Part shown: positions 1 to 64,000 of the stretch, piece by piece
Position numbering within the stretch: position 1 is the first letter of the stretch
Layout: every line of letters starts with the position of its first letter
From: an uncultured Roseicyclus sp.
GTDB lineage: Bacteria; Pseudomonadota; Alphaproteobacteria; Rhodobacterales; Rhodobacteraceae
Assembly: GCA_947500415.1 (NCBI GenBank)
Contig: CANMRT010000001.1
Location: 522,982 to 586,981 of the forward strand
Direction of reading: 5' to 3'
Length of the DNA: 64,000 nucleotides
Program-made: the position numbers and the translations under genes
Notes under the pieces: model-generated
What the model was told of the DNA's origin: nothing
Databases searched by the model: none
Seen by the model: the letters and a program-made list of their open reading frames with translations, nothing else

Positions 1-38
1 AGAGCGTTGTCTGATGCGTTGCCGTTTATCGTTGCCAT
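1..38 (-). CDS. RTX/hemolysin-type calcium-binding protein, N-terminus only (partial)
   Basis: An ATG at 36-38 on the minus strand opens a frame reading MATINGNASDNA before it leaves the window. This resembles the usual start of secreted hemolysin-type calcium-binding proteins of Rhodobacteraceae, which begin MATI(N/T)GT.GND and continue into GGxGxDxxx repeats. Only 12 codons are visible, so the family call rests on the N-terminal signature alone. The ribosome-binding site is weak (AGGTCGAAG, about 11 bases upstream). The gene diverges from nothing in the window; the GMC oxidoreductase ends toward it, leaving about 136 bases (39-174) for its promoter. Confidence 0.45.
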   Translation of the reverse strand, partial: MATINGNASDNA

Positions 39-155
39 CTTGTCTGCTCACTTCGACCTTCAACGGCCGTTACTGGTTATTGCGGAAACCTAACCAGAAT
101 TGAGTGACAGGAATGGGGCGGCTATGCCCCGAATTATGACGAAAGCAAGGCATTT

Positions 156-169
156 GTATACAGGTATAC
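156..169. promoter_or_regulatory. Inverted repeat GTATAC-AG-GTATAC, candidate operator
   Basis: GTATAC occurs twice, separated by AG, giving a perfect 14-base inverted repeat in the 136-base gap between the GMC oxidoreductase stop and the RTX-like start. Such sites resemble operators of FadR-type GntR regulators. A second inverted repeat (CTGGTTA at 73-79, TAACCAG at 91-97) and a short GGGGC/GCCCC hairpin (115-130) lie nearer the RTX start. None is followed by a T-run, so they are not obvious terminators. Which regulator binds is unknown. Confidence 0.35.
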
Positions 170-174
170 GACGT

Positions 175-1800
175 TCAGGCAGCTGACATGGCCGCCTTTG
201 CATCTTCCAGGATCAGGTCTGAAGCCTTTTCCCCGATCATGATCGCGGGTGCATTTGTGTTCCCCGAAACGATCTCAGGCATGATCGAGCAATCGGCGAC
301 CCGCAGGCCGGTGATCCCATGTACCCTCAGCCGTTCATCCACCACAGCATCGCCACCTTGCCCCATCTTGCAGGTGCCGGTGGGGTGATAGATTGAGGCC
401 GTGTTGGACCGTGCCCAATCCAGGGTCGCATCGTAATCGTCGATGTCGAGGGAAGCGTGCGGCCGGTATTCCTCAGATATCTTTGAGGTCAGCGGTGCCT
501 GACGCGCAATCCGCCGCGCGATATTGACGCCGGCCACGATCGTCCGGCAATCCGTCTCGGTCGACAGGTAACGCGGGATGATCTTGGGGTATTCCCTTGG
601 CTTGGACGAGCTCAACCGGATTTCGCCGCGGCTTTCGGGGCGAAGTTGGCACACCGACATGGTGAAGGCCGAAAACTTGTCCGCTCCCTTCCCGGGGTTC
701 TCCGCCGAAAGCGGCTGAACGTGGAACTGGATATCCGGCGTTTCAAGGCTTTCGTTGGTGCGCATGAAGCCAGTCGCAAGGCTTGCGGCCATCGTCATGG
801 GGCCCGCCCTAAACATAAGATATTTCAAACCGATGCGGGCTTGGCCAAACAGACTGGAGACCTCGTCATTCAGGGTCGGCTCATTGCACTTGTAGACCAG
901 TCGCGCTTGCAGATGGTCCTGCATGTTCTTGCCTACACCGCCAAGGTCTTGGGCCACTTCGATCCCGTGCTCGGCCAGTTGCGCGCCTTCACCAATGCCC
1001 GACAGCATCAGCAGCTGGGGGGAATTTATGGCACCGCCCGAAAGGATCACCTCACGACCGGCCATGACTCGCTGCACCTGACCGCTTCGATCGGTGTATT
1101 CCACGCCAGTGGCACGCCGACCGTCTAGGATGATGCGATCAACCTGCGCATGCGTGACGATCTGAAGGTTTTCGCGACCGCGGGCAGGTTTGAGGTAGGC
1201 CACCGCTGCACTGCACCGCCGCCCATTCTTTGAGGTCAGCTGGAAGTAGCCAACGCCTTCTTGTTCGGCGCCGTTATAATCCGGATTGAACGGATAGCCC
1301 TCTGCTTGCGCGGCGGCGACCCATGCGTCGGTGATCGGGCGCTGGATGCGCATGTTGGAGACGGACAAGGGCCCTTCGTCTCCGTGGAACTCATCCGCGC
1401 CGCGTTCATTGCATTCCGCGCGCTTAAACAACGGCAGCACATCGTCCCAGCCCCAGCCGGAATTTCCCATCTGCCGCCAGCGGTCGTAGTCTTGCGGTTG
1501 TCCGCGAACGTAAAGCAGCCCGTTCAATGACGATGAGCCACCCAGAACCTTGCCGCGCGGCCATTCAATGGAGCGTCCGTTCAGGCCGGGATCAGGCTCG
1601 GTCTTGTAGCACCAATCGACCGTCGGATTGTGGATCGTTTTGAAATACCCGACCGGGATATGGATCCAAGGATTCCAATCTCGACCACCGGCTTCAAGCA
1701 GGATCACACGATTCTTTGGGTCTGCAGAAAGACGGTTGGCCAACACGCAGCCTGCTGATCCGGCGCCTACAACCACGTAGTCTGCTGAAAGTTCCGCCAT
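175..1800 (-). CDS. GMC-family FAD-dependent oxidoreductase (choline dehydrogenase-like)
   Basis: A 541-residue flavoenzyme that would oxidise an alcohol to the aldehyde or ketone, passing electrons to the respiratory chain or oxygen. The ATG at 1800 (MAELSADY) is chosen because GGAGGGGG lies just upstream and the FAD motif GAGSAG follows at once; an upstream in-frame ATG at 1887 would add 29 non-conserved residues. Visible features are the N-terminal Rossmann motif, the GMC signatures GKVLGGSSSLNG and GAINSPQLLMLSG, and the C-terminal HPTGTC and SGNTNAP segments carrying the catalytic His/Asn pair. No betB or betI is nearby, so choline need not be the substrate. It diverges from TRAP system 1, which suggests the imported compound may be its substrate (inference). 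Confidence 0.85.
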   Translation of the reverse strand: MAELSADYVVVGAGSAGCVLANRLSADPKNRVILLEAGGRDWNPWIHIPVGYFKTIHNPTVDWCYKTEPDPGLNGRSIEWPRGKVLGGSSSLNGLLYVRGQPQDYDRWRQMGNSGWGWDDVLPLFKRAECNERGADEFHGDEGPLSVSNMRIQRPITDAWVAAAQAEGYPFNPDYNGAEQEGVGYFQLTSKNGRRCSAAVAYLKPARGRENLQIVTHAQVDRIILDGRRATGVEYTDRSGQVQRVMAGREVILSGGAINSPQLLMLSGIGEGAQLAEHGIEVAQDLGGVGKNMQDHLQARLVYKCNEPTLNDEVSSLFGQARIGLKYLMFRAGPMTMAASLATGFMRTNESLETPDIQFHVQPLSAENPGKGADKFSAFTMSVCQLRPESRGEIRLSSSKPREYPKIIPRYLSTETDCRTIVAGVNIARRIARQAPLTSKISEEYRPHASLDIDDYDATLDWARSNTASIYHPTGTCKMGQGGDAVVDERLRVHGITGLRVADCSIMPEIVSGNTNAPAIMIGEKASDLILEDAKAAMSAA

Positions 1801-1821
1801 TTTTAGGCCCCCTCCGCATAG

Positions 1822-1834
1822 AATCGGTGCGATT
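1822..1834. promoter_or_regulatory. Inverted repeat AATCG-GTG-CGATT in the GMC/dctP intergenic region
   Basis: A 13-base imperfect palindrome sits in the 122-base region between the divergent GMC oxidoreductase and dctP starts, about 22 bases from the GMC start codon. An IclR regulator is encoded at the end of the adjacent TRAP operon, so this is a reasonable candidate operator. It is short enough that chance is a real alternative. Confidence 0.25.
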
Positions 1835-1922
1835 TGAAGTTTTTCCTTGCCAGCACGACCATAAGTTGAGCAAGATTGAGACCACAAGTATCAATTTCGC
1901 GCATTATTGGGAGGTAATGGAT

Positions 1923-3155
1923 ATGAAGGCTTCAAAAGTCCTCAGCCAGGTTTCGCGCAGAGACTTGATGAAACTGACCGGGACCTATGGTCTGTCGTCG
2001 GTCATGATGGGTGCAGCAACGCTGACCGGTGCGGTCACTTTGCCGTCTTTGGCCCGCGCGGTCGAGTCCACATATGATCGTCGCTACGGCACAACGGCCC
2101 GCTACGAGCTTAAGATGGGGGCTGCTGGCTTTAACCAGCGCAACCTTCTGATCGAGCGCGCAGGCGTTCTGGAATTCGCCCGCGACCTTGAAGAGCGCAC
2201 CGACGGCGAAATCCGCATGGAGTTCATCGGCGACAACCAGATCTGTGGTCAGCTGAACTGCCTTGAGCGTGCTCAGCTGGGTGTCGTCGACTTCTACTCG
2301 GCATCCACGCAGAACTCTGCAGGCTCCGCGCCTTACCTCAACGTTCTCGACTACGCCTACATGTTCCGCTCCCGCGCGGATCAGTACCACTTCCTCTACA
2401 GCCCGGAATCCATGCGCCTCCTCCGCGAGCCGCTGGAAAGCCGTCACGGTGTGAAGTTCCTCTTCAGCCACGCAGAACTGCGCGGCCTGCAGATGGGCGC
2501 ATCGTTCCAGGATCGTGAAACTGTCACGACGCTGGAAGAGCTGTTCGGCACGCGTAACCGTGTGACCGGTACGCAGCTTGGCCGTATCGCCATGAACCTG
2601 ATGAACCTCAACCCAACGCCGATCGCGTGGGAAGAGACCCTCGACGGTCTACGTCAGGGCCTTGTCGATGGTGCAGAAACCTGGGCCTCCGCTGTGGCTT
2701 ACGCCAACATGAGCCCTGTGGTCAGCCAGTCGGTCGACCTGAAGTTCTTCTGCGGTACTGAACACACCGGCATGAACGCCGAATTGTTCGACAGCCTCGA
2801 GCCACACCTTCAGGACGCCATCATGGAATCCGCGTACTTCACGCAGGTTCATGTGCAGGCAGCCAACGAAGCCGCTCTGGTCAACACTGTCGGCTTCACG
2901 GATCCGCCGATGCCCGGCACGATCTTCGCCGAGAACAACGTGCGTGTTGCACGTCTTGGTGACGACCAGATCCAGATCGCCCGTGAGATGTGCTCGCCCG
3001 AGTACAACCCCGAGCCCTGGGCCGAATGGCGCGAGCGTCTCAACAACTGGGCCGGTGGCGCTGATACCTACCAAGAAATCTTCGACATCGCGCGCCAGAT
3101 CCCTGAGGATACGCTGGCCGAGAACGTCGAGCCTCGTCGTTGGTGGCGCGGCTGA
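1923..3155 (+). CDS. dctP: TRAP transporter solute-binding protein, DctP family (system 1)
   Basis: The periplasmic ligand-binding subunit (410 aa) of a tripartite ATP-independent transporter. The N-terminus has a twin-arginine-type signal (SRRDLMK followed by a hydrophobic stretch ending LPSLARA), so export by Tat is likely. The segment around PTPIAWEETLDGLRQGLVDG is the family's conserved ligand-binding/hinge region. The ATG at 1923 is preferred because GGGAGG lies 8 bases upstream; the ATG at 1917 is too close to it. dctQ and dctM follow on the same strand after a 219-base gap. Ligand unknown; DctP proteins usually bind carboxylates. Confidence 0.88.
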   Translation: MKASKVLSQVSRRDLMKLTGTYGLSSVMMGAATLTGAVTLPSLARAVESTYDRRYGTTARYELKMGAAGFNQRNLLIERAGVLEFARDLEERTDGEIRMEFIGDNQICGQLNCLERAQLGVVDFYSASTQNSAGSAPYLNVLDYAYMFRSRADQYHFLYSPESMRLLREPLESRHGVKFLFSHAELRGLQMGASFQDRETVTTLEELFGTRNRVTGTQLGRIAMNLMNLNPTPIAWEETLDGLRQGLVDGAETWASAVAYANMSPVVSQSVDLKFFCGTEHTGMNAELFDSLEPHLQDAIMESAYFTQVHVQAANEAALVNTVGFTDPPMPGTIFAENNVRVARLGDDQIQIAREMCSPEYNPEPWAEWRERLNNWAGGADTYQEIFDIARQIPEDTLAENVEPRRWWRG

Positions 3156-3188
3156 TCCGTCCCTTCGGATCATACCTGACCTGATTGA

Positions 3189-3220
3189 CGGCGGCCTCCA
3201 TTTCAAATGGCGGGCCGCCG
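3189..3220 (+). promoter_or_regulatory. Strong intergenic hairpin between dctP and dctQ
   Basis: CGGCGGCC (3189-3196) pairs perfectly with GGCCGCCG (3213-3220), and CCATTT/AAATGG adds an inner stem. It lies 33 bases after the dctP stop and is followed by CTTTCCCC rather than a clean T-run. Such hairpins commonly stabilise or partly terminate transcripts so that the binding protein is made in excess over the membrane subunits; that role is inferred. Confidence 0.55.
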
Positions 3221-3374
3221 CTTTCCCCTAAGCAGACGCGCACGCCTCATACGACCTGAAGACAAATGAGCGTTTTTCGATAAGCTCGGTGATCAGGGCT
3301 TTTCAAAGAACGATCAAAGCGGGGAACCACAAAAAACCCTGCACATAATAACTTTCAATCGCCGGGAGGGGCCG

Positions 3375-4085
3375 ATGGGAGATATCTTCAACGGTATCGG
3401 GGAGATACTTGCAGCTTTCGCAGATGGCGACAGCTGGATGATCAGCGAGGCTTTGGATGCCAGCGGGGCCTGGGCCCTGGGGTTGGCCATTTTGCTGATC
3501 GGCGGCTTCATCATCATGATGATCTATCGCTTCGTGCCATTCATCGAACGCCATTTGGAAGGCTATGTGATGGTGATCTCGTATCTCACCATCGGTGGCA
3601 TCATCTTCTTCGGTGTGATCCAGCGTTTCGTGCCCGGTATGCTGGGAATGGACTTCTCCAACACGCCTGAATGGCTACGACCCTGGCCTTGGACGACAAC
3701 GCTTCCGCCGTTCCTGTTCCTTGTGATGACCTGGGTTGGGTGCAGCTACAATGTGAAGCTGCGCACGCACCTTGCGTTCAGTGAATTCCGCACCAACCTG
3801 CCGCGCATTGGTCAGATGTTCATGCTGACCGTGGACGCAATCCTTTGGATCGGATTCTCGTGGGTTGTGATCGTCACCGGTAGCCGGATCGTTGCCAACG
3901 CGGCCTCAAACTTCCAGCTGGTGCCGGGCATGAACAATTACATGCAGTGGTGGTTCATCCTTGCAGTGCCGGTATCGTTCATCTTCCTTGTTGCGCGCGT
4001 GATGGAAAACTGGCTCGAAGACGCCCGTAATTTCCGGTCCGGTGACGAGATTATCAAGCAAGCCGTGATCGGGGGTGACGCATGA
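3375..4085 (+). CDS. dctQ: TRAP transporter small permease, DctQ family (system 1)
   Basis: A 236-residue integral membrane protein, the small permease of TRAP system 1. Hydrophobic segments appear near residues 30-60, 60-85, 110-130, 145-170 and 185-205, slightly more than the four helices of a minimal DctQ, so there may be an N-terminal extension. GGGAGGGG precedes the ATG. The stop overlaps the dctM start by four bases (ATGA), indicating translational coupling. Confidence 0.82.
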   Translation: MGDIFNGIGEILAAFADGDSWMISEALDASGAWALGLAILLIGGFIIMMIYRFVPFIERHLEGYVMVISYLTIGGIIFFGVIQRFVPGMLGMDFSNTPEWLRPWPWTTTLPPFLFLVMTWVGCSYNVKLRTHLAFSEFRTNLPRIGQMFMLTVDAILWIGFSWVVIVTGSRIVANAASNFQLVPGMNNYMQWWFILAVPVSFIFLVARVMENWLEDARNFRSGDEIIKQAVIGGDA

Positions 4086-5461
4086 CCGACGGTACAATCA
4101 TCACCCTGCTGTCGCTGGGCGTGACGTTCCTGTTCATGATGGGCGTGCCCGTCTTCCTTGTTATCGGCTACTGGGTCATCGGCATGTCGTTCGTGCTGGG
4201 CCTGCCGCTCGACAATATCGCGGCTGCACTCAGCCGTGTGTTCACCGACGGCTTCGCGCTTTTGGCCATGCCGCTCTTCATTTTGACCGGTGATCTCATC
4301 AACCGTTCGGGCATCGCAAGGCGATTAACCGATTACGCCTATGCCTGTCTGGGTTGGATACGGGGCGGCCTAGCTATGGCGGCCCTCGGCGCTTGCGGCC
4401 TGTTCGCAGCCATCTCGGGCTCCAACTCGGCCACCACCGCAACCATCGGCTCCATGCTTCACCCGGAAATGGTGAAGGGCGGCTATGATGAACGCTTCTC
4501 GGCCGCCACCGCGGCTGCGGGCGGTACCGTGGGTATCATCATCCCGCCGTCGATCATCTTCATCGTCTACGGCTTCCTGATGAACCTGCCGATCTCAGAC
4601 CTCTTCGTGGCGGGTATCATCCCCGGCTCGCTGATGGTTCTGGCCATGATGCTGGCGTGCTTCCTCGTCTGCTTCAAAAACAAGTGGGGCCATATCATCA
4701 ACCTCGACATCATCCGCGTGATGAAGACGGGGGTTGGCGCATGGTTGGGCTTCTTCGCCATCGGCCTTGTGCTTTGGGGCATCTACACCGGCAAATTCTC
4801 CCCAACCGAGGCGGCTGGTGTGACCGTGGGCTTCTGCGTGATCGTGGGCTTCTTGTGCCTGGCCATCACCAAGATCGTCTCGCTGAGCAATCCGGGCTTT
4901 GCCACACGCGAAGATCGCCCGGTGGATGAGCGTGGCTTCGGCGGCATGCTGGTTGTGAACGGCTTCGGCCCGCTGGAGCTTCCCTCCATCACCATGCGGT
5001 CGGCCCAGATCACTGGCATCCTTGCGCCACTGATCGCCGTGTCGGTGGTGATGCAGCAGATCCTTTCGGTTCTGGGGGCCCAGGCGTTCCTGACCGAATT
5101 CGTGACCTCGATGGGCGGCTACTACGCGGTTCTGTTCACCGCCATGGCCATCGTCTTTGTCTGCGGCATGGTTCTGGAATCGCTTCCGGTGACGATCATC
5201 CTCGCACCTATTCTCGCGCCAATCGCCCACGATATCGGCGTAGAGCCTGTGCAATTTGCGGTGATCTTTCTGGTCGGTGCGTCGATTGGTTTCATCACGC
5301 CGCCCTACGGTCTGAACCTCTACGTCGCATCAGGCGTAACCGGGGTGCCATACTTCAGACTGCTGCGCTATACGTGGCCCTATCTGATCTCGCTGATCAC
5401 GATTTGGATCATTGTGGCTCTGGTACCGTCGCTCTCGACGATGCTGTTGCCGGATCTCTAA
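4082..5461 (+). CDS. dctM: TRAP transporter large permease, DctM family (system 1)
   Basis: A 459-residue membrane protein forming the ion-coupled translocation pathway. Family hallmarks are the repeated loops containing SGSNSATTATIG and IIPPSIIFIVYG in the first half and FITPPYGLNLY in the second. A hydrophilic stretch near residues 275-300 (FATREDRPVDERGFGG) makes it somewhat longer than the usual 425-430 residues. It overlaps dctQ by 4 bases and is followed 10 bases later by the IclR gene, so all four genes probably form one transcript. Confidence 0.9.
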   Translation: MTDGTIITLLSLGVTFLFMMGVPVFLVIGYWVIGMSFVLGLPLDNIAAALSRVFTDGFALLAMPLFILTGDLINRSGIARRLTDYAYACLGWIRGGLAMAALGACGLFAAISGSNSATTATIGSMLHPEMVKGGYDERFSAATAAAGGTVGIIIPPSIIFIVYGFLMNLPISDLFVAGIIPGSLMVLAMMLACFLVCFKNKWGHIINLDIIRVMKTGVGAWLGFFAIGLVLWGIYTGKFSPTEAAGVTVGFCVIVGFLCLAITKIVSLSNPGFATREDRPVDERGFGGMLVVNGFGPLELPSITMRSAQITGILAPLIAVSVVMQQILSVLGAQAFLTEFVTSMGGYYAVLFTAMAIVFVCGMVLESLPVTIILAPILAPIAHDIGVEPVQFAVIFLVGASIGFITPPYGLNLYVASGVTGVPYFRLLRYTWPYLISLITIWIIVALVPSLSTMLLPDL

Positions 5462-5471
5462 GGAGGGGCCC

Positions 5472-6248
5472 ATGGACGGAGACCGTCCACGCGAAACCAT
5501 ACCAACCAACCTCCGGCTCCTGATGGTGCTGGAGGAGGTGGCGCGCGCCGGTGTTCCCGTGACCCCAACCGAGGTGAACGCACATCTCGACTTGCCCAAA
5601 CCCACCATCCACCGGCTGTTCTCTACGCTGGAAGATGAGGGTTTTTTGCAACGTGACATGGACGGGCGGACCTATTCGCCCGGCCCCCGCCTTCGGACCC
5701 TTGCAGCGTCGATCCTGTCGTCACTGCGTATCCGTACGGCGCGCCAGGCGATCCTCAAACGGCTGAGCCGCGAGATTGGGGAGACCTGCAACATCGCGCT
5801 GCCTGACCGTGACGCGATGATCTATCTTGAGCGTGTCGAAACCGAATGGCCCCTGCGCATCCAGCTACCTCAAGGCACGCGTGTGCCGTTCCATTGCACA
5901 GCGTCGGGCAAGATGTATCTTAGCTCGCTCGCGCCGAACCACCTGCAACGCTACCTCAACGCCACCACGCTTACCGGCCAGACCGACAACTCGATCACAG
6001 ACCGCGCCGCGTTGATGGCAGAGTTGGATGAGGTCAAACGCAACGGCTACGCGCTTGACCGCGAAGAATTCATGCAAGACATGATCGCGCTTGCCGTGCC
6101 CATCCACGAGGCGAACGGACGCCTCATGGCGACGCTATCGTTCCATGCCCCCACGCAGCGTTTCGACACCGCCCGCGCGGTTGAGTATGTTGGAGCCTTG
6201 CGTGAAGCCTCGTCCGAGCTTTCGCTGCTCGTTGAAGGTGAGCACTAA
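5472..6248 (+). CDS. IclR family transcriptional regulator
   Basis: A 258-residue regulator with an N-terminal winged helix-turn-helix (about 10-75, including VTPTEVNAHLDLPKPTIHRLFSTL written here in part as LPKPTIHRLF) and a C-terminal IclR effector domain (about 85-250; HCTASGKMYLS and GYALDREEF are typical). The ATG at 5472 follows AAGGAGGGG with good spacing. Position at the end of the dctPQM operon suggests it controls uptake of that transporter's substrate, and perhaps the divergent GMC gene. IclR proteins often respond to aromatic acids, carboxylates or their breakdown products. Confidence 0.87.
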   Translation: MDGDRPRETIPTNLRLLMVLEEVARAGVPVTPTEVNAHLDLPKPTIHRLFSTLEDEGFLQRDMDGRTYSPGPRLRTLAASILSSLRIRTARQAILKRLSREIGETCNIALPDRDAMIYLERVETEWPLRIQLPQGTRVPFHCTASGKMYLSSLAPNHLQRYLNATTLTGQTDNSITDRAALMAELDEVKRNGYALDREEFMQDMIALAVPIHEANGRLMATLSFHAPTQRFDTARAVEYVGALREASSELSLLVEGEH

Positions 6249-6289
6249 GCCCGCATTCGGCACATCACTGTACGATAGGCTGCCGCGCA

Positions 6290-8170
6290 TCAACTGACAG
6301 GCATGCCCTTCACGCGCCCCAGCCGCTTCAACGCTGCGATCCGAAAAGGAGCATTGGCCGCGCCGTATCCGTTGTAGGGCCCGCGGCGTTCCACGACTTC
6401 AAAGAACGCACCGTTGGCAAAAGGCCGGGAATAGAGCTGGAAAAATTCTGACGATCCGTCGCTATCGTACAGGATGTTGGCATCAGCCATCGCGGAAAGG
6501 CGGCCGGCATCCAAATCAAACCGCGCCGCCAAGTCCGTGTAGTAGTTTTCAGGGATTGGCAGCGGGTCAAATCCCCGCTCTCGCAAGGCCATTGCCGATG
6601 CAAAAATGTCGTCGGTTGCGAAGGCCACATGCTGAACTGAGGCGCCAAAGCTATCAGCCAGAAACCCGCCGGCCAGAGTGCGATGGGTTTCGGCCCCGTT
6701 AAGGGTGATCCGAAAGCTACCGTCAGGCGACGACAACGCTTGCGACCTTACAAGCCCGTCGGGGTCGATCACATCCACCATCGGCTCTTTCACCATTCCG
6801 AACAGAGAGGTGTAAAACAGCGACCACGATAACATTTCGTCATACCCCATGGTCTGGGCCACGTGATCTACTCGCGTAAGCCCCGCGGATTCATCGGGGG
6901 GTGCAGTTCTTTCGAACTCAACCTTCCAAACGTCGCTAAACGCTTCATCGACGAAGTGCATGACAGACCCGCCAAGGCCATGGATGGCAGGGATGTCCAG
7001 CTCAGCATCGGCGCGGGCTTGATCGAACGATGCCGAGCCCAGGGCCACGGCGCGCTGCAAGGTCTCTGACGCAGATGACACGCGCAGTCCCAAATCGCAG
7101 ATATTCGTTCCGCGGGTCACAAAGGCATTGTCGGCGTGCCCCTGCATCTCAGCGTTAAGTAAGACACGGATGTTGCCTTGCTTCCAAAGGGACAGCGCTT
7201 TGGTCTTGTGCTCCGCGCGTCGTTCGAAGCCGAGCGTCTGCAATAGACACCCGAGGGCCTTGGCCTCCGCGCCGCGTGTCGCGAACTCTACGAATTCGAC
7301 GCCTTCAGGCGGGGTTGGCTTAGGCATTGCAGGAAAGTCGAAAGACAGGCTTGGTTCGGCCCTACGCACACCATCCAAAAGGTTCAGAAGCGATCTTTTT
7401 CCCGCAGATGAAATCTGCCGCGCCGGGCCGCCTCGGAATTGGTCATTGAAGATTTCGAGGCTAATGGGGCCAGCATACCCCGTCGCCATAACAGCGCGCA
7501 TGAAACCTGGTACATCCAGATCGCCCTCCCCCGGCATGTTACGGAAATGCCGGGACCAATAAAGCAGGTCCATGTCGATCCGTGGGGCATCCGCAAGTTG
7601 CACGAAAAAGATGCGGTTTCCGGGGATGCGACGGATGGTTTCGGGGTCAATGCCACGCCCCAGCGTGTGAAAGCTATCCAAAATCAAGCCGACATTCGGG
7701 TGGTCAGCACGACGCACGATCTCCCACGCGTCTCGGTGGTCGTCGACGTATTGCCCCCAGGCGAGCGCCTCATACCCGATCCTCAGGCCACGCTTCGCAG
7801 CCCTTTCCCCAAGTTCTGCGAAATCGTCAGCGGCGCGGTCTATGCCGCCCAATGCGTCGGGATGCACGGACGAGCAGACAAGAACGAGATCGCAACCAAG
7901 CTCTTGCATTAAGTCGAATTTTCGTTCGGCCCGATCAAAGGCTTTGCGGCGAAGGTCGCCCGGCAATCCTTCGAAATCGCGAAATGGCTGGAACAACATC
8001 AGGTCAAGTCCCGCGTCGCGCACAAGTGCGCCGACCTCGCGTGGGGTACGTGTGTCTGCGATGAAATCTTGCTCGAAAATCTCGATGCCGTCGAAGCCCG
8101 CGTTGGCGATGGCCTCAATCTTGTCCTCCAAAGTGCCCGAGATGGATACAGTTGCGATGCCCAGTTTCAT
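6290..8170 (-). CDS. quiC: 3-dehydroshikimate dehydratase, QuiC type (sugar phosphate isomerase-like + HPPD-like VOC fusion)
   Basis: A 626-residue fusion. Residues 1-280 are an AP-endonuclease-2/xylose-isomerase-like TIM barrel with candidate metal ligands in GYEALAWG (Glu), LILDSFH (Asp, His) and SLEIFND (Glu). Residues 300-620 are a vicinal-oxygen-chelate domain like 4-hydroxyphenylpyruvate dioxygenase, with a His-His-Glu set in VDHVAQ, VQHVAFATDD and FFEVVERR. This architecture and length match QuiC1-type enzymes that turn 3-dehydroshikimate into protocatechuate in quinate/shikimate breakdown. It is the last gene of a minus-strand operon and starts 7 bases after the aldolase stop. Specificity is inferred from architecture. 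Confidence 0.75.
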   Translation of the reverse strand: MKLGIATVSISGTLEDKIEAIANAGFDGIEIFEQDFIADTRTPREVGALVRDAGLDLMLFQPFRDFEGLPGDLRRKAFDRAERKFDLMQELGCDLVLVCSSVHPDALGGIDRAADDFAELGERAAKRGLRIGYEALAWGQYVDDHRDAWEIVRRADHPNVGLILDSFHTLGRGIDPETIRRIPGNRIFFVQLADAPRIDMDLLYWSRHFRNMPGEGDLDVPGFMRAVMATGYAGPISLEIFNDQFRGGPARQISSAGKRSLLNLLDGVRRAEPSLSFDFPAMPKPTPPEGVEFVEFATRGAEAKALGCLLQTLGFERRAEHKTKALSLWKQGNIRVLLNAEMQGHADNAFVTRGTNICDLGLRVSSASETLQRAVALGSASFDQARADAELDIPAIHGLGGSVMHFVDEAFSDVWKVEFERTAPPDESAGLTRVDHVAQTMGYDEMLSWSLFYTSLFGMVKEPMVDVIDPDGLVRSQALSSPDGSFRITLNGAETHRTLAGGFLADSFGASVQHVAFATDDIFASAMALRERGFDPLPIPENYYTDLAARFDLDAGRLSAMADANILYDSDGSSEFFQLYSRPFANGAFFEVVERRGPYNGYGAANAPFRIAALKRLGRVKGMPVS

Positions 8171-8177
8171 CGACGTC

Positions 8178-8939
8178 TCAGAATTGATTTCGCAGAGTGG
8201 CCGTTGCCTCCGCCAGCATCACCAGATCAACCCCGACCGCCGTAATAACGGAACCCAGTGCGATGTAGCGCTTCGCGTCCTCTGCGTTCAGAGCCATGAT
8301 CCCGATGGGTACATTCAGCGCCTTGAGGCGCCCAAACGCGGTTTCGATCACCGCTACCACATCAGGATGGGTCATCTGCCCGCGCAGGCCCATGGATGCG
8401 CTCAGATCCGCAGGCCCGATGAAAACGGCATCGACGCCATCAGTGGTGGCAATCGCCTCCAATTCTTCCATCGCCTCGATGGTTTCGACTTGCACGATCA
8501 GACACAGCTCTTCCTCGGCACGATCGAAATAATCATCGACCTTCCCGTACCGGGTGGCGCGGGTCATGCCCGCCATGCCACGGATGCCTTGGGGGCCATA
8601 ACGCATGGCGCGCACGGCATCTTCGGCCTCAGCAGCCGACTGCACATAAGGCACCAAAAACGTCTGTGCGCCCATATCCAGCAGCCGCTTGAACAGCGTC
8701 GGATCGTTAGTTGCAGGCCGCACAAGGGCCGATACCTCTGGCGTCTGGCCAATGGCTTGCAGGGCAGGCAGAACCTCGACCGCCTCAACCGCCGAATGCT
8801 CGCAATCCACCAGCACCCAGTCAAAACCCGCACCGCCCAACATTTCAGGCACGGTGTTGCCGCCAATCGTATTCCACAGCCCGATCTGGCTGCGTCGCTC
8901 CTGAAGGGCAGCCTTGAAGTGGTTCTTGGGCAGGTCCAT
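8178..8939 (-). CDS. HpcH/HpaI family aldolase
   Basis: A 253-residue class II-type pyruvate aldolase that would cleave a 4-hydroxy-2-oxo acid into pyruvate and an aldehyde. Signature segments are a catalytic Arg near RPATN, metal ligands in QVETIEAMEELEAI (Glu) and VFIGPADLSASMG (Asp), and the general fold of HpaI/GarL/RhmA. The ATG at 8939 follows GGAGG with proper spacing; an upstream ATG at 8951 lacks one. It lies between TRAP system 2 and quiC in one operon, so it probably acts on a compound brought in by that transporter. The exact substrate cannot be read from sequence. Confidence 0.82.
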   Translation of the reverse strand: MDLPKNHFKAALQERRSQIGLWNTIGGNTVPEMLGGAGFDWVLVDCEHSAVEAVEVLPALQAIGQTPEVSALVRPATNDPTLFKRLLDMGAQTFLVPYVQSAAEAEDAVRAMRYGPQGIRGMAGMTRATRYGKVDDYFDRAEEELCLIVQVETIEAMEELEAIATTDGVDAVFIGPADLSASMGLRGQMTHPDVVAVIETAFGRLKALNVPIGIMALNAEDAKRYIALGSVITAVGVDLVMLAEATATLRNQF

Positions 8940-8963
8940 CGGGGCCTCCATGTTCAGGGTGGT

Positions 8964-10259
8964 TCAGCCGCCGTGGCCAAAGCGGCTCGGCAACCACAGG
9001 ACGAGATCAGGCAAGAAGACCAGCAACAAGAGCGCGCCGATCAACACGACAAGGAAGGCCCAGACCTCCGCAATGATCTCTCGCAGCGGAATGCCGGTGA
9101 CGGCGTTGATGACAAAAAGCAGGATACCATAAGGCGGCGTGATAAGCCCGATCATGGAATTGACGACGACCAGCACGCCGAAGTGGACAAGGTCGATGCC
9201 AAGTTCGCGGCAGGCTGGGATGAACAAGGGAACGATGACCAGGATGATCGTCGTGGCATCCAGCACGCATCCAAGCAGCAGGATAAGTAGCATCACCATC
9301 AGCAGGAACAGCGTCGGGCTCATGTCGATGCCAACCAAGGCATCCGCGACCATTGAGGGGATGTTTTCCGACACGACGATGAAGTTGAGGATCAGCGCAC
9401 CGCCGATGACAATCCCGACGGAAGCTGAGGCACGTGCGCTTTCCACAAAGATCTCGTAAAGCCCCCGCAGGCTAAGCGCACGATAGAACAGTCCCGCCAA
9501 GAGCAGCGCATAAAGGGCCGCGACGGCTGCGGCTTCGGTCGGCGTCGTGACGCCCCCGTAGATGCCGTAGAGCAGGATCACCGGCATCAGTAGTGCAGGA
9601 AAGGCGTTGGCCGTCTTCTTTGGAAGCTCCCTTAGAGGGATCGGTTCCTCTAACGCAAAGCCGCGTTTGTGGGCGATGTAGCTGTTCATCGCCATCAGGA
9701 CGACACCCATGATCAGGCCTGGGATGATGCCTGCAAGGAACAGCGCCCCAATGGAGGATTGCGAAACCAGCGCGTAAAGTACCATGGGGATCGAAGGCGG
9801 GATGATAGGGCCAATGGTGGCCGAGGCCGCCGTGATGGCAGCCGCGTATCCCCGCCCGTAGCGGCCATCCTTGGTCATCATCTGGATGATGATCTTGCCG
9901 ATACCCGCCGCATCCGCCACTGCTGAGCCCGACATGCCGGAAAAGATCAACGACGCCACGACGTTCACGTGCCCAAGGCCCCCCCGGAACCGCCCGACGG
10001 CGGCGACGCAGAACCCCAATAATCGATCCGAGATTGTGCCCGCGTTCATGATGTTCGCGGCCACGATGAACAGCGGAACAGCCAGCAAAACGAAACTGCG
10101 GTAGAGGCCTTGGATGATCTTCTCACCCGCCAGCGCCAGGTCCATCCCACCGAGGCCAAGATATACCAAGGCCGCCAGAATGATCGAATAGCCGATAGGC
10201 GTGCCGATGCCCGCCAGGAAGAATAGCGTGGCTATGCAGGCCAGAACCTCAAAGCTCAT
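8964..10259 (-). CDS. dctM: TRAP transporter large permease, DctM family (system 2)
   Basis: A 431-residue polytopic protein, normal length for DctM. Landmarks are SGMSGSAVADAAGIG and IIPPSIPMVLYA in the first half and LITPPYGILLFV in the second. The start overlaps dctQ by four bases and the stop is 24 bases before the aldolase start. It is not a close copy of the system 1 permease (no hydrophilic insert, different loops), so the two transporters probably have different substrates. Confidence 0.9.
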   Translation of the reverse strand: MSFEVLACIATLFFLAGIGTPIGYSIILAALVYLGLGGMDLALAGEKIIQGLYRSFVLLAVPLFIVAANIMNAGTISDRLLGFCVAAVGRFRGGLGHVNVVASLIFSGMSGSAVADAAGIGKIIIQMMTKDGRYGRGYAAAITAASATIGPIIPPSIPMVLYALVSQSSIGALFLAGIIPGLIMGVVLMAMNSYIAHKRGFALEEPIPLRELPKKTANAFPALLMPVILLYGIYGGVTTPTEAAAVAALYALLLAGLFYRALSLRGLYEIFVESARASASVGIVIGGALILNFIVVSENIPSMVADALVGIDMSPTLFLLMVMLLILLLGCVLDATTIILVIVPLFIPACRELGIDLVHFGVLVVVNSMIGLITPPYGILLFVINAVTGIPLREIIAEVWAFLVVLIGALLLLVFLPDLVLWLPSRFGHGG

Positions 10260-10867
10260 GTCGCATCCTCACCGTGGCGGATGACGGGCGGCTCCGGGTC
10301 GTGGTCAATGTGGTGCTGATCGTCGGGTGGCCCATGGCGCAGGGTCACAACAAAGCGCCAGCCATAGCGCAGGATCAAGGCGCCCAAAAACACCATGTAA
10401 ATGATGAAGATCCACTTCAGCCGGATGCGGTCGCCCGTGATCGGGTTCTGCACGGTCGAAGTCCGGCGCATCCGCATGAAATCCACATAATCCCATGATG
10501 GCAGGAACGAGATCGCCATGCCCACCACAATCGCGCCAGCCGCCAACAGCGCCAATATCCGGCGCGGCCCGGGCGGGGCGGCAAGGTAAAGGATGTCGAA
10601 GGTCACATGGTCCTTCTCGCGCACGTTAAAGGCGCAGCCGAAGAACACGATCCAAACCCAAAGGATAAGGCAAAGCTCAAGCGTCCACCCCAATGGCTCG
10701 ATATTGTCGAGCCAATCGTAGCGACCACCAAGGCCCAGACTGTCCACGATCTGCGGTGTGTAACGCGAGCCGACTTGCAGTAGGAAGGTAAAGAACATCG
10801 CCGCAAGCATGGCCGCGGCGATGGAATTGGTAAGGGTGGAGAAGCCCGCTTTCAGCTTAGCAAACAC
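10256..10867 (-). CDS. dctQ: TRAP transporter small permease, DctQ family (system 2)
   Basis: A 203-residue membrane protein with hydrophobic segments near residues 15-35, 60-80, 100-122 and 150-167, the expected four-helix DctQ pattern. The C-terminus is an unusual His/Asp-rich cytoplasmic tail (PPDDQHHIDHDPEPP). It starts 21 bases after the dctP stop and overlaps dctM by 4 bases. Confidence 0.82.
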   Translation of the reverse strand: MFAKLKAGFSTLTNSIAAAMLAAMFFTFLLQVGSRYTPQIVDSLGLGGRYDWLDNIEPLGWTLELCLILWVWIVFFGCAFNVREKDHVTFDILYLAAPPGPRRILALLAAGAIVVGMAISFLPSWDYVDFMRMRRTSTVQNPITGDRIRLKWIFIIYMVFLGALILRYGWRFVVTLRHGPPDDQHHIDHDPEPPVIRHGEDAT

Positions 10868-10888
10868 CGCAGGCTTCCCCTTCTTCGA

Positions 10889-11899
10889 TCAGTTGCCAAG
10901 CGCGTTGATCTGCTCCAGCACGCCTTCAGGCCAGTCGCCGGCAAATTCGCTCTCCAAGTATGCAGCCTGAACCGTTTCGCGGAACGCAGCAAGATCGGGC
11001 TCATAGAGGGTCAGACCATTCTCTTCGAGGAAGGCTCCCAGCTCCGCCTCAAGCTCCAGCTGGCGCTGACGGCCCGCTTCGGCAGCGTCATCGGCGGCTT
11101 GCTGAACAGCCGCCTGCTGCTCTTCCGTCATCGATTGGAAGACCTCTTCCGAAATCGCGATGTAGTTCAGGTCCACAAGGTGCGAGGTCAGGGCGATCTG
11201 GCACGTCACCTCGTAGAAGCGCGCGTCGACCACGGTCGGCAGCGGGTTGTCCTGCCCATCCACGGCACCAGTCGACAGGGCTGTGTAGACCTCGTTGAAC
11301 GACATTGGCGTGGGCGATGCACCAAGGGCCGAACCCAGGAATTGCCAAGCGTCCGTGCCAGGCATCCGAAGGTTCACGCCGTCCAGATCGGCAGGCGTTG
11401 TCACCGTCAACTCATCGGGGCACTGGCGCAGGTTCACGTGACGACGGCCAAGATACATGACCGACAGAAGACGCACGCCAAGCTCATCAATTGCCTGCTG
11501 CTTAAAGGCATCCATCAGCGGGTCATTGAACACCGCGACCTGATGGGCCGCATCCTGGTGCACATAGCCTGCCGTGAAGATGGAGAATTCCGGGAAGAAT
11601 TGCGCCAGCTCCTGCGCGGAGGTGATGCTCATCTCAAGGTTGCCACGGCTGATGGCTTCAAGCTCCGTGCCCTGGGCGAAGAGAGTGGCGTTGTAGGATG
11701 GCTCGTAGCTGGCGAAATCAGACACGGCGGGGCCGAAGACCTCGGCCATGGCGACCGAACGCTGGTCCGTCTCAGAACCAGCCATCGACAGGCGCAGCTG
11801 GATCGCATGACCGTCGGCAAATGCGCCTGTGGTCGTTGCGACAAGGCTCAGCGCTGTTGCAGTCGTAAGCGCCATGCGGCGCGTGATTTTCGTGATCAT
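10889..11899 (-). CDS. dctP: TRAP transporter solute-binding protein, DctP family (system 2)
   Basis: A 336-residue periplasmic binding protein. The N-terminus MITKITRRMALTTATALSL ends in a cleavable signal (TGAFADG). The core includes VNLRMPGTDAWQFLGSALGASPTPMSFNEVYTALSTGAVDG, shown here only to mark the DctP specificity region containing the conserved Arg that clamps a carboxylate (in LRMPGTD). The ATG at 11899 is preceded by GGAGGACCAACA; the ATG at 11914 overlaps that site and is rejected. A candidate operator lies about 82 bases upstream. Confidence 0.87.
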   Translation of the reverse strand: MITKITRRMALTTATALSLVATTTGAFADGHAIQLRLSMAGSETDQRSVAMAEVFGPAVSDFASYEPSYNATLFAQGTELEAISRGNLEMSITSAQELAQFFPEFSIFTAGYVHQDAAHQVAVFNDPLMDAFKQQAIDELGVRLLSVMYLGRRHVNLRQCPDELTVTTPADLDGVNLRMPGTDAWQFLGSALGASPTPMSFNEVYTALSTGAVDGQDNPLPTVVDARFYEVTCQIALTSHLVDLNYIAISEEVFQSMTEEQQAAVQQAADDAAEAGRQRQLELEAELGAFLEENGLTLYEPDLAAFRETVQAAYLESEFAGDWPEGVLEQINALGN

Positions 11900-11980
11900 T
11901 GTTGGTCCTCCCATAGTGGTAGATCACCTTCTTTTTCCTCAGCATGATGCCGAGTCGTTTCAAATCACAAGATTTTTGTC

Positions 11981-11995
11981 AAAATCTCAGATATT
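11981..11995 (-). promoter_or_regulatory. Second copy of the candidate GntR operator, upstream of dctP
   Basis: Read on the minus strand the site is AATATCTGAGATTTT, matching 14 of 15 bases of the palindromic site at 13143-13157. It straddles the last codons of the Gfo/Idh gene and lies upstream of dctP, beside GATTTT-TGTC-AAAATC (11971-11986). A TTGACA-like element follows on the minus strand, so an internal promoter controlled by the same regulator is plausible. Confidence 0.5.
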
Positions 11996-13075
11996 GTACT
12001 CCGCCGCTGCCGGGTTGTTGTGGCTTGTCTCGGTGGAGATTTGGATCGACCGCCCCGTGGCGGCCGATGTTTGTATTGCTTCGATCACACCCAAAGTGCG
12101 CATCCCTTCGCGGGCCGATACCAAAGGTACTGCGCCGTTCGCGATCACGTCGCGGAAGTGGGCGATTTGGTTGACCAAAGGGTCCGAGGGTTCGGTTGCG
12201 ACGGTTTTTGCGGCGATTGGCGTCCACCAATCCGGCTGTCCACTCTCATGAGCCCAAACCCGCAAATCGGGGATCGAAAGCGCGCCGTCTGAGCCGCCAA
12301 TTACATAGCAGCTCTCCGCGGTGTGCGGGTAAATTGGATTCTCGCCTGAGGTCATTTCCCAGGACCACGGCGCCACCACACTGTCGGACACGGTGATCGT
12401 GGCAATCGCCCCATTCTCCAGCGTCAGAACCGCAGCGGCGACATCTTCGTTGGCATATCCGCGAACCGATGGTGCGGCCTGTGCGAAGACGGAAACTACC
12501 TCCCCGCAAAGGTGACGGATCAAGTCGATGTCGTGGGCAAGATTGACCGAGATCGGCCCTGCACCAGGCTCTTTCCGCCAAGGCGCGACGTCGAAATATG
12601 CATCCGGTTTATAGAACCAACAGGTCGCGTTTACGGTGCGAATACCCCCGATTTCACCTGCCAAGATCAGGTCGCGCGCGGCATGGATCAGGGGGTTATG
12701 GCGACGATGGTGCCCCACCAGAACCGGCACTCCTTGCGCCTCGGACGCATCGACCAGCGTTGCCGCCGCACCCACGCTGGTAGCGATAGGTTTCTCGATC
12801 AAGACCGGGCAATTGCGGCCAATGGCAGCCAGTCCGTTTTCCAGATGCAGGGGTGTGGGTGTCGCAACGATCAACCCGTCCGGCGAAGAGGCTGCAAACA
12901 AGTCATCCAAGGTGGCGTAGCAGGTCAGCCCCATGGCCGCGGCCTTGGCCTGTCCCTCGGCAGAGGGTTCTACCGCGGCGGCGACCTCGACCCCATCCAC
13001 TTGCGCAGCGGCATTGGCATGGCGTTGGCCGACAAGACCGAAGCCGCAAATGGCCAGCGATATCGCCTTTTTCAC
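11987..13075 (-). CDS. Gfo/Idh/MocA family oxidoreductase
   Basis: A 362-residue NAD(P)-dependent dehydrogenase. The Rossmann domain begins AICGFGLVGQRH (GxGxxG) and the family EKP motif is present in VLIEKPIATS; the C-terminal half is the beta-sheet substrate domain. Family members oxidise sugars, inositols and related cyclic polyols, so a role on a quinate/shikimate-like or sugar acid substrate would fit the operon. It is the first gene of the minus-strand operon Gfo/Idh-dctP-dctQ-dctM-aldolase-quiC and diverges from gntR. Confidence 0.85.
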   Translation of the reverse strand: MKKAISLAICGFGLVGQRHANAAAQVDGVEVAAAVEPSAEGQAKAAAMGLTCYATLDDLFAASSPDGLIVATPTPLHLENGLAAIGRNCPVLIEKPIATSVGAAATLVDASEAQGVPVLVGHHRRHNPLIHAARDLILAGEIGGIRTVNATCWFYKPDAYFDVAPWRKEPGAGPISVNLAHDIDLIRHLCGEVVSVFAQAAPSVRGYANEDVAAAVLTLENGAIATITVSDSVVAPWSWEMTSGENPIYPHTAESCYVIGGSDGALSIPDLRVWAHESGQPDWWTPIAAKTVATEPSDPLVNQIAHFRDVIANGAVPLVSAREGMRTLGVIEAIQTSAATGRSIQISTETSHNNPAAAEYNI

Positions 13076-13142
13076 CGCTGGTCCTCCCTATCCCGGCGCG
13101 CCCGTGAACGGCACGTTAGAGACGGTGATCTCGATTCGCAAT

Positions 13143-13157
13143 AATATCTGATATTTT
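13143..13157. promoter_or_regulatory. Palindromic candidate GntR operator between gntR and the catabolic operon
   Basis: AATATC-T-GATATT (13143-13155) is a perfect 13-base palindrome around a central base in an A+T-rich stretch of the 165-base divergent intergenic region. It recurs with one mismatch at 11981-11995. Location between a regulator gene and the operon it faces, plus recurrence before dctP, is the classical layout for an autoregulated GntR/FadR-type repressor. Confidence 0.55.
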
Positions 13158-13240
13158 ATACTTTACCGGGCAATTTTAGAAATACTTGCCGATTGGACCA
13201 GTATCCGTATGACTGAACGACAGAACAAAATCGGACGACA

Positions 13241-13903
13241 ATGATGGCCCAGATCGCCGCGACTGTAGGCACCAGCACCTACCAAAAAATCAAGCGCGAC
13301 ATCCTGTTCGGCGCACTGGAGCCGGGCGCAAAGCTGAAGCTGGACTCGTTGAAAGAGCGCTACAGCGCCAGCCTGTCGACCTTGCGCGAAACCTTGAACC
13401 GGCTGGCCAGCGAAGGCTTCGTGGATGCCCCGGAACAACGCGGTTTTTTCGTCAAGCCGGTCTCAGCAGATGACCTGCATGAGATTGCACACCTCCGGGT
13501 GCTTCTCGAATGCCACGCGCTGCGCCTGTCGATCGCAAATGGCGATACGGAGTGGGAAGGCCGCCTCGCTGCAGCCCACCACAAGCTAAATGTGATGGAG
13601 CAGCGGCTTCTGGCCGGCGACGAGTCCGAGAAAGAGGCCTGGAAGCGTTACGATTGGGAGTTTCACCAAACCCTGATTTCAGCCTGCAACTCCGCGAACC
13701 TTCTGTCCCTTCACGCTACGCTCTACGAGAAATACCTGCGCTACCAAATGCTTGTTCTGACCCATCGCGGCGAAGAGGCAGCTCAGGAGCACCGCGTGAT
13801 GTTCGAAGCCGCCCTTGCGCGGGACGCGGATAGCGCAGTCGCAGCACTTGAAACGCATATCGTAAAGGGGCTGGAACATACGGTCGCCGCGATGAATGCC
13901 TAG
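13241..13903 (+). CDS. GntR family transcriptional regulator (FadR/FCD type)
   Basis: A 220-residue regulator with an N-terminal winged helix (about 10-75; STLRETLNRLASEGFV is the recognition region) and an all-helical FCD ligand domain (about 85-210) with candidate metal-binding Asp and His residues (WEFHQTLISACN). Two tandem ATG codons (13241, 13244) can serve as the start and the Shine-Dalgarno is weak. It is transcribed away from the operon and probably represses it until a pathway acid is present. A palindrome in the shared intergenic region is its likely site. Confidence 0.87.
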   Translation: MMAQIAATVGTSTYQKIKRDILFGALEPGAKLKLDSLKERYSASLSTLRETLNRLASEGFVDAPEQRGFFVKPVSADDLHEIAHLRVLLECHALRLSIANGDTEWEGRLAAAHHKLNVMEQRLLAGDESEKEAWKRYDWEFHQTLISACNSANLLSLHATLYEKYLRYQMLVLTHRGEEAAQEHRVMFEAALARDADSAVAALETHIVKGLEHTVAAMNA

Positions 13904-13949
13904 CGCGCCAATGTCGCCATACAAAATTCGCAGGTTGGTAAGGAAAGAT

Positions 13950-14024
13950 TGGCTGGGGTGGTAGGATTCGAACCTACGGTACACTGTACCAAAAACAGCT
14001 GCCTTACCGCTTGGCTACACCCCA
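13950..14024 (-). tRNA. tRNA-Gln (anticodon TTG)
   Basis: On the minus strand a 75-base sequence begins TGGGGTG, pairs with CACCCCA at the 3' end and carries an encoded CCA. The anticodon stem/loop GCTGT-TTTTGGT-ACAGT gives anticodon TTG, and the T-arm contains GGTTCGAATCC. It therefore reads CAA (and CAG by wobble). The gene sits between gntR and mscS with no obvious co-transcribed partner. Confidence 0.95.
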
Positions 14025-14100
14025 ACCGTGCGGGTGCAGATACGACGCGCGGGCGCAAGGATCAAGCCCCCTGAACACGTTTTCTCTTGCCGGATTTCCT

Positions 14101-15429
14101 CTACTCCTGCGGCGCTTCCCGGCGCAACAGGTCGTTGTCCGGCAAGGCATGGCGCTCGGCCTCAATGATCTCTTCCAGTGCGGCACTTTCATCGGTGCCG
14201 ACGTCCTGCGCCTCAACCTCTGCGGGTGGTAGGGCAGGGCGCTTCGGCGCGCTTGGCGTTGTGCCCGGCACCTCAACACCCGCTAGCCTGTAGGTCGGCT
14301 CGGGCAGCGCAATCCCTGCCCCCTCCAGCCGTGCCTTGACCACACGGATCGCCTCACCTTTGGCCATGCCGATGCCCGTCTCATGCTGTTTGATCCAACC
14401 GGCCGCCGTGACGTCGATGGTCGAGGCGCCCAGCCCCTCCACCCAGACACCGGGCTTGGGCGTCTCCAACACAAACGGCAACTCCGTCAGCGCGCCCAAT
14501 ATGATGCGCTGCGCCTCGGCAATATCGGCGTCTGCCTCCACCCCCAAAAGGAACGTGAACCGCCGCTCATCATTGCGGGTGTAGTTCACGATCTTCGACT
14601 TGAAAACCGTCGCGTTGGGGATGCGGATGTGGTTGCCATCCAGGCTTAGAAGGATCGTTGCACGGCTCGTCAGGCGAATGACATGACCCAGATCCCCCTC
14701 AATCTCTACCAGATCCTTGGGCCGAAACGGTTGCCTTATCGACAACATGATTGAGGAGATGAAATTTTCCACCGTGTCCCGCACGGCAAAACCAATCGCC
14801 AGACCCACGATACCCGCCGCGCCAAGGATCGTACCCAAAAGCGCCGTCGCGTTCAGCAGATCCAGTGCCAGAACGACTCCCAGCACGATGAAAGCCAACC
14901 GCACCACTTGCCGGTAAATGTCTGCAATGAACGCATTCGGCGCGATCCGGTCCCACGGCCAAGACCGCCGCGCCAACCAAAACCCGAATAGCCACATCAA
15001 GGCGGCTGCCGTCAGCGCCACAAGGATCAAGGGTGAGAACGCCACCACCTGCTCCACCCGGTCATACATCCGCTCAATCGCGGGGTTCAGGCGTTCAACC
15101 ACATCGGTGGTTTCCATCACCGTATTCTCGATCGCCACGACCCCTTCGACGCGGGCCACAAGCGCATTCAGGTCTTCAATCCGACCAGCATCCACCACCG
15201 TGCCGCGCAGGGTTACGATGCCGTTGGATACCGTTGCGCGAACATCCGAATATCCGTCCAGCTGACCCAGGATCGCCATGATCCGGTCGCGCGTCGCAAA
15301 GTCCTGCGCGCGGTCGCTTTCAACGGAAATCGCGCCATCGGGCTGTGTGCCATCGGTTTGTGCGGCCAATGGCCCGCAAAGAGCCACTGCGAGGAGCACC
15401 GCGAGGAGCGATTGATAAACCCTCTTCAT
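14101..15429 (-). CDS. MscS-family mechanosensitive channel with BON domain
   Basis: A 442-residue inner-membrane channel. Order: signal peptide (1-23, ending GPLAAQ), a BON domain (about 40-105, ATVSNGIVTLRGTV), transmembrane segments near 130-150, 170-195 and 200-225, then the MscS pore helix and beta domain (IGFAVRDTVENFISSI, RPFRPKDLVEI, IPNATVFKSKIVNYTR). The C-terminal 60 residues are acidic and low-complexity. It would open under membrane tension and release solutes on hypo-osmotic shock. Its start overlaps the kdsA stop by 4 bases (ATGA). Confidence 0.88.
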   Translation of the reverse strand: MKRVYQSLLAVLLAVALCGPLAAQTDGTQPDGAISVESDRAQDFATRDRIMAILGQLDGYSDVRATVSNGIVTLRGTVVDAGRIEDLNALVARVEGVVAIENTVMETTDVVERLNPAIERMYDRVEQVVAFSPLILVALTAAALMWLFGFWLARRSWPWDRIAPNAFIADIYRQVVRLAFIVLGVVLALDLLNATALLGTILGAAGIVGLAIGFAVRDTVENFISSIMLSIRQPFRPKDLVEIEGDLGHVIRLTSRATILLSLDGNHIRIPNATVFKSKIVNYTRNDERRFTFLLGVEADADIAEAQRIILGALTELPFVLETPKPGVWVEGLGASTIDVTAAGWIKQHETGIGMAKGEAIRVVKARLEGAGIALPEPTYRLAGVEVPGTTPSAPKRPALPPAEVEAQDVGTDESAALEEIIEAERHALPDNDLLRREAPQE

Positions 15430-16259
15430 ACCGCCACCGGTGCCGCCTTCGCGACTTTGTCTAGCGCCATCAACACCTCAATCACACCGCCCATGTCCTC
15501 CAGCCGGATCATGTTGGGTCCGTCCGACGGTGCGTTGTCCGGGTCCTGATGCGTCTCCAGGAAAACACCGGCCACACCCACGGCCACCGCCGCGCGGGCC
15601 AGAACCGGGGCGAATTCCCGCTGTCCGCCTGACGACCCGCCAAGCCCGCCGGGTTGGGCCACGGCATGGGTGGCATCCATCACTATTGGATAGCCAGTCT
15701 TGGCCATCTCGGGCAGCGACCGCATGTCCGCCACCAGCGCGTTGTAGCCAAAGGAAACCCCGCGCTCGGTCAGCAGCAGGCGTTCATTGGCGGTGCTCGC
15801 TACCTTCTCGGCTACGTTCGCCATATCCCACGGAGCCAGGAATTGCCCCTTCTTCACGTTGATTGCCGCGCCTGTTTCGCCTGCCGCCAGAAGCAGGTCG
15901 GTTTGGCGGCACAAGAAGGCGGGGATTTGCAAAACATCGACGGCTTCGGCCACCGGCGCGCACTGGTCAGGCGCATGTACGTCCGTCAAAACAGGGCAGC
16001 CAAATTCCTCTCGCATCGCCGACAGAATGCGCAATCCTTCGTCCATCCCCAACCCGCGCTTTCCGCTCAGCGATGTGCGGTTGGCCTTGTCATAGCTGCC
16101 CTTGAAAATGAACTGCGCGCCCGTCTTGGCGCAAACCTCGGCCATATGGCCCGCGATCATTCGCGCGTGGTCCAGGCTTTCCAATTGGCAGGGGCCTGCG
16201 ATCACAGTCAGGGGGGTCGTATTCGACACCGCCAGTGATCCGATTTCCACAGTCTTCAT
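15426..16259 (-). CDS. kdsA: 3-deoxy-8-phosphooctulonate synthase (Kdo-8-P synthase)
   Basis: Condenses phosphoenolpyruvate with arabinose 5-phosphate to Kdo 8-phosphate, the committed step to Kdo for lipid A core and for the poly-Kdo linker of group 2 capsules. 277 residues from the ATG at 16259, the normal length; TTG at 16277 would only add six residues. Signature segments are VIAGPCQLES near the start, FKGSYDKANRTS, and the C-terminal ETHQDPDNAPSDGPN. The gene lies between kpsE and mscS in one operon, placing Kdo supply beside capsule export. Confidence 0.95.
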   Translation of the reverse strand: MKTVEIGSLAVSNTTPLTVIAGPCQLESLDHARMIAGHMAEVCAKTGAQFIFKGSYDKANRTSLSGKRGLGMDEGLRILSAMREEFGCPVLTDVHAPDQCAPVAEAVDVLQIPAFLCRQTDLLLAAGETGAAINVKKGQFLAPWDMANVAEKVASTANERLLLTERGVSFGYNALVADMRSLPEMAKTGYPIVMDATHAVAQPGGLGGSSGGQREFAPVLARAAVAVGVAGVFLETHQDPDNAPSDGPNMIRLEDMGGVIEVLMALDKVAKAAPVAV

Positions 16260-16267
16260 ATCCACCC

Positions 16268-16289
16268 CCGGGGCCAAGTGCGGCCCCGG
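16268..16289 (-). promoter_or_regulatory. GC-rich hairpin between kpsE and kdsA
   Basis: CCGGGGCC and GGCCCCGG form a perfect 8-base stem with a six-base loop, in the 44-base gap between the kpsE stop and the kdsA start. There is no T-run, so it is unlikely to terminate. It lies beside the kdsA Shine-Dalgarno (GGGGGTGG) and may modulate mRNA stability or kdsA translation. Confidence 0.45.
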
Positions 16290-16303
16290 AACGGCGCTTC
16301 AGG

Positions 16304-18025
16304 TCAGGAACTGACCTGTTCGCGCAGGATCGAGGCTGTCATCGATACCAACAGGTAGATGCCAGAAAAGACGACGAAGGCAAGCAGGGTATTCTCGAAA
16401 GCCTTCGGATAGGCCGCCTCATCGGGGGCAACCGGGAAAACACCCATCGAGATATAGAGGGTCTGACGATTGGCCTCCATCCGTGCCGCTTCCCGCGCCT
16501 GCATGGCCTCGGTCAGCATCAGGCGCCGTGTTTCAAGATCGGCTTGCGCCACGACCAGTTCCGATTGCACCCGCGCGAGAGAGACTTCGCCCCCCGTCAG
16601 GGTGCTCCGCAGGTCAGCGACTTGCGCTTCCAGCCGCGCGATGGTCGCCTCCGCCGCTTCAACACGCCCGGCATTTGGTCGTGTCGCAGATTGGATTTCC
16701 GCGAGCCGCAATGTCTCTTCGGTGATCCGTGCCTGAAGGGTCGAAATCTGAGAGAACACAAGGTTCAGTTCCGCCTCCGGTGACACGACTTCAAGCTGCT
16801 GTTGCAGATCAAGGACGCGTTCCTGTGCCAACGCGGCGCGATCTTCAGCCTCTGCAAAGGCCTCTTGCGCGCCCGCCATGCCATCGTCGCGCAGGCGGGA
16901 TGACATCTGGTCAACCCGTTCTTCAGCGTATCCGATCAAGGCTTCGGAGAAGCGCTGGCTGACAAACGGGTCAGCGGCCAGAACTTCCATGCGGATCAGG
17001 CCTTCGGTCGGGTCGTAGCTGATGACAAGGCTGCGCAGGTAAACGTCATACATCTGCTCAACGCTTGCGTCAGGGGCAAGGCGCAGCAGGGGATCGATTG
17101 CGTCGCTCGAAAAATGCTCACGAAAGCCAAACTCTTCATCCAGCCGGATCATGGCTTCGCGGCTTTCTAGGTAACTTTGAACCGTAATCGATTCTTGGAC
17201 CGTCGCGAAAGAGCTGCCGCCAAGAAGGCCACCCAAACCGCCGCCGCCGCCGACCGAGGCTTCGGCCTTTTGGATAACGAACTCTGTGTCAGTGGCGTAA
17301 AGCGGTGTGGCGACGGTGTAGAAATAGTAGCTGACGATCATCGTCGGCAGGAACACGAAGCACGCAAGGCGCGTGGCCAGTTGGATCAGTTTGCGGCGAC
17401 GGCGCGCGGCGATGTCACGCTGCACGCGCATAATCTCCGCTGCGCGTTCGTCCGCTGAGAATGTCTTTGGGCCTGGAGGTGGGGCCGGGGCATCCACTTG
17501 CGTGGCGGGCACTTGCGCGGTGGCGGCGCGCACCGGCAGCGTATTGCCCGCAGCGGCGGCACCTGCAGCGGCTGCGCCACCTTTACCGGCTTCGTTGACG
17601 ACCAGTTCCAGCATGTTGGATTGGTTGAATGGATCAAGCCCGCGGCGGCGCAACTGGCGCACGGCGTCGAAATCAGACGATGGTTGCATCCCGTGCTTCT
17701 GTGCCAAACGCCGCGCCATGCGCAGCTGTCGACCGGTCAGCCCTTCGGCCCGGATCGCCGCCAATTCCTCTTCGACAGTTGCGGGGGCGCCACCTGTCGG
17801 CTGACCTGCTTCCGCTTGCGCGCGGTCGTGGGCGGCAGAGCCCGGCAGCGCCATGTCGCCAAAGCCGTCTTCGGTCGTATTGGGAAGGCTGTTGTCTTCG
17901 GCGGCCGAAGGTCCAGCCTCGGTCGCGCGCGCGTCAGCGGCTTCCGCGCGGCGGGTTTCGCCAGCAGGTGCAACAGCATCGTTGCGGCGGATGCGGAATT
18001 TCCTAGCTTTGGGTTTGGTAGTCAT
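16304..18025 (-). CDS. kpsE: Capsule polysaccharide export inner-membrane protein, KpsE/BexC family
   Basis: A 573-residue periplasmic adaptor of the group 2 capsule ABC exporter. An N-terminal cytoplasmic region of about 215 residues is rich in Ala, Pro and charged residues and is much longer than in E. coli KpsE. Then come a transmembrane helix (LACFVFLPTMIVSYYFY), a periplasmic Wzz-like domain with a Gly-rich insert (GGGGGLGGLLGG), a long coiled coil (about 380-510) and a second helix near the C-terminus. The start is MTTKPKARKF at 18025, overlapping kpsT by 23 bases. No kpsM permease is adjacent in this window. Confidence 0.85.
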   Translation of the reverse strand: MTTKPKARKFRIRRNDAVAPAGETRRAEAADARATEAGPSAAEDNSLPNTTEDGFGDMALPGSAAHDRAQAEAGQPTGGAPATVEEELAAIRAEGLTGRQLRMARRLAQKHGMQPSSDFDAVRQLRRRGLDPFNQSNMLELVVNEAGKGGAAAAGAAAAGNTLPVRAATAQVPATQVDAPAPPPGPKTFSADERAAEIMRVQRDIAARRRRKLIQLATRLACFVFLPTMIVSYYFYTVATPLYATDTEFVIQKAEASVGGGGGLGGLLGGSSFATVQESITVQSYLESREAMIRLDEEFGFREHFSSDAIDPLLRLAPDASVEQMYDVYLRSLVISYDPTEGLIRMEVLAADPFVSQRFSEALIGYAEERVDQMSSRLRDDGMAGAQEAFAEAEDRAALAQERVLDLQQQLEVVSPEAELNLVFSQISTLQARITEETLRLAEIQSATRPNAGRVEAAEATIARLEAQVADLRSTLTGGEVSLARVQSELVVAQADLETRRLMLTEAMQAREAARMEANRQTLYISMGVFPVAPDEAAYPKAFENTLLAFVVFSGIYLLVSMTASILREQVSS

Positions 18026-18662
18026 AAAGCTGCTTCGCCTCTTCCAGCGTGTCGAACGTGTGCAGCTTCCCGTCCTGAAGGACGGCTGCACGCCGCGCGA
18101 ATTTCTCAAGCGTTTGGGCCTGGTGCGACACGATGATCACGGTCGCATGCTTCAGCCGTTCCGCCAAAATGTTTCCTGCGCGCCGGTTGAACTCGGCGTC
18201 TGTGGATGCGGGCATTCCCTCGTCAATGAGATAGATATCAAACTCCAGCGCCAAAAGGAGCGAGAAGTTGAAACGCGCCTTCATGCCCGACGAATAGGTC
18301 CCCACGGGCATGTCGAAGTATTCCTCGATCCCGCACACCCAGCGGCAAAAGGCCTCCACATAGTCGGGGTCCAGCCCGTAAAGCTGCGCGATGTAGCGAC
18401 AGTTTTCCATGGCCGAGAGTTTGCTGACCAGCCCACCCATGAACCCCAGCGGGAACGAGATCCGCGCGTTGCGCGTGATCGTGCCCTCGTCAGGCTTCTC
18501 AAGGCCGCACATCATTCGGATCAGGGTTGTCTTACCGGTCCCGTTCGGGGCCAGGATGCCCATCGAGTAGCCGATATCGACGCGAAAAGACGCACGGTCG
18601 AGGATCACCTTTCGGCGCTCACCGGTCCAGAAGGATTTCGAAACCCCTGAAAACTCCAACAT
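18003..18662 (-). CDS. kpsT: Capsule polysaccharide export ATP-binding protein KpsT
   Basis: A 219-residue ABC ATPase, the same length as E. coli KpsT. Walker A is LAPNGTGKTT (37-46), the signature is TYSSGMKARFNFSLLLA and Walker B ends IYLIDE. The ATG at 18662 (MLEFSGVSKSF) matches the family start MIEF..VSKSF; the ATG at 18701 would add 13 residues not seen in the family. It would energise export of capsular polysaccharide with KpsM and KpsE. First gene of kpsT-kpsE-kdsA-mscS. Confidence 0.9.
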   Translation of the reverse strand: MLEFSGVSKSFWTGERRKVILDRASFRVDIGYSMGILAPNGTGKTTLIRMMCGLEKPDEGTITRNARISFPLGFMGGLVSKLSAMENCRYIAQLYGLDPDYVEAFCRWVCGIEEYFDMPVGTYSSGMKARFNFSLLLALEFDIYLIDEGMPASTDAEFNRRAGNILAERLKHATVIIVSHQAQTLEKFARRAAVLQDGKLHTFDTLEEAKQLYDYQTQS

Positions 18663-18827
18663 GCGTCTGCCGCCCAAAATATGCCTACAGGTGCGCGCCA
18701 TCTTAGATGCGGCGTGTCACCATATTGGAAACATACATCCCCTTTAGGGCAGCATTATGTCGCAAATGCCGCCCATTTCACAGGGAATTTTCCATCAATT
18801 GTCGCAAGCCTCGGGGCGGCGCGCCCG

Positions 18828-20126
18828 TCACAGCTCCTGTTTTTGCACGCGAAACAGCTTGCCCGAGATGATGGAGACGACCGCCGCCCCGAACGAGAAC
18901 AGCGCACCCATCTTCGCCGCATCCTGTATCGGACCCGGATCAAACGCGACCGAGGCCACGAAAAGCGACACGGTAAAGCCAATGGCCGCGACAAAGCCGA
19001 TCACAATCAGATCGATCAGCCTCATCCCTTGCGGCAATCCCAGCCGCAGGATTACCACCGCAACCCATCCAAACAGGAAGATGCCCACTGGCTTACCAAT
19101 CAACAGACCCGCAAGAACCAGCCACGTCGCGTCGCCCATGGCGCTGAAGGCCACGCCCGCGTTCATCAGACCGAAGAGGCCCAGAATAATTTCCACAGGG
19201 TATTTCAGCGCGTGCTCAATCTGGTTCAAAAGATCGTGCAAATGCTCTTCCGCGGCCGAGAATATGCCAAAGGCCCGGTCCGCATGGGGGATCGTTGGCA
19301 CAATCGGCAACAGCCCAAGCGCCGGGTGCAGGCCCGACATCATGAACCCGTACCAGCTTGCACAAGCCGCCAGCAGGTAGGGCCAGAACGACAGTTTCGT
19401 GCGCACCCAGGTCGACCGCCGGCGCACTTGGTCGCCCCGATCAAGGCGGCGTGGCAGCCAGTTGAACAGCACATAGACACCCACTGCCGCGAACAGCGAC
19501 AGCAGCAACCAGACCGGTGCCAGATCACCAGACGGGTAGAAAATCGCAAGGATCAGCAGGCCAGCAGCATCATCGGCAATCGCCAACAAAAGCAAGAACC
19601 GCACCGCCGGATGGCCTGCGCCAAACACCAGTCGCCCAACCAAATAGGAAAATGCGATGTCCGTCGCCGTCGGAATGGCCCACCCATTTGCCACCGCGTC
19701 ATAGGTGTCAGAGCCAAGGAAATAAGCGATGCCAAGGTACACGGCGATGGGTCCGAACATGCCGCCTGCCGTCGCAACCAAAGGCGTTGCCGCCTTCTTG
19801 CCGCGCAAGCTGCCGTTTTTCAGGATCACTGCCTCCCACACCTCTTTCGCGGCGATGGCGAAGAACAGCGCCATCAACACATCATTCACGAGGTAGTGCA
19901 GCGTCAGATCGCGCACGACATGGCCGTGGCCGTCATCGTGCAGATGCCCAATCGGGGCGTCGTGCCAGATCACGAATTCAACGAAATCGTGGTAAAGGTC
20001 TGCCCAATAGTGGCTGTTGCCCGCAACCGGCGCGATGAAGTCCAGATTGGCCCAGATCAAAGCAATGATCGCGCCACTGATCAGCAGCAGCGAATAGCCG
20101 GTGATGAAATTCCAAACGCGGTACAT
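18828..20126 (-). CDS. nhaA: Na+/H+ antiporter NhaA
   Basis: A 432-residue antiporter that expels Na+ in exchange for H+, important for salt and alkaline pH tolerance. The paired aspartates of the ion site are seen in LLLAIADDAAGLLI, and AYFLGSDTYDAVANGWAIPTATDIAF (partly quoted: WAIPTATDIAF) is the NhaA TM4 unwound region. The ATG at 20126 is chosen because GGGAGGG precedes it; upstream ATG 20165 lies within a hairpin. A His/Asp-rich periplasmic loop (VIWHDAPIGHLHDDGHGH) near residue 55-75 is an unusual insertion that may bind metal or sense pH. The leader carries an RBS-sequestering fold. Confidence 0.93.
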   Translation of the reverse strand: MYRVWNFITGYSLLLISGAIIALIWANLDFIAPVAGNSHYWADLYHDFVEFVIWHDAPIGHLHDDGHGHVVRDLTLHYLVNDVLMALFFAIAAKEVWEAVILKNGSLRGKKAATPLVATAGGMFGPIAVYLGIAYFLGSDTYDAVANGWAIPTATDIAFSYLVGRLVFGAGHPAVRFLLLLAIADDAAGLLILAIFYPSGDLAPVWLLLSLFAAVGVYVLFNWLPRRLDRGDQVRRRSTWVRTKLSFWPYLLAACASWYGFMMSGLHPALGLLPIVPTIPHADRAFGIFSAAEEHLHDLLNQIEHALKYPVEIILGLFGLMNAGVAFSAMGDATWLVLAGLLIGKPVGIFLFGWVAVVILRLGLPQGMRLIDLIVIGFVAAIGFTVSLFVASVAFDPGPIQDAAKMGALFSFGAAVVSIISGKLFRVQKQEL

Positions 20127-20131
20127 GCCGT

Positions 20132-20176
20132 CCCTCCCGCTTATCGTTTTTGGGTGATTACCCAAACACAGGAGGG
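20132..20176 (-). promoter_or_regulatory. nhaA 5' leader with RBS-sequestering stem
   Basis: On the minus strand CCCTCC (complement of 20171-20176) can pair with the nhaA Shine-Dalgarno GGGAGG (20132-20137), enclosing a perfect hairpin TTTGGGT-AATC-ACCCAAA (20149-20166). The fold would hide the ribosome-binding site, so nhaA translation may be controlled by ion, pH or temperature. Structured nhaA leaders (nhaA-I and nhaA-II motifs, linked to Li+/Na+ sensing) are known; whether this belongs to either class is not determined here. Confidence 0.45.
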
Positions 20177-20258
20177 GCGTCCATGGCTCAAGCGATCACT
20201 TCGCCGACTATACGCGGAAAGCTTGCACTCAAAAGGGTTAATCAGCGCTCTGGCCGTG

Positions 20259-21302
20259 TCAGGCGACCATGCCCCACACCAGGCCAGCCGCAATCGCCCC
20301 GACCAGCGCCAGCGCCAAATACGCCACGAAGACCCGCGGCTTCACCAGCGCATAAACCGCCACGGCCGCTGGAATGCAGCTGACACCACCGGCAATCACG
20401 AAAGCCATCGCTGCGCCTTGGCTCATGCCCTGTTCCAGCATCCCGCTGATCAGCGGCACGGCAGCATATCCGTTCAGGTAAGCCGGTGCGCCCACCAGCG
20501 CGCCAATGATGATCGGGCCAACACCATCGCCACCGACAACCTGGACGATCAAATCCGCAGGCACATAACCGATCAGCAGCGCCTGCAACAGGTATGCCAG
20601 CGCAAGCCACTTCCCTAGGAAGATCAGATTGTCCATCGACGCGCGTCCAAAGATACGCCGCCGCTCGCCCTCTTGCCAGAACCGCCAGTTCAACTTCAGC
20701 TTCTTGGCACTACAACATCCACCCACCGCAGGCTGCGCCCTCAGCGGGTCCGCGAAAACGGGCGTAGTGGCAAACATTTTCACGGTGAGGCCGCCTGCAA
20801 CGCCCAACGCTATGGCGGCTACGGTCTTGGCTACAGCGAACTCAAAGCTGATCCCACCGGCTGTGATCGCAAACATCGCGGGGTCCATCAGGGGCGAGGC
20901 CAGCCAGAAGGCCATCACAGCGCTCAGCGGCGCACCGGCGGCCAGTAAAGCGGCGACAAAGGGGATCACTTCACACGAACAGAAGGGAGACAGGCCACCG
21001 GCCAATGCGCCGACGACGATCATCCGCGTCTCTCGTCCCACGAAAGCGCCGTCCAGCAACCTTTCCGAGCCTGTGGCCTTCATGAATCCAATCGCGAAGA
21101 CCGCGAAGAGGATGAAGGGCAGGGTGCTCGTCCAATGCTCAAACGTTTCTTCCAACGTCGGCACCACGGCGGGCCGATCGAAAATCGCCAGCACAGCGAC
21201 GATGGCGATGAAGGTCAGCACGACCTTGTCCATACGCGCCCAAAGGTCAGGGATCAGGCGGGGGGTGACGGTCTGGTCAGCCATGTCCGTGGTGCTTTCC
21301 AT
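20259..21302 (-). CDS. Permease of the ArsP/DUF318 family (metal or metalloid efflux)
   Basis: A 347-residue membrane protein with about eight to ten hydrophobic segments in two repeats. The first repeat has LSPFCSCEVIPFVAALLAAG, the Cys-x-Cys motif of the ArsP_1 permease family; a GGCCSAKK cysteine cluster lies in the central loop, and the second repeat has GALVGAPAYLNGYAAVPL. Such permeases export methylated arsenicals or have been linked to Cu/Zn efflux. The start at 21302 overlaps the arsR end by 26 bases; an alternative ATG at 21284 is possible. Paired with an ArsR repressor, so metal-induced expression is likely. Confidence 0.8.
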   Translation of the reverse strand: MESTTDMADQTVTPRLIPDLWARMDKVVLTFIAIVAVLAIFDRPAVVPTLEETFEHWTSTLPFILFAVFAIGFMKATGSERLLDGAFVGRETRMIVVGALAGGLSPFCSCEVIPFVAALLAAGAPLSAVMAFWLASPLMDPAMFAITAGGISFEFAVAKTVAAIALGVAGGLTVKMFATTPVFADPLRAQPAVGGCCSAKKLKLNWRFWQEGERRRIFGRASMDNLIFLGKWLALAYLLQALLIGYVPADLIVQVVGGDGVGPIIIGALVGAPAYLNGYAAVPLISGMLEQGMSQGAAMAFVIAGGVSCIPAAVAVYALVKPRVFVAYLALALVGAIAAGLVWGMVA

Positions 21303-21645
21303 TTGCGTCCTGATCCGCGCAGCATTCCGCCAGCATGAAATTTGACAGATCCGCGATGAATTCGTGGTTTGCGTGGCAAATCATCCGCCGCCCGTCGCGA
21401 TCCTGGTAGATCAGGCCAGCGGCCTTCAGATGCTTGAGGTGATGCGTCAGGACGGAACCTGAGATGCCAACGGCTTCCCCCAAATCACCTGTGGCCATAC
21501 CGTCCGGCCCGGCACGCACAAGTCGCAAAACGATGGCCATCCGCGCCTCTGATCCGAGGGCCGCGAAAGCCGCCGACACGATGATCAGCTCCTCTTCCGG
21601 GCTCACGCCTCGGTCGTCTTGCTGTGCGTTAACTAGGTTTACCAT
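21277..21645 (-). CDS. ArsR family metal-responsive repressor
   Basis: A 122-residue winged-helix repressor. The DNA-binding region is GDLGEAVGISGSVLTHHLKH (about 54-74), followed by a beta wing (YQDRDGRRMICHAN). The C-terminus AECCADQ...HHGHG combines a vicinal Cys pair with a His-rich tail, a likely metal-sensing site. The ATG has no Shine-Dalgarno and abuts the operator at 21647-21672, so the mRNA may be leaderless. It overlaps and is probably co-transcribed with the permease. Confidence 0.87.
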   Translation of the reverse strand: MVNLVNAQQDDRGVSPEEELIIVSAAFAALGSEARMAIVLRLVRAGPDGMATGDLGEAVGISGSVLTHHLKHLKAAGLIYQDRDGRRMICHANHEFIADLSNFMLAECCADQDANGKHHGHG

Positions 21646-21646
21646 G

Positions 21647-21672
21647 TTTCTACTATTCTAGAAATGTAGAAA
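21647..21672. promoter_or_regulatory. Inverted-repeat operator/promoter of the arsR-permease operon
   Basis: TTTCTAC and GTAGAAA form perfect arms around a 12-base centre that contains TTCTAGAA, itself a palindrome. The repeat starts one base upstream of the arsR ATG. On the minus strand TTGCAT and AATAGT (or TAGAAT) could serve as -35 and -10 boxes, which would put the start of transcription at the start codon. ArsR proteins bind such repeats over their own promoter. Confidence 0.6.
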
Positions 21673-21720
21673 TAATGCAAGTCCCTTGTTTTGTGGGTGG
21701 TTAAGCGTATTTCCAACGTC

Positions 21721-22317
21721 ATGAACGATCTGATCACGCGTGCACAAGACCTTAAATCCTGCCGCATCTGCGCCGACAGATTCGCCGCGACCCACACCGC
21801 GCATGAGCCTCGCCCCGTCGCATGGTTCGCCCCCGGCGCCCGCATTCTGATAGCGGGACAAGCACCGGGAATGAAGGTCCACCACTCCGGCAAACCCTTC
21901 ACCGACCCCTCCGGCGACCGCCTCCGCGATTGGATGGGTGTGGATGAGGACACGTTCTACGACCGCGCCCGTGTCGCCATCCTGCCCATGGCCTTCTGCT
22001 TCCCGGGATACGATGCCAAAGGCTCCGACCTTCCACCGCCCAAAATCTGCGCCGAAACCTGGCGCGCGCCACTGCTGGAGGCTCTAGGCGACGTCCGCCT
22101 CACCCTCCTGATCGGCACATACGCGCAAAAGTATCACCTCGGCGGCCGCGAAAGCGTCACCGCCCGCGTCCAGGCCTGGCGCGACCACGCGCCCGCCGTC
22201 TTTCCCTTGCCTCACCCCTCCTGGCGCAATACCGCGTGGCTGAAGAAAAACCCGTGGTTCGAGGCCGAGCTTCTGCCCGTCCTCCGCGCCCGCATATCTG
22301 AGGTTCTCTCCCCATGA
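21721..22317 (+). CDS. Uracil-DNA glycosylase family protein
   Basis: A 198-residue member of the COG1573 uracil-DNA glycosylase superfamily, which removes uracil from DNA. Motif 1 is GQAPGMKVHHSGKPFTDPSG and the C-terminal motif 2 is LPHPSWRN with the conserved His. A CRIC pair near residue 16-19 recalls the iron-sulfur cysteines of family 4 enzymes, but the other two cysteines are not in the expected places, so a cluster is uncertain. ATG 21721 is used; TTG 21691 would extend it. The stop overlaps the next start (ATGA). Confidence 0.8.
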   Translation: MNDLITRAQDLKSCRICADRFAATHTAHEPRPVAWFAPGARILIAGQAPGMKVHHSGKPFTDPSGDRLRDWMGVDEDTFYDRARVAILPMAFCFPGYDAKGSDLPPPKICAETWRAPLLEALGDVRLTLLIGTYAQKYHLGGRESVTARVQAWRDHAPAVFPLPHPSWRNTAWLKKNPWFEAELLPVLRARISEVLSP

Positions 22318-23087
22318 CCCCGCTCGACGACGCCTTCGCCGCGATGGAGGCCGCACCCAACGACGACGCCGCGCGCCTCGCCTGGTTCGACCGCCTCGCG
22401 GGCTCCGAGCTGGTCCTGTTGCTGGAGGAAGAGGCGCAAGGTGACCGCATCAAGCCGCAGATTTTCAACGTCGAAGGTGCCGATCTGGTGCTTGCCTTCG
22501 ACCGCGACGAACGGCTTTCGGCCTTCGCCGGCGGCCAAGCGCCCTACGCTGCCATGTCAGGGCGAACGCTCGCCGCTATGCTGTCAGACGCAGGCCTGGG
22601 CCTCGCCGTCAACTTGGGCGCGCCGTCCGAGACCGTGTTAGAAACCGACGCCATGGCGTGGCTGTCCGGGGTTCTCTCCGAAAAGCCAGCCGAAGTCGAA
22701 GACCAACCCGAAGAGGTCCGCCCCCCCGCCGATCTGCCCCAAGCCCTTCTATCGGCGCTCGACATGCGGCTGGCCTCTGCCACCGGTCGCGCCGCATCAG
22801 CCTACCTTGTGGCCACCACCTTCGCTGACAACCGCCAAAGCCACCTGCTCGCCTTCATCGACCCCGCCCCCGGCGCGGAAGGGGCCTTGGCGCAGCTGGT
22901 CGGCGAAGCGCTGACGTTCTCGGGGCTTGAGGCCGCATCTCTCGACGTCGGCTTCTTCCGCGCGAGCGATCCCTTCTGCGCGCAACTGGCCCGTGTCGGT
23001 CTGCGATTTGATCTGCCGGAGCCCGAACAGGGCAAAGCGCCCACAGCCCCGGGCATGAACCCTGCAAGCCCACCAAAACTCCGTTAG
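22314..23087 (+). CDS. SseB family protein
   Basis: A 257-residue cytoplasmic protein. Residues 5-115 resemble the SseB N-terminal domain (SELVLLLEEE, FNVEGADLVLAFDRDERLSAFAG), and the second half contains a C-terminal SseB-like domain after a Pro/Glu linker. The molecular function of the family is not settled; E. coli SseB is linked to serine metabolism/sensitivity. It overlaps the upstream glycosylase by 4 bases and converges with the ghrA-like gene, also with a 4-base overlap. Confidence 0.75.
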   Translation: MTPLDDAFAAMEAAPNDDAARLAWFDRLAGSELVLLLEEEAQGDRIKPQIFNVEGADLVLAFDRDERLSAFAGGQAPYAAMSGRTLAAMLSDAGLGLAVNLGAPSETVLETDAMAWLSGVLSEKPAEVEDQPEEVRPPADLPQALLSALDMRLASATGRAASAYLVATTFADNRQSHLLAFIDPAPGAEGALAQLVGEALTFSGLEAASLDVGFFRASDPFCAQLARVGLRFDLPEPEQGKAPTAPGMNPASPPKLR

Positions 23088-24025
23088 TAGCCGAGTTCGC
23101 GATCCACGAGGTGCAGGAACGGCTCACCGGCTTCACCCCGGCGGATATTCTCAGCAATAACCTCCGACGCCGTATCCGCCCGCGTCTCAGACGCAATATG
23201 CGGCGTGACGGTCACTTTCGGATGGGCCCAATACGGATCGTCCTTCGGCAGCGGCTCCACTCGGAACACGTCCAGAGTCGCATGGCCAATTTGCCCGCTT
23301 TCCAACGCCTCCAAGAGCGCCGCGTCGTCAATCAACGGCCCGCGACCCGGATTGATGATTACCGCTCCCTCCGGCATCCGCGCCAACCTATCGGCATTGA
23401 ACAGGTCCGTCGTTGCAGGTGTATCCGGCAGCAGCAGTACAGCAATCTCACTCTGCGCCAGTGCTTGGTTCAGACCAGCCTTCCCAGCATGACAAGTCAC
23501 GCCTTCGATCTGCTTCTCTGACCGCGCCCATCCACTGACCTTGAAGCCGAGCCCAACCAGCGCCTGCACAACAGCAGTGCCCAAAGCACCTAGCCCAAAC
23601 ACCACCACGCTGCGATCCCGCGCCAACGGTGGCACAACACCGTTGCGCCACTCACCGTCCTGCCCGTGGATATGCGCGTCCATGCCAAGATGATGGCGCA
23701 TCACATGGCCGACGCACCATTCAACCATCCCATCGGTCAACCCGCTGTCGACCATCCGCGCGAGCGGCACGTTCAGGGTCTCATTGCCAACAACCTCTTC
23801 AACCCCGGCCCAGAGGTTCAGCACGGCTTTCAATCGCGTGAACGGCGTGAAATCCTGCACATCGGAATTCGGGGCATAGACGATGTAGTCAACGGTTTCG
23901 GGTGCGGCCTCCAACGTTAGCCCCGCATCTGATACGCCAGCCGCTGCCAACGCACGCCGCAACGGTGTCTCGTAGGTTTCCCAGCGCTCAGGCCGCGCGG
24001 CAAATAGGATCACGGGATCAGACAT
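23084..24025 (-). CDS. ghrA: Glyoxylate/hydroxypyruvate reductase A-like D-2-hydroxyacid dehydrogenase
   Basis: A 313-residue NAD(P)H-dependent reductase of the D-isomer-specific 2-hydroxyacid dehydrogenase family. The Rossmann motif is GLGALGTAV, followed by a Trp-Ala-Arg-Ser NADP-type loop (WARSEKQ). Catalytic residues are the Arg in INPGRGPLID, the Glu in FRVEPLP and the His in VTPHIAS. It would reduce glyoxylate or hydroxypyruvate. It starts 9 bases after the rodA stop and may share the tail of the mre/rod transcript. Confidence 0.87.
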   Translation of the reverse strand: MSDPVILFAARPERWETYETPLRRALAAAGVSDAGLTLEAAPETVDYIVYAPNSDVQDFTPFTRLKAVLNLWAGVEEVVGNETLNVPLARMVDSGLTDGMVEWCVGHVMRHHLGMDAHIHGQDGEWRNGVVPPLARDRSVVVFGLGALGTAVVQALVGLGFKVSGWARSEKQIEGVTCHAGKAGLNQALAQSEIAVLLLPDTPATTDLFNADRLARMPEGAVIINPGRGPLIDDAALLEALESGQIGHATLDVFRVEPLPKDDPYWAHPKVTVTPHIASETRADTASEVIAENIRRGEAGEPFLHLVDRELGY

Positions 24026-24034
24026 CGAATTTCC

Positions 24035-25174
24035 CTACCGCGCGCGGTGCACATGGGCCGATTGCACCAGCCCGAACCCCACCATCAAGACCAACATGGC
24101 TGACCCGCCATAGCTGACCAGTGGCAATGGAACACCAACGACCGGAACCAACCCCATGACCATCGCCATATTCACCGCAAAGTAGAGGAAAAAGGTCGTC
24201 GCCACGCCCACCACCATCAGCGACGCATAGCGATCCCGCGCCATCAGTGCGGTGGCGATGCAGAACACGAGGATCAGGACGTAGAGCAACAAAAGCGATG
24301 CCGCACCGACAAACCCGAACTCCTCTGCCAGCGTCGGGAATATGAAGTCGGTATGGCTTTCCGGCAGGAAGTCGCCCCGGATCTGCGTGCCCTGCATAAA
24401 CCCGCGCCCGGTCCATCCGCCTGATCCCAAAGCGATCTGGCTTTGCGTGATGTGATAGCCCTCTCCCAACGGATCGCGGGTGGGGTCAAGGAAGGTGTCG
24501 ATCCGCGAATATTGGTAATCCGCCAGCAGCGCCCAACTGGTGCCCCGGCTGGTGAATACGGCTGTGACCGTACCCACAGCCAGCCCGATCACGGTTGCGA
24601 AATACAGCCAATGGACCCCAGCCATGAAGATCACCGCGCCGCCGCCCATCAGCATCAGAAGCGACGTGCCAAGGTCAGGTTGGATGAAGGTCAGCGCAAC
24701 GGGAATGCCAATGATCAACAAGGGGATCGCCACGTACAGCGGGTTCGATACTTTCTCTAGATCGAGCCAATCGTAGTAGGCCGCCAGCATCATCACGACC
24801 GTGATCTTAGCCACCTCGGATGGCTGCAGCCGCATGAATCCCAGGTCGATCCAACGCTGTGCTCCGCCGAAAGTGGATCCGAAGAACTCCACATAAACCA
24901 GCAATAACAATGAGATGATATAGGCCAGAACTGACATGTTGCGCCAGAACCAGATCGGCACCAAAGCCACTATGATCATCGCTAGAAAGCCGATTGCGAA
25001 GCGCTGCATCTGGGTTTCGGCCCAGGGTGAGAATGATCCGCCGGCCACGGAATAGAGCATCAGGAAACCCACACAGGCGACGCTGACCAGCAACATCGCC
25101 AAGGCCCAGTTCAGGTGCAGGATTTTCTGCCAGCCCGTTGGTGTGGATTTGACGTTGTATTCGAGAAAGCTCAT
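24035..25174 (-). CDS. rodA: Rod shape-determining peptidoglycan polymerase RodA
   Basis: A 379-residue SEDS-family glycosyltransferase with about ten hydrophobic segments, polymerising lipid II during side-wall growth with PBP2. The SEDS loop contains FIQPDLGTSLLMLMGGG and the C-terminal region HTDFIFPTLAEEFGFVG plus GVPLPLVSYGGSAM, all diagnostic. The catalytic Asp lies in the periplasmic loop near WAL..YQYSRIDTFLDP. The start overlaps mrdA by 4 bases. Confidence 0.95.
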   Translation of the reverse strand: MSFLEYNVKSTPTGWQKILHLNWALAMLLVSVACVGFLMLYSVAGGSFSPWAETQMQRFAIGFLAMIIVALVPIWFWRNMSVLAYIISLLLLVYVEFFGSTFGGAQRWIDLGFMRLQPSEVAKITVVMMLAAYYDWLDLEKVSNPLYVAIPLLIIGIPVALTFIQPDLGTSLLMLMGGGAVIFMAGVHWLYFATVIGLAVGTVTAVFTSRGTSWALLADYQYSRIDTFLDPTRDPLGEGYHITQSQIALGSGGWTGRGFMQGTQIRGDFLPESHTDFIFPTLAEEFGFVGAASLLLLYVLILVFCIATALMARDRYASLMVVGVATTFFLYFAVNMAMVMGLVPVVGVPLPLVSYGGSAMLVLMVGFGLVQSAHVHRAR

Positions 25175-27132
25175 GCGTCTTGCCCACCGCGATCAGGGGT
25201 TCGACCCGAAGGTTGAGGCGGGGCCTCAAATATTGGCAAGGTGCGGTGCATCTCTTCGATGCCGCGCCGCTGGCTAACGGGGTAAAGATCGGATGGCGGG
25301 ACATCGCCCACCTGCGCACGCAGCAGAATATCGCGCCCGATGGGGGCCGCCGCGACCGAACCACCGCCGCCGTGTTCCACGATCACTGCCGTCGCATAGC
25401 GCGGGTTGTCGTAGGGTGCGAAGCCCACGTAAAGCGCATGGTCGCGCCGCTCCCACGGCAGGTCCGCGTTGCGGATTACGCCCGCCGCACGCTCGGCGGC
25501 GGTGATGTTGCGGACCTGGCTGGTGCCGGTCTTGCCTGCGATGGAGTATTCGTCCCCCATCACACGGCTGCGGTAGGCAGTCCCGCGGCTGTGGTTGTTC
25601 ACCCGCCACATGCCTTGGTGGATCAGCGCGATGTGGTCCGGGTTCACGCCCAGATCTTCAGGCTCGGGCCGCGCTTCGGGCACACCATCGACAGAGCGGA
25701 TCAGGTTCGGGATCAAGGTCTTGCCGCTTGCCAGCCGCGCCGTCATCACCGCCAGATGCAGCGGCGATGACAGGACAAAGCCCTGCCCGATGGAGGCGTT
25801 CAACGTGTCGCCGACCACCCAATCCTGATCGAAGCGGCGGCGCTTCCATTCCATGGTGGGGGCTAGCCCCTCGGCAATCCCGCTCAGCGGCAGATCGTGG
25901 CGCATCCCGCAGCCCAGGCGTCGCGCCATGGCCGAGATGTTCTCAATCCCCACACGTTGGGCGAGCTCATAGTAGTAGACGTCGCAAGACTGGCTGATGC
26001 TTTCCAGCATGTTCATCCGACCATGCCCGCCACGCCGCCAGCAGTGAAAACGGCGATTGCCGATTTCCATGTGGCCGGGGCAAGCGACGGTTTCTTCGGG
26101 TGAGATGAAACCACCCTCAAGCGCCGCCAACGCAACCACCATCTTGTAAGTGGACCCCGGCGGATAAAGGCCCTGCGTCGCCTTGTTGGCCAGCGGGCGG
26201 TAAGGGTCTTCGTTCAGGCCGGTCCATTGCGTGGTGGAGATACCGCGTACAAACAGGTTCGGATCGAACGTAGGCGCAGACGCTACGGCGAGCACGTCAC
26301 CATTGGTGCAATCCATGATGACGGCACCGGCACTTTCGCCATGCATTCGCGCCTCGACGTAATTTTGTAGGCCTGCGTCAACGGTCAGCTGCACGTCACT
26401 GCCAGGCGTAGCCGGATCACGGTCCAACTCGCGCATGATCCGGCCTGAGGCGTTGACCTCCACCCGGCTGGTGCCCGCGCGCCCGCGTAGCAGACCCTCG
26501 GTCTTATCTTCGACGTTGTAGCGCCCGACCTGGAAATCCGGGATTTGCAGCACCGGGTCCGTGTCACCCGTCTGCTCCAGATACCAATCTGAAACTGGGC
26601 CGACATAACCGACGACATGGCTGAAATCGGCGCCAAGAGGATAGACGCGGGACAGCCCCACCTCAGGGTTCACGCCGGGCAGGGCAGGGGCGTTGACGGC
26701 GACCGCCGAAAGCTCCTCCCAACTCAAGCGGTCTGCGATGGTGACAGGCACGAACGACGGGCGGTTGCGGATCTCCTGCCGTGCGCGTTCCAGCGAGACA
26801 AGGTCAAGGTTCACCAGCTGGGCAACCTCATCCAGTACGGCATCCACATCGCCCGCATCTTCGCGCACGATCGTGATCCGGTAATTCTGCTCATTGCCCG
26901 CCAGCAGCACGCCGTTCCGGTCAAAGATCAGGCCCCGCGCAGGCGGCAACAGGCGCAGGTTGATCCGGTTTTCCTCGGCCAGCAGACGGAAGTCATCGGC
27001 CCGTTCCACCTGCAAATACCGCATACGCCCGGCAAGAATGCCGCCGGTGCCCACGAATAGCCCGCCCACGATCAGCCCGCGCCGGGTGATCTGGCGGGTG
27101 CTTTCCTCGATCTCGCGTTGGGTGCGTTTCAT
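25171..27132 (-). CDS. mrdA: Penicillin-binding protein 2 (peptidoglycan D,D-transpeptidase MrdA)
   Basis: A 653-residue class B PBP that cross-links side-wall peptidoglycan with RodA. It has a cytoplasmic tail, one transmembrane helix (about 18-40), a pedestal domain beginning LPPARGLIFDRNG, and the transpeptidase with SxxK (PGSTYKMV), SxN-type triad (SQSCDVYYY) and KTG (AGKTGTSQ). The ATG at 27132 (MKRTQREIEES) is the conserved start. The Shine-Dalgarno is poor and the gene starts 13 bases after mreD, so re-initiation is plausible. Confidence 0.95.
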   Translation of the reverse strand: MKRTQREIEESTRQITRRGLIVGGLFVGTGGILAGRMRYLQVERADDFRLLAEENRINLRLLPPARGLIFDRNGVLLAGNEQNYRITIVREDAGDVDAVLDEVAQLVNLDLVSLERARQEIRNRPSFVPVTIADRLSWEELSAVAVNAPALPGVNPEVGLSRVYPLGADFSHVVGYVGPVSDWYLEQTGDTDPVLQIPDFQVGRYNVEDKTEGLLRGRAGTSRVEVNASGRIMRELDRDPATPGSDVQLTVDAGLQNYVEARMHGESAGAVIMDCTNGDVLAVASAPTFDPNLFVRGISTTQWTGLNEDPYRPLANKATQGLYPPGSTYKMVVALAALEGGFISPEETVACPGHMEIGNRRFHCWRRGGHGRMNMLESISQSCDVYYYELAQRVGIENISAMARRLGCGMRHDLPLSGIAEGLAPTMEWKRRRFDQDWVVGDTLNASIGQGFVLSSPLHLAVMTARLASGKTLIPNLIRSVDGVPEARPEPEDLGVNPDHIALIHQGMWRVNNHSRGTAYRSRVMGDEYSIAGKTGTSQVRNITAAERAAGVIRNADLPWERRDHALYVGFAPYDNPRYATAVIVEHGGGGSVAAAPIGRDILLRAQVGDVPPSDLYPVSQRRGIEEMHRTLPIFEAPPQPSGRTPDRGGQDA

Positions 27133-27145
27133 GGGCAGCGTTACT

Positions 27146-27673
27146 TCACAGGGCTTCCAGCTCAGCAGGGCCGAGTTTACGCAAGCCGAAGACAAATTTC
27201 GAGACGGCGACGACAACGGGGTAAGTCACGATTGTGACAATCCCCTGCGCCAAGGTAAGCCCTAGCGGGTCAAGATCCACCAGCAGCACCCACAAAATCA
27301 GCCGATTGAGCAAAACCATGCCCATGACGGCGACGGCCACCGCCCCCCATTCCACAAGGAACGGGAACTCTGTCATCGTCAGCCGCCTGCGCCGCAGACT
27401 TTCCGAGGCGAGGATCACCAGAAGCGTCCAAAGGCCCGGCGGGCGTTGAAACAGGAAATCGGCCAGCAGGAACACGACAAGCAACGCCCCAAGCGGCACC
27501 ACATCGGGCTGGCGCACCATCCAGGCGAAGGCCAGCAACAGCAGTAGGTCCGGGCCGGGAATGCCCACGGTCGCAAGGTTCAGCGGCAGCAGTTTGAAGG
27601 TGATCAGCGCCAGGGAAAGCGCCACAAACAGTGCGCGATAGGTCCAGACATGGCGGTTCGACAGCGCGCTCAT
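27146..27673 (-). CDS. mreD: Rod shape-determining protein MreD
   Basis: A small polytopic membrane protein (175 aa, about five helices) linking the MreB cytoskeleton to the elongasome. The ATG at 27673 is preceded by GGAGGAATGAC at the end of mreC; the one-base gap suggests coupling. Sequence is poorly conserved, as usual in MreD, and the call is supported by hydropathy and by position between mreC and mrdA. Confidence 0.85.
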   Translation of the reverse strand: MSALSNRHVWTYRALFVALSLALITFKLLPLNLATVGIPGPDLLLLLAFAWMVRQPDVVPLGALLVVFLLADFLFQRPPGLWTLLVILASESLRRRRLTMTEFPFLVEWGAVAVAVMGMVLLNRLILWVLLVDLDPLGLTLAQGIVTIVTYPVVVAVSKFVFGLRKLGPAELEAL

Positions 27674-27674
27674 G

Positions 27675-28625
27675 TCATTCCTCCGCTGCGGCGATGGGGG
27701 CTTCGGCGCGCGCGGCCGGGTCCGGCACCAGCGCGCCGTCTTCGTCAATCATCATGCCTTGCGGCGGCCATGGTGGCCCAATCAGGCCTACGGGATCATC
27801 CAGCGTGGTGCCAGGATGGCTGCGCATCACGCGCATGAAGTTCAGCCGTTGCAAATCTGCCGAAAGGCGCGCGCGCAGCAATCGGTCCGAGGTGAAGACA
27901 ACCTGCCCCACCAGCAGGCCCGGCGGGAACAACCCGCCATCGCCACTTGTCACGATCCGGTCGCCCGCCGCGATGTCTTCGGGATCTTCCACGAAATCGA
28001 GGATCGGGTTTGCCGAATTGTCCCCCATCAGCAGCGCTTGCTGCCCGCTTGGCAGGATTGTCACCGGGATCCGGCTGGCCGCATCGGTCAGCAGCATCAC
28101 CCGCGCCGTCGAGTCGCCCACCCCTGAGATGCGCCCAACCACGCCAAGCCCATCCATCGTGGCCCAACCGTCCAGAATACCATCCCGCGCGCCAACATTC
28201 AGCAGCACCGACCGCCGAAAGGGTGATCCACTGTCGGCCAGCACAATGCCCGTCACAAACGTCAGCTCCGGGTCCAATTGCACGCGGTTCAGATCCAGAA
28301 GCCGCGCATTCTCCTGTTCCAGCTGCAAAGCCGCCTCGCGCCAGGCGCGCATTTGCTGCAATTCGCGCCGAAGTTCCTGATTTTGCTCGAACAACCGCGC
28401 GTAGCTTTGAAAATCTTCCGCCATCCGCGCGATGCCGGTGATCGGCGCCATGGCCCATTCCATGTTGGGAACATATCGGTCGACGATTGCGGAGCGAATG
28501 CGCTCCATCCGCGGGTTGTCGATCCGCCAGATCAGCACCAAAGAGACCAGAAACAGCACCAGCACCGCCAACAGCAATCGCCGGACGGGTCGCGTATAGG
28601 ATGCGTCATAGCTGTCCCGGGCCAT
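27675..28625 (-). CDS. mreC: Rod shape-determining protein MreC
   Basis: A 316-residue bitopic protein: cytoplasmic N-terminus, one helix (about 16-34), a coiled coil (about 70-110, rich in Glu/Gln/Leu) and the MreC beta domain (VTGIVLADSGSPFRRSVLLN, GVVGRISGVGDSTARVMLLTD quoted in part). The C-terminal 40 residues are Pro/Ala-rich and non-conserved. It bridges MreB with the periplasmic PBP2. Confidence 0.92.
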   Translation of the reverse strand: MARDSYDASYTRPVRRLLLAVLVLFLVSLVLIWRIDNPRMERIRSAIVDRYVPNMEWAMAPITGIARMAEDFQSYARLFEQNQELRRELQQMRAWREAALQLEQENARLLDLNRVQLDPELTFVTGIVLADSGSPFRRSVLLNVGARDGILDGWATMDGLGVVGRISGVGDSTARVMLLTDAASRIPVTILPSGQQALLMGDNSANPILDFVEDPEDIAAGDRIVTSGDGGLFPPGLLVGQVVFTSDRLLRARLSADLQRLNFMRVMRSHPGTTLDDPVGLIGPPWPPQGMMIDEDGALVPDPAARAEAPIAAAEE

Positions 28626-28653
28626 TCACTGCCTCTCGGGTCTTGGCTTGGTG

Positions 28654-29712
<1,059 letters not shown>

Positions 29713-29817
29713 TCAATTCAAAAAGGGGCCTCCCCTTCACGAGGACGCCCACCAGAGACTCGGCATATAGACGTTAGGGGGGCTAGGCGGCAAGGGGTGG
29801 GGGGTGAAGGGATCGGC

Positions 29818-29847
29818 GGAGGGGTGCCGTTACTCTAGCGCCCCTCC
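29818..29847 (-). terminator. Hairpin downstream of leuA (possible terminator)
   Basis: GGAGGGG (29818-29824) and CCCCTCC (29841-29847) form a 7-base stem starting 14 bases after the leuA stop. There is no T-run on the minus strand, so it is at best an imperfect or Rho-assisted terminator, or a 3' stabilising hairpin. Confidence 0.35.
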
Positions 29848-29860
29848 AACACGGCTGAAC

Positions 29861-31417
29861 CTACCCCACATCCTTGTAGCTGACCTCTTTCACATCCCCG
29901 CCGGTCTTCTCACGCCGCACGATCAACCGGTTCAGCGCGTTCACATAGGCCTTCACACTCGCCACCACCGTATCGGTATCCGCCGACTGGCCCGTCGCAA
30001 TTCGCCCGTCTTCCTCGATCCGCACGGTTACAGTCGCCTGCGCGTCCATGCCCTCGGTCACGGCGCTCACCTGATAGAGCTGCAGCGACGCCTCATTCGG
30101 AAACAGCTGCTTAACCGCGTTGAATGCCGCATCCACTGGCCCGTCGCCCTGCGCGGTGGCCTGCAGGTCTTCGTCGCCCACCCTCAAGGTCAGATCCGCC
30201 GATTGCGGCGCTTCCGTCCCGCAGATCACGCGCAGGAATTTGACCTCCAGATGGCCCTCACCGTCCGACCCCGCATCTGTCACCAGAGCGATCAGGTCGT
30301 CGTCGAAGACCTCTTTCTTCCGATCCGCCAGCGCCTTGAACCGCACGAACAGGTCATTCAGCTGATTGTCGGCCATGTCATAGCCCAGATCCTTCAGCTT
30401 GGACCGCAACGCCGCCCGCCCCGAATGCTTGCCCATGACGATATTCGTCTCGGCCAGACCCACATCCTCAGGGCGCATGATCTCGAAGGTATCGGCTGAT
30501 TTCAGCATGCCGTCCTGGTGAATGCCGCTCTCGTGCGCGAAAGCGTTCTTGCCGACAATCGCCTTGTTGGGCTGGACGTTGAACCCCGAGACGGTCGAGA
30601 CGCGGCGCGACAGATGCATGATCTTGGTCGAGTCGATGCCCGTCGAATACGGCATGATGTCGTGGCGGACTTTCATGGCCATCACGACCTCTTCCAACGC
30701 GGTATTCCCCGCACGCTCGCCTAACCCGTTGATCGTACACTCAATCTGCCGCGCACCACCAGCCACAGCGGCCAGAGAGTTCGCCGTCGCCATGCCCAGA
30801 TCGTTGTGGCAATGGGTGGCAAAGATGATCTCATCCGCGCCGGGCACTTCCGCGATCAAGCGCCGGATCAGGTCCGCGCTCTCCACCGGGGCCGTATACC
30901 CACACGTATCTGGAATGTTGATCGTCGTGGCCCCCGCTTTGATCGCAATCTCAACCGTGCGCGCCAGATAGTCCCACTCCGTCCGCGTCGCATCCATCGG
31001 CGACCATTGCACGTTATCGCAGAGGTTTCGGGCGTGCGTGACTGTCTCGTGGATACGATCAGCCATCTCATCCTTCGTCAGATTGGGGATCGCACGGTGC
31101 TGCGGAGAGGTTCCGATAAACGTGTGAATACGAGGCGATTTCGCGTGTTTCACGGCGTCCCACGCCCGGTCGATGTCCTTGAAGTTCGCCCGCGCCAGCC
31201 CGCAGATCGTGGAATTCACGGCATTCTTGGCGATCTCCGAGACGGCCGCGAAATCACCTTCGCTGGCAATCGGAAACCCGGCCTCGATGATATCCACGCC
31301 CATCTCATCGAGCAGCCCCGCAATCTCCAGCTTCTCGTCATGGCTCATCGTGGCGCCGGGCGACTGCTCGCCGTCCCGCAGGGTGGTGTCAAAAATCAGT
31401 ACGCGATTGTCGGTCAT
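29861..31417 (-). CDS. leuA: 2-isopropylmalate synthase
   Basis: Condenses acetyl-CoA with 2-oxoisovalerate, the first step of leucine synthesis. 518 residues: an N-terminal TIM barrel beginning FDTTLRDGEQSPG with the metal motif HCHNDLG, a linker, and the C-terminal LeuA regulatory domain (GDGPVDAAFNAV) that senses leucine. It stands alone, without leuBCD nearby, and is preceded by a Leu-rich leader peptide, so it is probably controlled both by feedback inhibition and by attenuation. Confidence 0.96.
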   Translation of the reverse strand: MTDNRVLIFDTTLRDGEQSPGATMSHDEKLEIAGLLDEMGVDIIEAGFPIASEGDFAAVSEIAKNAVNSTICGLARANFKDIDRAWDAVKHAKSPRIHTFIGTSPQHRAIPNLTKDEMADRIHETVTHARNLCDNVQWSPMDATRTEWDYLARTVEIAIKAGATTINIPDTCGYTAPVESADLIRRLIAEVPGADEIIFATHCHNDLGMATANSLAAVAGGARQIECTINGLGERAGNTALEEVVMAMKVRHDIMPYSTGIDSTKIMHLSRRVSTVSGFNVQPNKAIVGKNAFAHESGIHQDGMLKSADTFEIMRPEDVGLAETNIVMGKHSGRAALRSKLKDLGYDMADNQLNDLFVRFKALADRKKEVFDDDLIALVTDAGSDGEGHLEVKFLRVICGTEAPQSADLTLRVGDEDLQATAQGDGPVDAAFNAVKQLFPNEASLQLYQVSAVTEGMDAQATVTVRIEEDGRIATGQSADTDTVVASVKAYVNALNRLIVRREKTGGDVKEVSYKDVG

Positions 31418-31468
31418 CTCTTCATATCCTTAGGCTTGAGTGTGTGTCTCTCCGGCGCTGTCCCTCCC

Positions 31469-31498
31469 CTGAGCGGTCGCGCCGAATGGCACGCTCAG
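31469..31498 (-). promoter_or_regulatory. Leader hairpin overlapping the leuA leader peptide stop
   Basis: CTGAGCG (31469-31475) pairs perfectly with CGCTCAG (31492-31498), with an inner GCC-ATTC-GGC stem. The stem includes the TGA of the leader peptide, so a ribosome ending there would disrupt it. No T-run follows (GGGGAGGGAC instead), so it may not be the terminator itself but an anti-terminator or translation-coupling stem. Confidence 0.5.
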
Positions 31499-31593
31499 AG
31501 GCGGCTAAGGAGAAGAAGGCCAAGCAGGGCGGCACGCGGACGATCCGCGGGCAAAAGGATATGAGGCTGCTTGGTCAACATGGACGGCACCAT
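31495..31593 (-). CDS. leuL: leuA leader peptide (Leu-rich, 32 codons)
   Basis: Upstream of leuA on the same strand an ATG at 31593 (or an in-frame ATG at 31581) opens a 32-codon frame ending ALLGLLLLSRL. Ten of the 32 residues are leucine (6, 13, 14, 23, 24, 26, 27, 28, 29, 32), with a cluster immediately before the stop. Stalling at Leu codons in leucine starvation would keep the ribosome before the hairpin at 31469-31498. No clear Shine-Dalgarno is seen, which is common for leader peptides near the 5' end. The 222 bases beyond it (31594-31815) hold only a small GCGGC/GCCGC hairpin (31654-31667) and no gene. Confidence 0.7.
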   Translation of the reverse strand: MVPSMLTKQPHILLPADRPRAALLGLLLLSRL

Positions 31594-31815
31594 ACCGCGG
31601 AAAACGTAAATGAAAAGCCCAATTGAAATGCATGGCACCTAAGCGGGTTAACAGCGGCGTATGCCGCCCCGCAATCGATGGGCCGTCCCGCGGCCTGTCG
31701 ATTTGGTCAATCTGGTCGCTTCACGGGTGGGTTTCCCAAACTTGGCTACCATAAAGTGCCAACAATCACCGTAACGTCGACAGTCCCCGGCCCATCAATA
31801 GCGGCGCTCGGACCC

Positions 31816-32460
31816 TCAAACCCAGGTCCGCGCCTCTTCCCGCTCCGGCCCCTCCAGATGCGGCACCGCGTTGAAACTCGTCAAAAACGTGCCCCCCTCC
31901 ACAACCCGGAACCGATGCACGGAGGAATTGAAGATCGGCAACAGCACCTGCGCCAACCGGTCCATATCCAACCCCAACGCAATCCTCAGCGACATCGCGA
32001 TCACCCCGCCAGAGGTCACGCACAACACCCGCCGCCCAGGCACCGCGGCCTCAGCCAGCACCGTCGCAATCCGTGCCTCAAAAGCTGCAAAGGGCTCGGA
32101 CCCGTTGATCTCTTGAGCGTGCCACGCCTTCAGCGTCTGCGGAATATGATCCGCGAAATCCTGCTGCGTTGCCGGGATCGGCATCCCATGGGTGATCTCC
32201 ATGTCGCGCGCCAAAGCGAAGTAATCCAGCTCATTGAGGCGCGCATCGGCATTGGCCTCAACCCCAATGCCATCCGCCGTCTCCCGGTGCCGGCGCATCG
32301 TGCCGCGATAGACCTGATCGAACCCGGCCTCCTGCGCGGCAAACCACTCCCCCAGCCACCCGGCCTGCCGATGCCCCAGCTCGGACAACCGATCATATTC
32401 CTCTTCCGTGGTCGCCCCGGAATTGGCCTGCCCATGGCGGACAAGGATCAACTCACCCAT
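31816..32460 (-). CDS. Histidine phosphatase family protein (phosphoglycerate mutase-like)
   Basis: A 214-residue cofactor-independent-of-metal phosphatase of the branch with the RHG motif: LILVRHGQANS carries the catalytic His and Arg, and the second His is replaced by context VTSGGVIAM, where the usual motif is VxHGG. That Ser in place of the expected second His is notable, although some SixA/GpmB-like members differ here. Substrate unknown. It diverges from the SDR gene. Confidence 0.75.
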   Translation of the reverse strand: MGELILVRHGQANSGATTEEEYDRLSELGHRQAGWLGEWFAAQEAGFDQVYRGTMRRHRETADGIGVEANADARLNELDYFALARDMEITHGMPIPATQQDFADHIPQTLKAWHAQEINGSEPFAAFEARIATVLAEAAVPGRRVLCVTSGGVIAMSLRIALGLDMDRLAQVLLPIFNSSVHRFRVVEGGTFLTSFNAVPHLEGPEREEARTWV

Positions 32461-32536
32461 CGCGATACTCCTTCGCGGCCCCGTCTAACGCGCCTCACGC
32501 TTGACGCAAGTGCGCTTGGCCTTACCTCGCCCTGTC

Positions 32537-33202
32537 ATGATCAATGCACTTGTTATCGGAGCTTCCGGCGGGATCGGGCAGGCCATGGTGGCCGAAATGC
32601 GCGCACGCGGCGGCAACGTCACAGGCCTCTCGCGCTCGGTCGATGGCTTAGACATCACAGACGCCGATACGGTCGACGCGATCCTTGGCGCTCTGGAGGG
32701 CCCGTTCCACACCATCTTCGTGGCCACGGGCATCCTCGCCGCCGCAGGTCACGCGCCCGAAAAGCAACTCTCCGCAATCGACCCGATGGCCATGGCCGAA
32801 GTCTTTGCCGTCAACACCATCGGCACCGCCAACATTTTGCGCCACCTGCCGCGGCTCTTGCCGAAAAAGGGCCGTTCGGTCAGCGCCGTCCTTACCGCGC
32901 GCGTCGGCTCCATCGGCGACAATCGCATCGGTGGCTGGCACAGCTACCGCGCCTCCAAGGCCGCCGCGAACATGCTGGTCCACGGCGCGGCAGTCGAATT
33001 GGGGCGCACCCACAAAGACGCTATCGCAGTCGCCCTCCACCCCGGCACGGTCGCCACGCCCTTCACCGAAGACTACGCCGCGACCCACAAAACTGTGCCT
33101 GCCGGTGAAACCGCAAAGATGCTCTGCGACGTCATGGAGCGCCTGCAACCCACTCTATCCGGCGGCTTCTACGACTATTCCGGGGCGGAGGTGCCTTGGT
33201 GA
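32537..33202 (+). CDS. Short-chain dehydrogenase/reductase (C-factor-like)
   Basis: A 221-residue SDR. The cofactor motif is VIGASGGIGQAM and the catalytic Tyr-x-x-x-Lys is YRASK, preceded by a Ser-containing strand (TARVGSIGDN). It resembles CsgA/C-factor-type cytosolic SDRs. No Shine-Dalgarno precedes ATG 32537, but TTGACG lies about 30 bases upstream, so a leaderless message is possible. Its TGA overlaps the photolyase GTG start by four bases, so the two are coupled. Confidence 0.8.
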   Translation: MINALVIGASGGIGQAMVAEMRARGGNVTGLSRSVDGLDITDADTVDAILGALEGPFHTIFVATGILAAAGHAPEKQLSAIDPMAMAEVFAVNTIGTANILRHLPRLLPKKGRSVSAVLTARVGSIGDNRIGGWHSYRASKAAANMLVHGAAVELGRTHKDAIAVALHPGTVATPFTEDYAATHKTVPAGETAKMLCDVMERLQPTLSGGFYDYSGAEVPW

Positions 33203-34725
33203 AACCCCGCATCATACTCATCCTCGGCGACCAGCTGTCCCCCGACATCGCCGCCCTACGCGAGGCCGACAAAGACCGCGACGTCGTCCTGATGGCCGAA
33301 GTCGCGGATGAGGCGTCTTACGTCCCTCATCACCCGAAGAAAATCGCCTTCCTTTTCGCTGCCATGCGCAAATTCGCGGACACTCTGCGTCAAGACGGCT
33401 GGCAAGTCCGCTACACCAAACTCGACGACCCCGAGAATGCAGGCTGCATCCCCGGCGAAATCCTCCGCGCCTGCGAGGAGGCGTCAGCCGATGAGGCCCT
33501 CACCACCGAACCCGGTGAGTTCCGCCTGATCGAAGCCCTCGAAGAGGTGCCAATCCCCGTTCACATCTTCCCCGACGACCGCTTCCTGTGCTCCCACGCC
33601 GAATTCGAAACCTGGGCCGAGGGCCGTAAAGAGCTGCGCATGGAGTGGTTCTACCGCGAGATGCGCCGCAAGACCGGCCTCCTGATGGACGGTGACAAAC
33701 CCGAAGGCGGCAAGTGGAATTACGACCACGACAACCGCAAACCGCCCCCCGGCGGCATCGAAGGCGGCCCGATGCAATTCACCCCCGACGAGACCGTCGA
33801 AGAGGTCCTCGCCCTGGTCAAATCCCGCTTCGACAACAACTTCGGCACGTTGGAGCCGTTCTGGTTTGCCACCGACACCACCCAAGCTCGGCGCGCTCTT
33901 ACCCATTTCATCAAAACCGCCCTGCCAAACTTCGGCGATTTCCAGGATGCGATGATGGTGGGCGAGCGCTTCCTCTACCACTCCGTCATTTCCATGTACC
34001 TCAACGCAGGCCTCCTCGGCTGGCACGAGATCTGCGACGCCGCCGAAGATGCCTACAAATCCGGCCTCGCGCCCCTAAACGCCGTCGAAGGTTTCATCCG
34101 CCAGATCATCGGCTGGCGCGAATACATGCGTGGCATCTATTTCCGCGAAGGCCCCGACTACACGCGCCGCAACACGCTGAACCACCAGCGCAAATTGTCC
34201 GGTTTCTACTGGGACGCCGACACCAAGATGACCTGCTTGTCCGAAGCCATCACACAAACCCGGGAAGAGGCCTACGCCCATCACATCCAACGCCTCATGG
34301 TCACCGGCAACTTCGCCCTTCTCGCGGGGATCGACCCTTACGAAGTCCACGAATGGTATCTCGCCGTCTACGCCGACGCCTACGAATGGGTCGAAGCCCC
34401 CAACGTCATCGGGATGAGCCAGTTTGCCGATGGCGGTATCGTCGGCTCAAAGCCCTACGTCTCGGGCGGGAACTACATCAACAAGATGTCCGACTACTGC
34501 AAGGGCTGCGCCTATGACGTGAAGGTCAAAACGGGGGAGGGGGCCTGCCCGTTCAACTACCTCTACTGGGCCTTCCTCGACCGCCACAAGGACCGCTTCG
34601 GCAAGAACCCCCGCATGGCGCAGATGTACCGAACGTGGATGCGCATGTCGGACGAAAAACGCGCGGATACGCTGGAAAGTGCCGAGCGGTTTCTTGAAAA
34701 ACTAAGTGCTGGAGACCGCGTCTAG
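33199..34725 (+). CDS. phrB: Iron-sulfur bacterial cryptochrome/(6-4) photolyase (PhrB/CryB family)
   Basis: A 508-residue flavoprotein of the FeS-BCP class that repairs (6-4) photoproducts or acts as a photoreceptor, using FAD, a ribolumazine antenna and a [4Fe-4S] cluster. Four cysteines at 346, 434, 437 and 450 have the same spacing (88, 3, 13) as the cluster ligands of Agrobacterium PhrB. Other landmarks are the N-terminal ILILGDQLSPD and the FAD region GWREYMRG and YADAYEWVE. The start is GTG 33199 with GGAGGTG upstream. Confidence 0.93.
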   Translation: MKPRIILILGDQLSPDIAALREADKDRDVVLMAEVADEASYVPHHPKKIAFLFAAMRKFADTLRQDGWQVRYTKLDDPENAGCIPGEILRACEEASADEALTTEPGEFRLIEALEEVPIPVHIFPDDRFLCSHAEFETWAEGRKELRMEWFYREMRRKTGLLMDGDKPEGGKWNYDHDNRKPPPGGIEGGPMQFTPDETVEEVLALVKSRFDNNFGTLEPFWFATDTTQARRALTHFIKTALPNFGDFQDAMMVGERFLYHSVISMYLNAGLLGWHEICDAAEDAYKSGLAPLNAVEGFIRQIIGWREYMRGIYFREGPDYTRRNTLNHQRKLSGFYWDADTKMTCLSEAITQTREEAYAHHIQRLMVTGNFALLAGIDPYEVHEWYLAVYADAYEWVEAPNVIGMSQFADGGIVGSKPYVSGGNYINKMSDYCKGCAYDVKVKTGEGACPFNYLYWAFLDRHKDRFGKNPRMAQMYRTWMRMSDEKRADTLESAERFLEKLSAGDRV

Positions 34726-34743
34726 CCCTTCTATAATACATTC

Positions 34744-35187
34744 GTGCCCACTCATCCTCTCTCACGTCACAGATTTGTCACCTTCGCGCTCTGTGCCGCG
34801 GCAATGCCCGCTTCCGCTGACACTTGGGTCGGCTTGACGGATGTGTTTGAAGTGGCAGTCCCGTTGGGCTTTCAGGTCACGCCCTATCCTGACGGGATCG
34901 CGCTTAATCAGACCGGAGGCGTGCGCTCGCTACTCTTTGTGCGTCTGACAATCTCAAGATATTTCCCGTTGCACCGGTCGGTCTCGCTCAGACGGCGGGG
35001 GGACATCCTCTACACGTTTGACAGCGGGCGATCTGCCGGCTCCGGCGGAGCACTCCACGATTTGCGCGCAAGGCGCTGGCTTGGTGCGGATCGCCCTGTT
35101 TTCATGCGCGCGCTTCTCCAAAGCGAAGGCCCCCCTGATTTCTCAGCCGCCTTCGCTATGCTATCTTCTGCGCGACCCACCCTGTGA
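34744..35187 (+). CDS. Hypothetical secreted protein
   Basis: A 147-residue protein beginning with GTG 34744 and a signal-like N-terminus (FVTFALCAAAMPASA). The mature part has alternating hydrophobic residues suggestive of beta-sheet (FEVAVPLGFQVTPYPDGIAL, SLLFVRLTISRY) and an Arg-rich centre. I recognise no family. The start is uncertain; no Shine-Dalgarno is evident. It ends 14 bases before the DUF1801 start with the frames overlapping slightly if a longer downstream start is used. Confidence 0.55.
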   Translation: MPTHPLSRHRFVTFALCAAAMPASADTWVGLTDVFEVAVPLGFQVTPYPDGIALNQTGGVRSLLFVRLTISRYFPLHRSVSLRRRGDILYTFDSGRSAGSGGALHDLRARRWLGADRPVFMRALLQSEGPPDFSAAFAMLSSARPTL

Positions 35188-35201
35188 CAGGAGCATGCGC
35201 C

Positions 35202-35636
35202 ATGGCCAAAGCCGACAACAAAACCATCGCGACCGAGGCTGACGTGACCACCTTCCTCGACGCGGTGGAGCATCCAACTCGGCGCGCTGATGGGCTGGCC
35301 CTCGACCATCTGTTTCGCGAGGTGACCGGCTTCACACCCCGCATGTGGGGCCCAACGATCATTGGGTATGGGCGCTACGACTATGTCTACGACAGCGGGC
35401 GCGAAGGGTCATACCTCGCCACAGGCTTCAGCCCCCGCAAGGCCAACATGTCGATCTACATCATGCCCGGGTATCAGGATTATTCCGAGATCCTGTCCCG
35501 GCTGGGCAAGCACAAGATGGGAAAATCCTGTCTCTATATTAACAAGTTGGCAGATGTTGATACCGGCGTTTTGGAGGAGCTGATCCGTTCAGGCCTGCGC
35601 GATCTCGACGCGAAATGGGCGGTGCATCCGGCCTGA
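35202..35636 (+). CDS. DUF1801 domain-containing protein
   Basis: A 144-residue cytoplasmic protein. GPTIIGYGRYDYVYDSG and GFSPRKANMSIYIMPGY are the hallmarks of the DUF1801/YdhG-like fold, whose function is unknown. AGGAG lies 8 bases before ATG 35202, which is preferred over an ATG 18 bases upstream. Confidence 0.82.
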   Translation: MAKADNKTIATEADVTTFLDAVEHPTRRADGLALDHLFREVTGFTPRMWGPTIIGYGRYDYVYDSGREGSYLATGFSPRKANMSIYIMPGYQDYSEILSRLGKHKMGKSCLYINKLADVDTGVLEELIRSGLRDLDAKWAVHPA

Positions 35637-35658
35637 GAATTGCCAGGGTCAGGCAGCC

Positions 35659-36819
35659 CTAACTCGCCTCCGCCCAATCCGCTTCCCGTTCCATGCCGCC
35701 GTAAGGGGCTGTGCCCTGATCCGACAACAAACGCCCCGGTAACTCCATCCGGAACCGCGCTCCGGGCAAATCTTCTTGCCACAACGCAGGCATCAACTCC
35801 AACGCGCCACCGCGACTGCGCAGCAATTGTGCCGTTGAGCGAAGTCCGAAACCGTGGCTTCCGGCGCGTTTCTCGCCTTGGTCTATCAAGTCCTGCAAGC
35901 TCATGCCCTCGGGCAAACCCGCCCCGTCGTCGGCCACGTCCAACAGCACCCGTTCGCGCGCCTGATCGGCCTTCAACCGAACGGAAATACGGGATCCCGC
36001 AAACCGCGCGGCGTTTGTCATGAGGTTGCGCAAACCCATCTGAACGACCACCGCGTCACATTCTATGCAGGCTTTGTCGATATCGACTTCAAGCGTCATT
36101 TCCGGGTCCACCATGGCCGCAACATCATTGGCCAATCGCCCAAGATCGACGACCGTTCGCCGGGTCACACCGTTCTTCAAAGACCTGCTGTGCTCCAGCG
36201 TATCGGTAATCTGTCGCAACGCCTCGTCCACGGTGTTCGAGATCATGCGTAGCAAATCGGTTTTACCATCGCCGCGATCTTCAAAATCCTCCAACACAAG
36301 GTCCACAAGGCTCGATACCGTCGCAAGGGGGCTGCGGGCATCATGGGCGGCCATGGTCGAAAACAACTGAAGGTCCGCGAACCGCGCCGTCATATCGGCA
36401 ACTGCCTCTGCCGCTGCGAATTCACGGATCTTGGCGTCAGTCGTGGACACGGCGATCCCAAGGATGACACGGTCATGGAAGCCCGCGGGCTTTGAAAGCG
36501 TGGTCTGCCACCACGTTTCCCGCCCCTCGATCATCAGGCATTCTTCGTAAGAAACGGGCGCGTCGCTGCCCAAACAGTTGCGGTAGTTTCCGTCAAGCTG
36601 AATGGCCATTCGGGCAGGAAAGATCTCCTCTGCCGAGCGTCCGGGAAAGATCGACACGGGTACGCCGGCAACCCGGCCCAACGCGGCATTTGCGTGGAGG
36701 AACTCCAACCGCTCGCCTGCACGCCGGATCACAATGAACATGGGCAAATCGACACCGTCGACCCACATAATCAGACGCTGCAGCGCGGCCTCGTCGGGAA
36801 GCATCTTATCGTCGGCCAT
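35659..36819 (-). CDS. Cytoplasmic PAS-domain sensor histidine kinase
   Basis: A 386-residue kinase without transmembrane segments. Residues 15-135 form a PAS-like sensor (FIVIRRAGERLEFLHANAAL). The dimerisation/phosphoacceptor helix has the H-box MAAHDARSPLATV, and the ATPase has LRNLMTNAARFA (N), DVADDGAGLP (G1) and GSHGFGLRST (G2). No response regulator gene is adjacent, so it is an orphan kinase. The signal is unknown; a PAS domain suggests an intracellular cue. Confidence 0.87.
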   Translation of the reverse strand: MADDKMLPDEAALQRLIMWVDGVDLPMFIVIRRAGERLEFLHANAALGRVAGVPVSIFPGRSAEEIFPARMAIQLDGNYRNCLGSDAPVSYEECLMIEGRETWWQTTLSKPAGFHDRVILGIAVSTTDAKIREFAAAEAVADMTARFADLQLFSTMAAHDARSPLATVSSLVDLVLEDFEDRGDGKTDLLRMISNTVDEALRQITDTLEHSRSLKNGVTRRTVVDLGRLANDVAAMVDPEMTLEVDIDKACIECDAVVVQMGLRNLMTNAARFAGSRISVRLKADQARERVLLDVADDGAGLPEGMSLQDLIDQGEKRAGSHGFGLRSTAQLLRSRGGALELMPALWQEDLPGARFRMELPGRLLSDQGTAPYGGMEREADWAEAS

Positions 36820-36953
36820 ACCTGCGCCCTTGCACTCAAACCCCCGGAACTCGGCCCGGTTTCAGGCCTTCGGTAGCGGAAGGAAGTTAACAAGTGGTTT
36901 CCGCGCGTGGGTCCGGAAAACAGCTAGAACAACCAACGCCGACCCTGGCCAGA

Positions 36954-37358
36954 TTATTCCCACCAGCGATCGACTGCGGCGATGTCGTCATCTGACCAGC
37001 CGAAATGATGGGCGAATTCATGGATCAATACGTGGGTCACAAGCTCGGCCAACGTCACGTTCCCACGGTCCACCCATTCATCCAGAATGGCGCGCCGGAA
37101 TAGCCAGATTGTGTCAGGCCCCTCGGGCTGATCCATCACCGATTTCTGCGTCAGCGGGATGCCGTCATATAGCCCCGTCAACTCGAACGGATCCTCCATC
37201 TCCAACTCGGTCAACATCGCCGGGTCTGCCACATCTTCCACCCGGATCACGACACTTGCGGCAGGCCCCTTCCAGGGCTCGGCCAATGCATCGCGGGCGG
37301 CATAAGCCATCTCCTCCATCTGGGCGAGGCTCGGGGCGGTCTGGTCAGCAAAGCTCAT
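36954..37358 (-). CDS. Minimal zincin metallopeptidase family protein
   Basis: A 134-residue cytoplasmic protein of the PF06262 (zincin_1) family. The zinc motif HEFAH spans residues 113-117 and is followed by HFGWSDDDI; the conserved acidic region ELEMEDPFELTGLYDG lies upstream. The start at 37358 is followed by family-like sequence (MSFADQTAP); the much longer reading frame antisense to gltX is an artefact. Substrate unknown. It diverges from gltX, sharing a 72-base promoter region. Confidence 0.85.
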   Translation of the reverse strand: MSFADQTAPSLAQMEEMAYAARDALAEPWKGPAASVVIRVEDVADPAMLTELEMEDPFELTGLYDGIPLTQKSVMDQPEGPDTIWLFRRAILDEWVDRGNVTLAELVTHVLIHEFAHHFGWSDDDIAAVDRWWE

Positions 37359-37430
37359 CCCCCCGATATGGACAAAACGCGCGCCCCGTGAAAGAGGAAG
37401 GGCCGCAATCCGCATCTGAGGCCGCGTCCC

Positions 37431-38756
37431 ATGTCCGTCACCACCCGCTTCGCCCCGTCGCCCACCGGATACATCCACATCGGCAACCTGCGCACGGCGC
37501 TGTTCAACTTCCTGATCGCAAAGAAGGCGGGCGGCACCTTCATCCTGCGCCTCGACGATACCGACCCGGAGCGGTCCACCCAGGAATATGCGGATGCCAT
37601 TCAGCGCGATCTGGAATGGCTGGGGATCGAATGGGACCAACTGGAAAAGCAGTCCGACCGCTTCGACCGCTACGCAGCCGCCGCCGATGAACTGCGCGCG
37701 AAAGGTCGGTTCTACGAGGCCTGGGAAACCCCGACCGAGCTCGACCTCAAGCGCAAGAAGCAGCTCAACATGGGCCAGCCGCCGGTCTACGACCGCGCCG
37801 CACTTGCCCTCTCGGACGACGAAAAAACCACCCTGCGCGCCGACCGCGGCGATGGCGTTTGGCGCTTCATGCTCGACCATGAGCGCATAGAATGGACCGA
37901 CGGTATCCTTGGCGATCTTTCCATCGATGCCGCCTCCGTGTCCGACCCCGTCCTGATCCGCGCAGACGGGCAGGTGCTCTATACAATTGCTTCGGTCGTG
38001 GACGACACCGACATGGGCGTGACCCACGTTGTGCGCGGCTCTGACCATGTCACCAACACTGCCACCCAGATCCAGATCATGGCGGCCCTCGGCCACACCG
38101 CACCGAACTTCGCGCACCATTCCCTCCTGACCGGCCCGCAGGGCGAGGCGCTGTCGAAACGCCTCGGCACGCTCGCCCTCCGCGACCTCCGCGAGCAGGG
38201 GATGGAGCCTATGGCGCTTCTGTCGCACATGGCCCGCATCGGCTCGTCCCAGCCGGTAGAGTTGGTCGAAAGCATCGACGCGCTCGCAGACGGCTTCGAC
38301 CTGGACCACTTCGGCTCCGCCCCCACCAAGTTCGACGTCGAAGACCTTTGGCCGCTGACCGCGCGCATCCTGCACGAGACGCCCTACGATGCGGTGCAAG
38401 ACGACATCGCCACCCTCGGCGTGCCCGCCGATCTTGCGCCCACGTTCTGGGAGGTCGCCCGCGCCAACATCACCCGCAAGTCTGAGATGGCCGAATGGTG
38501 GAGCCTGTTCCGCGACGGTGCCACGCCCTTGGTCGATGACGAAGACCGCGATTTCGTCGCCCAAGCCTTCGCCATGCTCCCCGACGCCCCCTACGACGCC
38601 GACACGTGGTCCAGCTGGACGGGTGCTGTGAAAGAGGCGACAGGCCGCACAGGCAAGGGCCTCTTCATGCCGTTGCGCAAGGCTGTCACGGGCCGCGAGC
38701 GGGGGCCAGAGATGGCCGACGTCATGCGGCTTCTGCAAAAGAAGCCGTCGCTCTGA
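37431..38756 (+). CDS. gltX: Glutamyl-tRNA synthetase
   Basis: Charges tRNA-Glu (and in alphaproteobacteria often tRNA-Gln for later amidation). 441 residues with the class I motifs GYIHIGNLRTAL (HIGH-type) and EALSKRLG (KMSKS-type), and a C-terminal anticodon-binding helical domain. It is shorter than the ~470-residue form, matching the second GltX type in Rhodobacterales. Nearby tRNA-Gln is not in the same operon. Confidence 0.95.
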   Translation: MSVTTRFAPSPTGYIHIGNLRTALFNFLIAKKAGGTFILRLDDTDPERSTQEYADAIQRDLEWLGIEWDQLEKQSDRFDRYAAAADELRAKGRFYEAWETPTELDLKRKKQLNMGQPPVYDRAALALSDDEKTTLRADRGDGVWRFMLDHERIEWTDGILGDLSIDAASVSDPVLIRADGQVLYTIASVVDDTDMGVTHVVRGSDHVTNTATQIQIMAALGHTAPNFAHHSLLTGPQGEALSKRLGTLALRDLREQGMEPMALLSHMARIGSSQPVELVESIDALADGFDLDHFGSAPTKFDVEDLWPLTARILHETPYDAVQDDIATLGVPADLAPTFWEVARANITRKSEMAEWWSLFRDGATPLVDDEDRDFVAQAFAMLPDAPYDADTWSSWTGAVKEATGRTGKGLFMPLRKAVTGRERGPEMADVMRLLQKKPSL

Positions 38757-38887
38757 CGCTCAAAAAAAAGATCGGGGAGTGTTGCAGCCTCCTGACAACA
38801 TTGTGAAATAATGGAAATCCGGAAGACGACACGGCCCCCGGGATAACGTAAGGTCAGCTCGATACCCCTTCTATCGGAGCCTATTTC

Positions 38888-39253
38888 ATGACTCGCTTTG
38901 CCCTCATCACCGCCGCCGCCCTTCTTGTTGCCCCTGTTGCTGCCTCTGCCCAACAAGCGATCGAGGCGGGCCCTATCTGGAACCAACAACACGCCAATCA
39001 GGTCTGCCCGGCCATTGCGGCGTCGCAAGGCGGTGAGTGGACGGGCCATTGGTGGACGACCATTCCCAATGAAATGTCGGTCTGCCAGATCAGAACCGAA
39101 CAACCCGCCCGCGCGGTCGAGGCCGGCCCGATCTGGAACCAGCAGCACGCCAACCAGGTCTGCCCGGCCATTGCAGCCTCCCAGGGCGGAGAATGGACGG
39201 GCCATTGGTGGACAACCATCCCCAATGAAATGTCGGTCTGCCATATTCGTTGA
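38888..39253 (+). CDS. Secreted two-repeat mannan-binding lectin-like protein (MVL family)
   Basis: A 121-residue exported protein: signal peptide 1-21 (ending AASA), then two 46-residue repeats (24-69 and 76-121) identical at 44 positions, joined by TEQPAR. Each repeat reads AGPIWNQQHANQVCPAIAAS..GEWTGHWWTT..NEMSVC (abbreviated), matching the AGPLW..A..GP.IAA...FTGQW.T....MSV pattern of Microcystis viridis lectin MVL, which binds oligomannose. Each repeat has two cysteines (positions 17 and 43), absent from MVL, suggesting a disulfide. The gene stands alone between gltX and a MATE pump. Sugar binding is inferred. Confidence 0.8.
   Translation: MTRFALITAAALLVAPVAASAQQAIEAGPIWNQQHANQVCPAIAASQGGEWTGHWWTTIPNEMSVCQIRTEQPARAVEAGPIWNQQHANQVCPAIAASQGGEWTGHWWTTIPNEMSVCHIR
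38957..39250 (+). repeat. Intragenic tandem duplication (2 x 138 bp) in the lectin-like gene
   Basis: The 138-base units 38957-39094 and 39113-39250 differ at 18 bases, nearly all at third codon positions; only two codons change an amino acid (Ile/Val and Gln/His). This shows an older duplication held under strong protein-level constraint, rather than a recent DNA copy. Confidence 0.9.
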
Positions 39254-39304
39254 GACCGTACAAAACCTCTGGCGGTTGGGGCGCGCCCGTGCCACCAATC
39301 GCCC

Positions 39305-40696
39305 ATGGCCCAGTCGCAAGCCGTCTTCCTCGAAGGATCGCTCTTTCGCCACATCACGGTGATGTCGCTGACATCCTCGCTGGGGCTGATGGCCGTCTTC
39401 ATGGTCGATTTCGTCGACATGATCTTCATCTCCATGTTGGGGAAAGAAGAGCTTGCCGCCGCCGTCGGCTACGCGGGCGCGATCCTTTTCTTCACCTCGT
39501 CCTTCGGGATCGGCATGGCGATTGCAGGCGGCGCGCTTGTGGCCCGTGCGCTTGGGGCAGGGGACGAGGCGCTGGCCAAACGCCGTGCCGGAACCGTCCT
39601 CACTTACGGGGTGATCTTCGGCGCGATCTTCGCAGCCTTCGTATGGGTCTACGTGCCCACCTTCGTGGCCCTCCTAGGCGCCTCCGAGACCACGCAACCA
39701 CTCGCCACATCTTACCTGCGCATCATCGTCCCCTCTCTGCCTCTGCTACTGGTCGGCATGGTCGGCGGCGCGATCCTGCGCGCCCACGGCGATGCGCGCC
39801 GCGCCATGATGGTCACGATCTGGGGCGGTGTGGTAAACGCAATCCTCGACCCCATCCTGATCTTCGGCCTCGATCTGGAACTGACTGGTGCGGCCATTGC
39901 CTCCGTCTGCGCCCGCATTGCCATCGGCGTCATGGCGATTGTGCCGATCATCCGGCACCACGGTGGCTTTGACCGCCCGTCACTGCCAGATATGCGCATC
40001 GATCTCGCCCCGATCGTCACCCTCGCGGGGCCCGCCGTCCTGACCCAACTGGCCACCCCCATTGGCCAAGCCTACGTCACCCGCGCCATGGCGGAATACG
40101 GGGAAGAAGCCGTCGCAGGTATGGCCATCGTCGGCCGCCTCACCCCAGTGGCCTTCGGCGTGCTCTTCGCCCTGTCTGGCGCGGTCGGCCCCATCGTCGG
40201 CCAAAACTTCGGTGCCGGGCAACACGACCGCGTCAAACGGACTTACACCGAGGCTCTGTTGTTCTGCGCCATCGTCGTCCTGCTCATATCCGGCATTCTC
40301 TTCGGCCTGCGCGAACCCATCGCGGCCCTGTTCGAGGTGACCGGCACCGCGCGCGAATTGGTCTTCCTCTTCTGCGGCCCATTGGCCCTGCTGTTCTTCT
40401 TCAACGGCATGATCTTTGTGTCGAACGCCAGCTTCAACAACCTCGGCCACCCCTACCAATCCACCTTCGTGAATTGGGGCCGCCACACGCTTGGCACGAT
40501 CCCCTTCGTGGTGCTCTTCTCGATGTGGTTCGGCGCGGCGGGCGTCCTGATCGGCCAAGCCGTCGGTGGCGTGGCGTTTGGCCTGCTCTCCTTTGTCCTT
40601 GTCCGCCGGATCATGGCACAGGAAAGCGCACCGAAACCGCGCGATCCATTCGCTCGTGAAGGTCGCCTCCACGCACTCTTCCACTTGCGCCGCTAA
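39305..40696 (+). CDS. MATE family efflux transporter
   Basis: A 463-residue multidrug/toxin extrusion protein with twelve predicted helices in two repeats. Typical segments are FVDMIFISMLGKEELAA in helix 1-2, NAILDPILIFGLDLELTGAA and VGPIVGQNFGAGQHDR at the start of the second half. It would export cationic compounds by Na+ or H+ antiport. It may be transcribed with the lectin-like gene 52 bases upstream. Confidence 0.92.
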   Translation: MAQSQAVFLEGSLFRHITVMSLTSSLGLMAVFMVDFVDMIFISMLGKEELAAAVGYAGAILFFTSSFGIGMAIAGGALVARALGAGDEALAKRRAGTVLTYGVIFGAIFAAFVWVYVPTFVALLGASETTQPLATSYLRIIVPSLPLLLVGMVGGAILRAHGDARRAMMVTIWGGVVNAILDPILIFGLDLELTGAAIASVCARIAIGVMAIVPIIRHHGGFDRPSLPDMRIDLAPIVTLAGPAVLTQLATPIGQAYVTRAMAEYGEEAVAGMAIVGRLTPVAFGVLFALSGAVGPIVGQNFGAGQHDRVKRTYTEALLFCAIVVLLISGILFGLREPIAALFEVTGTARELVFLFCGPLALLFFFNGMIFVSNASFNNLGHPYQSTFVNWGRHTLGTIPFVVLFSMWFGAAGVLIGQAVGGVAFGLLSFVLVRRIMAQESAPKPRDPFAREGRLHALFHLRR

Positions 40697-40764
40697 AAAA
40701 GTTCGGAACCATTTCCACTCCTGGTTGTTGCCTACCCAAGACACACTCACCGGAGGAAAGACCA

Positions 40765-40950
40765 ATGGAATATGGTATTATCGGCTTGATCGTTCTGATC
40801 GCCAACATCTACGCACTGTTCAAGACATGGACATCGGCCGCATCGACGGGGGCAAAGCTGCTCTGGACGCTCGTCATCCTGATCCTGCCGGTCCTGGGCT
40901 TCATCGCCTGGTTGATCGCAGGCCCCAAGGGCGACAGCGTCAGCGTGTAA
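40765..40950 (+). CDS. Small PLDc_N-type membrane protein
   Basis: A 61-residue protein with two hydrophobic helices (about 4-22 and 31-52) and the PLD nuclease N-terminal pattern (TLVILILPVLGFIAWLIAGP). GGAGGAAAGACCA precedes the ATG. Such small proteins are found free in many bacteria, with unknown role. It ends at a strong terminator. Confidence 0.78.
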   Translation: MEYGIIGLIVLIANIYALFKTWTSAASTGAKLLWTLVILILPVLGFIAWLIAGPKGDSVSV

Positions 40951-40968
40951 GTCTCGATCACTGCAATC

Positions 40969-40997
40969 AAAGGCCACCCCGCGCGGGTGGCCTTTTT
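40969..40997. terminator. Strong bidirectional Rho-independent terminator
   Basis: AAAGGCCACCC (40969-40979) and GGGTGGCCTTT (40985-40995) make a perfect 11-base stem with a five-base loop, followed by T's on the plus strand and preceded by A's that serve the minus strand. It separates the convergent PLDc_N and GNAT genes. Confidence 0.93.
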
Positions 40998-41002
40998 GCG
41001 TT

Positions 41003-41500
41003 CTACCCTGTGCCCTGCGCCCGAATACTCATCGGAAGGATCAGGCCCCATTTCGTCTCCATCACCGGCCCATGGGCGCTGAACCCAGCCTTTTCATAGG
41101 CGCGAATGGCACGCGCATTGTCCGGATGCGGGTCGGTCGCGACCACCGGTGCACCATCTGCAAACAGCATCTCAACATAAGCCCGCACGAAGCCAGACCC
41201 GTGGCCTTTCCCCAGCCAGTCCGCAGGCCCGATGAACTGATCGACCCCGCGCGACCCCTTGGGGAAATGCCCGAAGTGGTGTTTGAAATCCCACCCATGA
41301 ACGGAATAGCTCTGCTGAAATCCAATTGGCGTCTCACCACAATAAACCACGCTCAGCGACAACCTCGGGTCCCGCAGGTCATCCGCATCGTAGACGTCGT
41401 CGTCATCCCACCATTCCGCCACATGGGGCAGATCGCGCCAGGCGTTCAGCATCGGAAGGTCATCAAGAGTTGCAGGTCGAAAGGTGTACCGCGCGCTCAC
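41003..41500 (-). CDS. GNAT family acetyltransferase (AAC(6')-Ib-like)
   Basis: A 165-residue N-acetyltransferase. The stretch GKGHGSGFVRAYVEMLF is the acetyl-CoA loop (Q/RxxGxG/A type), and VVATDPHPDNARAIRAYEKAGF (abbreviated) matches aminoglycoside 6'-acetyltransferase and siderophore acetyltransferase relatives. Substrate is unknown; chromosomal members need not give resistance. Start GTG 41500 overlaps the dacB TGA (GTGA); GTG 41518 is an alternative. Confidence 0.8.
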   Translation of the reverse strand: MSARYTFRPATLDDLPMLNAWRDLPHVAEWWDDDDVYDADDLRDPRLSLSVVYCGETPIGFQQSYSVHGWDFKHHFGHFPKGSRGVDQFIGPADWLGKGHGSGFVRAYVEMLFADGAPVVATDPHPDNARAIRAYEKAGFSAHGPVMETKWGLILPMSIRAQGTG

Positions 41501-42978
41501 GCGTAGACCGTGCTCCACCGTTCCACCAAGGCCTGTTGCAGGCGTTTTGCGGCGCGGTTGTAGGTGCGGGCCCCTTGTGGGCGTTCCCGCTCATCCTCGG
41601 GGATCGCTTCGCGCCGGTCCAGATCGGCGCAGAAGATGGTGAAGGCCAGATCACGCCCCGACGGCGCGCGGGCGTATCCAGCAAGGGTCGAGACGAAATT
41701 GAGCGTTCCGGTCTTGGCGACCACTTCCACCGGATGATCCTCGATCACGTTGCCATCGCGGTCACGCATGGGGATGTCCTTCATCAGGTTCCGCAAGCGT
41801 CCGCCATGGCCTGCCGCGACCAGAGCATGGGTCATATCCTGGGGCCGGATACGGCTTCCGACGCCGAGGCCTGAGTGATCGACGAAGTGCACGTTTCGCG
41901 CACCCAACCGCTCACTCATCCAATGGGTCATGGCATCACCTGATTCGGGCAATCCGCCGGGCTGCACACCGCGTGCTTGTGTCGCCATCAGACCCATCAC
42001 TTCCGCCGTCAGATTGGTCGACCACCGCATCATCCCGCGCAGGATATCCTCCAAGGGGTCCGAGGTATGTTCGACCAAAACCAGCGCCGTGTCTGGCGCG
42101 CTGTTGGCATAGTCGGGGGAGGGCAGGCGCACGCCCTGCTCGGCCATCAAAGTCTGGAACACTTCCGCCATGTAAGCCGCTGGCCTGCGCACAGGAAGCC
42201 ACCGTGCCCCGGCATCACCAAGCGCCCCGCGCGCCACCGTCCAGGCGTCGTGGTTTTCGGCATCGGTGTAGGTGTAGACAGGTACCGTTCGCTCCGCGAT
42301 CTGCATCCGCGCGACTTGAACGGCAGGGCGCAAGGTGGTCGACCGCGCATCCATCGAAATCGTGTAGTCCTCTCCCTCCCGTTCCCACTCAAAATGGACG
42401 CGGTTGAAGTTGAGGTTCAGGGCAGAGATCGCTGGATTATACCCCACATGCGGTAGCTGCGCGGGATCGATCTGCCAAATCTCGGGTAACGCGCCCGTGG
42501 CAACACGGAACCGGCCCGTCACTTCGCGCACACCCATTTCCGTCAGTTGGGCACACATCCCGGCCAGTGCATCGGTGTCGAAAATCGGATCGCCCGACCC
42601 CACCAGCCACAGATCCCCGTCGAGCCGCCCATCCGCCAGAACCCCGTCCGAAACGATACGCGTCCGGAAGCGATAAGCGGGCCCAACCTGGTCGAGCGCA
42701 TAGGCGCATGTCACGGCCTTTGCGACAGAGGCGGGGGGCAGCGGATAAAGCGGGTTCACCACCTCCAACATCTCGCCCGTCGCGGCATCGGCCACGGCAA
42801 ATCCAACACGCCCACCAAGCCCCGCATCACGGATCAGATCTGCGGCTTCCGGGATTGTGCGGATCAGGAATCCTTGCGGGCGGACCTGCGGTCTAAGTGA
42901 CCGTTCCGGGGCGCCGCCCCACGCGGCGGTCGCGGTGCTTGCAAGAAGCCCGCTGGCAAAGATCCGTCTATTAATCAT
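41497..42978 (-). CDS. dacB: D-alanyl-D-alanine carboxypeptidase/endopeptidase, PBP4 (DacB) family
   Basis: A 493-residue periplasmic class C PBP that trims or cleaves peptidoglycan cross-links. It has a Tat-like signal (NRRIFASGLLASTATAAWG), SxxK (PASVAKAV), a large inserted domain, SxN (STNLTAEV) and KTG (AKTGTLNFV). The arrangement is typical of the S13 family. It is coupled to the downstream GNAT gene and diverges from the EamA exporter. Confidence 0.92.
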   Translation of the reverse strand: MINRRIFASGLLASTATAAWGGAPERSLRPQVRPQGFLIRTIPEAADLIRDAGLGGRVGFAVADAATGEMLEVVNPLYPLPPASVAKAVTCAYALDQVGPAYRFRTRIVSDGVLADGRLDGDLWLVGSGDPIFDTDALAGMCAQLTEMGVREVTGRFRVATGALPEIWQIDPAQLPHVGYNPAISALNLNFNRVHFEWEREGEDYTISMDARSTTLRPAVQVARMQIAERTVPVYTYTDAENHDAWTVARGALGDAGARWLPVRRPAAYMAEVFQTLMAEQGVRLPSPDYANSAPDTALVLVEHTSDPLEDILRGMMRWSTNLTAEVMGLMATQARGVQPGGLPESGDAMTHWMSERLGARNVHFVDHSGLGVGSRIRPQDMTHALVAAGHGGRLRNLMKDIPMRDRDGNVIEDHPVEVVAKTGTLNFVSTLAGYARAPSGRDLAFTIFCADLDRREAIPEDERERPQGARTYNRAAKRLQQALVERWSTVYA

Positions 42979-43112
42979 GGTGTCGTGTCGTTTGGCAGTT
43001 ACCCACAGGATAGCTTGCCGAGCCTCTGACGCTCAAGCCCCGGAAAGGACAGGTTTTCGTGAATATTCCGTTAGGGTTTCCTGCCTTGACCTTTCCCGAT
43101 AGGCCACGGTCC

Positions 43113-43955
43113 ATGGATGCCAACACACTCCGCGCACTGCCCCTCATGGTCCTTGCCATGGCACTGATCCCGGCAGGTGATGCGGCGGGCAAGCTGTTGA
43201 CCACCGCCGGTGTCGCCCCCGTCTTCGTCGCATGGAGCCGCTTTGCCCTTGGCGCCCTGATGGTCGCCCCCTTCGCATTCCGCGCCGTTGCCCCCGGCCT
43301 TTTCGCCGATTGGCGCGTCTGGCTCAGGGCGCTGTTCATCGTGGGCGGGATCGTCTCGATCCTCACCGCGCTCAGGACCGAGCCGATCGCAAACGTCTTC
43401 GGCGCATTTTTTGTGGGGCCCATTTTCTCATGGCTCCTGTCTGTCTGGCTGCTGCGGGAACCGTTCTCAGTCCTCCGCCTCGGCCTTGTCTGCCTCGGGT
43501 TTGTTGGGGTCATCCTAGTTGTGAAACCGGGCTTTGGGATGACGCCGGGCCTTGGGTTTGCGGTGCTCGCGGGGCTTTTCTATGGCGGCTATCTCGTGAT
43601 GAGCCGCTGGATCGGCGGCGTCGCACGGCCCCGCGCGCTGCTGCTGTCCCAACTGGTAATCGGCGGGCTTGTCCTTGCCATCCCTGGCCTTTCTGCGCTG
43701 CCAGCATTCACGCCACACGTCGCAGGCCTGACGCTTGTGTCAGCCTTCTGCTCCATGGCGGGGAACTTCCTACTGATCCTCGCCTACCGCCGGGCAGAGG
43801 CCAGCCGCATGGCGCCCTTCGTCTACACCCAACTCATCTGGGCGACAGTGCTGGGTGCTGCGCTATTCAGGGATGTCCCGGACGGCTTCGCATTCGCAGG
43901 CCTCGCCATCCTGCTTATATCCGGCCTGGCCGGATTGCTGGCGAAACGCGCCTAA
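43113..43955 (+). CDS. EamA/DMT family membrane transporter
   Basis: A 280-residue protein with ten predicted helices forming two EamA repeats; the first ends [21 protein letters not shown] and the second [23 protein letters not shown], with the characteristic Glu/Asp-Pro ends. Such proteins export metabolites or amino acids. ATG 43113 is preferred; an upstream GTG at 43059 also has an AGGACAGG ahead, so an 18-residue extension is possible. It converges with nadD with a 4-base overlap. Confidence 0.83.
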
Positions 43956-44551
43956 CCCCACTCCCCTCGCGCACGGATCTCCGAACTCGATACATCCAGC
44001 ATCGGCACGTTCAGAAAACACCACGCAGGCGCTTCCACGCGCCCCAGCAACCGTGCCGCACTCGCAGGCAGTTTCGCATCTCGATACTTTTGCGCTGCCA
44101 CGCTGGTGCGCGCCGAAATCCTCTGCCCGGGCCGGGCAAGCACACCAATGGGCACATGTTCCATGATCCAGTCCCAATGCTGCCAACGATGGAATTGCGC
44201 CAGATTATCCGCGCCCATAAGCCAGACGAACTGCACTCCGGGATAAAGCCGCCCCAGTTCCGCCAACGTGGCCGCCGTATACCGAGTGCCAATCCGCGCC
44301 TCGATATCCGTAGCCTTCATCCTCGGGTGCCGGATCAACGCGCGTGCCGCCGCCATCCGCTTGTCCAACGGCGCAGGGCCGCGGGATTTCAGCGGATTGC
44401 CGGGGCTGACAAGCCACCACACACGGTCCAGTCCGAACCGTTTCAACGCTTCCCGGCTGACATGCACATGCCCCTCGTGTGGCGGATCAAATGACCCACC
44501 GAACAAGCCAATCACCTGGCCGGGCTGTGCAAAAGGTAACTCGTGGCGCAT
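43952..44551 (-). CDS. nadD: Nicotinate-nucleotide adenylyltransferase
   Basis: Makes nicotinate adenine dinucleotide from nicotinate mononucleotide and ATP, in NAD synthesis. 199 residues with the nucleotidyltransferase motif [17 protein letters not shown] near the start and the second motif [10 protein letters not shown] (SxxxxR) at the C-terminus. GGAGCG precedes ATG 44551. The usual neighbours rsfS and rlmH are not present here. Confidence 0.95.
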
Positions 44552-44623
44552 CAAACCGCGCTCCGTTCAGGACCGCGCCTTGATGGGGTGGGTTGGGGGG
44601 CCTGTCAATCAGGCCCCCTTGCC

Positions 44624-44833
44624 TCACAACAGGCGGAACGGATCCCGCGTGGGTGGGTCCCCGCTCCTCGGTGTGGCCTTGCGATGTTGCGTGGGCAGGC
44701 CGACATCGCCGCGCAAATACTCAGGCACATCACTGTCGCGCGGGTTGATCGGCTTGTCCTCCAACGGACGTGCCATCCATTGCTGGAACCGTTGGAACAG
44801 GGCCAAGGGGCGGAATTTGGATTTGGTTTGCAT
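44624..44833 (-). CDS. Hypothetical small protein
   Basis: A 69-residue soluble, basic protein (MQTKSKFRPLALFQRFQQW at the start; LEDKPINPRDSDVPEYLRGD in the middle). AAAGGAAAGCACG before ATG 44833 is a good ribosome-binding site, which supports real translation. No family recognised. It lies downstream of two terminator hairpins (44918-44966), so its expression may depend on read-through or a promoter at 44834-44917. Confidence 0.55.
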   Translation of the reverse strand: MQTKSKFRPLALFQRFQQWMARPLEDKPINPRDSDVPEYLRGDVGLPTQHRKATPRSGDPPTRDPFRLL

Positions 44834-44917
44834 CGTGCTTTCCTTTGGTTGGGAAAGCCGCCACGCGCCGGGGCATACGTTTGCTGAAGGGGGGTGAAAG
44901 CTCACCCAGGCAAAAGA

Positions 44918-44942
44918 AAAGGCCGCGTCACGGGCGGCCTTT
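44918..44942 (-). terminator. Rho-independent terminator (minus strand)
   Basis: AAAGGCCGC and GCGGCCTTT form a perfect 9-base stem with a 7-base loop. On the minus strand it is followed by TTTTCTTTT after the stem's own T's. It is the second of two terminators below the 18-codon ORF. Confidence 0.85.
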
Positions 44943-44948
44943 GAAAAA

Positions 44949-44966
44949 GGGTCGTCAGAACAACCC
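44949..44966 (-). terminator. Rho-independent terminator (minus strand), first of a pair
   Basis: On the minus strand GGGTTGT-TCTG-ACGACCC (one G-U pair) is followed directly by TTTTTC. It lies 17 bases after the stop of the 18-codon ORF at 44983-45039, as expected for a short transcript or attenuator. Confidence 0.75.
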
Positions 44967-44982
44967 GTCTCTCAGCCGCGCC

Positions 44983-45039
44983 TTAGGGGGCGAGGGATAC
45001 GCCTGCCGGGCGCATACAGATGAGACGGAAATGTGCCAT
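44983..45039 (-). CDS. 18-codon ORF with good RBS upstream of tandem terminators (leader peptide or small protein)
   Basis: ATG 45039 is preceded by AAAAGGAAGCCGTC and opens a frame reading MAHFRLICMRPAGVSLAP, then TAA. Two terminators follow within 65 bases, then the 69-residue small gene. It could be an attenuation leader, a small protein, or an sRNA that carries an ORF. Composition is not biased to one amino acid. The rest of 44834-45279 holds no other gene that I can support; a longer frame over it (44955-45164) looks non-coding. Confidence 0.45.
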   Translation of the reverse strand: MAHFRLICMRPAGVSLAP

Positions 45040-45279
45040 GACGGCTTCCTTTTCGGTTGCGGTGCGCGGCTGATAACAGCGCAGGGCAGATTGGGTCCAG
45101 ACTTTTTGTCCGACCGTGGCGCAATGGGCGAATTTCCCCTCCCGGCATGTGACATGTTCGACATTTGACTAAAGATCTCCGGAAAATTCAGATCCCAAAG
45201 AGGTGCCCGTTAACCGGTGATTGGGGCAGGGGACCTAGTCTGACGCGGAACGAGGTTATGCAGCAGACAGGCCGCAAAA

Positions 45280-47226
45280 GTGATCGAGAATGCATCAGGC
45301 TTTTTCGCCTTGCCCCAAGCCTTTGGCAGCATATGGCTGAACCTGCTGTTTCTTCTTGAGGTGCTCCTGGCCCTCCTTCTGTTTCCGACCCTTGCCATCC
45401 TCTACGCAAAGATCCGCACTGCCCGGAAAATGCAATCTTCGCTAGAGCAGGTTGAACGCACGCTCGATGACGTCTCAACGCAGGAAGCGACGTTTCGCGC
45501 AGTGTCCCAGCACGCCAACGACGGCCTTGTTTATCAGGATATGGAAGGCACCATCATTTGGGCCAATGCCGCCTATTGCCGGACGATGGGGTGGAAGCTG
45601 GAAGAGATCATCGGTCGCAAGCCGCAGGAATTCTGCTTCCCGCCTGAAGCCAGACCAAGTGACCGGGAAATCGCGAATTTCCGCTTCGACCCAACGGATG
45701 AAACCTTCACATCATTTCATCGCCAATTGAACGTCCGCAAAAATGGTGATCACTTCTGGCATGAATTCAGTCAGGCGCTTGTCGAACCACGTTCGGGCCA
45801 GCGCCGCGTTGTCCTTGTGACCCGCGATGTCTCCCAACAGGTGCAACGTGAGTTGGAGTTGGAAGATGCCAAGATCTACCTCTCCCATGCCGCAAACCAC
45901 GATGCGCTGACCGGTCTGCTCAATCGTGCCGCCTTCCTGCGCCGCGCCGATGCGGTTTTGTCGCGCGACACGGAAGAGGCCCGGCATATGGGGCTCATCT
46001 ACATCGACCTCGACCACTTCAAGGCGATCAATGACAGCAATGGTCACAGCGCGGGCGACCAGATCCTCGTCCACGTCGCCGAAGCCATGAAGGATACCGG
46101 CGGGGAGGATGCGATTTGCTGCCGGATGGGCGGGGATGAATTTGTCATGGCCTTGCCGGGCTTGTCAGATTTTGAATCACTGCAACTGGTCGCGGACACT
46201 TTGCTGGAACGCATCCGCACGCCGATTGAGTTCTCCGATACGACGCTCACCTGCTCCGCCTCCATCGGCCTCGCGCTCAGCTGCGGGGATCGTATCACGG
46301 CCGAGGATCTGATCCGCTCCTCCGACTTCGCGCTTTACGAGGCGAAAGTCCCCGGCGCGCCCGCAATCGCCCGTTACGACGCCGAATTGCATGAACGGCA
46401 AGAACTTGAGAATGCGATGATGGAGGAATTTATCGAAGCGCTCGATACCGATGGGATCGATTTCCAGTATCAGCCGATCCTCGATGCCCGCACCGGCAAA
46501 ATCCGATCCTTCGAAACCCTCGCCCGCTGGACCCGCAAAAACGGCGACCGCATCCCGCCCGACCGCTTCCTTCCCTTCGCCGCCCGCGTAAATCGGATGA
46601 CCGACATAGACTTCGCCGCCGTGCGCGCCAGCGCGTCCTTGGTGGCGGAATTGCAGGGGCGCGGCCACAAAATGCTCGGCGCGTTCAACACCTCCTCTGA
46701 CGCGCTCGCCCACCCTGACTTCCTCCCCCGGTTGGAACATGAGGCGAAAACCGCAGGCCTCGCCTCCGACAGCCTGATCGCCGAAGTGCTCGAGACGACC
46801 TTTTTCGGCGCCGACACCACCGACAACGTCGCCGCAGCCCGCATCAACGAGCTGCGCAACAAGGGCTACGCCGTCTACCTCGACGATTTCGGCGTCGGCT
46901 ACGCGGGTTTGGCCCACCTCAGCCAGCTCAACGTCAGCGGCGTGAAACTCGACCGCAGCCTGATCGCCAACATCACCCGTGACCGCTCCGCCCGCATCAT
47001 CACCACCTCGATCCTGCGCCTCTGCCACACCCTAGGCGTCGGCACCCTGGCCGAGGGGGTCGAAACGCGCGAACAGGCCGAATTCCTCTACAAACACGGC
47101 TGCTTCCGCCTGCAAGGCTTCGGCATCGCCCGGCCCATGGCCCGCGAAGCCGTGATCGAAATGGTCGAAAAGGGCGAAGAGATCATCATCCCGTCCGAGG
47201 CTGCCGCCCTGTCCAAAGTCTCCTGA
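45280..47226 (+). CDS. Membrane-anchored PAS-GGDEF-EAL protein (cyclic di-GMP turnover)
   Basis: A 648-residue protein that can make and/or break c-di-GMP. It has one N-terminal helix (about 17-40), a short coiled coil, a PAS domain (about 70-190), GGDEF (about 205-370, intact RMGGDEFVM) and EAL (about 385-635). The EAL signature is FETLARW, Thr for Ala, but the catalytic Glu is kept, as are [15 protein letters not shown] and LAEGVE, so phosphodiesterase activity is likely. Start GTG 45280 has only a weak AGG upstream. Confidence 0.92.
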
Positions 47227-47303
47227 CCCACCGCCCCGCATTGCCCATCCCCGCGCGCGCTACTATGCATGGCCAAACGAATTCCTCGCGACGGAGCGGA
47301 CCC

Positions 47304-48959
47304 ATGGCAGCTTATCAATACGTCTACCACATGGATGGTGTGTCCAAGACCTATCCCGGCGGCAAAAAATGCTTCGAAAACATCCGCCTGTCCTTCCTGC
47401 CCGGCGTGAAAATCGGCGTCGTCGGCGTCAACGGCGCGGGCAAATCCACTCTCATGAAAATCATGGCAGGCCTCGACCCCGATTTCACCGGCGAGGCTTG
47501 GGCCGCTGAGGGCGCGCGCGTCGGCTACCTGCCCCAGGAACCGCAACTCGATGAATCCCTCTCCGTCCGCGACAACGTCATGCTCGGCGTCGCCGAAAAG
47601 AAGGCCAAGCTCGACAAATACAACGAACTCGCCATGAACTATTCCGACGAGACCGCCGATGAAATGGCGGCCCTCCAGGATGAGATCGACTCCAACAACC
47701 TTTGGGACCTCGACAGCCAGATCGACGTTGCCATGGAAGCCCTCCGCTGCCCCCCCGATGACGCGCCCGTGGAAACCCTCTCCGGCGGCGAACGCCGCCG
47801 CGTCGCCCTCTGCAAACTCCTCCTCGAAGCGCCCGACATGCTGCTCCTGGACGAGCCCACCAACCACCTCGACGCCGAAACCATCGCCTGGCTCCAACAG
47901 CACCTGATCGACTACAAGGGCACCATCCTGATCGTCACCCACGACCGCTACTTCCTAGACGACATCACCGGCTGGATCCTCGAACTCGACCGCGGCCGCG
48001 GCATCCCCTATGAGGGCAACTATTCCGCCTGGCTCGAACAAAAAGCGAAACGCCTCGAACAGGAAGCGCGGGAGGATAAATCCCGGCAGAAAACCCTCGA
48101 ACGGGAGCTTGAGTGGATCCGCCAGGGCGCCAAAGCCCGCCAGGCCAAGCAAAAGGCCCGGATCAACGCCTATGAGGATCTGGCCAGCCAATCCGAGCGC
48201 GAAAAACTCTCCCGCGCCCAGATCGTTATCCCCAACGGCCCGCGCCTTGGGCAGAAAGTGATCGAGGTGAACAACCTCAAAAAGGGCTACGGCGACCGCC
48301 TCCTGATCGAAGATCTCACCTTCGCCCTACCCCCCGGCGGCATCGTCGGCGTCATCGGCCCCAACGGCGCGGGCAAATCCACGCTCTTCCGGATGCTCAC
48401 CGGCCAGGAACAGCCCGACGACGGCACGCTGGAATACGGCGACACCGTCGACCTCTCCTACGTCGACCAATCCCGCGACGCCCTCTCCCCCGACGCCACC
48501 GTCTGGGAAGAAATCACCGGCGGCGCGGAAATCATCGAACTGGGCGACGCCCAAATCAACTCCCGCGCCTATTGCTCCACCTTCAACTTCAAAGGCGGCG
48601 ATCAGCAGAAAAAGGTCGGCCTCCTCTCAGGCGGCGAACGCAACCGCGTCCACATGGCGAAACTGCTGAAATCCGGCGGCAACGTCCTGCTCCTTGACGA
48701 GCCCACCAACGACCTCGACGTCGAAACCCTCCGCGCCCTCGAAGACGCACTCTCCGACTTCGCCGGCTGCGCCGTCATCATCTCCCACGACCGCTTCTTC
48801 CTTGATCGGTTGTGCACGCACATCCTGGCGTTTGAGGGCGAGGCCCATGTCGAATGGTTCGAAGGCGATTTCTCGGCCTACGAGGAAGACAAGAAGCGGA
48901 GGCTGGGACCGGACGCGCTGGAGCCTAAGCGGCTGAAGCACAAGAAGTTTGTTCGGTGA
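47304..48959 (+). CDS. ettA: Energy-dependent translational throttle protein EttA (ABC-F)
   Basis: A 551-residue soluble ABC-F ATPase that binds the ribosomal E site and gates elongation according to ADP/ATP ratio. Two ATPase domains have [16 protein letters not shown] and [14 protein letters not shown] Walker A motifs, [12 protein letters not shown] and [12 protein letters not shown] signatures, and [11 protein letters not shown] and [11 protein letters not shown] Walker B motifs. The long linker ([24 protein letters not shown] in part) and the arm insert [17 protein letters not shown] are EttA-specific. ATG 47304 follows GGAGCGGACCC. Confidence 0.96.
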
Positions 48960-48963
48960 GACC

Positions 48964-49458
48964 CTACTGATCCAAAAGTAGGACGCATTCGTAAACAATA
49001 TCGACGCGTTCTTGGTCGGACAGGATCGGGCAAATGTCCGCCGCAATTGTTCCGTTGTACCAGCGCCTACCTCCACCGATACCAGCACCAGAGCAAGAGA
49101 CAGGAATGCTCACAGAAGTTCGATCGGCGGTAATAGTGAAATTTCCGGCGGCTCCGCCATTGTCGCTGACAGTTATGAGTCTTGGACTGGTACCCTCGCA
49201 CAGCTGCCATCCAACAGGTGAAGTAAGCCGTATCTCACCACTCCGGTTGTGCCTTCTTTCGCTGAAGTTCGTGAAATCAGCTGATGGGCAAGTTACGCCA
49301 CCATCGGCGGAAATTTCGCGCGCATTGTCTTGAAGAAAAAGTGAAACTCTTTGCGCCACACAAGCATTCACAAGTTCGCGGCGTTCGGCATCTTGTGCAA
49401 TACTCTGGGAGCCGAACAGAGAGAAAACAAGCACTAAGAAAGTCGGGTTCGGTCGCAT
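48964..49458 (-). CDS. Hypothetical secreted protein next to a serine protease
   Basis: A 164-residue protein with a signal peptide (FLVLVFSLFGSQSIAQ) and six cysteines, probably periplasmic. A beta-rich central part (GEIRLTSPVGWQLCEG, ITADRTSVSIPVSCSG) recalls immunity- or inhibitor-like small secreted domains, but I recognise no family. GAGGAGTAACGAA precedes ATG 49458. It begins 4 bases after the protease stop and shares its lower G+C, so the two form one unit. Confidence 0.7.
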   Translation of the reverse strand: MRPNPTFLVLVFSLFGSQSIAQDAERRELVNACVAQRVSLFLQDNAREISADGGVTCPSADFTNFSERRHNRSGEIRLTSPVGWQLCEGTSPRLITVSDNGGAAGNFTITADRTSVSIPVSCSGAGIGGGRRWYNGTIAADICPILSDQERVDIVYECVLLLDQ

Positions 49459-49462
49459 TTCG

Positions 49463-50368
49463 TTACTCCTCAATCAGAGAGATACAATCCAAAAGGGCGC
49501 TTTCGTCCAAAATAAGCCGTGCTTCGTCAGCGCAGCGGCGAAGGGCGCTCAAATCGCCATCTCCACCGACATCGACTGCAATTACTTCTTGCAAAACTTG
49601 ACCATATTCATCAACCGCATTTTGGAAAAAGCGTGACATAGTGCCTTGGTTGAAGGCATCAAACCCTCTGTCGATTGTTCCGCGATGATGGATTCCGACC
49701 ACAGTCCCGTCTTCGCTCAAAACTGGTGCGCCTGAACTGCCACCCAAGGTGTCGCATTGGTGTAGAAAGAAGCCGGTTGGAATGTTCGCGTTTTGCGGGC
49801 CAGCCATACAACCAACTCGTGACAAACGCATGGGTTGTCCTGCCGGATGGTGAAAGACCTGAAGAGCCTCACCTTCCACAAGCTCTCGAAAATCCACCTG
49901 CAGCGCTCCCCATGTATCGCCAGGACGACCATCAACAAAAAGCAAAGAGAAATCCATTGCTGCGTTAGTATAAATGGGAGGAAGGGAAACTTCGTATCTT
50001 TCAGCGCCCGTGTTTCCAAATTGACGCAAAATTCCGAACTCGATGGCAGCGGCGGATGGCGTTGAAGAACCTGGGATGCAATGATTATTCGTCATAATAA
50101 TAGATGGCGAAATTAGGAAGCCCGTACACAAACTCGCACGCAGGCCCCGTCGAATTCGCAGCCGTCCGACTGGCTGTGCAAGTTGGCGAATTCGGGTGGT
50201 TTCAGAGTATGCCCCAACAGGTTCCCAACGCGCCACTTCAAATAATATGGACTCAGTGCTTTCAAGTATCGGGATGTACTCGTCATCCCAATATTCGTCA
50301 GATATCTCATATACTTGAGATGTGGCAGGGCTTCCGAAGAGAAGCGAAAGAATGAGTAGAATGCGCAT
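49463..50368 (-). CDS. Secreted trypsin-like/V8-like serine protease
   Basis: A 301-residue protein with a signal peptide (MRILLILSLLFGSPATSQ) and a chymotrypsin-fold domain. The triad is His96 (MTNNHCI), Asp139 (MDFSLLFVDG) and Ser212 (GGSSGAPVL). The GSSGAP form of the catalytic loop is that of the V8/glutamyl-endopeptidase group. A C-terminal region of about 60 residues follows the protease domain. The start ATG 50368 gives a proper signal peptide; longer frames to 50485 do not. DNA is clearly poorer in G+C than neighbours, suggesting transfer. Confidence 0.82.
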   Translation of the reverse strand: MRILLILSLLFGSPATSQVYEISDEYWDDEYIPILESTESILFEVARWEPVGAYSETTRIRQLAQPVGRLRIRRGLRASLCTGFLISPSIIMTNNHCIPGSSTPSAAAIEFGILRQFGNTGAERYEVSLPPIYTNAAMDFSLLFVDGRPGDTWGALQVDFRELVEGEALQVFHHPAGQPMRLSRVGCMAGPQNANIPTGFFLHQCDTLGGSSGAPVLSEDGTVVGIHHRGTIDRGFDAFNQGTMSRFFQNAVDEYGQVLQEVIAVDVGGDGDLSALRRCADEARLILDESALLDCISLIEE

Positions 50369-50504
50369 TGCTTGAATATTCCTACGGCTATTTGATTCGT
50401 ATATCATAGTATTGGTTGCCCGGCGCTGTAAAATATAGCGCGATCGAAACGAGCGAGTATTAAACTTGTTTACCCGATACGCCAACCACCCCTACACCTC
50501 TCCC

Positions 50505-50960
50505 ATGCGCCAACTCCTCCCAATCCTCCTCGCTCTGACCCTCACCCACCCGGCCCACGCCGAGGACTCCCCCTCCGTCGCCGACGACATCAACGCCCTG
50601 AACGAGGCGCTCCAGATCCTCCTCACCGACCCCGAAGACACCTTCACGGACCCAAACGGAGAACCGCCCGACCTCACCATCTCCCTCCGCGCCCAATCCG
50701 GCACATTGGCGACCGACGACGCGCCCCTCACCGATGGCCGCCTCTCCCTCCCCGTCGACACAACTATTGCCCTGCAAATCATGGCGATGGACCTGATCTA
50801 CGAGATGTCCTTCCCCGACCTCCAACTGGAGTTCGAGGCCATCCCCGGCCGCCTAGAAGTCGTCTACATCCGCTTCACCCAGACCGGCCAATATGCCGGG
50901 AATTGCGTCTACACCTGCGGCTCCGCAGGCGCTCCGCTCGTGTTTGACGTGCACGATTGA
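50505..50960 (+). CDS. Orphan secreted protein with a degenerate CuA (COX2-like) cupredoxin domain
   Basis: A 151-residue exported protein (signal 1-19, HPAHA). Residues 80-150 follow the cytochrome oxidase subunit II CuA fold: LPVDTTIALQIMAMDLIYEMSFPDLQ, AIPGRLEVVYIRFTQTGQYAGNC and a Cys134-xxx-Cys138 pair (CVYTCG), quoted in part. The usual first His (in xxxHSFxxP) is replaced (YEMSFPDL) and the His/Met after the second Cys are missing. There are no transmembrane helices and no other oxidase genes nearby, so it is not a working terminal-oxidase subunit; a copper-binding, scaffold or lost function is possible. Confidence 0.65.
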   Translation: MRQLLPILLALTLTHPAHAEDSPSVADDINALNEALQILLTDPEDTFTDPNGEPPDLTISLRAQSGTLATDDAPLTDGRLSLPVDTTIALQIMAMDLIYEMSFPDLQLEFEAIPGRLEVVYIRFTQTGQYAGNCVYTCGSAGAPLVFDVHD

Positions 50961-51260
50961 GGTGCAACCCACCCGAAAAACGGCTGGCAAATCCTTACCA
51001 AAGCCTTAACCAAATCCCTTATTCAAAACAAAAACAACCACTTAACCCCCGGTTGCAACCTTGAAACCCCCTCGGCCCCATTCCGCCGATCGGTCTCAAT
51101 ACCCTTGCGTTTCGCCCCAATCCGCTCCATATGGCGCTTGCGACCGTTACCGCATCTCGTCCGCTGTCTCCTCTACCAAGGCCTCAGTCTCGATCTGCTA
51201 CCCAACTGACGCCATGCCGCCGCACGCACGCGGGCGGGTTTAATACTAGGAGATACACAG
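50961..51260 (+). promoter_or_regulatory. Long cspA 5' region
   Basis: A 300-base stretch with no convincing gene. Just before the cspA Shine-Dalgarno lies a GC-rich inverted repeat (CCGCC...GGCGG around 51220-51238). Cold-shock genes typically have long structured leaders that change shape with temperature, so this region is probably promoter plus leader. A frame at 51061-51243 shows no protein-like features. Confidence 0.5.
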
Positions 51261-51467
51261 ATGGCCAACGGCACTGTGAAATGGTTCAACACCACTAAAG
51301 GCTTCGGCTTCATCGCACCGGAAGAAGGCGGCAAGGACGTGTTCGTGCACATCTCTGCTGTCGAGCGTTCCGGCCTGACCGGCCTCGCCGACAACCAGAA
51401 GGTCACCTACGACCTGGAAGCCGGCCGTGATGGCCGCGAGAGCGCGGTTAACCTGACGCTCGTCTAA
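51261..51467 (+). CDS. cspA: Cold-shock protein, CspA family
   Basis: A 68-residue single-domain RNA chaperone. RNP1 is KGFGFI and RNP2 is VFVHIS; the start MANGTVKWFN is the family norm. TAGGAGATACACAG precedes ATG. A terminator follows at 51495, so it is monocistronic. Confidence 0.95.
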   Translation: MANGTVKWFNTTKGFGFIAPEEGGKDVFVHISAVERSGLTGLADNQKVTYDLEAGRDGRESAVNLTLV

Positions 51468-51494
51468 GCCACCCGGTCGACGCGAAAAACGAAT

Positions 51495-51524
51495 GGCGCG
51501 CCCGATCCCGGACGCGCCTTTTTT
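51495..51524 (+). terminator. Rho-independent terminator of cspA
   Basis: GGCGCG (51495-51500) and CGCGCC (51513-51518), with inner CCG/CGG pairs, form a composite stem followed by a run of six T's. Confidence 0.9.
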
Positions 51525-51610
51525 GTGTGTTTTACTGCGTCAAACTGTGACCAGATGGGTGCAATTTCCTCGGAAAAAGCGACCAACTGGTAACATATCC
51601 GCCCAGATGG

Positions 51611-51814
51611 TCAGTCTTCCAGAACGAACGTGACCTTCAGGCTGACGCGGTATTCGTCGATTTTGCCGTCCTTGATCGTGACCTTCTGGTCCTGAACCCA
51701 GGCGCCCTGCACGCCTTTCAGCGTCTTGCAGGCACGGTCGATTCCATTTTCGGTGGCATCCTCGAAGCTCTTCTTCGACGACGCGATGATTTCGGTTACG
51801 CGAGCTACGCTCAT
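51611..51814 (-). CDS. Dodecin family flavin-binding protein
   Basis: A 67-residue protein of the dodecin family, which forms hollow dodecamers that store and protect riboflavin or FMN. The pattern VTEIIASSKKSFEDATENGI at the N-terminus and the flavin-stacking Trp39 in VQGAWVQDQ are diagnostic; the C-terminus EYRVSLKVTFVLED is the central beta strand. GGGAGAGAGAT precedes ATG 51814. It converges with cspA. Confidence 0.92.
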   Translation of the reverse strand: MSVARVTEIIASSKKSFEDATENGIDRACKTLKGVQGAWVQDQKVTIKDGKIDEYRVSLKVTFVLED

Positions 51815-52050
51815 ATCTCTCTCCCTCTTGGTCGATTCCCGGAAGGTTCAACCCTCCACAGCCCGTAGCCTAGCACGGTTGCGCCAAAAGCTGCGCACAC
51901 AAGCGGGTCATCGGCTATCTTCTGCCAAGCCTTGGAAAATAAGGCAGGAACACGGGCAAGCTATCGGATATCAGCGCGGCGATATTGTGTGGCGAAGGGC
52001 ACCCGCCACAGGGTTAGTGCATTCGAAACGCAACCCATTGGATCAAAGAA

Positions 52051-52146
52051 ATGAAACGCCCTTCACAGCCTCGCCGCCCCGCAAATCCAATCCCAGGCCG
52101 CCCCGCGCCCGTCCCGTTCAAGTTCACCGATTGGGCCGCGATCTAA
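52051..52146 (+). CDS. Micro-protein 1 of a tandem pair ending FTDWAAI (31 aa)
   Basis: ATG 52051 opens a 31-codon frame with a Pro/Arg-rich basic N-terminus (MKRPSQPRRP...) and the C-terminus PFKFTDWAAI before TAA. A second frame 99 bases further on begins MKRR and ends PFRFTDWAAI. In the common C-terminal codons ACC/ACG, GCC/GCA, GCG/GCA and ATC/ATT differ only synonymously, so the similarity is held at the protein level. No strong Shine-Dalgarno (GGATCAAAGAA). No family recognised. Part of a 608-base region (51815-52422) that otherwise holds no gene. Confidence 0.6.
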   Translation: MKRPSQPRRPANPIPGRPAPVPFKFTDWAAI

Positions 52147-52245
52147 GGTGCGCACACGATTCGACACGTGTGTGTCAATACCGTGTAACACCCAATGACC
52201 TGTTAACCCTTCCGCCATATATTGGAGGGTGAAAGGACCCCTGTC

Positions 52246-52329
52246 ATGAAACGCCGTATTCCAACGCCCCACGCTCAGCGCAAGCCGCGCCCAAACCCCT
52301 TCCGCTTCACGGATTGGGCAGCAATTTAA
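52246..52329 (+). CDS. Micro-protein 2 of a tandem pair ending FTDWAAI (27 aa)
   Basis: ATG 52246 opens a 27-codon frame, MKRRIPTPHAQRKPRPNPF, then RFTDWAAI and TAA. AAAGGA lies about 9 bases upstream and GGAGGG a little further. It is strongly basic and Pro-rich with an amphipathic, aromatic C-terminus, and has the same start and end as the frame at 52051-52146. An inverted repeat CACACG/CGTGTG (52153-52172) lies in the gap between the two. Function unknown; possibilities are a DNA/RNA- or protein-binding peptide. Confidence 0.62.
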   Translation: MKRRIPTPHAQRKPRPNPFRFTDWAAI

Positions 52330-52345
52330 AGAGGTTAGCTGTTCT

Positions 52346-52373
52346 GCGGGGCCGGATTCCGGTCTTTCCCCGC
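52346..52373. other. Hairpin downstream of micro-protein 2
   Basis: GCGGGG (52346-52351) and CCCCGC (52368-52373) form a 6-base stem with an inner CCGG/CCGG pairing. It has no T-run in either direction. It separates the micro-ORF pair from the convergent small membrane gene and may mark their transcript ends. Confidence 0.4.
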
Positions 52374-52422
52374 GAAGCGATGTGCGCCGGTTCCCATATC
52401 TGAACCGACACAAAGCACGTCG

Positions 52423-52608
52423 TCAGAAGCGGAAGGAGATCACCAGCAGCACGACCGAGATCATCGCGGCCCAAAGCGTGAAGATCATCGCCATGCGGCC
52501 GAAAAACAGCCATTCCCGCACATCGTCATCGTCACTGATCCGCTCAATGGACGTGCCTTTGATCATCTTATCCATCTGGGACCGGACTTTTTCTTCCATG
52601 CTGGCCAT
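52423..52608 (-). CDS. Small single-pass membrane protein
   Basis: A 61-residue protein: a charged cytosolic part (MASMEEKVRSQMDKMIKG, then SDDDDVREW) and one C-terminal helix (about 37-58). CAGGAGG precedes the ATG at good spacing. No family recognised. Convergent to the FTDWAAI micro-ORFs. Confidence 0.68.
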   Translation of the reverse strand: MASMEEKVRSQMDKMIKGTSIERISDDDDVREWLFFGRMAMIFTLWAAMISVVLLVISFRF

Positions 52609-52752
52609 GTCATGCCTCCTGAAATCTGCGTTGTTGTAACCATAGCGCGCAGGTCCCCGCTTTCCAGTCGCAGTGCACTATCTTTCGCGTTGCCTGATCC
52701 CCCATCTCCGTTAACTTGAGCCTAACCCACCCGCATAGGAGCCCCCTGAACC

Positions 52753-53292
52753 ATGCGTAAGATCCTTACTTCCTTGGCAGCCCTTGCCACCGCAGCGTCT
52801 TTGACCCCGTCCGCACAGGCGCAGGATGCCGTTGAGATGGAGTTCGTGATGGGGCTGATGGAGTCGATGAACCGGCTGTCGGTGACTTTCAACCGCGAGG
52901 TTTGCGGTTTCATTCTTCAGGATGCCGACGGGAACTATTCCTCGACCAAAGCGTCGTGGGGTGGCGAGGCGAGCTGTGCGTCGATGCCTTTGGAGCCTGG
53001 AATGCGGGCCATCTCTTCGTGGCACACCCATGCGGCTTGGGGCCGTGGTTATGATGGCGAGGTGCCGTCGATCCAGGATGTTGAGGGCGACATGCGGTTC
53101 GGCGTGAATGGCTGGGTCGGCACGCCGGGCGGGCGGCTTTGGTACGTGGATGGAACCACCGGCACGATGAGCCAAGCCTGCGGGCGTGGATGCTTGCCGG
53201 AGGACCCGAATTTCTTCCCCGAAGAGCACGGGCCGGTGGCCGAGGTCTACACGCTCGATGCGCTTTACACGCGGTTTGGGCGCTCACGCTAA
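52753..53292 (+). CDS. Secreted DUF4329 protein with a JAMM-like metal site
   Basis: A 179-residue exported protein (signal 1-23, PSAQAQ). The domain matches DUF4329: VCGFILQDADGNY, SSWHTHAAWGRG, VPSIQDVEGD and NGWVGTPGGRLWYVDG. Glu49, His91, His93, Ser106 and Asp109 reproduce the E...HxH...SxxD order of JAMM/MPN peptidases, with a longer spacing between the last His and Ser than the standard seven. Four later cysteines (CGRGC and others) suggest disulfides. A periplasmic isopeptidase- or peptidoglycan-related activity is possible but not shown. Confidence 0.75.
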   Translation: MRKILTSLAALATAASLTPSAQAQDAVEMEFVMGLMESMNRLSVTFNREVCGFILQDADGNYSSTKASWGGEASCASMPLEPGMRAISSWHTHAAWGRGYDGEVPSIQDVEGDMRFGVNGWVGTPGGRLWYVDGTTGTMSQACGRGCLPEDPNFFPEEHGPVAEVYTLDALYTRFGRSR

Positions 53293-53300
53293 GGCGTTTC

Positions 53301-53314
53301 GTGCACGCGTGCAC
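53301..53314. other. Perfect 14-base palindrome GTGCACGCGTGCAC
   Basis: It begins 8 bases after the DUF4329 stop and lies ahead of the gcvP terminator. As a hairpin it would have no loop, so a protein-binding site or chance is likelier. No second copy was noticed in the window. Confidence 0.3.
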
Positions 53315-53346
53315 AAGACCCTTAAATATCTGGTATTAAAAGAAAA

Positions 53347-53384
53347 AGCCGATCCTGTTTGCGTTTGAGTAACCAAGATCGGCT
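53347..53384 (-). terminator. Rho-independent terminator of the gcvTHP operon
   Basis: AGCCGATC and GATCGGCT form an 8-base stem around a 22-base loop. On the minus strand the stem is followed by TTTTTCTTTT. It lies 10 bases beyond the gcvP stop. Confidence 0.8.
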
Positions 53385-53393
53385 CTGAGATTC

Positions 53394-56231
53394 CTACTCC
53401 GCTGCGTCCAGATATTCCTCGACTGGCGGGCAGGTGCACACGAGGTTTCGGTCGCCCGCCACATTGTCCACGCGGTTCACTGGCGGCCAATATTTGTCGA
53501 CCCGAAATGCACCCGGCGGGAAGCAACCCTGCTCTCGCGAATAGGCGCGGTCCCAATCCCGGATCAGATCCTCCATCGTGTGCGGTGCGTGGTGGAGCGG
53601 GCTGGCCTCGGCTGCCATATCGCCTGCTTCAACATCCGCAATCTCGGCCCGGATCGCCTGCATCGCGGTGATGAAGCGGTCCAGTTCGGCCATCGTCTCA
53701 GATTCCGTAGGTTCGACCATGAGCGTGCCGGCCACGGGCCAGCTCATCGTGGGCGCGTGGAAGCCGTGGTCCATCAGGCGTTTGGCGATGTCATCTACCG
53801 ACACCCCAACCTCGGCGAATGGGCGGGTGTCAAGGATGCACTCATGGGCCACGCGGCCAGTTTTGCCCTTGAAGAGGATGCCGTAGGCCTCCTCCAGCCG
53901 CTTGGCGATGTAGTTGCCGTTCAGGATTGCAACCTTCGTGGCCTGCGTGATGCCTTCCCCGCCCATCAAGTGCACATAGGCGTAGGAAATCGGCAGGATC
54001 GATGCGGAGCCATAGGGCGCGGCGCTGACCGGGCCTTCCGTTCCGCCACCTTCAGGATGGCCGGGCAAATGCTGCGCCAGATGCGCCTTCACGCCGATCG
54101 GCCCCATGCCGGGGCCTCCGCCGCCGTGGGGGATGCAGAAGGTCTTGTGAAGGTTCAGGTGGCTAACGTCGGAGCCGAGGTCGCCGGGTTTTGAGAGGCC
54201 CACCATCGCATTCAGGTTCGCGCCATCCAGATAGACTTGGCCCCCGAATTCATGGGTGATGTTGCAGACCTCCCGCACCGTTTCCTCGAACACGCCGTGG
54301 GTGGAGGGGTAGGTTATCATACAGGCCGCAAGGTTATCCCCAGCAGCCTCAGCTTTGGCGCGGAAGTCTTCCAGGTCGATGTCACCGTTCTCAGCCGCTT
54401 TCACGACCACAACCTGCATCCCCGCCATCTGGGCGGAGGCCGGGTTGGTGCCGTGGGCGCTGATCGGGATGAGGCAGATATTGCGATGCCCGTTGCCTTG
54501 CGCGCGGTGGTAGGCGGCGATGGTCAGAAGCCCCGCATATTCGCCCTGCGCGCCGGAATTGGGCTGCATCGACATGGCGTCGTAGCCGGTGATTTCGCAC
54601 AGTTTGGCGGAGAGGTCCTCCAGCATCTCGGCATAACCTTCGGCCTGATCGGCGGGCGCGAAGGGATGCAGCGCGCCGAATTCGGGCCAGGTGATTGGCA
54701 TCATCTCCACGGCGGCGTTGAGCTTCATCGTGCAGGACCCAAGCGGGATCATCGCACGGTCGAGCGCCAGATCGCGGTCGGAAAGGCGGCGCATGTAGCG
54801 CATCATCTCGGACTCGGCGCGGTTCATGTGGAAGATGGGATGGGTGAGGTAGTCGGACGTCCGCAGCAGCGCATCCGGGATCGCGGGTGTATCGAGACGT
54901 GGTGCTACGAGCACGCCAAAGGCGCGGCAGACGGCCTCCAAATGCGCGTCGGTTGTGACTTCATCAAGGCTGATACCAATCCGATCGGCGCCCACGTCAC
55001 GCAGGTTGATGCCACGGGCAACGGCGGCGGCCATGATCCGGCTTTGCTTGTCGCCGACATGGATCGTCAGTGTGTCGAAGAACGTGTCGTTCTCGGGCGC
55101 GAAACCCCCGGCCTTGAGGGACGCGGCAAGGCGCGCGGCGCGCAGATGCACCCGTTCGGCAATGGCGCGCAGGCCTTTGGGGCCATGGAACACTGCGTAG
55201 AAGCTGGCCATGACGGCAAGGAGCGCTTGGGCCGTGCAGACGTTTGATGTGGCCTTCTCACGCCGGATATGCTGTTCGCGCGTTTGGAGGGACAGGCGGT
55301 AGGCCTTGTGCCCGTGGCTGTCGATGGAAACGCCTACAATCCGCCCGGGCATGGAGCGCTTGAAGCTGTCCTTGCAGGCCATGAAGGCGGCGTGGGGGCC
55401 GCCATAGCCGAGTGGAACACCGAAACGTTGGGCCGAGCCGACTGCGATGTCAGCATCCATCGCGCCGGGTTCTTTTATAAGAGTGAGCGCGAGAAGATCC
55501 GTGGCCAGGATCGCTGCGGCCTTGTTTTCGTGCAATGCGGCGATGTGCTCAGTTGGGTCTGAAAGCCCGCCATAGGTGCCGGGGTACTGGAAAAGTGCGC
55601 CGAAAACTTGGTCGGGCTCTAGCGTGTCGGGCGCGCCGACGATGACCGAGATGCCAAGCGGGGCCGCACGGGTTTCAATCACGGCGATGGTCTGAGCGTG
55701 GCAGTTTTCGTCGACGAAGAAGCCGTTTGCCTTGGACTTCGCCACGCGCTTGGCCATCACCATGGCCTCCGCCGCGGCGGTTGCTTCATCCAGCAGGGAG
55801 GCATTGGCGACCGGCAGGCCTGTCAGATCCGCCACCATGGTCTGGAAGTTCAGCAAAGCCTCAAGCCGGCCCTGCGCAATTTCGGGCTGGTAGGGGGTGT
55901 AGGCCGTGTACCAAGCGGGGTTTTCCAACACGTTGCGCTGGATCGCGGGCGGGGTGTGCGTATTGTAGTAGCCCTGTCCGATCATCGAGACCATCGGCTT
56001 GTTCTTACCCGCCAACGCACGCATGTGGTCAAGCAGTTCCGCTTCCGAAAGCGCGGGCCAGTTCAGAGGTGTTTCCTGTCGGATCGCGGCAGGCACCGTG
56101 TCGTCAATCAGCGCATCAAGGCTATCGGCCCCCACGGCTTGCAGCATATCGGCCATCTCGTCCGGGGACGGGCCGATATGGCGGCGATTGGCAAAGTCGG
56201 TCGGGTCGTAATCGGTGGTCGTCCAGGGCAT
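53394..56231 (-). CDS. gcvP: Glycine dehydrogenase (decarboxylating), P-protein
   Basis: The PLP enzyme that decarboxylates glycine and loads the aminomethyl group onto GcvH. 945 residues, normal for the fused P-protein. Landmarks are [13 protein letters not shown] near the N-terminus, and in the C-terminal half [16 protein letters not shown] with the PLP lysine. TTGGAGGCCTGA precedes ATG 56231. Third gene of gcvT-gcvH-gcvP, 45 bases after gcvH. Confidence 0.97.
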
Positions 56232-56276
56232 TCAGGCCTCCAAAATCTTTTATAAGATTTACGTGGAAGAGCGGCG

Positions 56277-56639
56277 TTAACCGCCGATGTGGTCTTTGTA
56301 TTCATCCTCGGTCATGAACTCGTCCAAGGCAGCGGGATCGTCCACGCGCAACTTGAAAAACCAGCCTTCGCCAGTTGGATCTTCGTTCACCAACGCGGGG
56401 TTGTCGGCGAGCGTGTCGTTGACGGCCACGATCTCCCCATCAATGGGTGCGGTGATGTCGGAGGCGGCTTTGACGGATTCGATCACGACAATCTCGTCGC
56501 CCTTGGCCACTTGGGTTTCCAGTTCGGGCAGTTCCACGAACACAACGTCGCCCAATTGCTCGGATGCGTGGGGTGTGATGCCGACGGTGATCGTGTTGCC
56601 GTCAGCGGACAGCCATTCGTGGTCTTCAGTGAATTTCAT
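56277..56639 (-). CDS. gcvH: Glycine cleavage system H protein
   Basis: The 120-residue shuttle protein; Lys57 in VVIESVKAASDI is the lipoylation site. Start MKFTEDHEWL is standard. It lies 20 bases after gcvT. Confidence 0.97.
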   Translation of the reverse strand: MKFTEDHEWLSADGNTITVGITPHASEQLGDVVFVELPELETQVAKGDEIVVIESVKAASDITAPIDGEIVAVNDTLADNPALVNEDPTGEGWFFKLRVDDPAALDEFMTEDEYKDHIGG

Positions 56640-56659
56640 CGGGTCTCTCCGGGGTTAGG

Positions 56660-57769
56660 TCAGCGTTTGTAGCCGTGGGGGGTGAAGGGCAGGGTGGTTT
56701 GCGTGACGGGCAGGCGTTTGCCGCGTACGTCGCCGTAAAGAGGGGCGTCTTTGGGGACGCTGGCGTCGATCAGGCCAAGGGCGATGGGGTGCCCAACGGT
56801 TGGTCCGAAGCCGCCTGATGTGACGTGGCCGATGGGATCGGTAGCGTCTGCGCTGTCGTAAAGCTCTACGCCGTCGCGCATCGGGGCGCGTCCTTCGGGT
56901 TTGAGGCCGACACGTCTGCGTGGCGCGCCGTTGGTGAGCTGGTCGAGAATCGTGTCGGCGCCGGGAAAGCCGCCGGCGCGGTCGCCGCCTGTGCGGCGGA
57001 TCTTGCCGATGGCCCAAGCCTGGCCTGCTTCAACGGGGCTGATCGTCTCGGACATGTCCTGCCCGTAGAGCGGCAAACCGGCCTCCATCCGTAAAGCGTC
57101 GCGGGCGCCGAGGCCGATGGGCTCGACGCGGTCGTCGGACAAGAGAGACCTTGCGAAGGGCTCTGCAGCCTCATCGGGAATTGAAATCTCGAACCCGTCT
57201 TCGCCGGTGTAGCCCGAGCGGCTGATCCAAAGGGCCGCTCCGTTCCAATCCACCACGTGGCTGTCCATGAACCGCATATCCCGCGCAGCGGGAAGGATTG
57301 TTGCCAGCGCTTCAGCGGCTTTGGGGCCTTGCAGCGCAAGCAGTGCGCGGCCTGAGACCTCTTCCACGCCCTCAATGTGGGCGTGCAGATGCGCGACGTC
57401 CTCGGCGTGGCAGGCGGCGTTCACCACCAAAAACAACGCATCCGCGTGGCGTGCGATCATCAGATCATCCAGCACGCCGCCCGCATCATTTGTGAACATC
57501 GCATAACGCTGTCGCCCTTCGGCCAGGCCGATCACATCGACTGGCACGAGCGTCTCAAGCGCTGTGTCGGCACCCAAGGGCAGGCGAACCTGCCCCATGT
57601 GCGACACGTCGAACAGGCCCGCATTCTCGCGTGTCCATTGGTGTTCGCCCATCACGCCGCGCGCATATTGCACCGGCATCGACCAGCCCGCGAACGGCAC
57701 GAATTTTGCACCCAGTTCAGCGTGCAACGCCGCGAGAGGCAGGTTTTTCGGATCAGTTGCCCCGTCCAT
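56660..57769 (-). CDS. gcvT: Glycine cleavage system T protein (aminomethyltransferase)
   Basis: Transfers the aminomethyl carbon from GcvH to tetrahydrofolate, releasing ammonia. 369 residues; motifs include FDVSHMGQV near the start with the catalytic Asp region, RSGYTGEDGFEI and the C-terminal GHVTSGGFGPT. First gene of the operon, downstream of a tandem glycine riboswitch; GGAGAAGGGACAAA is its Shine-Dalgarno. Confidence 0.96.
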   Translation of the reverse strand: MDGATDPKNLPLAALHAELGAKFVPFAGWSMPVQYARGVMGEHQWTRENAGLFDVSHMGQVRLPLGADTALETLVPVDVIGLAEGRQRYAMFTNDAGGVLDDLMIARHADALFLVVNAACHAEDVAHLHAHIEGVEEVSGRALLALQGPKAAEALATILPAARDMRFMDSHVVDWNGAALWISRSGYTGEDGFEISIPDEAAEPFARSLLSDDRVEPIGLGARDALRMEAGLPLYGQDMSETISPVEAGQAWAIGKIRRTGGDRAGGFPGADTILDQLTNGAPRRRVGLKPEGRAPMRDGVELYDSADATDPIGHVTSGGFGPTVGHPIALGLIDASVPKDAPLYGDVRGKRLPVTQTTLPFTPHGYKR

Positions 57770-57781
57770 TTTGTCCCTTCT

Positions 57782-57836
57782 CCGGGACGAAAACGCCCGG
57801 CATCACTCACACACCGCGAACGGTGTGAAACGATGC
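57782..57836 (-). promoter_or_regulatory. Expression platform between the glycine riboswitch and gcvT
   Basis: Two stems lie between aptamer II and gcvT: GCATC/GATGC enclosing CACACCG-CGAA-CGGTGTG (57800-57836), and CCGGG/CCCGG (57782-57800), whose last part is next to the gcvT ribosome-binding site. Competition between these folds could couple glycine binding to translation. No terminator T-run is present, so control of translation is more likely than of transcription. Confidence 0.55.
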
Positions 57837-57837
57837 C

Positions 57838-58014
57838 CCCTCTGTCCTTTCGCCTGAGATCGTTATCCCTTCGGCGGAGGGGTAGACCCCCTCACTCTCC
57901 AGAGTTTGTGCGTGCCAGCGACAGGTCCTTCTGCCTGAGAGATTACCGGGGCGGTTGCTCCTTCGGCCCACGCGCATTGCAAGCGATGCGCGCACGTCTC
58001 CCTGTCGTTGCATG
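57838..58014 (-). ncRNA. Tandem glycine riboswitch (two aptamers)
   Basis: On the minus strand the conserved elements occur twice: GGGAGACG...GGGCCGAAGGAGCAA...ATCTCTCAGGCAGAAGGACC for aptamer I (about 57921-58014), and GGAGAG...CGCCGAAGGGATAA...ATCTCAGGCGAAAGGACAGAG for aptamer II (about 57838-57905), shown in pieces. This is the classical gcvT-type riboswitch that turns the glycine cleavage operon on when glycine is plentiful. It lies directly upstream of gcvT. Confidence 0.95.
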
Positions 58015-58087
58015 CGAAAGCATACAGGGCTTCTTCGCCCAATCAAGAGGTCTTGATAGCCTCCGCCAATTGGCCCATTGGAAGACC

Positions 58088-58627
58088 ATGAACGATCCTT
58101 ATTTCTTTGGCTATGGCAGCCTCGTGAACCGCCGCACACATGACTATCCAAACGCCACTCGCGCCCGTGTTACCGGCTGGCGCAGGGTATGGCAGGGCAC
58201 GTCTTTGAGGGAAGTTGCGTTCCTGACGGCCGTCCCTGATTCGAGCGCAGAGATCGCAGGTCTGATTGCAGCAGTCCCTGGTGCGGATTGGGTCGCCTTG
58301 GATGAACGCGAACGTGCCTATGCGCGCCACGATGTGTCGGCTTTGGGTCATGGGTTAGACGATGAACCGAGTGTGCAGATTTACGCCGTTGAGCAGGCCC
58401 TTCGCGACGCCGGAGAGCACCCAATTTTGCTAAGCTATCTGGATACGGTAATTCAGGGCTACATGTCCGAATTTGGCGAGGCAGGCGCGGCGGAATTCTT
58501 CCACACAACAACGGGTTGGCACTTGCCGATTTTGAATGACCGGGATGATCCGATCTATCCGCGCGCGACCGTACTGACCGCGGACGAACGGGCCTTTGTG
58601 GACGAAAACCTGAGCCGGGTTCGTTAG
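58088..58627 (+). CDS. Gamma-glutamylcyclotransferase family protein
   Basis: A 179-residue protein with the GGCT-fold substrate loop FFGYGSLVN at the start and VALDERERAYAR holding the likely catalytic Glu. Family members release 5-oxoproline from gamma-glutamyl peptides such as glutathione. The start is ATG 58088; the longer open frame upstream runs through the riboswitch and gcvT and is not coding. Its stop overlaps the convergent beta-lactamase stop by four bases. Confidence 0.82.
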   Translation: MNDPYFFGYGSLVNRRTHDYPNATRARVTGWRRVWQGTSLREVAFLTAVPDSSAEIAGLIAAVPGADWVALDERERAYARHDVSALGHGLDDEPSVQIYAVEQALRDAGEHPILLSYLDTVIQGYMSEFGEAGAAEFFHTTTGWHLPILNDRDDPIYPRATVLTADERAFVDENLSRVR

Positions 58628-59454
58628 GCCTCAGGCCAAAACCCGGCCTCTTGCAACAGCCGTTCGGCCAAGGGGCGTCGCACATCACGAATGGAGGCCC
58701 AAGTCGCGCCCCTTAGGTGCAGTGCGAAGACAACTGGTGCCGCGTCGGTGCGGGTCAGAAAGCCAACGTACCAGCCCTTGGCCCAACCATCTGAATAACC
58801 GCCGCCGGTTTTCCCGTGCAGAGTGACATTTCCACGTTCCTCGGCCCAGGCGGCCTCAACCAATGCAATGCGAGCGGCGTCGGATAGGCCTAGGTTTCCC
58901 CGCAGCAGGTTGGACAGGAATTGCACCTGTTCCGTGACTGAGATGGTCAGTGCGCCCGTCACCCAGAAATCATCGCTGCCGTCCGGGACATTGGCGTTTC
59001 CGTAGTTCCATGCGCTGAGGAAATCGCGATAACGCTCCGTCCCCACCGCCAAGGCGATGTCGCGGAAATACCAGACGACGGACTCTTGGAATGCGGTTCG
59101 TAGCGTATGGTCGCGCTCCCAAACATCAGGCCACCAAAGGGCCGGTGGGCGACGGTCGCTGTCCCAATCCCTGTGCGCATCCAACGAGCTTTCGACGCCA
59201 GTTTCCAAGGCGATCAACAGGTTGGGGATTTTGAATGTGGAAAATGGCGTGTGACGTGCATCGATGTCGCTGCCGTCCAGCACCCATTGGGCGCCATTGG
59301 ACAGATCGACAGCGAGGAAACTGGCGCTATCCGGAACATCGGCGGCGCGCGGAAGCGAATTGACCACTTGAGCCGAAACACGAGAGGCGCTGACCGCAGC
59401 AAGTGCCATGGCTCCCGTGAGGGTTTGGCGACGTGTCGGCGCGGGCCGTCTCAC
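58624..59454 (-). CDS. Class D (OXA-type) beta-lactamase homologue
   Basis: A 276-residue exported serine hydrolase. Motifs in order: Ser72-Thr-Phe-Lys75 (active site), Ser125-Val-Val127, Tyr151-Gly-Asn153, Trp164 and Lys215-Thr-Gly217, all as in OXA enzymes. The N-terminus (PTRRQTLTGAMALAAVSASRVSA) has a twin-arginine pair, so export may be by Tat. Start GTG 59454 overlaps the TGA of the TerB-like gene (GTGA). No mobile element is near, so it is an intrinsic chromosomal gene; whether it hydrolyses clinical beta-lactams cannot be told. Confidence 0.9.
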   Translation of the reverse strand: MRRPAPTRRQTLTGAMALAAVSASRVSAQVVNSLPRAADVPDSASFLAVDLSNGAQWVLDGSDIDARHTPFSTFKIPNLLIALETGVESSLDAHRDWDSDRRPPALWWPDVWERDHTLRTAFQESVVWYFRDIALAVGTERYRDFLSAWNYGNANVPDGSDDFWVTGALTISVTEQVQFLSNLLRGNLGLSDAARIALVEAAWAEERGNVTLHGKTGGGYSDGWAKGWYVGFLTRTDAAPVVFALHLRGATWASIRDVRRPLAERLLQEAGFWPEA

Positions 59455-59867
59455 AGTGTCATATGACGTGCACGTGCCCCGCGTTCGATGGCGGCGGCAT
59501 GGAGCCGATCGATGTTGAGCGAATGGCGTAATTCTTCCAAGAACCGCAGTTCCGCCTGGGCAATCGCCCCGTCCGCTGCAGCGACGTCGCAGGCTAGGGC
59601 ATAGGCGGTTTCGTAGAGCGGCTCGGGCAAGTCCTCTTTCACCAAACCGAAGAGTGCATCGAGGCCATCCTCATCTTCAAACAGATCAAAGACGATGTTG
59701 GCGATGCGGCGCATACGATCGGCGTCGTAGTTTCCGAAAACGGGTAGGAAATTGACGATTTGTTCAATAGACAGCAGTTCGGACGTGCGGATCGTCGCGT
59801 CCGATACGGAGATGCCGACCATTACGGCCACCAGCGAATCTTCGGGTGTGAATGAATGGTCTGTCAT
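59451..59867 (-). CDS. TerB-like (tellurite resistance/DjlA N-terminal) domain protein
   Basis: A 138-residue all-helical acidic protein of the TerB superfamily; the pattern ACDVAAADGAIAQAELRFLEELRHSL carries the conserved acidic residues and closing helix. No other ter genes are present, so tellurite resistance is not implied. GGAGCACGCC precedes ATG 59867. Its coupling to a beta-lactamase gene is unusual. Confidence 0.8.
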   Translation of the reverse strand: MTDHSFTPEDSLVAVMVGISVSDATIRTSELLSIEQIVNFLPVFGNYDADRMRRIANIVFDLFEDEDGLDALFGLVKEDLPEPLYETAYALACDVAAADGAIAQAELRFLEELRHSLNIDRLHAAAIERGARARHMTL

Positions 59868-59961
59868 GGCGTGCTCCGTTCCTGCTTCTTCTGTCATTTA
59901 TTGACGCCACCCGCGTCACACAATAGGTGCGGCGCATCCCTCGATGATCAGGACAAAAGCG

Positions 59962-61608
59962 ATGAGCGATCTGCGTGATGTAGCGATGAATTCCAAGGCC
60001 TGGGCCTTTGAAGAGGCGCGCCGTGTGCTGGACCGCTACAAGGATGGACCGCCCGAGAAGGGCTTTGTGCTGTTCGAGACCGGATATGGCCCGTCGGGCC
60101 TGCCGCATATTGGTACCTTTGGCGAGGTTTTGCGCACGACAATGGTGCGCCGCGCGTTTGAGGTTATCTCTGACATTCCGACCAAGCTGATCTCCTTCTC
60201 CGACGATATGGACGGGATGCGGAAGGTGCCGGGTAACGTGCCCAATCAGGAGGCGCTGGCCGAGCATCTGCAAAAGCCGCTGACCTCTGTGCCTGATCCG
60301 TTTGGCACCCACGACAGCTTTGGCGAACACAACAACGCTATGCTGCGTCGGTTCTTGGATACCTTCGGGTTCGAGTATGAGTTCATCTCAGCCACCGAAT
60401 TCTACAAGGCGGGCAAGTTCGACGCGACGCTGAAGCGCGCAGTTGAGCGGTATGACGACATCATGAAGGTGATGCTGAAGTCCCTGCGCGAAGAACGGCA
60501 GCAGACCTATTCGATTTTCCTGCCGATCCACCCTGAAACAGGGCGGGTGATGTATGTTCCGATGAAGGAAGTGAACGCGACCGACTACACCGTCACCTTC
60601 GATGACGAGAATGGCCGCGAATGGACGCTGCCGGTGACGGGCGGTAACGTAAAGTTGCAGTGGAAGCCCGACTTTGGCGCGCGTTGGGCGGCCTTGGGCG
60701 TCGATTTCGAGATGTATGGCAAGGACCACTCGACCAACACGCCGATCTATAGCCGCATTTGCGAGATTCTGGGTCAGCCCGCGCCGGTGACGTATAATTA
60801 CGAGCTGTTCCTTGATGAGAATGGCCAGAAGATTTCCAAGTCGTCCGGTAACGGGATCAGCATCGATGAATGGCTGACTTATGCGTCGACCGAGAGCCTG
60901 TCGTATTTCATGTTCGGCAAGCCCAAGACGGCCAAGCGGATGCATTTCGATGTGATCCCCAAGGCGGTGGACGAATACCATCAACAGCTGCGTGCCTATG
61001 CGGGGCAGGACACGGGCGCCCGCCTGGCGAACCCGGTGTTTCACATCCATGGGCACAACGTGCCGGCCTCCACCATGGTGGTGCCGTTTGCGATGCTGTT
61101 GAATCTCGTGTCGGTTTCCAGCGCGGAGGAGAAGGACAAGCTCTGGGGCTTCATCAACCGCTATGCGCCTGACGCGAGCCCGGAAAAGAACCCCGATCTG
61201 GATCAGGCGGCGGGGTTTGCCATTCGCTACTATAACGACTTCGTCAAACCCACGCGGGTGTTCCGGGCGGCCACCGATCAGGAACGCGGCGCGATGGAAG
61301 AGCTTGTGGCGTGTCTGGGCGATGCAGACAAAGCGTTGGATGTGATTGCCCGGAAGAACGCGCAGGAAGGCAAAGACGTTCCACTGCCTGAGGTGAACTG
61401 GCAGGATGATGAGTTCCTGCAATCCATTGTCTTCGCCATCGGCAAGACCCACGGTTTCGATCCGCTGCGGTCTTGGTTCTCAGGCCTTTATGAGGTTCTG
61501 CTTGGCGCGTCGCAGGGGCCACGGTTTGGCGGTTTCATCGCGCTCTATGGCATCGATGAAACCAAGCAGTTGATCGAAGACGGATTGGCCGGGCGACTTT
61601 TGGGCTGA
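59962..61608 (+). CDS. lysK: Lysyl-tRNA synthetase, class I
   Basis: The archaeal-type, class I LysRS used by many alphaproteobacteria. 548 residues from ATG 59962 (MSDLRDVAM), with AGGACAAAAGCG upstream. HIGH motif: [19 protein letters not shown] motif: QKISKSSGN. The C-terminal helical bundle binds the anticodon. It diverges from the TerB-like gene. Confidence 0.96.
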
Positions 61609-61674
61609 AACTTTTCGCGCGCGCGCTACGTGGCTTCAGGCATTGGAACGATTTGCCTGATTAGGAGAAGCCCC

Positions 61675-62118
61675 ATGGTCCGTGCCATCGCCGCATCCGT
61701 TTTCCTCGCGCTCAGCCTTGCGCTTGTTGCCCTGTTCGTTGCGCCGCGACCAATCCTAGCGCAAGAAGCCCTTCCGCCCAACCCAGAGATCGAGGCCGTC
61801 ATCGGCGGGCAATTCGACGCGTTCCGCGCGGAGGATGTGTTGGAGGCCTGGGAATTCGCCAGCCCCAATATCCAAGGCCTGTTCGGCAGTCCGGAGCGGT
61901 TTGGCACCATGGTTCAGCAGGGCTACCCGATGGTCTGGAACCCGGGCGATGTGAATTTCATCGATCTGCAGGCTTTTGGTGGCTTGGTTGTTCAAAGGGT
62001 CGAGGTGATCGACCAGAATGGCACGCTCCATTACCTCGGCTACGCCATGATCGAGACGGAAAATGGCTGGCGGATCAATGGGGTGCAGGTTCTGGAAGCA
62101 CCAACGTTCGGGGCCTGA
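61675..62118 (+). CDS. DUF4864 domain-containing secreted protein
   Basis: A 147-residue protein with a signal anchor or signal peptide (about 1-29, ending PILAQ) and a compact NTF2-like domain: VIGGQFDAFRAEDVLEAWEFASPNI and GYPMVWNPGDVNF are typical of DUF4864. Function unknown. TAGGAGAAGCCCC precedes ATG 61675. It may share the lysK transcript (66-base gap). Confidence 0.85.
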   Translation: MVRAIAASVFLALSLALVALFVAPRPILAQEALPPNPEIEAVIGGQFDAFRAEDVLEAWEFASPNIQGLFGSPERFGTMVQQGYPMVWNPGDVNFIDLQAFGGLVVQRVEVIDQNGTLHYLGYAMIETENGWRINGVQVLEAPTFGA

Positions 62119-62417
62119 GGTCGACCGGAGACGCTCGCGCAAAGCGCCTCGCCCCTCCCGCCGTCCCGCAAGAGTGCCGTGTTAGTCGCTCGACTTTTTC
62201 CGGTCGTGTTAACTGCCGCTTAACCCTTTGGGCGTAACCATGGCGAGGCAATCCAAGGCAAATGGCTGTCCCAGTCAGCCGGTCTTGGGCCGTTTACAGA
62301 CATTGCAAACAACCGAGGTGACCGTTCATGGGCGCCTCGGTTCCCCCTGTTCGGTCGATGGATGACACGCAGGCGGCTCGCACAAAGGCCAGCCCCGCGC
62401 GAACGAAGGGGTATGAC
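62119..62417 (+). promoter_or_regulatory. Non-coding region with inverted repeat before the pectate-lyase-like gene
   Basis: A 299-base gap with no supported gene. AACCGAGG (62311-62318) and CCTCGGTT (62335-62342) form a perfect 8-base stem, followed by CCCCCTG. It could be a transcript-end hairpin of the upstream genes, or a regulatory stem in the leader of the next gene, 75 bases downstream. Confidence 0.4.
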
Positions 62418-64000
62418 ATGAACCAGGTGATCACAGACGGCCTAATCCTGATGCCACCGCCATTTTCTGACGGGCTTGGCGTCTGGTCGCGTCAGGACGG
62501 CACGCCTGGCAGCGACACTTGGGCCACCGCACCCAATGCAGCCCTCGTCGCCGCCGACGCCGATTTCGGCGATTGCCTTGAGATCCTCAAGGCCGAAGCC
62601 ACAACACGCATCCGCTACATGTCGGAAACGCCCATCATCCCCGGCACTTACCTGCGCGTCTCGGCGCGGGTGAAGGTGCTGTCAGGCAATTTGCCGGATG
62701 TACGCATCGGCGCGTGGCCGGGCAATTCTTCCAACAGCTACGTCTCGGGACTTGATGAATTCGGCCCGTCCGTCGACATCACGGCCTATGGCAATATCGT
62801 TGAAGTGACCGCCATTCTCGGCACTGGCCAGCGTGGCGGCGTGGATATGGCTTGGGGCGCGACCCCAACTTATGCCCATGTCGGCCTCGACCTGACCGGC
62901 CCCAATGGCGGGCAGGTGCGCATTGAGAGCATCACCGTTGAAGACGTGACCTCCGTTTTCCATCGCAAACTGATGGATTGGGTCGACATCCGCGACTACG
63001 GCGCTGTGGGCGATGGCGTCACCGATGACCGCGCCGCAATTGCCGCAGCCGACGCCGCGGCCAATGGGCGCGAAGTGCTGGTGCCCGCGGGCGATTTCTA
63101 CATCGGGTCCAACGTGACCTTCACCAACCCCGCGCGCTTTGAAGGCCGTATTGTGGCCCCGGATTCCGTTCGTGTGGCGCTCGACCAGAACTTCGACCTC
63201 GACGGTTATGCGGAATGCTTCGGCGATGAAGTTCTTGGCCTCAAGAAAGGCCTACAGCAGCTGTTCAATCAGTCCGAATTCGAGGCCTTCGACCTGAACG
63301 CGCGGCGCATCACGCTGGATGAGCCGCTCGATATTCAAGCCATCGTCGGCAACCGCAACACCTACGCCAACCGCCGGGTGATCCGGAACGGGCAGTTTGT
63401 GGCAGCGTCCTCCAGCAATTGGCAGGATGAGGTGACGACCCGCTCCGGCGCTTGGTCCTCGTCGAACGCCTTCGAAATAACCGGCGTTTCAAACGCGGAT
63501 TCCATCCCGGTGGGTTCACTTGTGACGGCGCCTCAAGGCGTTGGGCGTGAGGTCTACGTGAGCTCGGTCAATGCCGCACAAAACAAGATCACGCTGTCCT
63601 CGCCGCTTTGCGCGGCCCCAGCGAACCAGACCTACACGTTCACTAAATTCCAATACATGCTGGACTTCATGGGCTGGCTAAACCTGCAACGGTTCATCAT
63701 CTCGGACGTGGAATTCCTGTGCGGCGGCCAGTGTTCGGCCATCATGTTGCCGCTCGATGGTTTGGTGTTCCAGATTCAGGATTGCTTCTTCACCGGCCCC
63801 AAGGATCGCGCGATCACCTCGGCGGATGAAGGCTGTCAGGGGATGCAGATTGACCGCTGTCAGTTCCTGTCGAACGAGCAGACGATCAATGTGCCGCAGC
63901 GCAAGTCGATCTGCTTCAACATCAACTCCTCCGACTGCAAGATCCGTGACAACCGCGCCAACAAGTTCCTGCATTTCGGGGTGATTTCGGGCTCGGGCAA
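62418..64000 (+). CDS. Pectate-lyase-superfamily/GH28-related beta-helix protein (partial, C-terminus beyond window)
   Basis: An open frame of 527 complete codons from ATG 62418 runs off the window. Residues 1-175 form a beta-sandwich-like region without a signal peptide (MNQVITDGLILMPPPFSDG). At about 194 the motif DYGAVGDGVTDDRAAIAAA marks the pectate lyase 3 (PF12708) parallel beta-helix, which continues to the window edge. Related roseobacter proteins are thought to act on or export surface polysaccharides, or to serve as tailspike-like proteins. GAAGGGG precedes ATG. Confidence 0.8.
   Translation, partial: MNQVITDGLILMPPPFSDGLGVWSRQDGTPGSDTWATAPNAALVAADADFGDCLEILKAEATTRIRYMSETPIIPGTYLRVSARVKVLSGNLPDVRIGAWPGNSSNSYVSGLDEFGPSVDITAYGNIVEVTAILGTGQRGGVDMAWGATPTYAHVGLDLTGPNGGQVRIESITVEDVTSVFHRKLMDWVDIRDYGAVGDGVTDDRAAIAAADAAANGREVLVPAGDFYIGSNVTFTNPARFEGRIVAPDSVRVALDQNFDLDGYAECFGDEVLGLKKGLQQLFNQSEFEAFDLNARRITLDEPLDIQAIVGNRNTYANRRVIRNGQFVAASSSNWQDEVTTRSGAWSSSNAFEITGVSNADSIPVGSLVTAPQGVGREVYVSSVNAAQNKITLSSPLCAAPANQTYTFTKFQYMLDFMGWLNLQRFIISDVEFLCGGQCSAIMLPLDGLVFQIQDCFFTGPKDRAITSADEGCQGMQIDRCQFLSNEQTINVPQRKSICFNINSSDCKIRDNRANKFLHFGVISGSG

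Follow-up and report, generated by a model that had tools for sequence, protein, structure and literature searches.

Two micro-open reading frames (micro-ORFs), arranged in tandem within the 64,000 nt stretch of DNA from an uncultured Roseicyclus sp. analysed here (the window), belong to a family of very small proteins that, as judged by sequence comparison, is genuine, under selection, undescribed in the libraries and literature searched, and apparently unnamed. Whereas most known bacterial microproteins are either membrane peptides or very small folded domains, what is conserved in this family lies almost entirely in a heptapeptide at the free C-terminus. The reading favoured here, with rather better than even confidence, is that each product would consist of a disordered tether and a free C-terminal tail, the latter docking in trans on a putative partner.

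The two micro-ORFs lie in a 608 nt space (51815-52422) bounded by the dodecin gene on one side and a leftward 61 aa frame on the other (Table 1); mechanically called ORFs of 168 and 116 aa overlap this space, and have no other support. An earlier note on this DNA, made from the letters alone, had described the frames, their coordinates, TAA stops and lengths of 31 and 27 aa, the 99 nt from the stop of ORF 1 to the ATG of ORF 2, and the 608 nt space, all of which were found as described; its AAAGGA site for the second frame is likewise present, 8 nt ahead of the ATG. The degenerate pattern of tail plus stop occurs at two places in the window, and at none in 100 dinucleotide shuffles. Treating the tandem pair as the whole family, by contrast, proved too narrow, as a third copy is found beyond the window in the same genome (G000:C2:691494-691592), of the kind linked to a gene for a TfoX C-terminal domain (TfoX_C) protein, and relatives exist in many genera. 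The 61 aa frame, which has a hydrophobic C-terminal part and clusters with frames in seven stretches of the genus, has no match in Pfam above the cut-off. Neighbouring genes such as ndk, Rrf2 and ABC are named below by reading their translations rather than from profile matches; for TfoX_C, one representative was verified against Pfam (PF04994).

Table 1. Features of the micro-ORF locus, in window coordinates.
Feature	Position	Strand	Description
Cold-shock protein (csp)	51261-51467	+	PF00313
Dodecin	51611-51814	-	PF07311
30 nt element	51962-51991	+	TATCGGATATCAGCGCGGCGATATTGTGTG; 59-88 nt upstream of ORF 1; nearly invariant
Micro-ORF 1	52051-52146	+	31 aa, MKRPSQPRRPANPIPGRPAPVPFKFTDWAAI; stop TAA; in this genome only a weak Shine-Dalgarno (GGA)
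FTDWAAI tail and stop of ORF 1	52123-52146	+	tail pattern and pN/pS
Inter-ORF block TGTCAA...GAC	52173-52199	+	genus alignments
Promoter-like site for ORF 2	52195-52223	+	ATGACC, 17 nt, TATATT; consensus match only
Micro-ORF 2	52246-52329	+	27 aa, MKRRIPTPHAQRKPRPNPFRFTDWAAI; stop TAA; Shine-Dalgarno AAAGGA at 52232-52237
FTDWAAI tail and stop of ORF 2	52306-52329	+	tail pattern and pN/pS
61 aa frame	52423-52608	-	ORF; convergent to ORF 2
DUF4329 protein	52753-53292	+	Pfam
gcvP	53394-56231	-	named by reading of its sequence

Frameshifts or stops in close relatives had been named as evidence that would count against the frames; both are intact in all 13 Roseicyclus genomes searched, including that containing the window, and genome G001 has a third tandem copy of the micro-ORF. 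Across the last 13 codons, comparison of the genus genomes gave an in-frame pN/pS of 0.21 for ORF 1 (pS 0.57, pN 0.12) and 0.13 for ORF 2 (pS 0.65, pN 0.09), as against 1.6-2.4 and 1.6-2.6, respectively, in shifted frames. The D, W and following A are identical in all 26 of the genus ORFs, among which TAA, TAG and TGA all serve as stops. Such low in-frame ratios are the mark of selection acting on the predicted peptide, and the earlier argument for this, drawn from synonymous differences between the two tails, is borne out by the predominantly synonymous change within them.

Outside the genus, the pattern (F/Y)(T/S)DWA(A/S)(I/L)-stop was found in 34 of 394 genomes of the bacterial family, with 35 of the 36 places ending in a stop codon and one in TGG, and with no match in the control columns of this search. 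A slightly wider tail pattern was present in 53 of 390 genomes and 24 of 139 genera of the order, with one control match, and DWA(A/S)I-stop in 73 of the 390 genomes and 40 of the 139 genera, with two; all these genome counts are lower bounds, some serine codons or stops being missed. When the exact pattern, which is biased to G+C-rich codons, was applied to the GTDB species collection (84,980 species), rather than within the order as the looser patterns were, 74 stretches were recovered. Record titles place 69 of these in the Rhodobacterales, the other five being Sphingomonadales, Rhodospirillales, 'bacterium' and Alphaproteobacteria MAGs and a strain titled Maritalea. The stretch titled Maritalea mobilis DP3N28-3 (L147) has the micro-ORF, a DUF4329 neighbour and a loose form of the upstream element in common with Rhodobacterales loci, and its species label may be wrong.

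The family is missed by the domain libraries searched, although it is under selection and present in multiple copies within the order, one of whose species, Rhodobacter capsulatus, itself carries a member (L107, in strain DSM 1710). Neither window protein has any Pfam match up to E 10, which separates both from DUF1127, a small-protein family found in Alphaproteobacteria and others. Searches of NCBIfam, PHROGs and PADLOC with the same two proteins returned nothing, a TfoX-linked copy reaching only phrog_36780 at E 0.04. No PDB entry was found by phmmer with one peptide, no viral contig matched the exact tail pattern, and no plasmid was matched by tblastn with one member. Literature searches with the tail sequence returned only unrelated papers, and the family was recognised in none of the titles and opening abstract lines returned for small proteins of Rhodobacter or Roseobacter, or for TfoX in Rhodobacter or Rhodobacteraceae. 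With the same tail in many genera and no match in Pfam, NCBIfam, PHROGs or PADLOC, the original proposal of a candidate new micro-protein family stands.

For a description of its members, 145 non-redundant sequences from all loci were gathered with an expression requiring D-W-A before the last two residues, such that these three residues are fixed by construction and few residues are allowed at the other tail positions. Within the allowed sets, position -7 is F in 134 members, Y in nine and I in two; -6 is T in 125, S in 17 and R in three; -2 is A in 75, S in 67 and another residue in three; and -1 is I in 139 and L in six. Outside the expression, R or K is found at -8 in 109 of the 145 and P at -10 in 84. 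When starts were chosen by the best Shine-Dalgarno score, 143 were ATG and two GTG, the score being at least 3 in 141, and the resulting products would be 25 to 64 residues long. The chain preceding the last nine residues is of low complexity, consisting of 24% Pro, 14% Gln, 10% Ala, 9% Arg, 9% Thr and 8% Lys, while the combined share of V, I, L, M, F, Y and W is about 6%. The basic character that had been ascribed to a Pro/Arg-rich N-terminus is not dependable across the family, as the net charge of this chain ranges from -4 to +10, with a median of +3. AlphaFold2, run with 50 sequences, predicted a coil, interrupted only by a helical stretch of three residues in the tail; the pTM of 0.18 signifies no fold, but the mean pLDDT of 80.6 (59 at the last residue) is not a flag of low confidence, and hence the case for disorder rests on composition. 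Members are thus described here as probably unfolded, sharing little beyond the seven-residue tail.

A view independent of the tail expression was provided by the DNA upstream of 30 TfoX_C genes, of which 28 were used following the exclusion of L200 and L221. A micro-ORF with a D-W-A tail precedes eight of these genes, and versions ending VDLASI, RDLASI, TDFASI or RDFASI precede four more; the position of the W can therefore also be taken by F or L, leaving D-x-A-(A/S)-I as the deeper core. The TfoX_C protein is consequently best regarded as a frequent downstream neighbour that is not required.

The residue following the heptapeptide distinguishes its two common endings. Where the tail ends in Ile, a stop comes next at 29 places in 394 genomes, versus read-through at two in 388 genomes, while for tails ending in Leu the corresponding figures are six and 25. 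The search for read-through covered next codons starting with A, C or G only, in 388 rather than 394 genomes, and its 28 places comprise 25 Leu, one Met and two Ile. By reading, many of the Leu cases resemble one flavodoxin-type family and the two Ile cases resemble non-coding frames; no larger protein with the Ile tail was recognised among the read-through places in the 388 genomes. The sequence data thus show the tail of the predicted products to be a free C-terminus.

Members are found in several genomic contexts, the most frequent of which places a TfoX_C gene closely downstream: three counting methods gave 39 of 138 members, 47 of 145 members and, by tblastn, 54 of 125 stretches. The 47 members linked by the start search, in which a TfoX_C-type start lies 13-93 nt after the micro-ORF stop, have a median length of 40 aa, are Gln-rich and have S at -2 in 38 cases, whereas the other 98 have a median of 32 aa, are Pro/Arg-rich and have A at -2 in 66. 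The sequence GGAGCAG, which exceeds a plain ribosome-binding site, occurs in the 20 nt before the ATG in 12 of these 47 linked members and two of the 98 others. Within 2 kb, a csp gene is present in 11 of 13 stretches of the genus and in 21 of 58 unlinked stretches from elsewhere, but in none of 54 TfoX_C-linked ones; these are raw counts irrespective of shared ancestry, and some of the stretches are only about 3 kb long. As gcvP or DUF4329 is nearby in six of those 58 other stretches, the csp-gcvP locus is common to other genera too. In seven stretches, some titled Roseovarius, the micro-ORF is followed after 65-123 nt by a same-strand L,D-transpeptidase-like gene (PF03734 just below cut-off for one partial protein), and 40 of the 138 members have some other co-directional conserved frame downstream. 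The one recurrent regulator recognised by reading beside members is Rrf2-like, in 12 stretches.

According to the favoured reading, each product would be an unfolded, low-complexity chain in which function resides in the free tail alone, typically P-x-P-(F/V/Y)-R-(F/Y)-(T/S)-D-W-A-(A/S)-I-COOH. This tail would probably be extended and close in one helical turn, with the Phe, Asp, Trp and terminal Ile with its carboxylate docking into the pocket of a putative partner that is conserved across the order, while the N-terminus would serve as a soluble tether only. Copies at different loci, here those of the csp-gcvP and TfoX_C-ndk kinds and elsewhere that of the L,D-transpeptidase, might then supply the same ligand under different conditions. 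This docking account is consistent with the contrast between tail pN/pS in frame (0.13-0.21) and shifted (1.6-2.6), with the preference of the Ile tail for a following stop (29 places against two), with the low complexity and variable charge of the N-terminus, and with members that face a convergent downstream gene or are kept where TfoX_C is gone. Set against it are the closeness of TfoX_C downstream by all three counts, which a leader acting in cis predicts equally, the patchy spread of the family (53 or 73 of 390 order genomes by the strict patterns), neighbours that point to no single pathway, the fixing of D-W-A by construction in the 145 members, and a pLDDT that is no mark of disorder. 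Three roles had been suggested previously: a docking or degradation tag, or binding to the ribosome or membrane. Of these, we infer that a docking tail fits best, while binding to the ribosome or membrane through a basic N-terminus is weakened because that part is of low complexity and variable charge. The tail is short enough to be synthesised, and so the putative partner can be fished for directly. A broader proposal, which we judge less likely than not, is that these genes make up an order-wide intracellular ligand-receptor system, in which several micro-genes per genome, at different loci, would encode interchangeable disordered carriers of a single free C-terminal ligand, (F/Y)(T/S)DWA(A/S)I, for one dedicated putative Rhodobacterales receptor.

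Alternatively, the micro-ORFs could encode leader peptides, with the ribosome pausing or terminating at the tail and thereby controlling the next gene in cis, for instance by opening a hairpin over the TfoX_C start. The tail does directly abut the stop codon, and the same-strand gene that such a leader needs is present for the TfoX_C-linked members, where the start 13-93 nt past the stop in 47 of 145 is often accompanied by a predicted hairpin near the ribosome-binding site (a feature scored with no shuffle baseline), as well as for members with the L,D-transpeptidase-like gene and the 40 of 138 with another co-directional frame. However, it is absent for ORF 2 of the window, which faces the convergent 61 aa frame, and heuristic gene calling gives a convergent gene as the nearest conserved downstream frame for 27 of 138 members. 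Seven of these 27 are ORF 1 of the genus, with ORF 2 in between, and L123, L171 and L191 have a co-directional frame in between, so the cases that remain are ORF 2 of seven genus stretches and ten members outside the genus (L043, L072, L078, L083, L103, L125, L126, L134, L136 and L166). Furthermore, in L078, L300 and L301 a convergent ndk lies 79-237 nt after the micro-ORF, with no TfoX_C within 1500 nt downstream and a terminator-like hairpin after the micro-ORF; the whole genome containing L301 (G063) has no PF04994 match at E 0.001. In L166, only a 19-residue TfoX_C-like remnant is left between the micro-ORF and the convergent ndk, as if TfoX_C were decaying while the micro-ORF stays. As the micro-ORF persists beside ndk in these four loci, TfoX_C as an obligate partner was rejected as the sole explanation. 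Retention of the micro-ORF at places without a downstream gene to control is more simply explained by action in trans; a cis leader is accordingly judged unlikely. CutF is reportedly a small exported protein whose translation controls other genes. The micro-ORFs differ from this type of nascent-chain regulator of Rhodobacter (PMC9973294) in having no signal-like N-terminus and, in some copies, no co-directional downstream gene.

Terminator-like hairpins were found after two of 47 linked and four of 92 unlinked micro-ORFs, where shuffles predict 1.6 and 2.8; given this lack of enrichment, an intrinsic terminator as a general feature of micro-ORFs was rejected, and none was found within 51815-52760 of the window. 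The hairpins following the TfoX_C-linked micro-ORFs of L124 and L092 would fit attenuation there, at a total that is at chance level.

Destruction of the peptide or of bound cargo provides another possible role, in which the tail would be a degron read by a protease such as ClpXP and the product an unstable regulator. The hydrophobic -A-A-I at the free C-terminus would allow recognition of that end. We nevertheless give this little credence, since conservation extends back to the F, T, D and W, beyond what we infer a short C-degron to need, and a protein consisting of little but a degron would have no evident use.

Similarly improbable, in our estimation, is mimicry of SDHAF4, whereby the resemblance of the tail to GPEPVR(Y/F)GDWE would reflect binding to SdhA or a relative as a competitor or modulator. 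Up to E 10, the family profile retrieved a single PDB sequence, 2k5k, which by reading belongs to DUF1674 (PF07896) and was aligned at GPEPVRFGDW, but with an hmmsearch E-value of 1.4 that is not significant in a database search. Profile-profile comparison (hhalign) with the SDHAF4-like proteins of ten of these genomes gave a probability of 85% (pairwise E 5.9e-6) over 13 columns for the G-P-E-P-x-R-(Y/F)-G-D-W core, a comparison picked only after the hit had been seen. A PF07896 protein with the GPEPVR(Y/F)GDW segment is present in 10 of 10 genomes tested, the copy in the genome of the window ending GPEPVRYGDWERKGIAVDF. The two groups resemble each other in P-x-P-V-R-(F/Y)-x-D-W, but they are separate genes: the micro-ORF chains end in A-(A/S)-I, A-A-I in both window proteins, and lack the ERKGIAVDF end of SDHAF4 with its C-terminal Asp-Phe, for which a published study (PMC10784507) describes strict conservation and binding at the active site of SDHA. 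In addition, a Glu between two prolines is uncommon in the micro-ORFs, and the relatives with VDLASI, RDLASI, TDFASI or RDFASI tails have no PxPVRF part. In the same study (PMC10784507), SDHAF4 is a short protein with a conserved C-terminal part that becomes ordered upon its partner; the present family may work likewise, as a flexible chain ordering its C-terminus on a partner, while not being a member of that family.

That the locus is instead a small RNA or DNA-level element which chances to hold open frames is very improbable: conserved non-coding blocks do flank the frames, but codon-level selection, the free use of three stop codons and the ribosome-binding sites all oppose it, and no Rfam family matched 51815-52480 up to E 5. 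The first of these blocks, the 30 nt element, has a single occurrence in each of the 13 genus genomes when up to three mismatches are allowed, always upstream of ORF 1, and is likely to be a cis-regulatory element; a looser TATCG-N13-CGATA form lies upstream of the L147 member. Its role as a regulon site was rejected within the genus, there being a single copy per genome. The block between the ORFs is possibly an operator or hairpin for ORF 2. Its distance to a downstream -10-like TA..T and Shine-Dalgarno sequence varies little in the genus, which suggests that ORF 2 may have its own promoter; shuffles yield 0.6 promoter-like sites on average. The inter-ORF hairpin is weak or absent in several genus genomes, that of the window among them. 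A PpsR-like TGT-N12-ACA spacing in this block, noticed by inspection, was dropped on being kept in only part of the genus.

Least credible is that the C-terminal heptapeptide is a pheromone released from a precursor and sensed, since, despite the variable N-terminus, constant heptapeptide, tandem copies and a tail we take to be akin to ComS-type DWW peptides, the N-terminus has no hydrophobic, signal-like character, no recurrent receptor-type regulator was recognised beside members, and the tail hardly varies between species.

Two further observations concern sequences around these genes. Palindromes with differing arms, such as GTCAG-TGAAAC-CTGAC and GTCCGG-AATC-CCGGAC, lie upstream of stand-alone micro-ORFs in several genera; these were noted by eye, among the matches listed, in L083, L088, L043 and L072 and in the Roseicyclus inter-ORF block, and represent a possible shared operator or hairpin. 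Elsewhere in the window, two adjacent glycine riboswitch aptamers (RF00504; 57832-58013, minus strand) form a tandem riboswitch, on the same strand as the leftward gcvP region.
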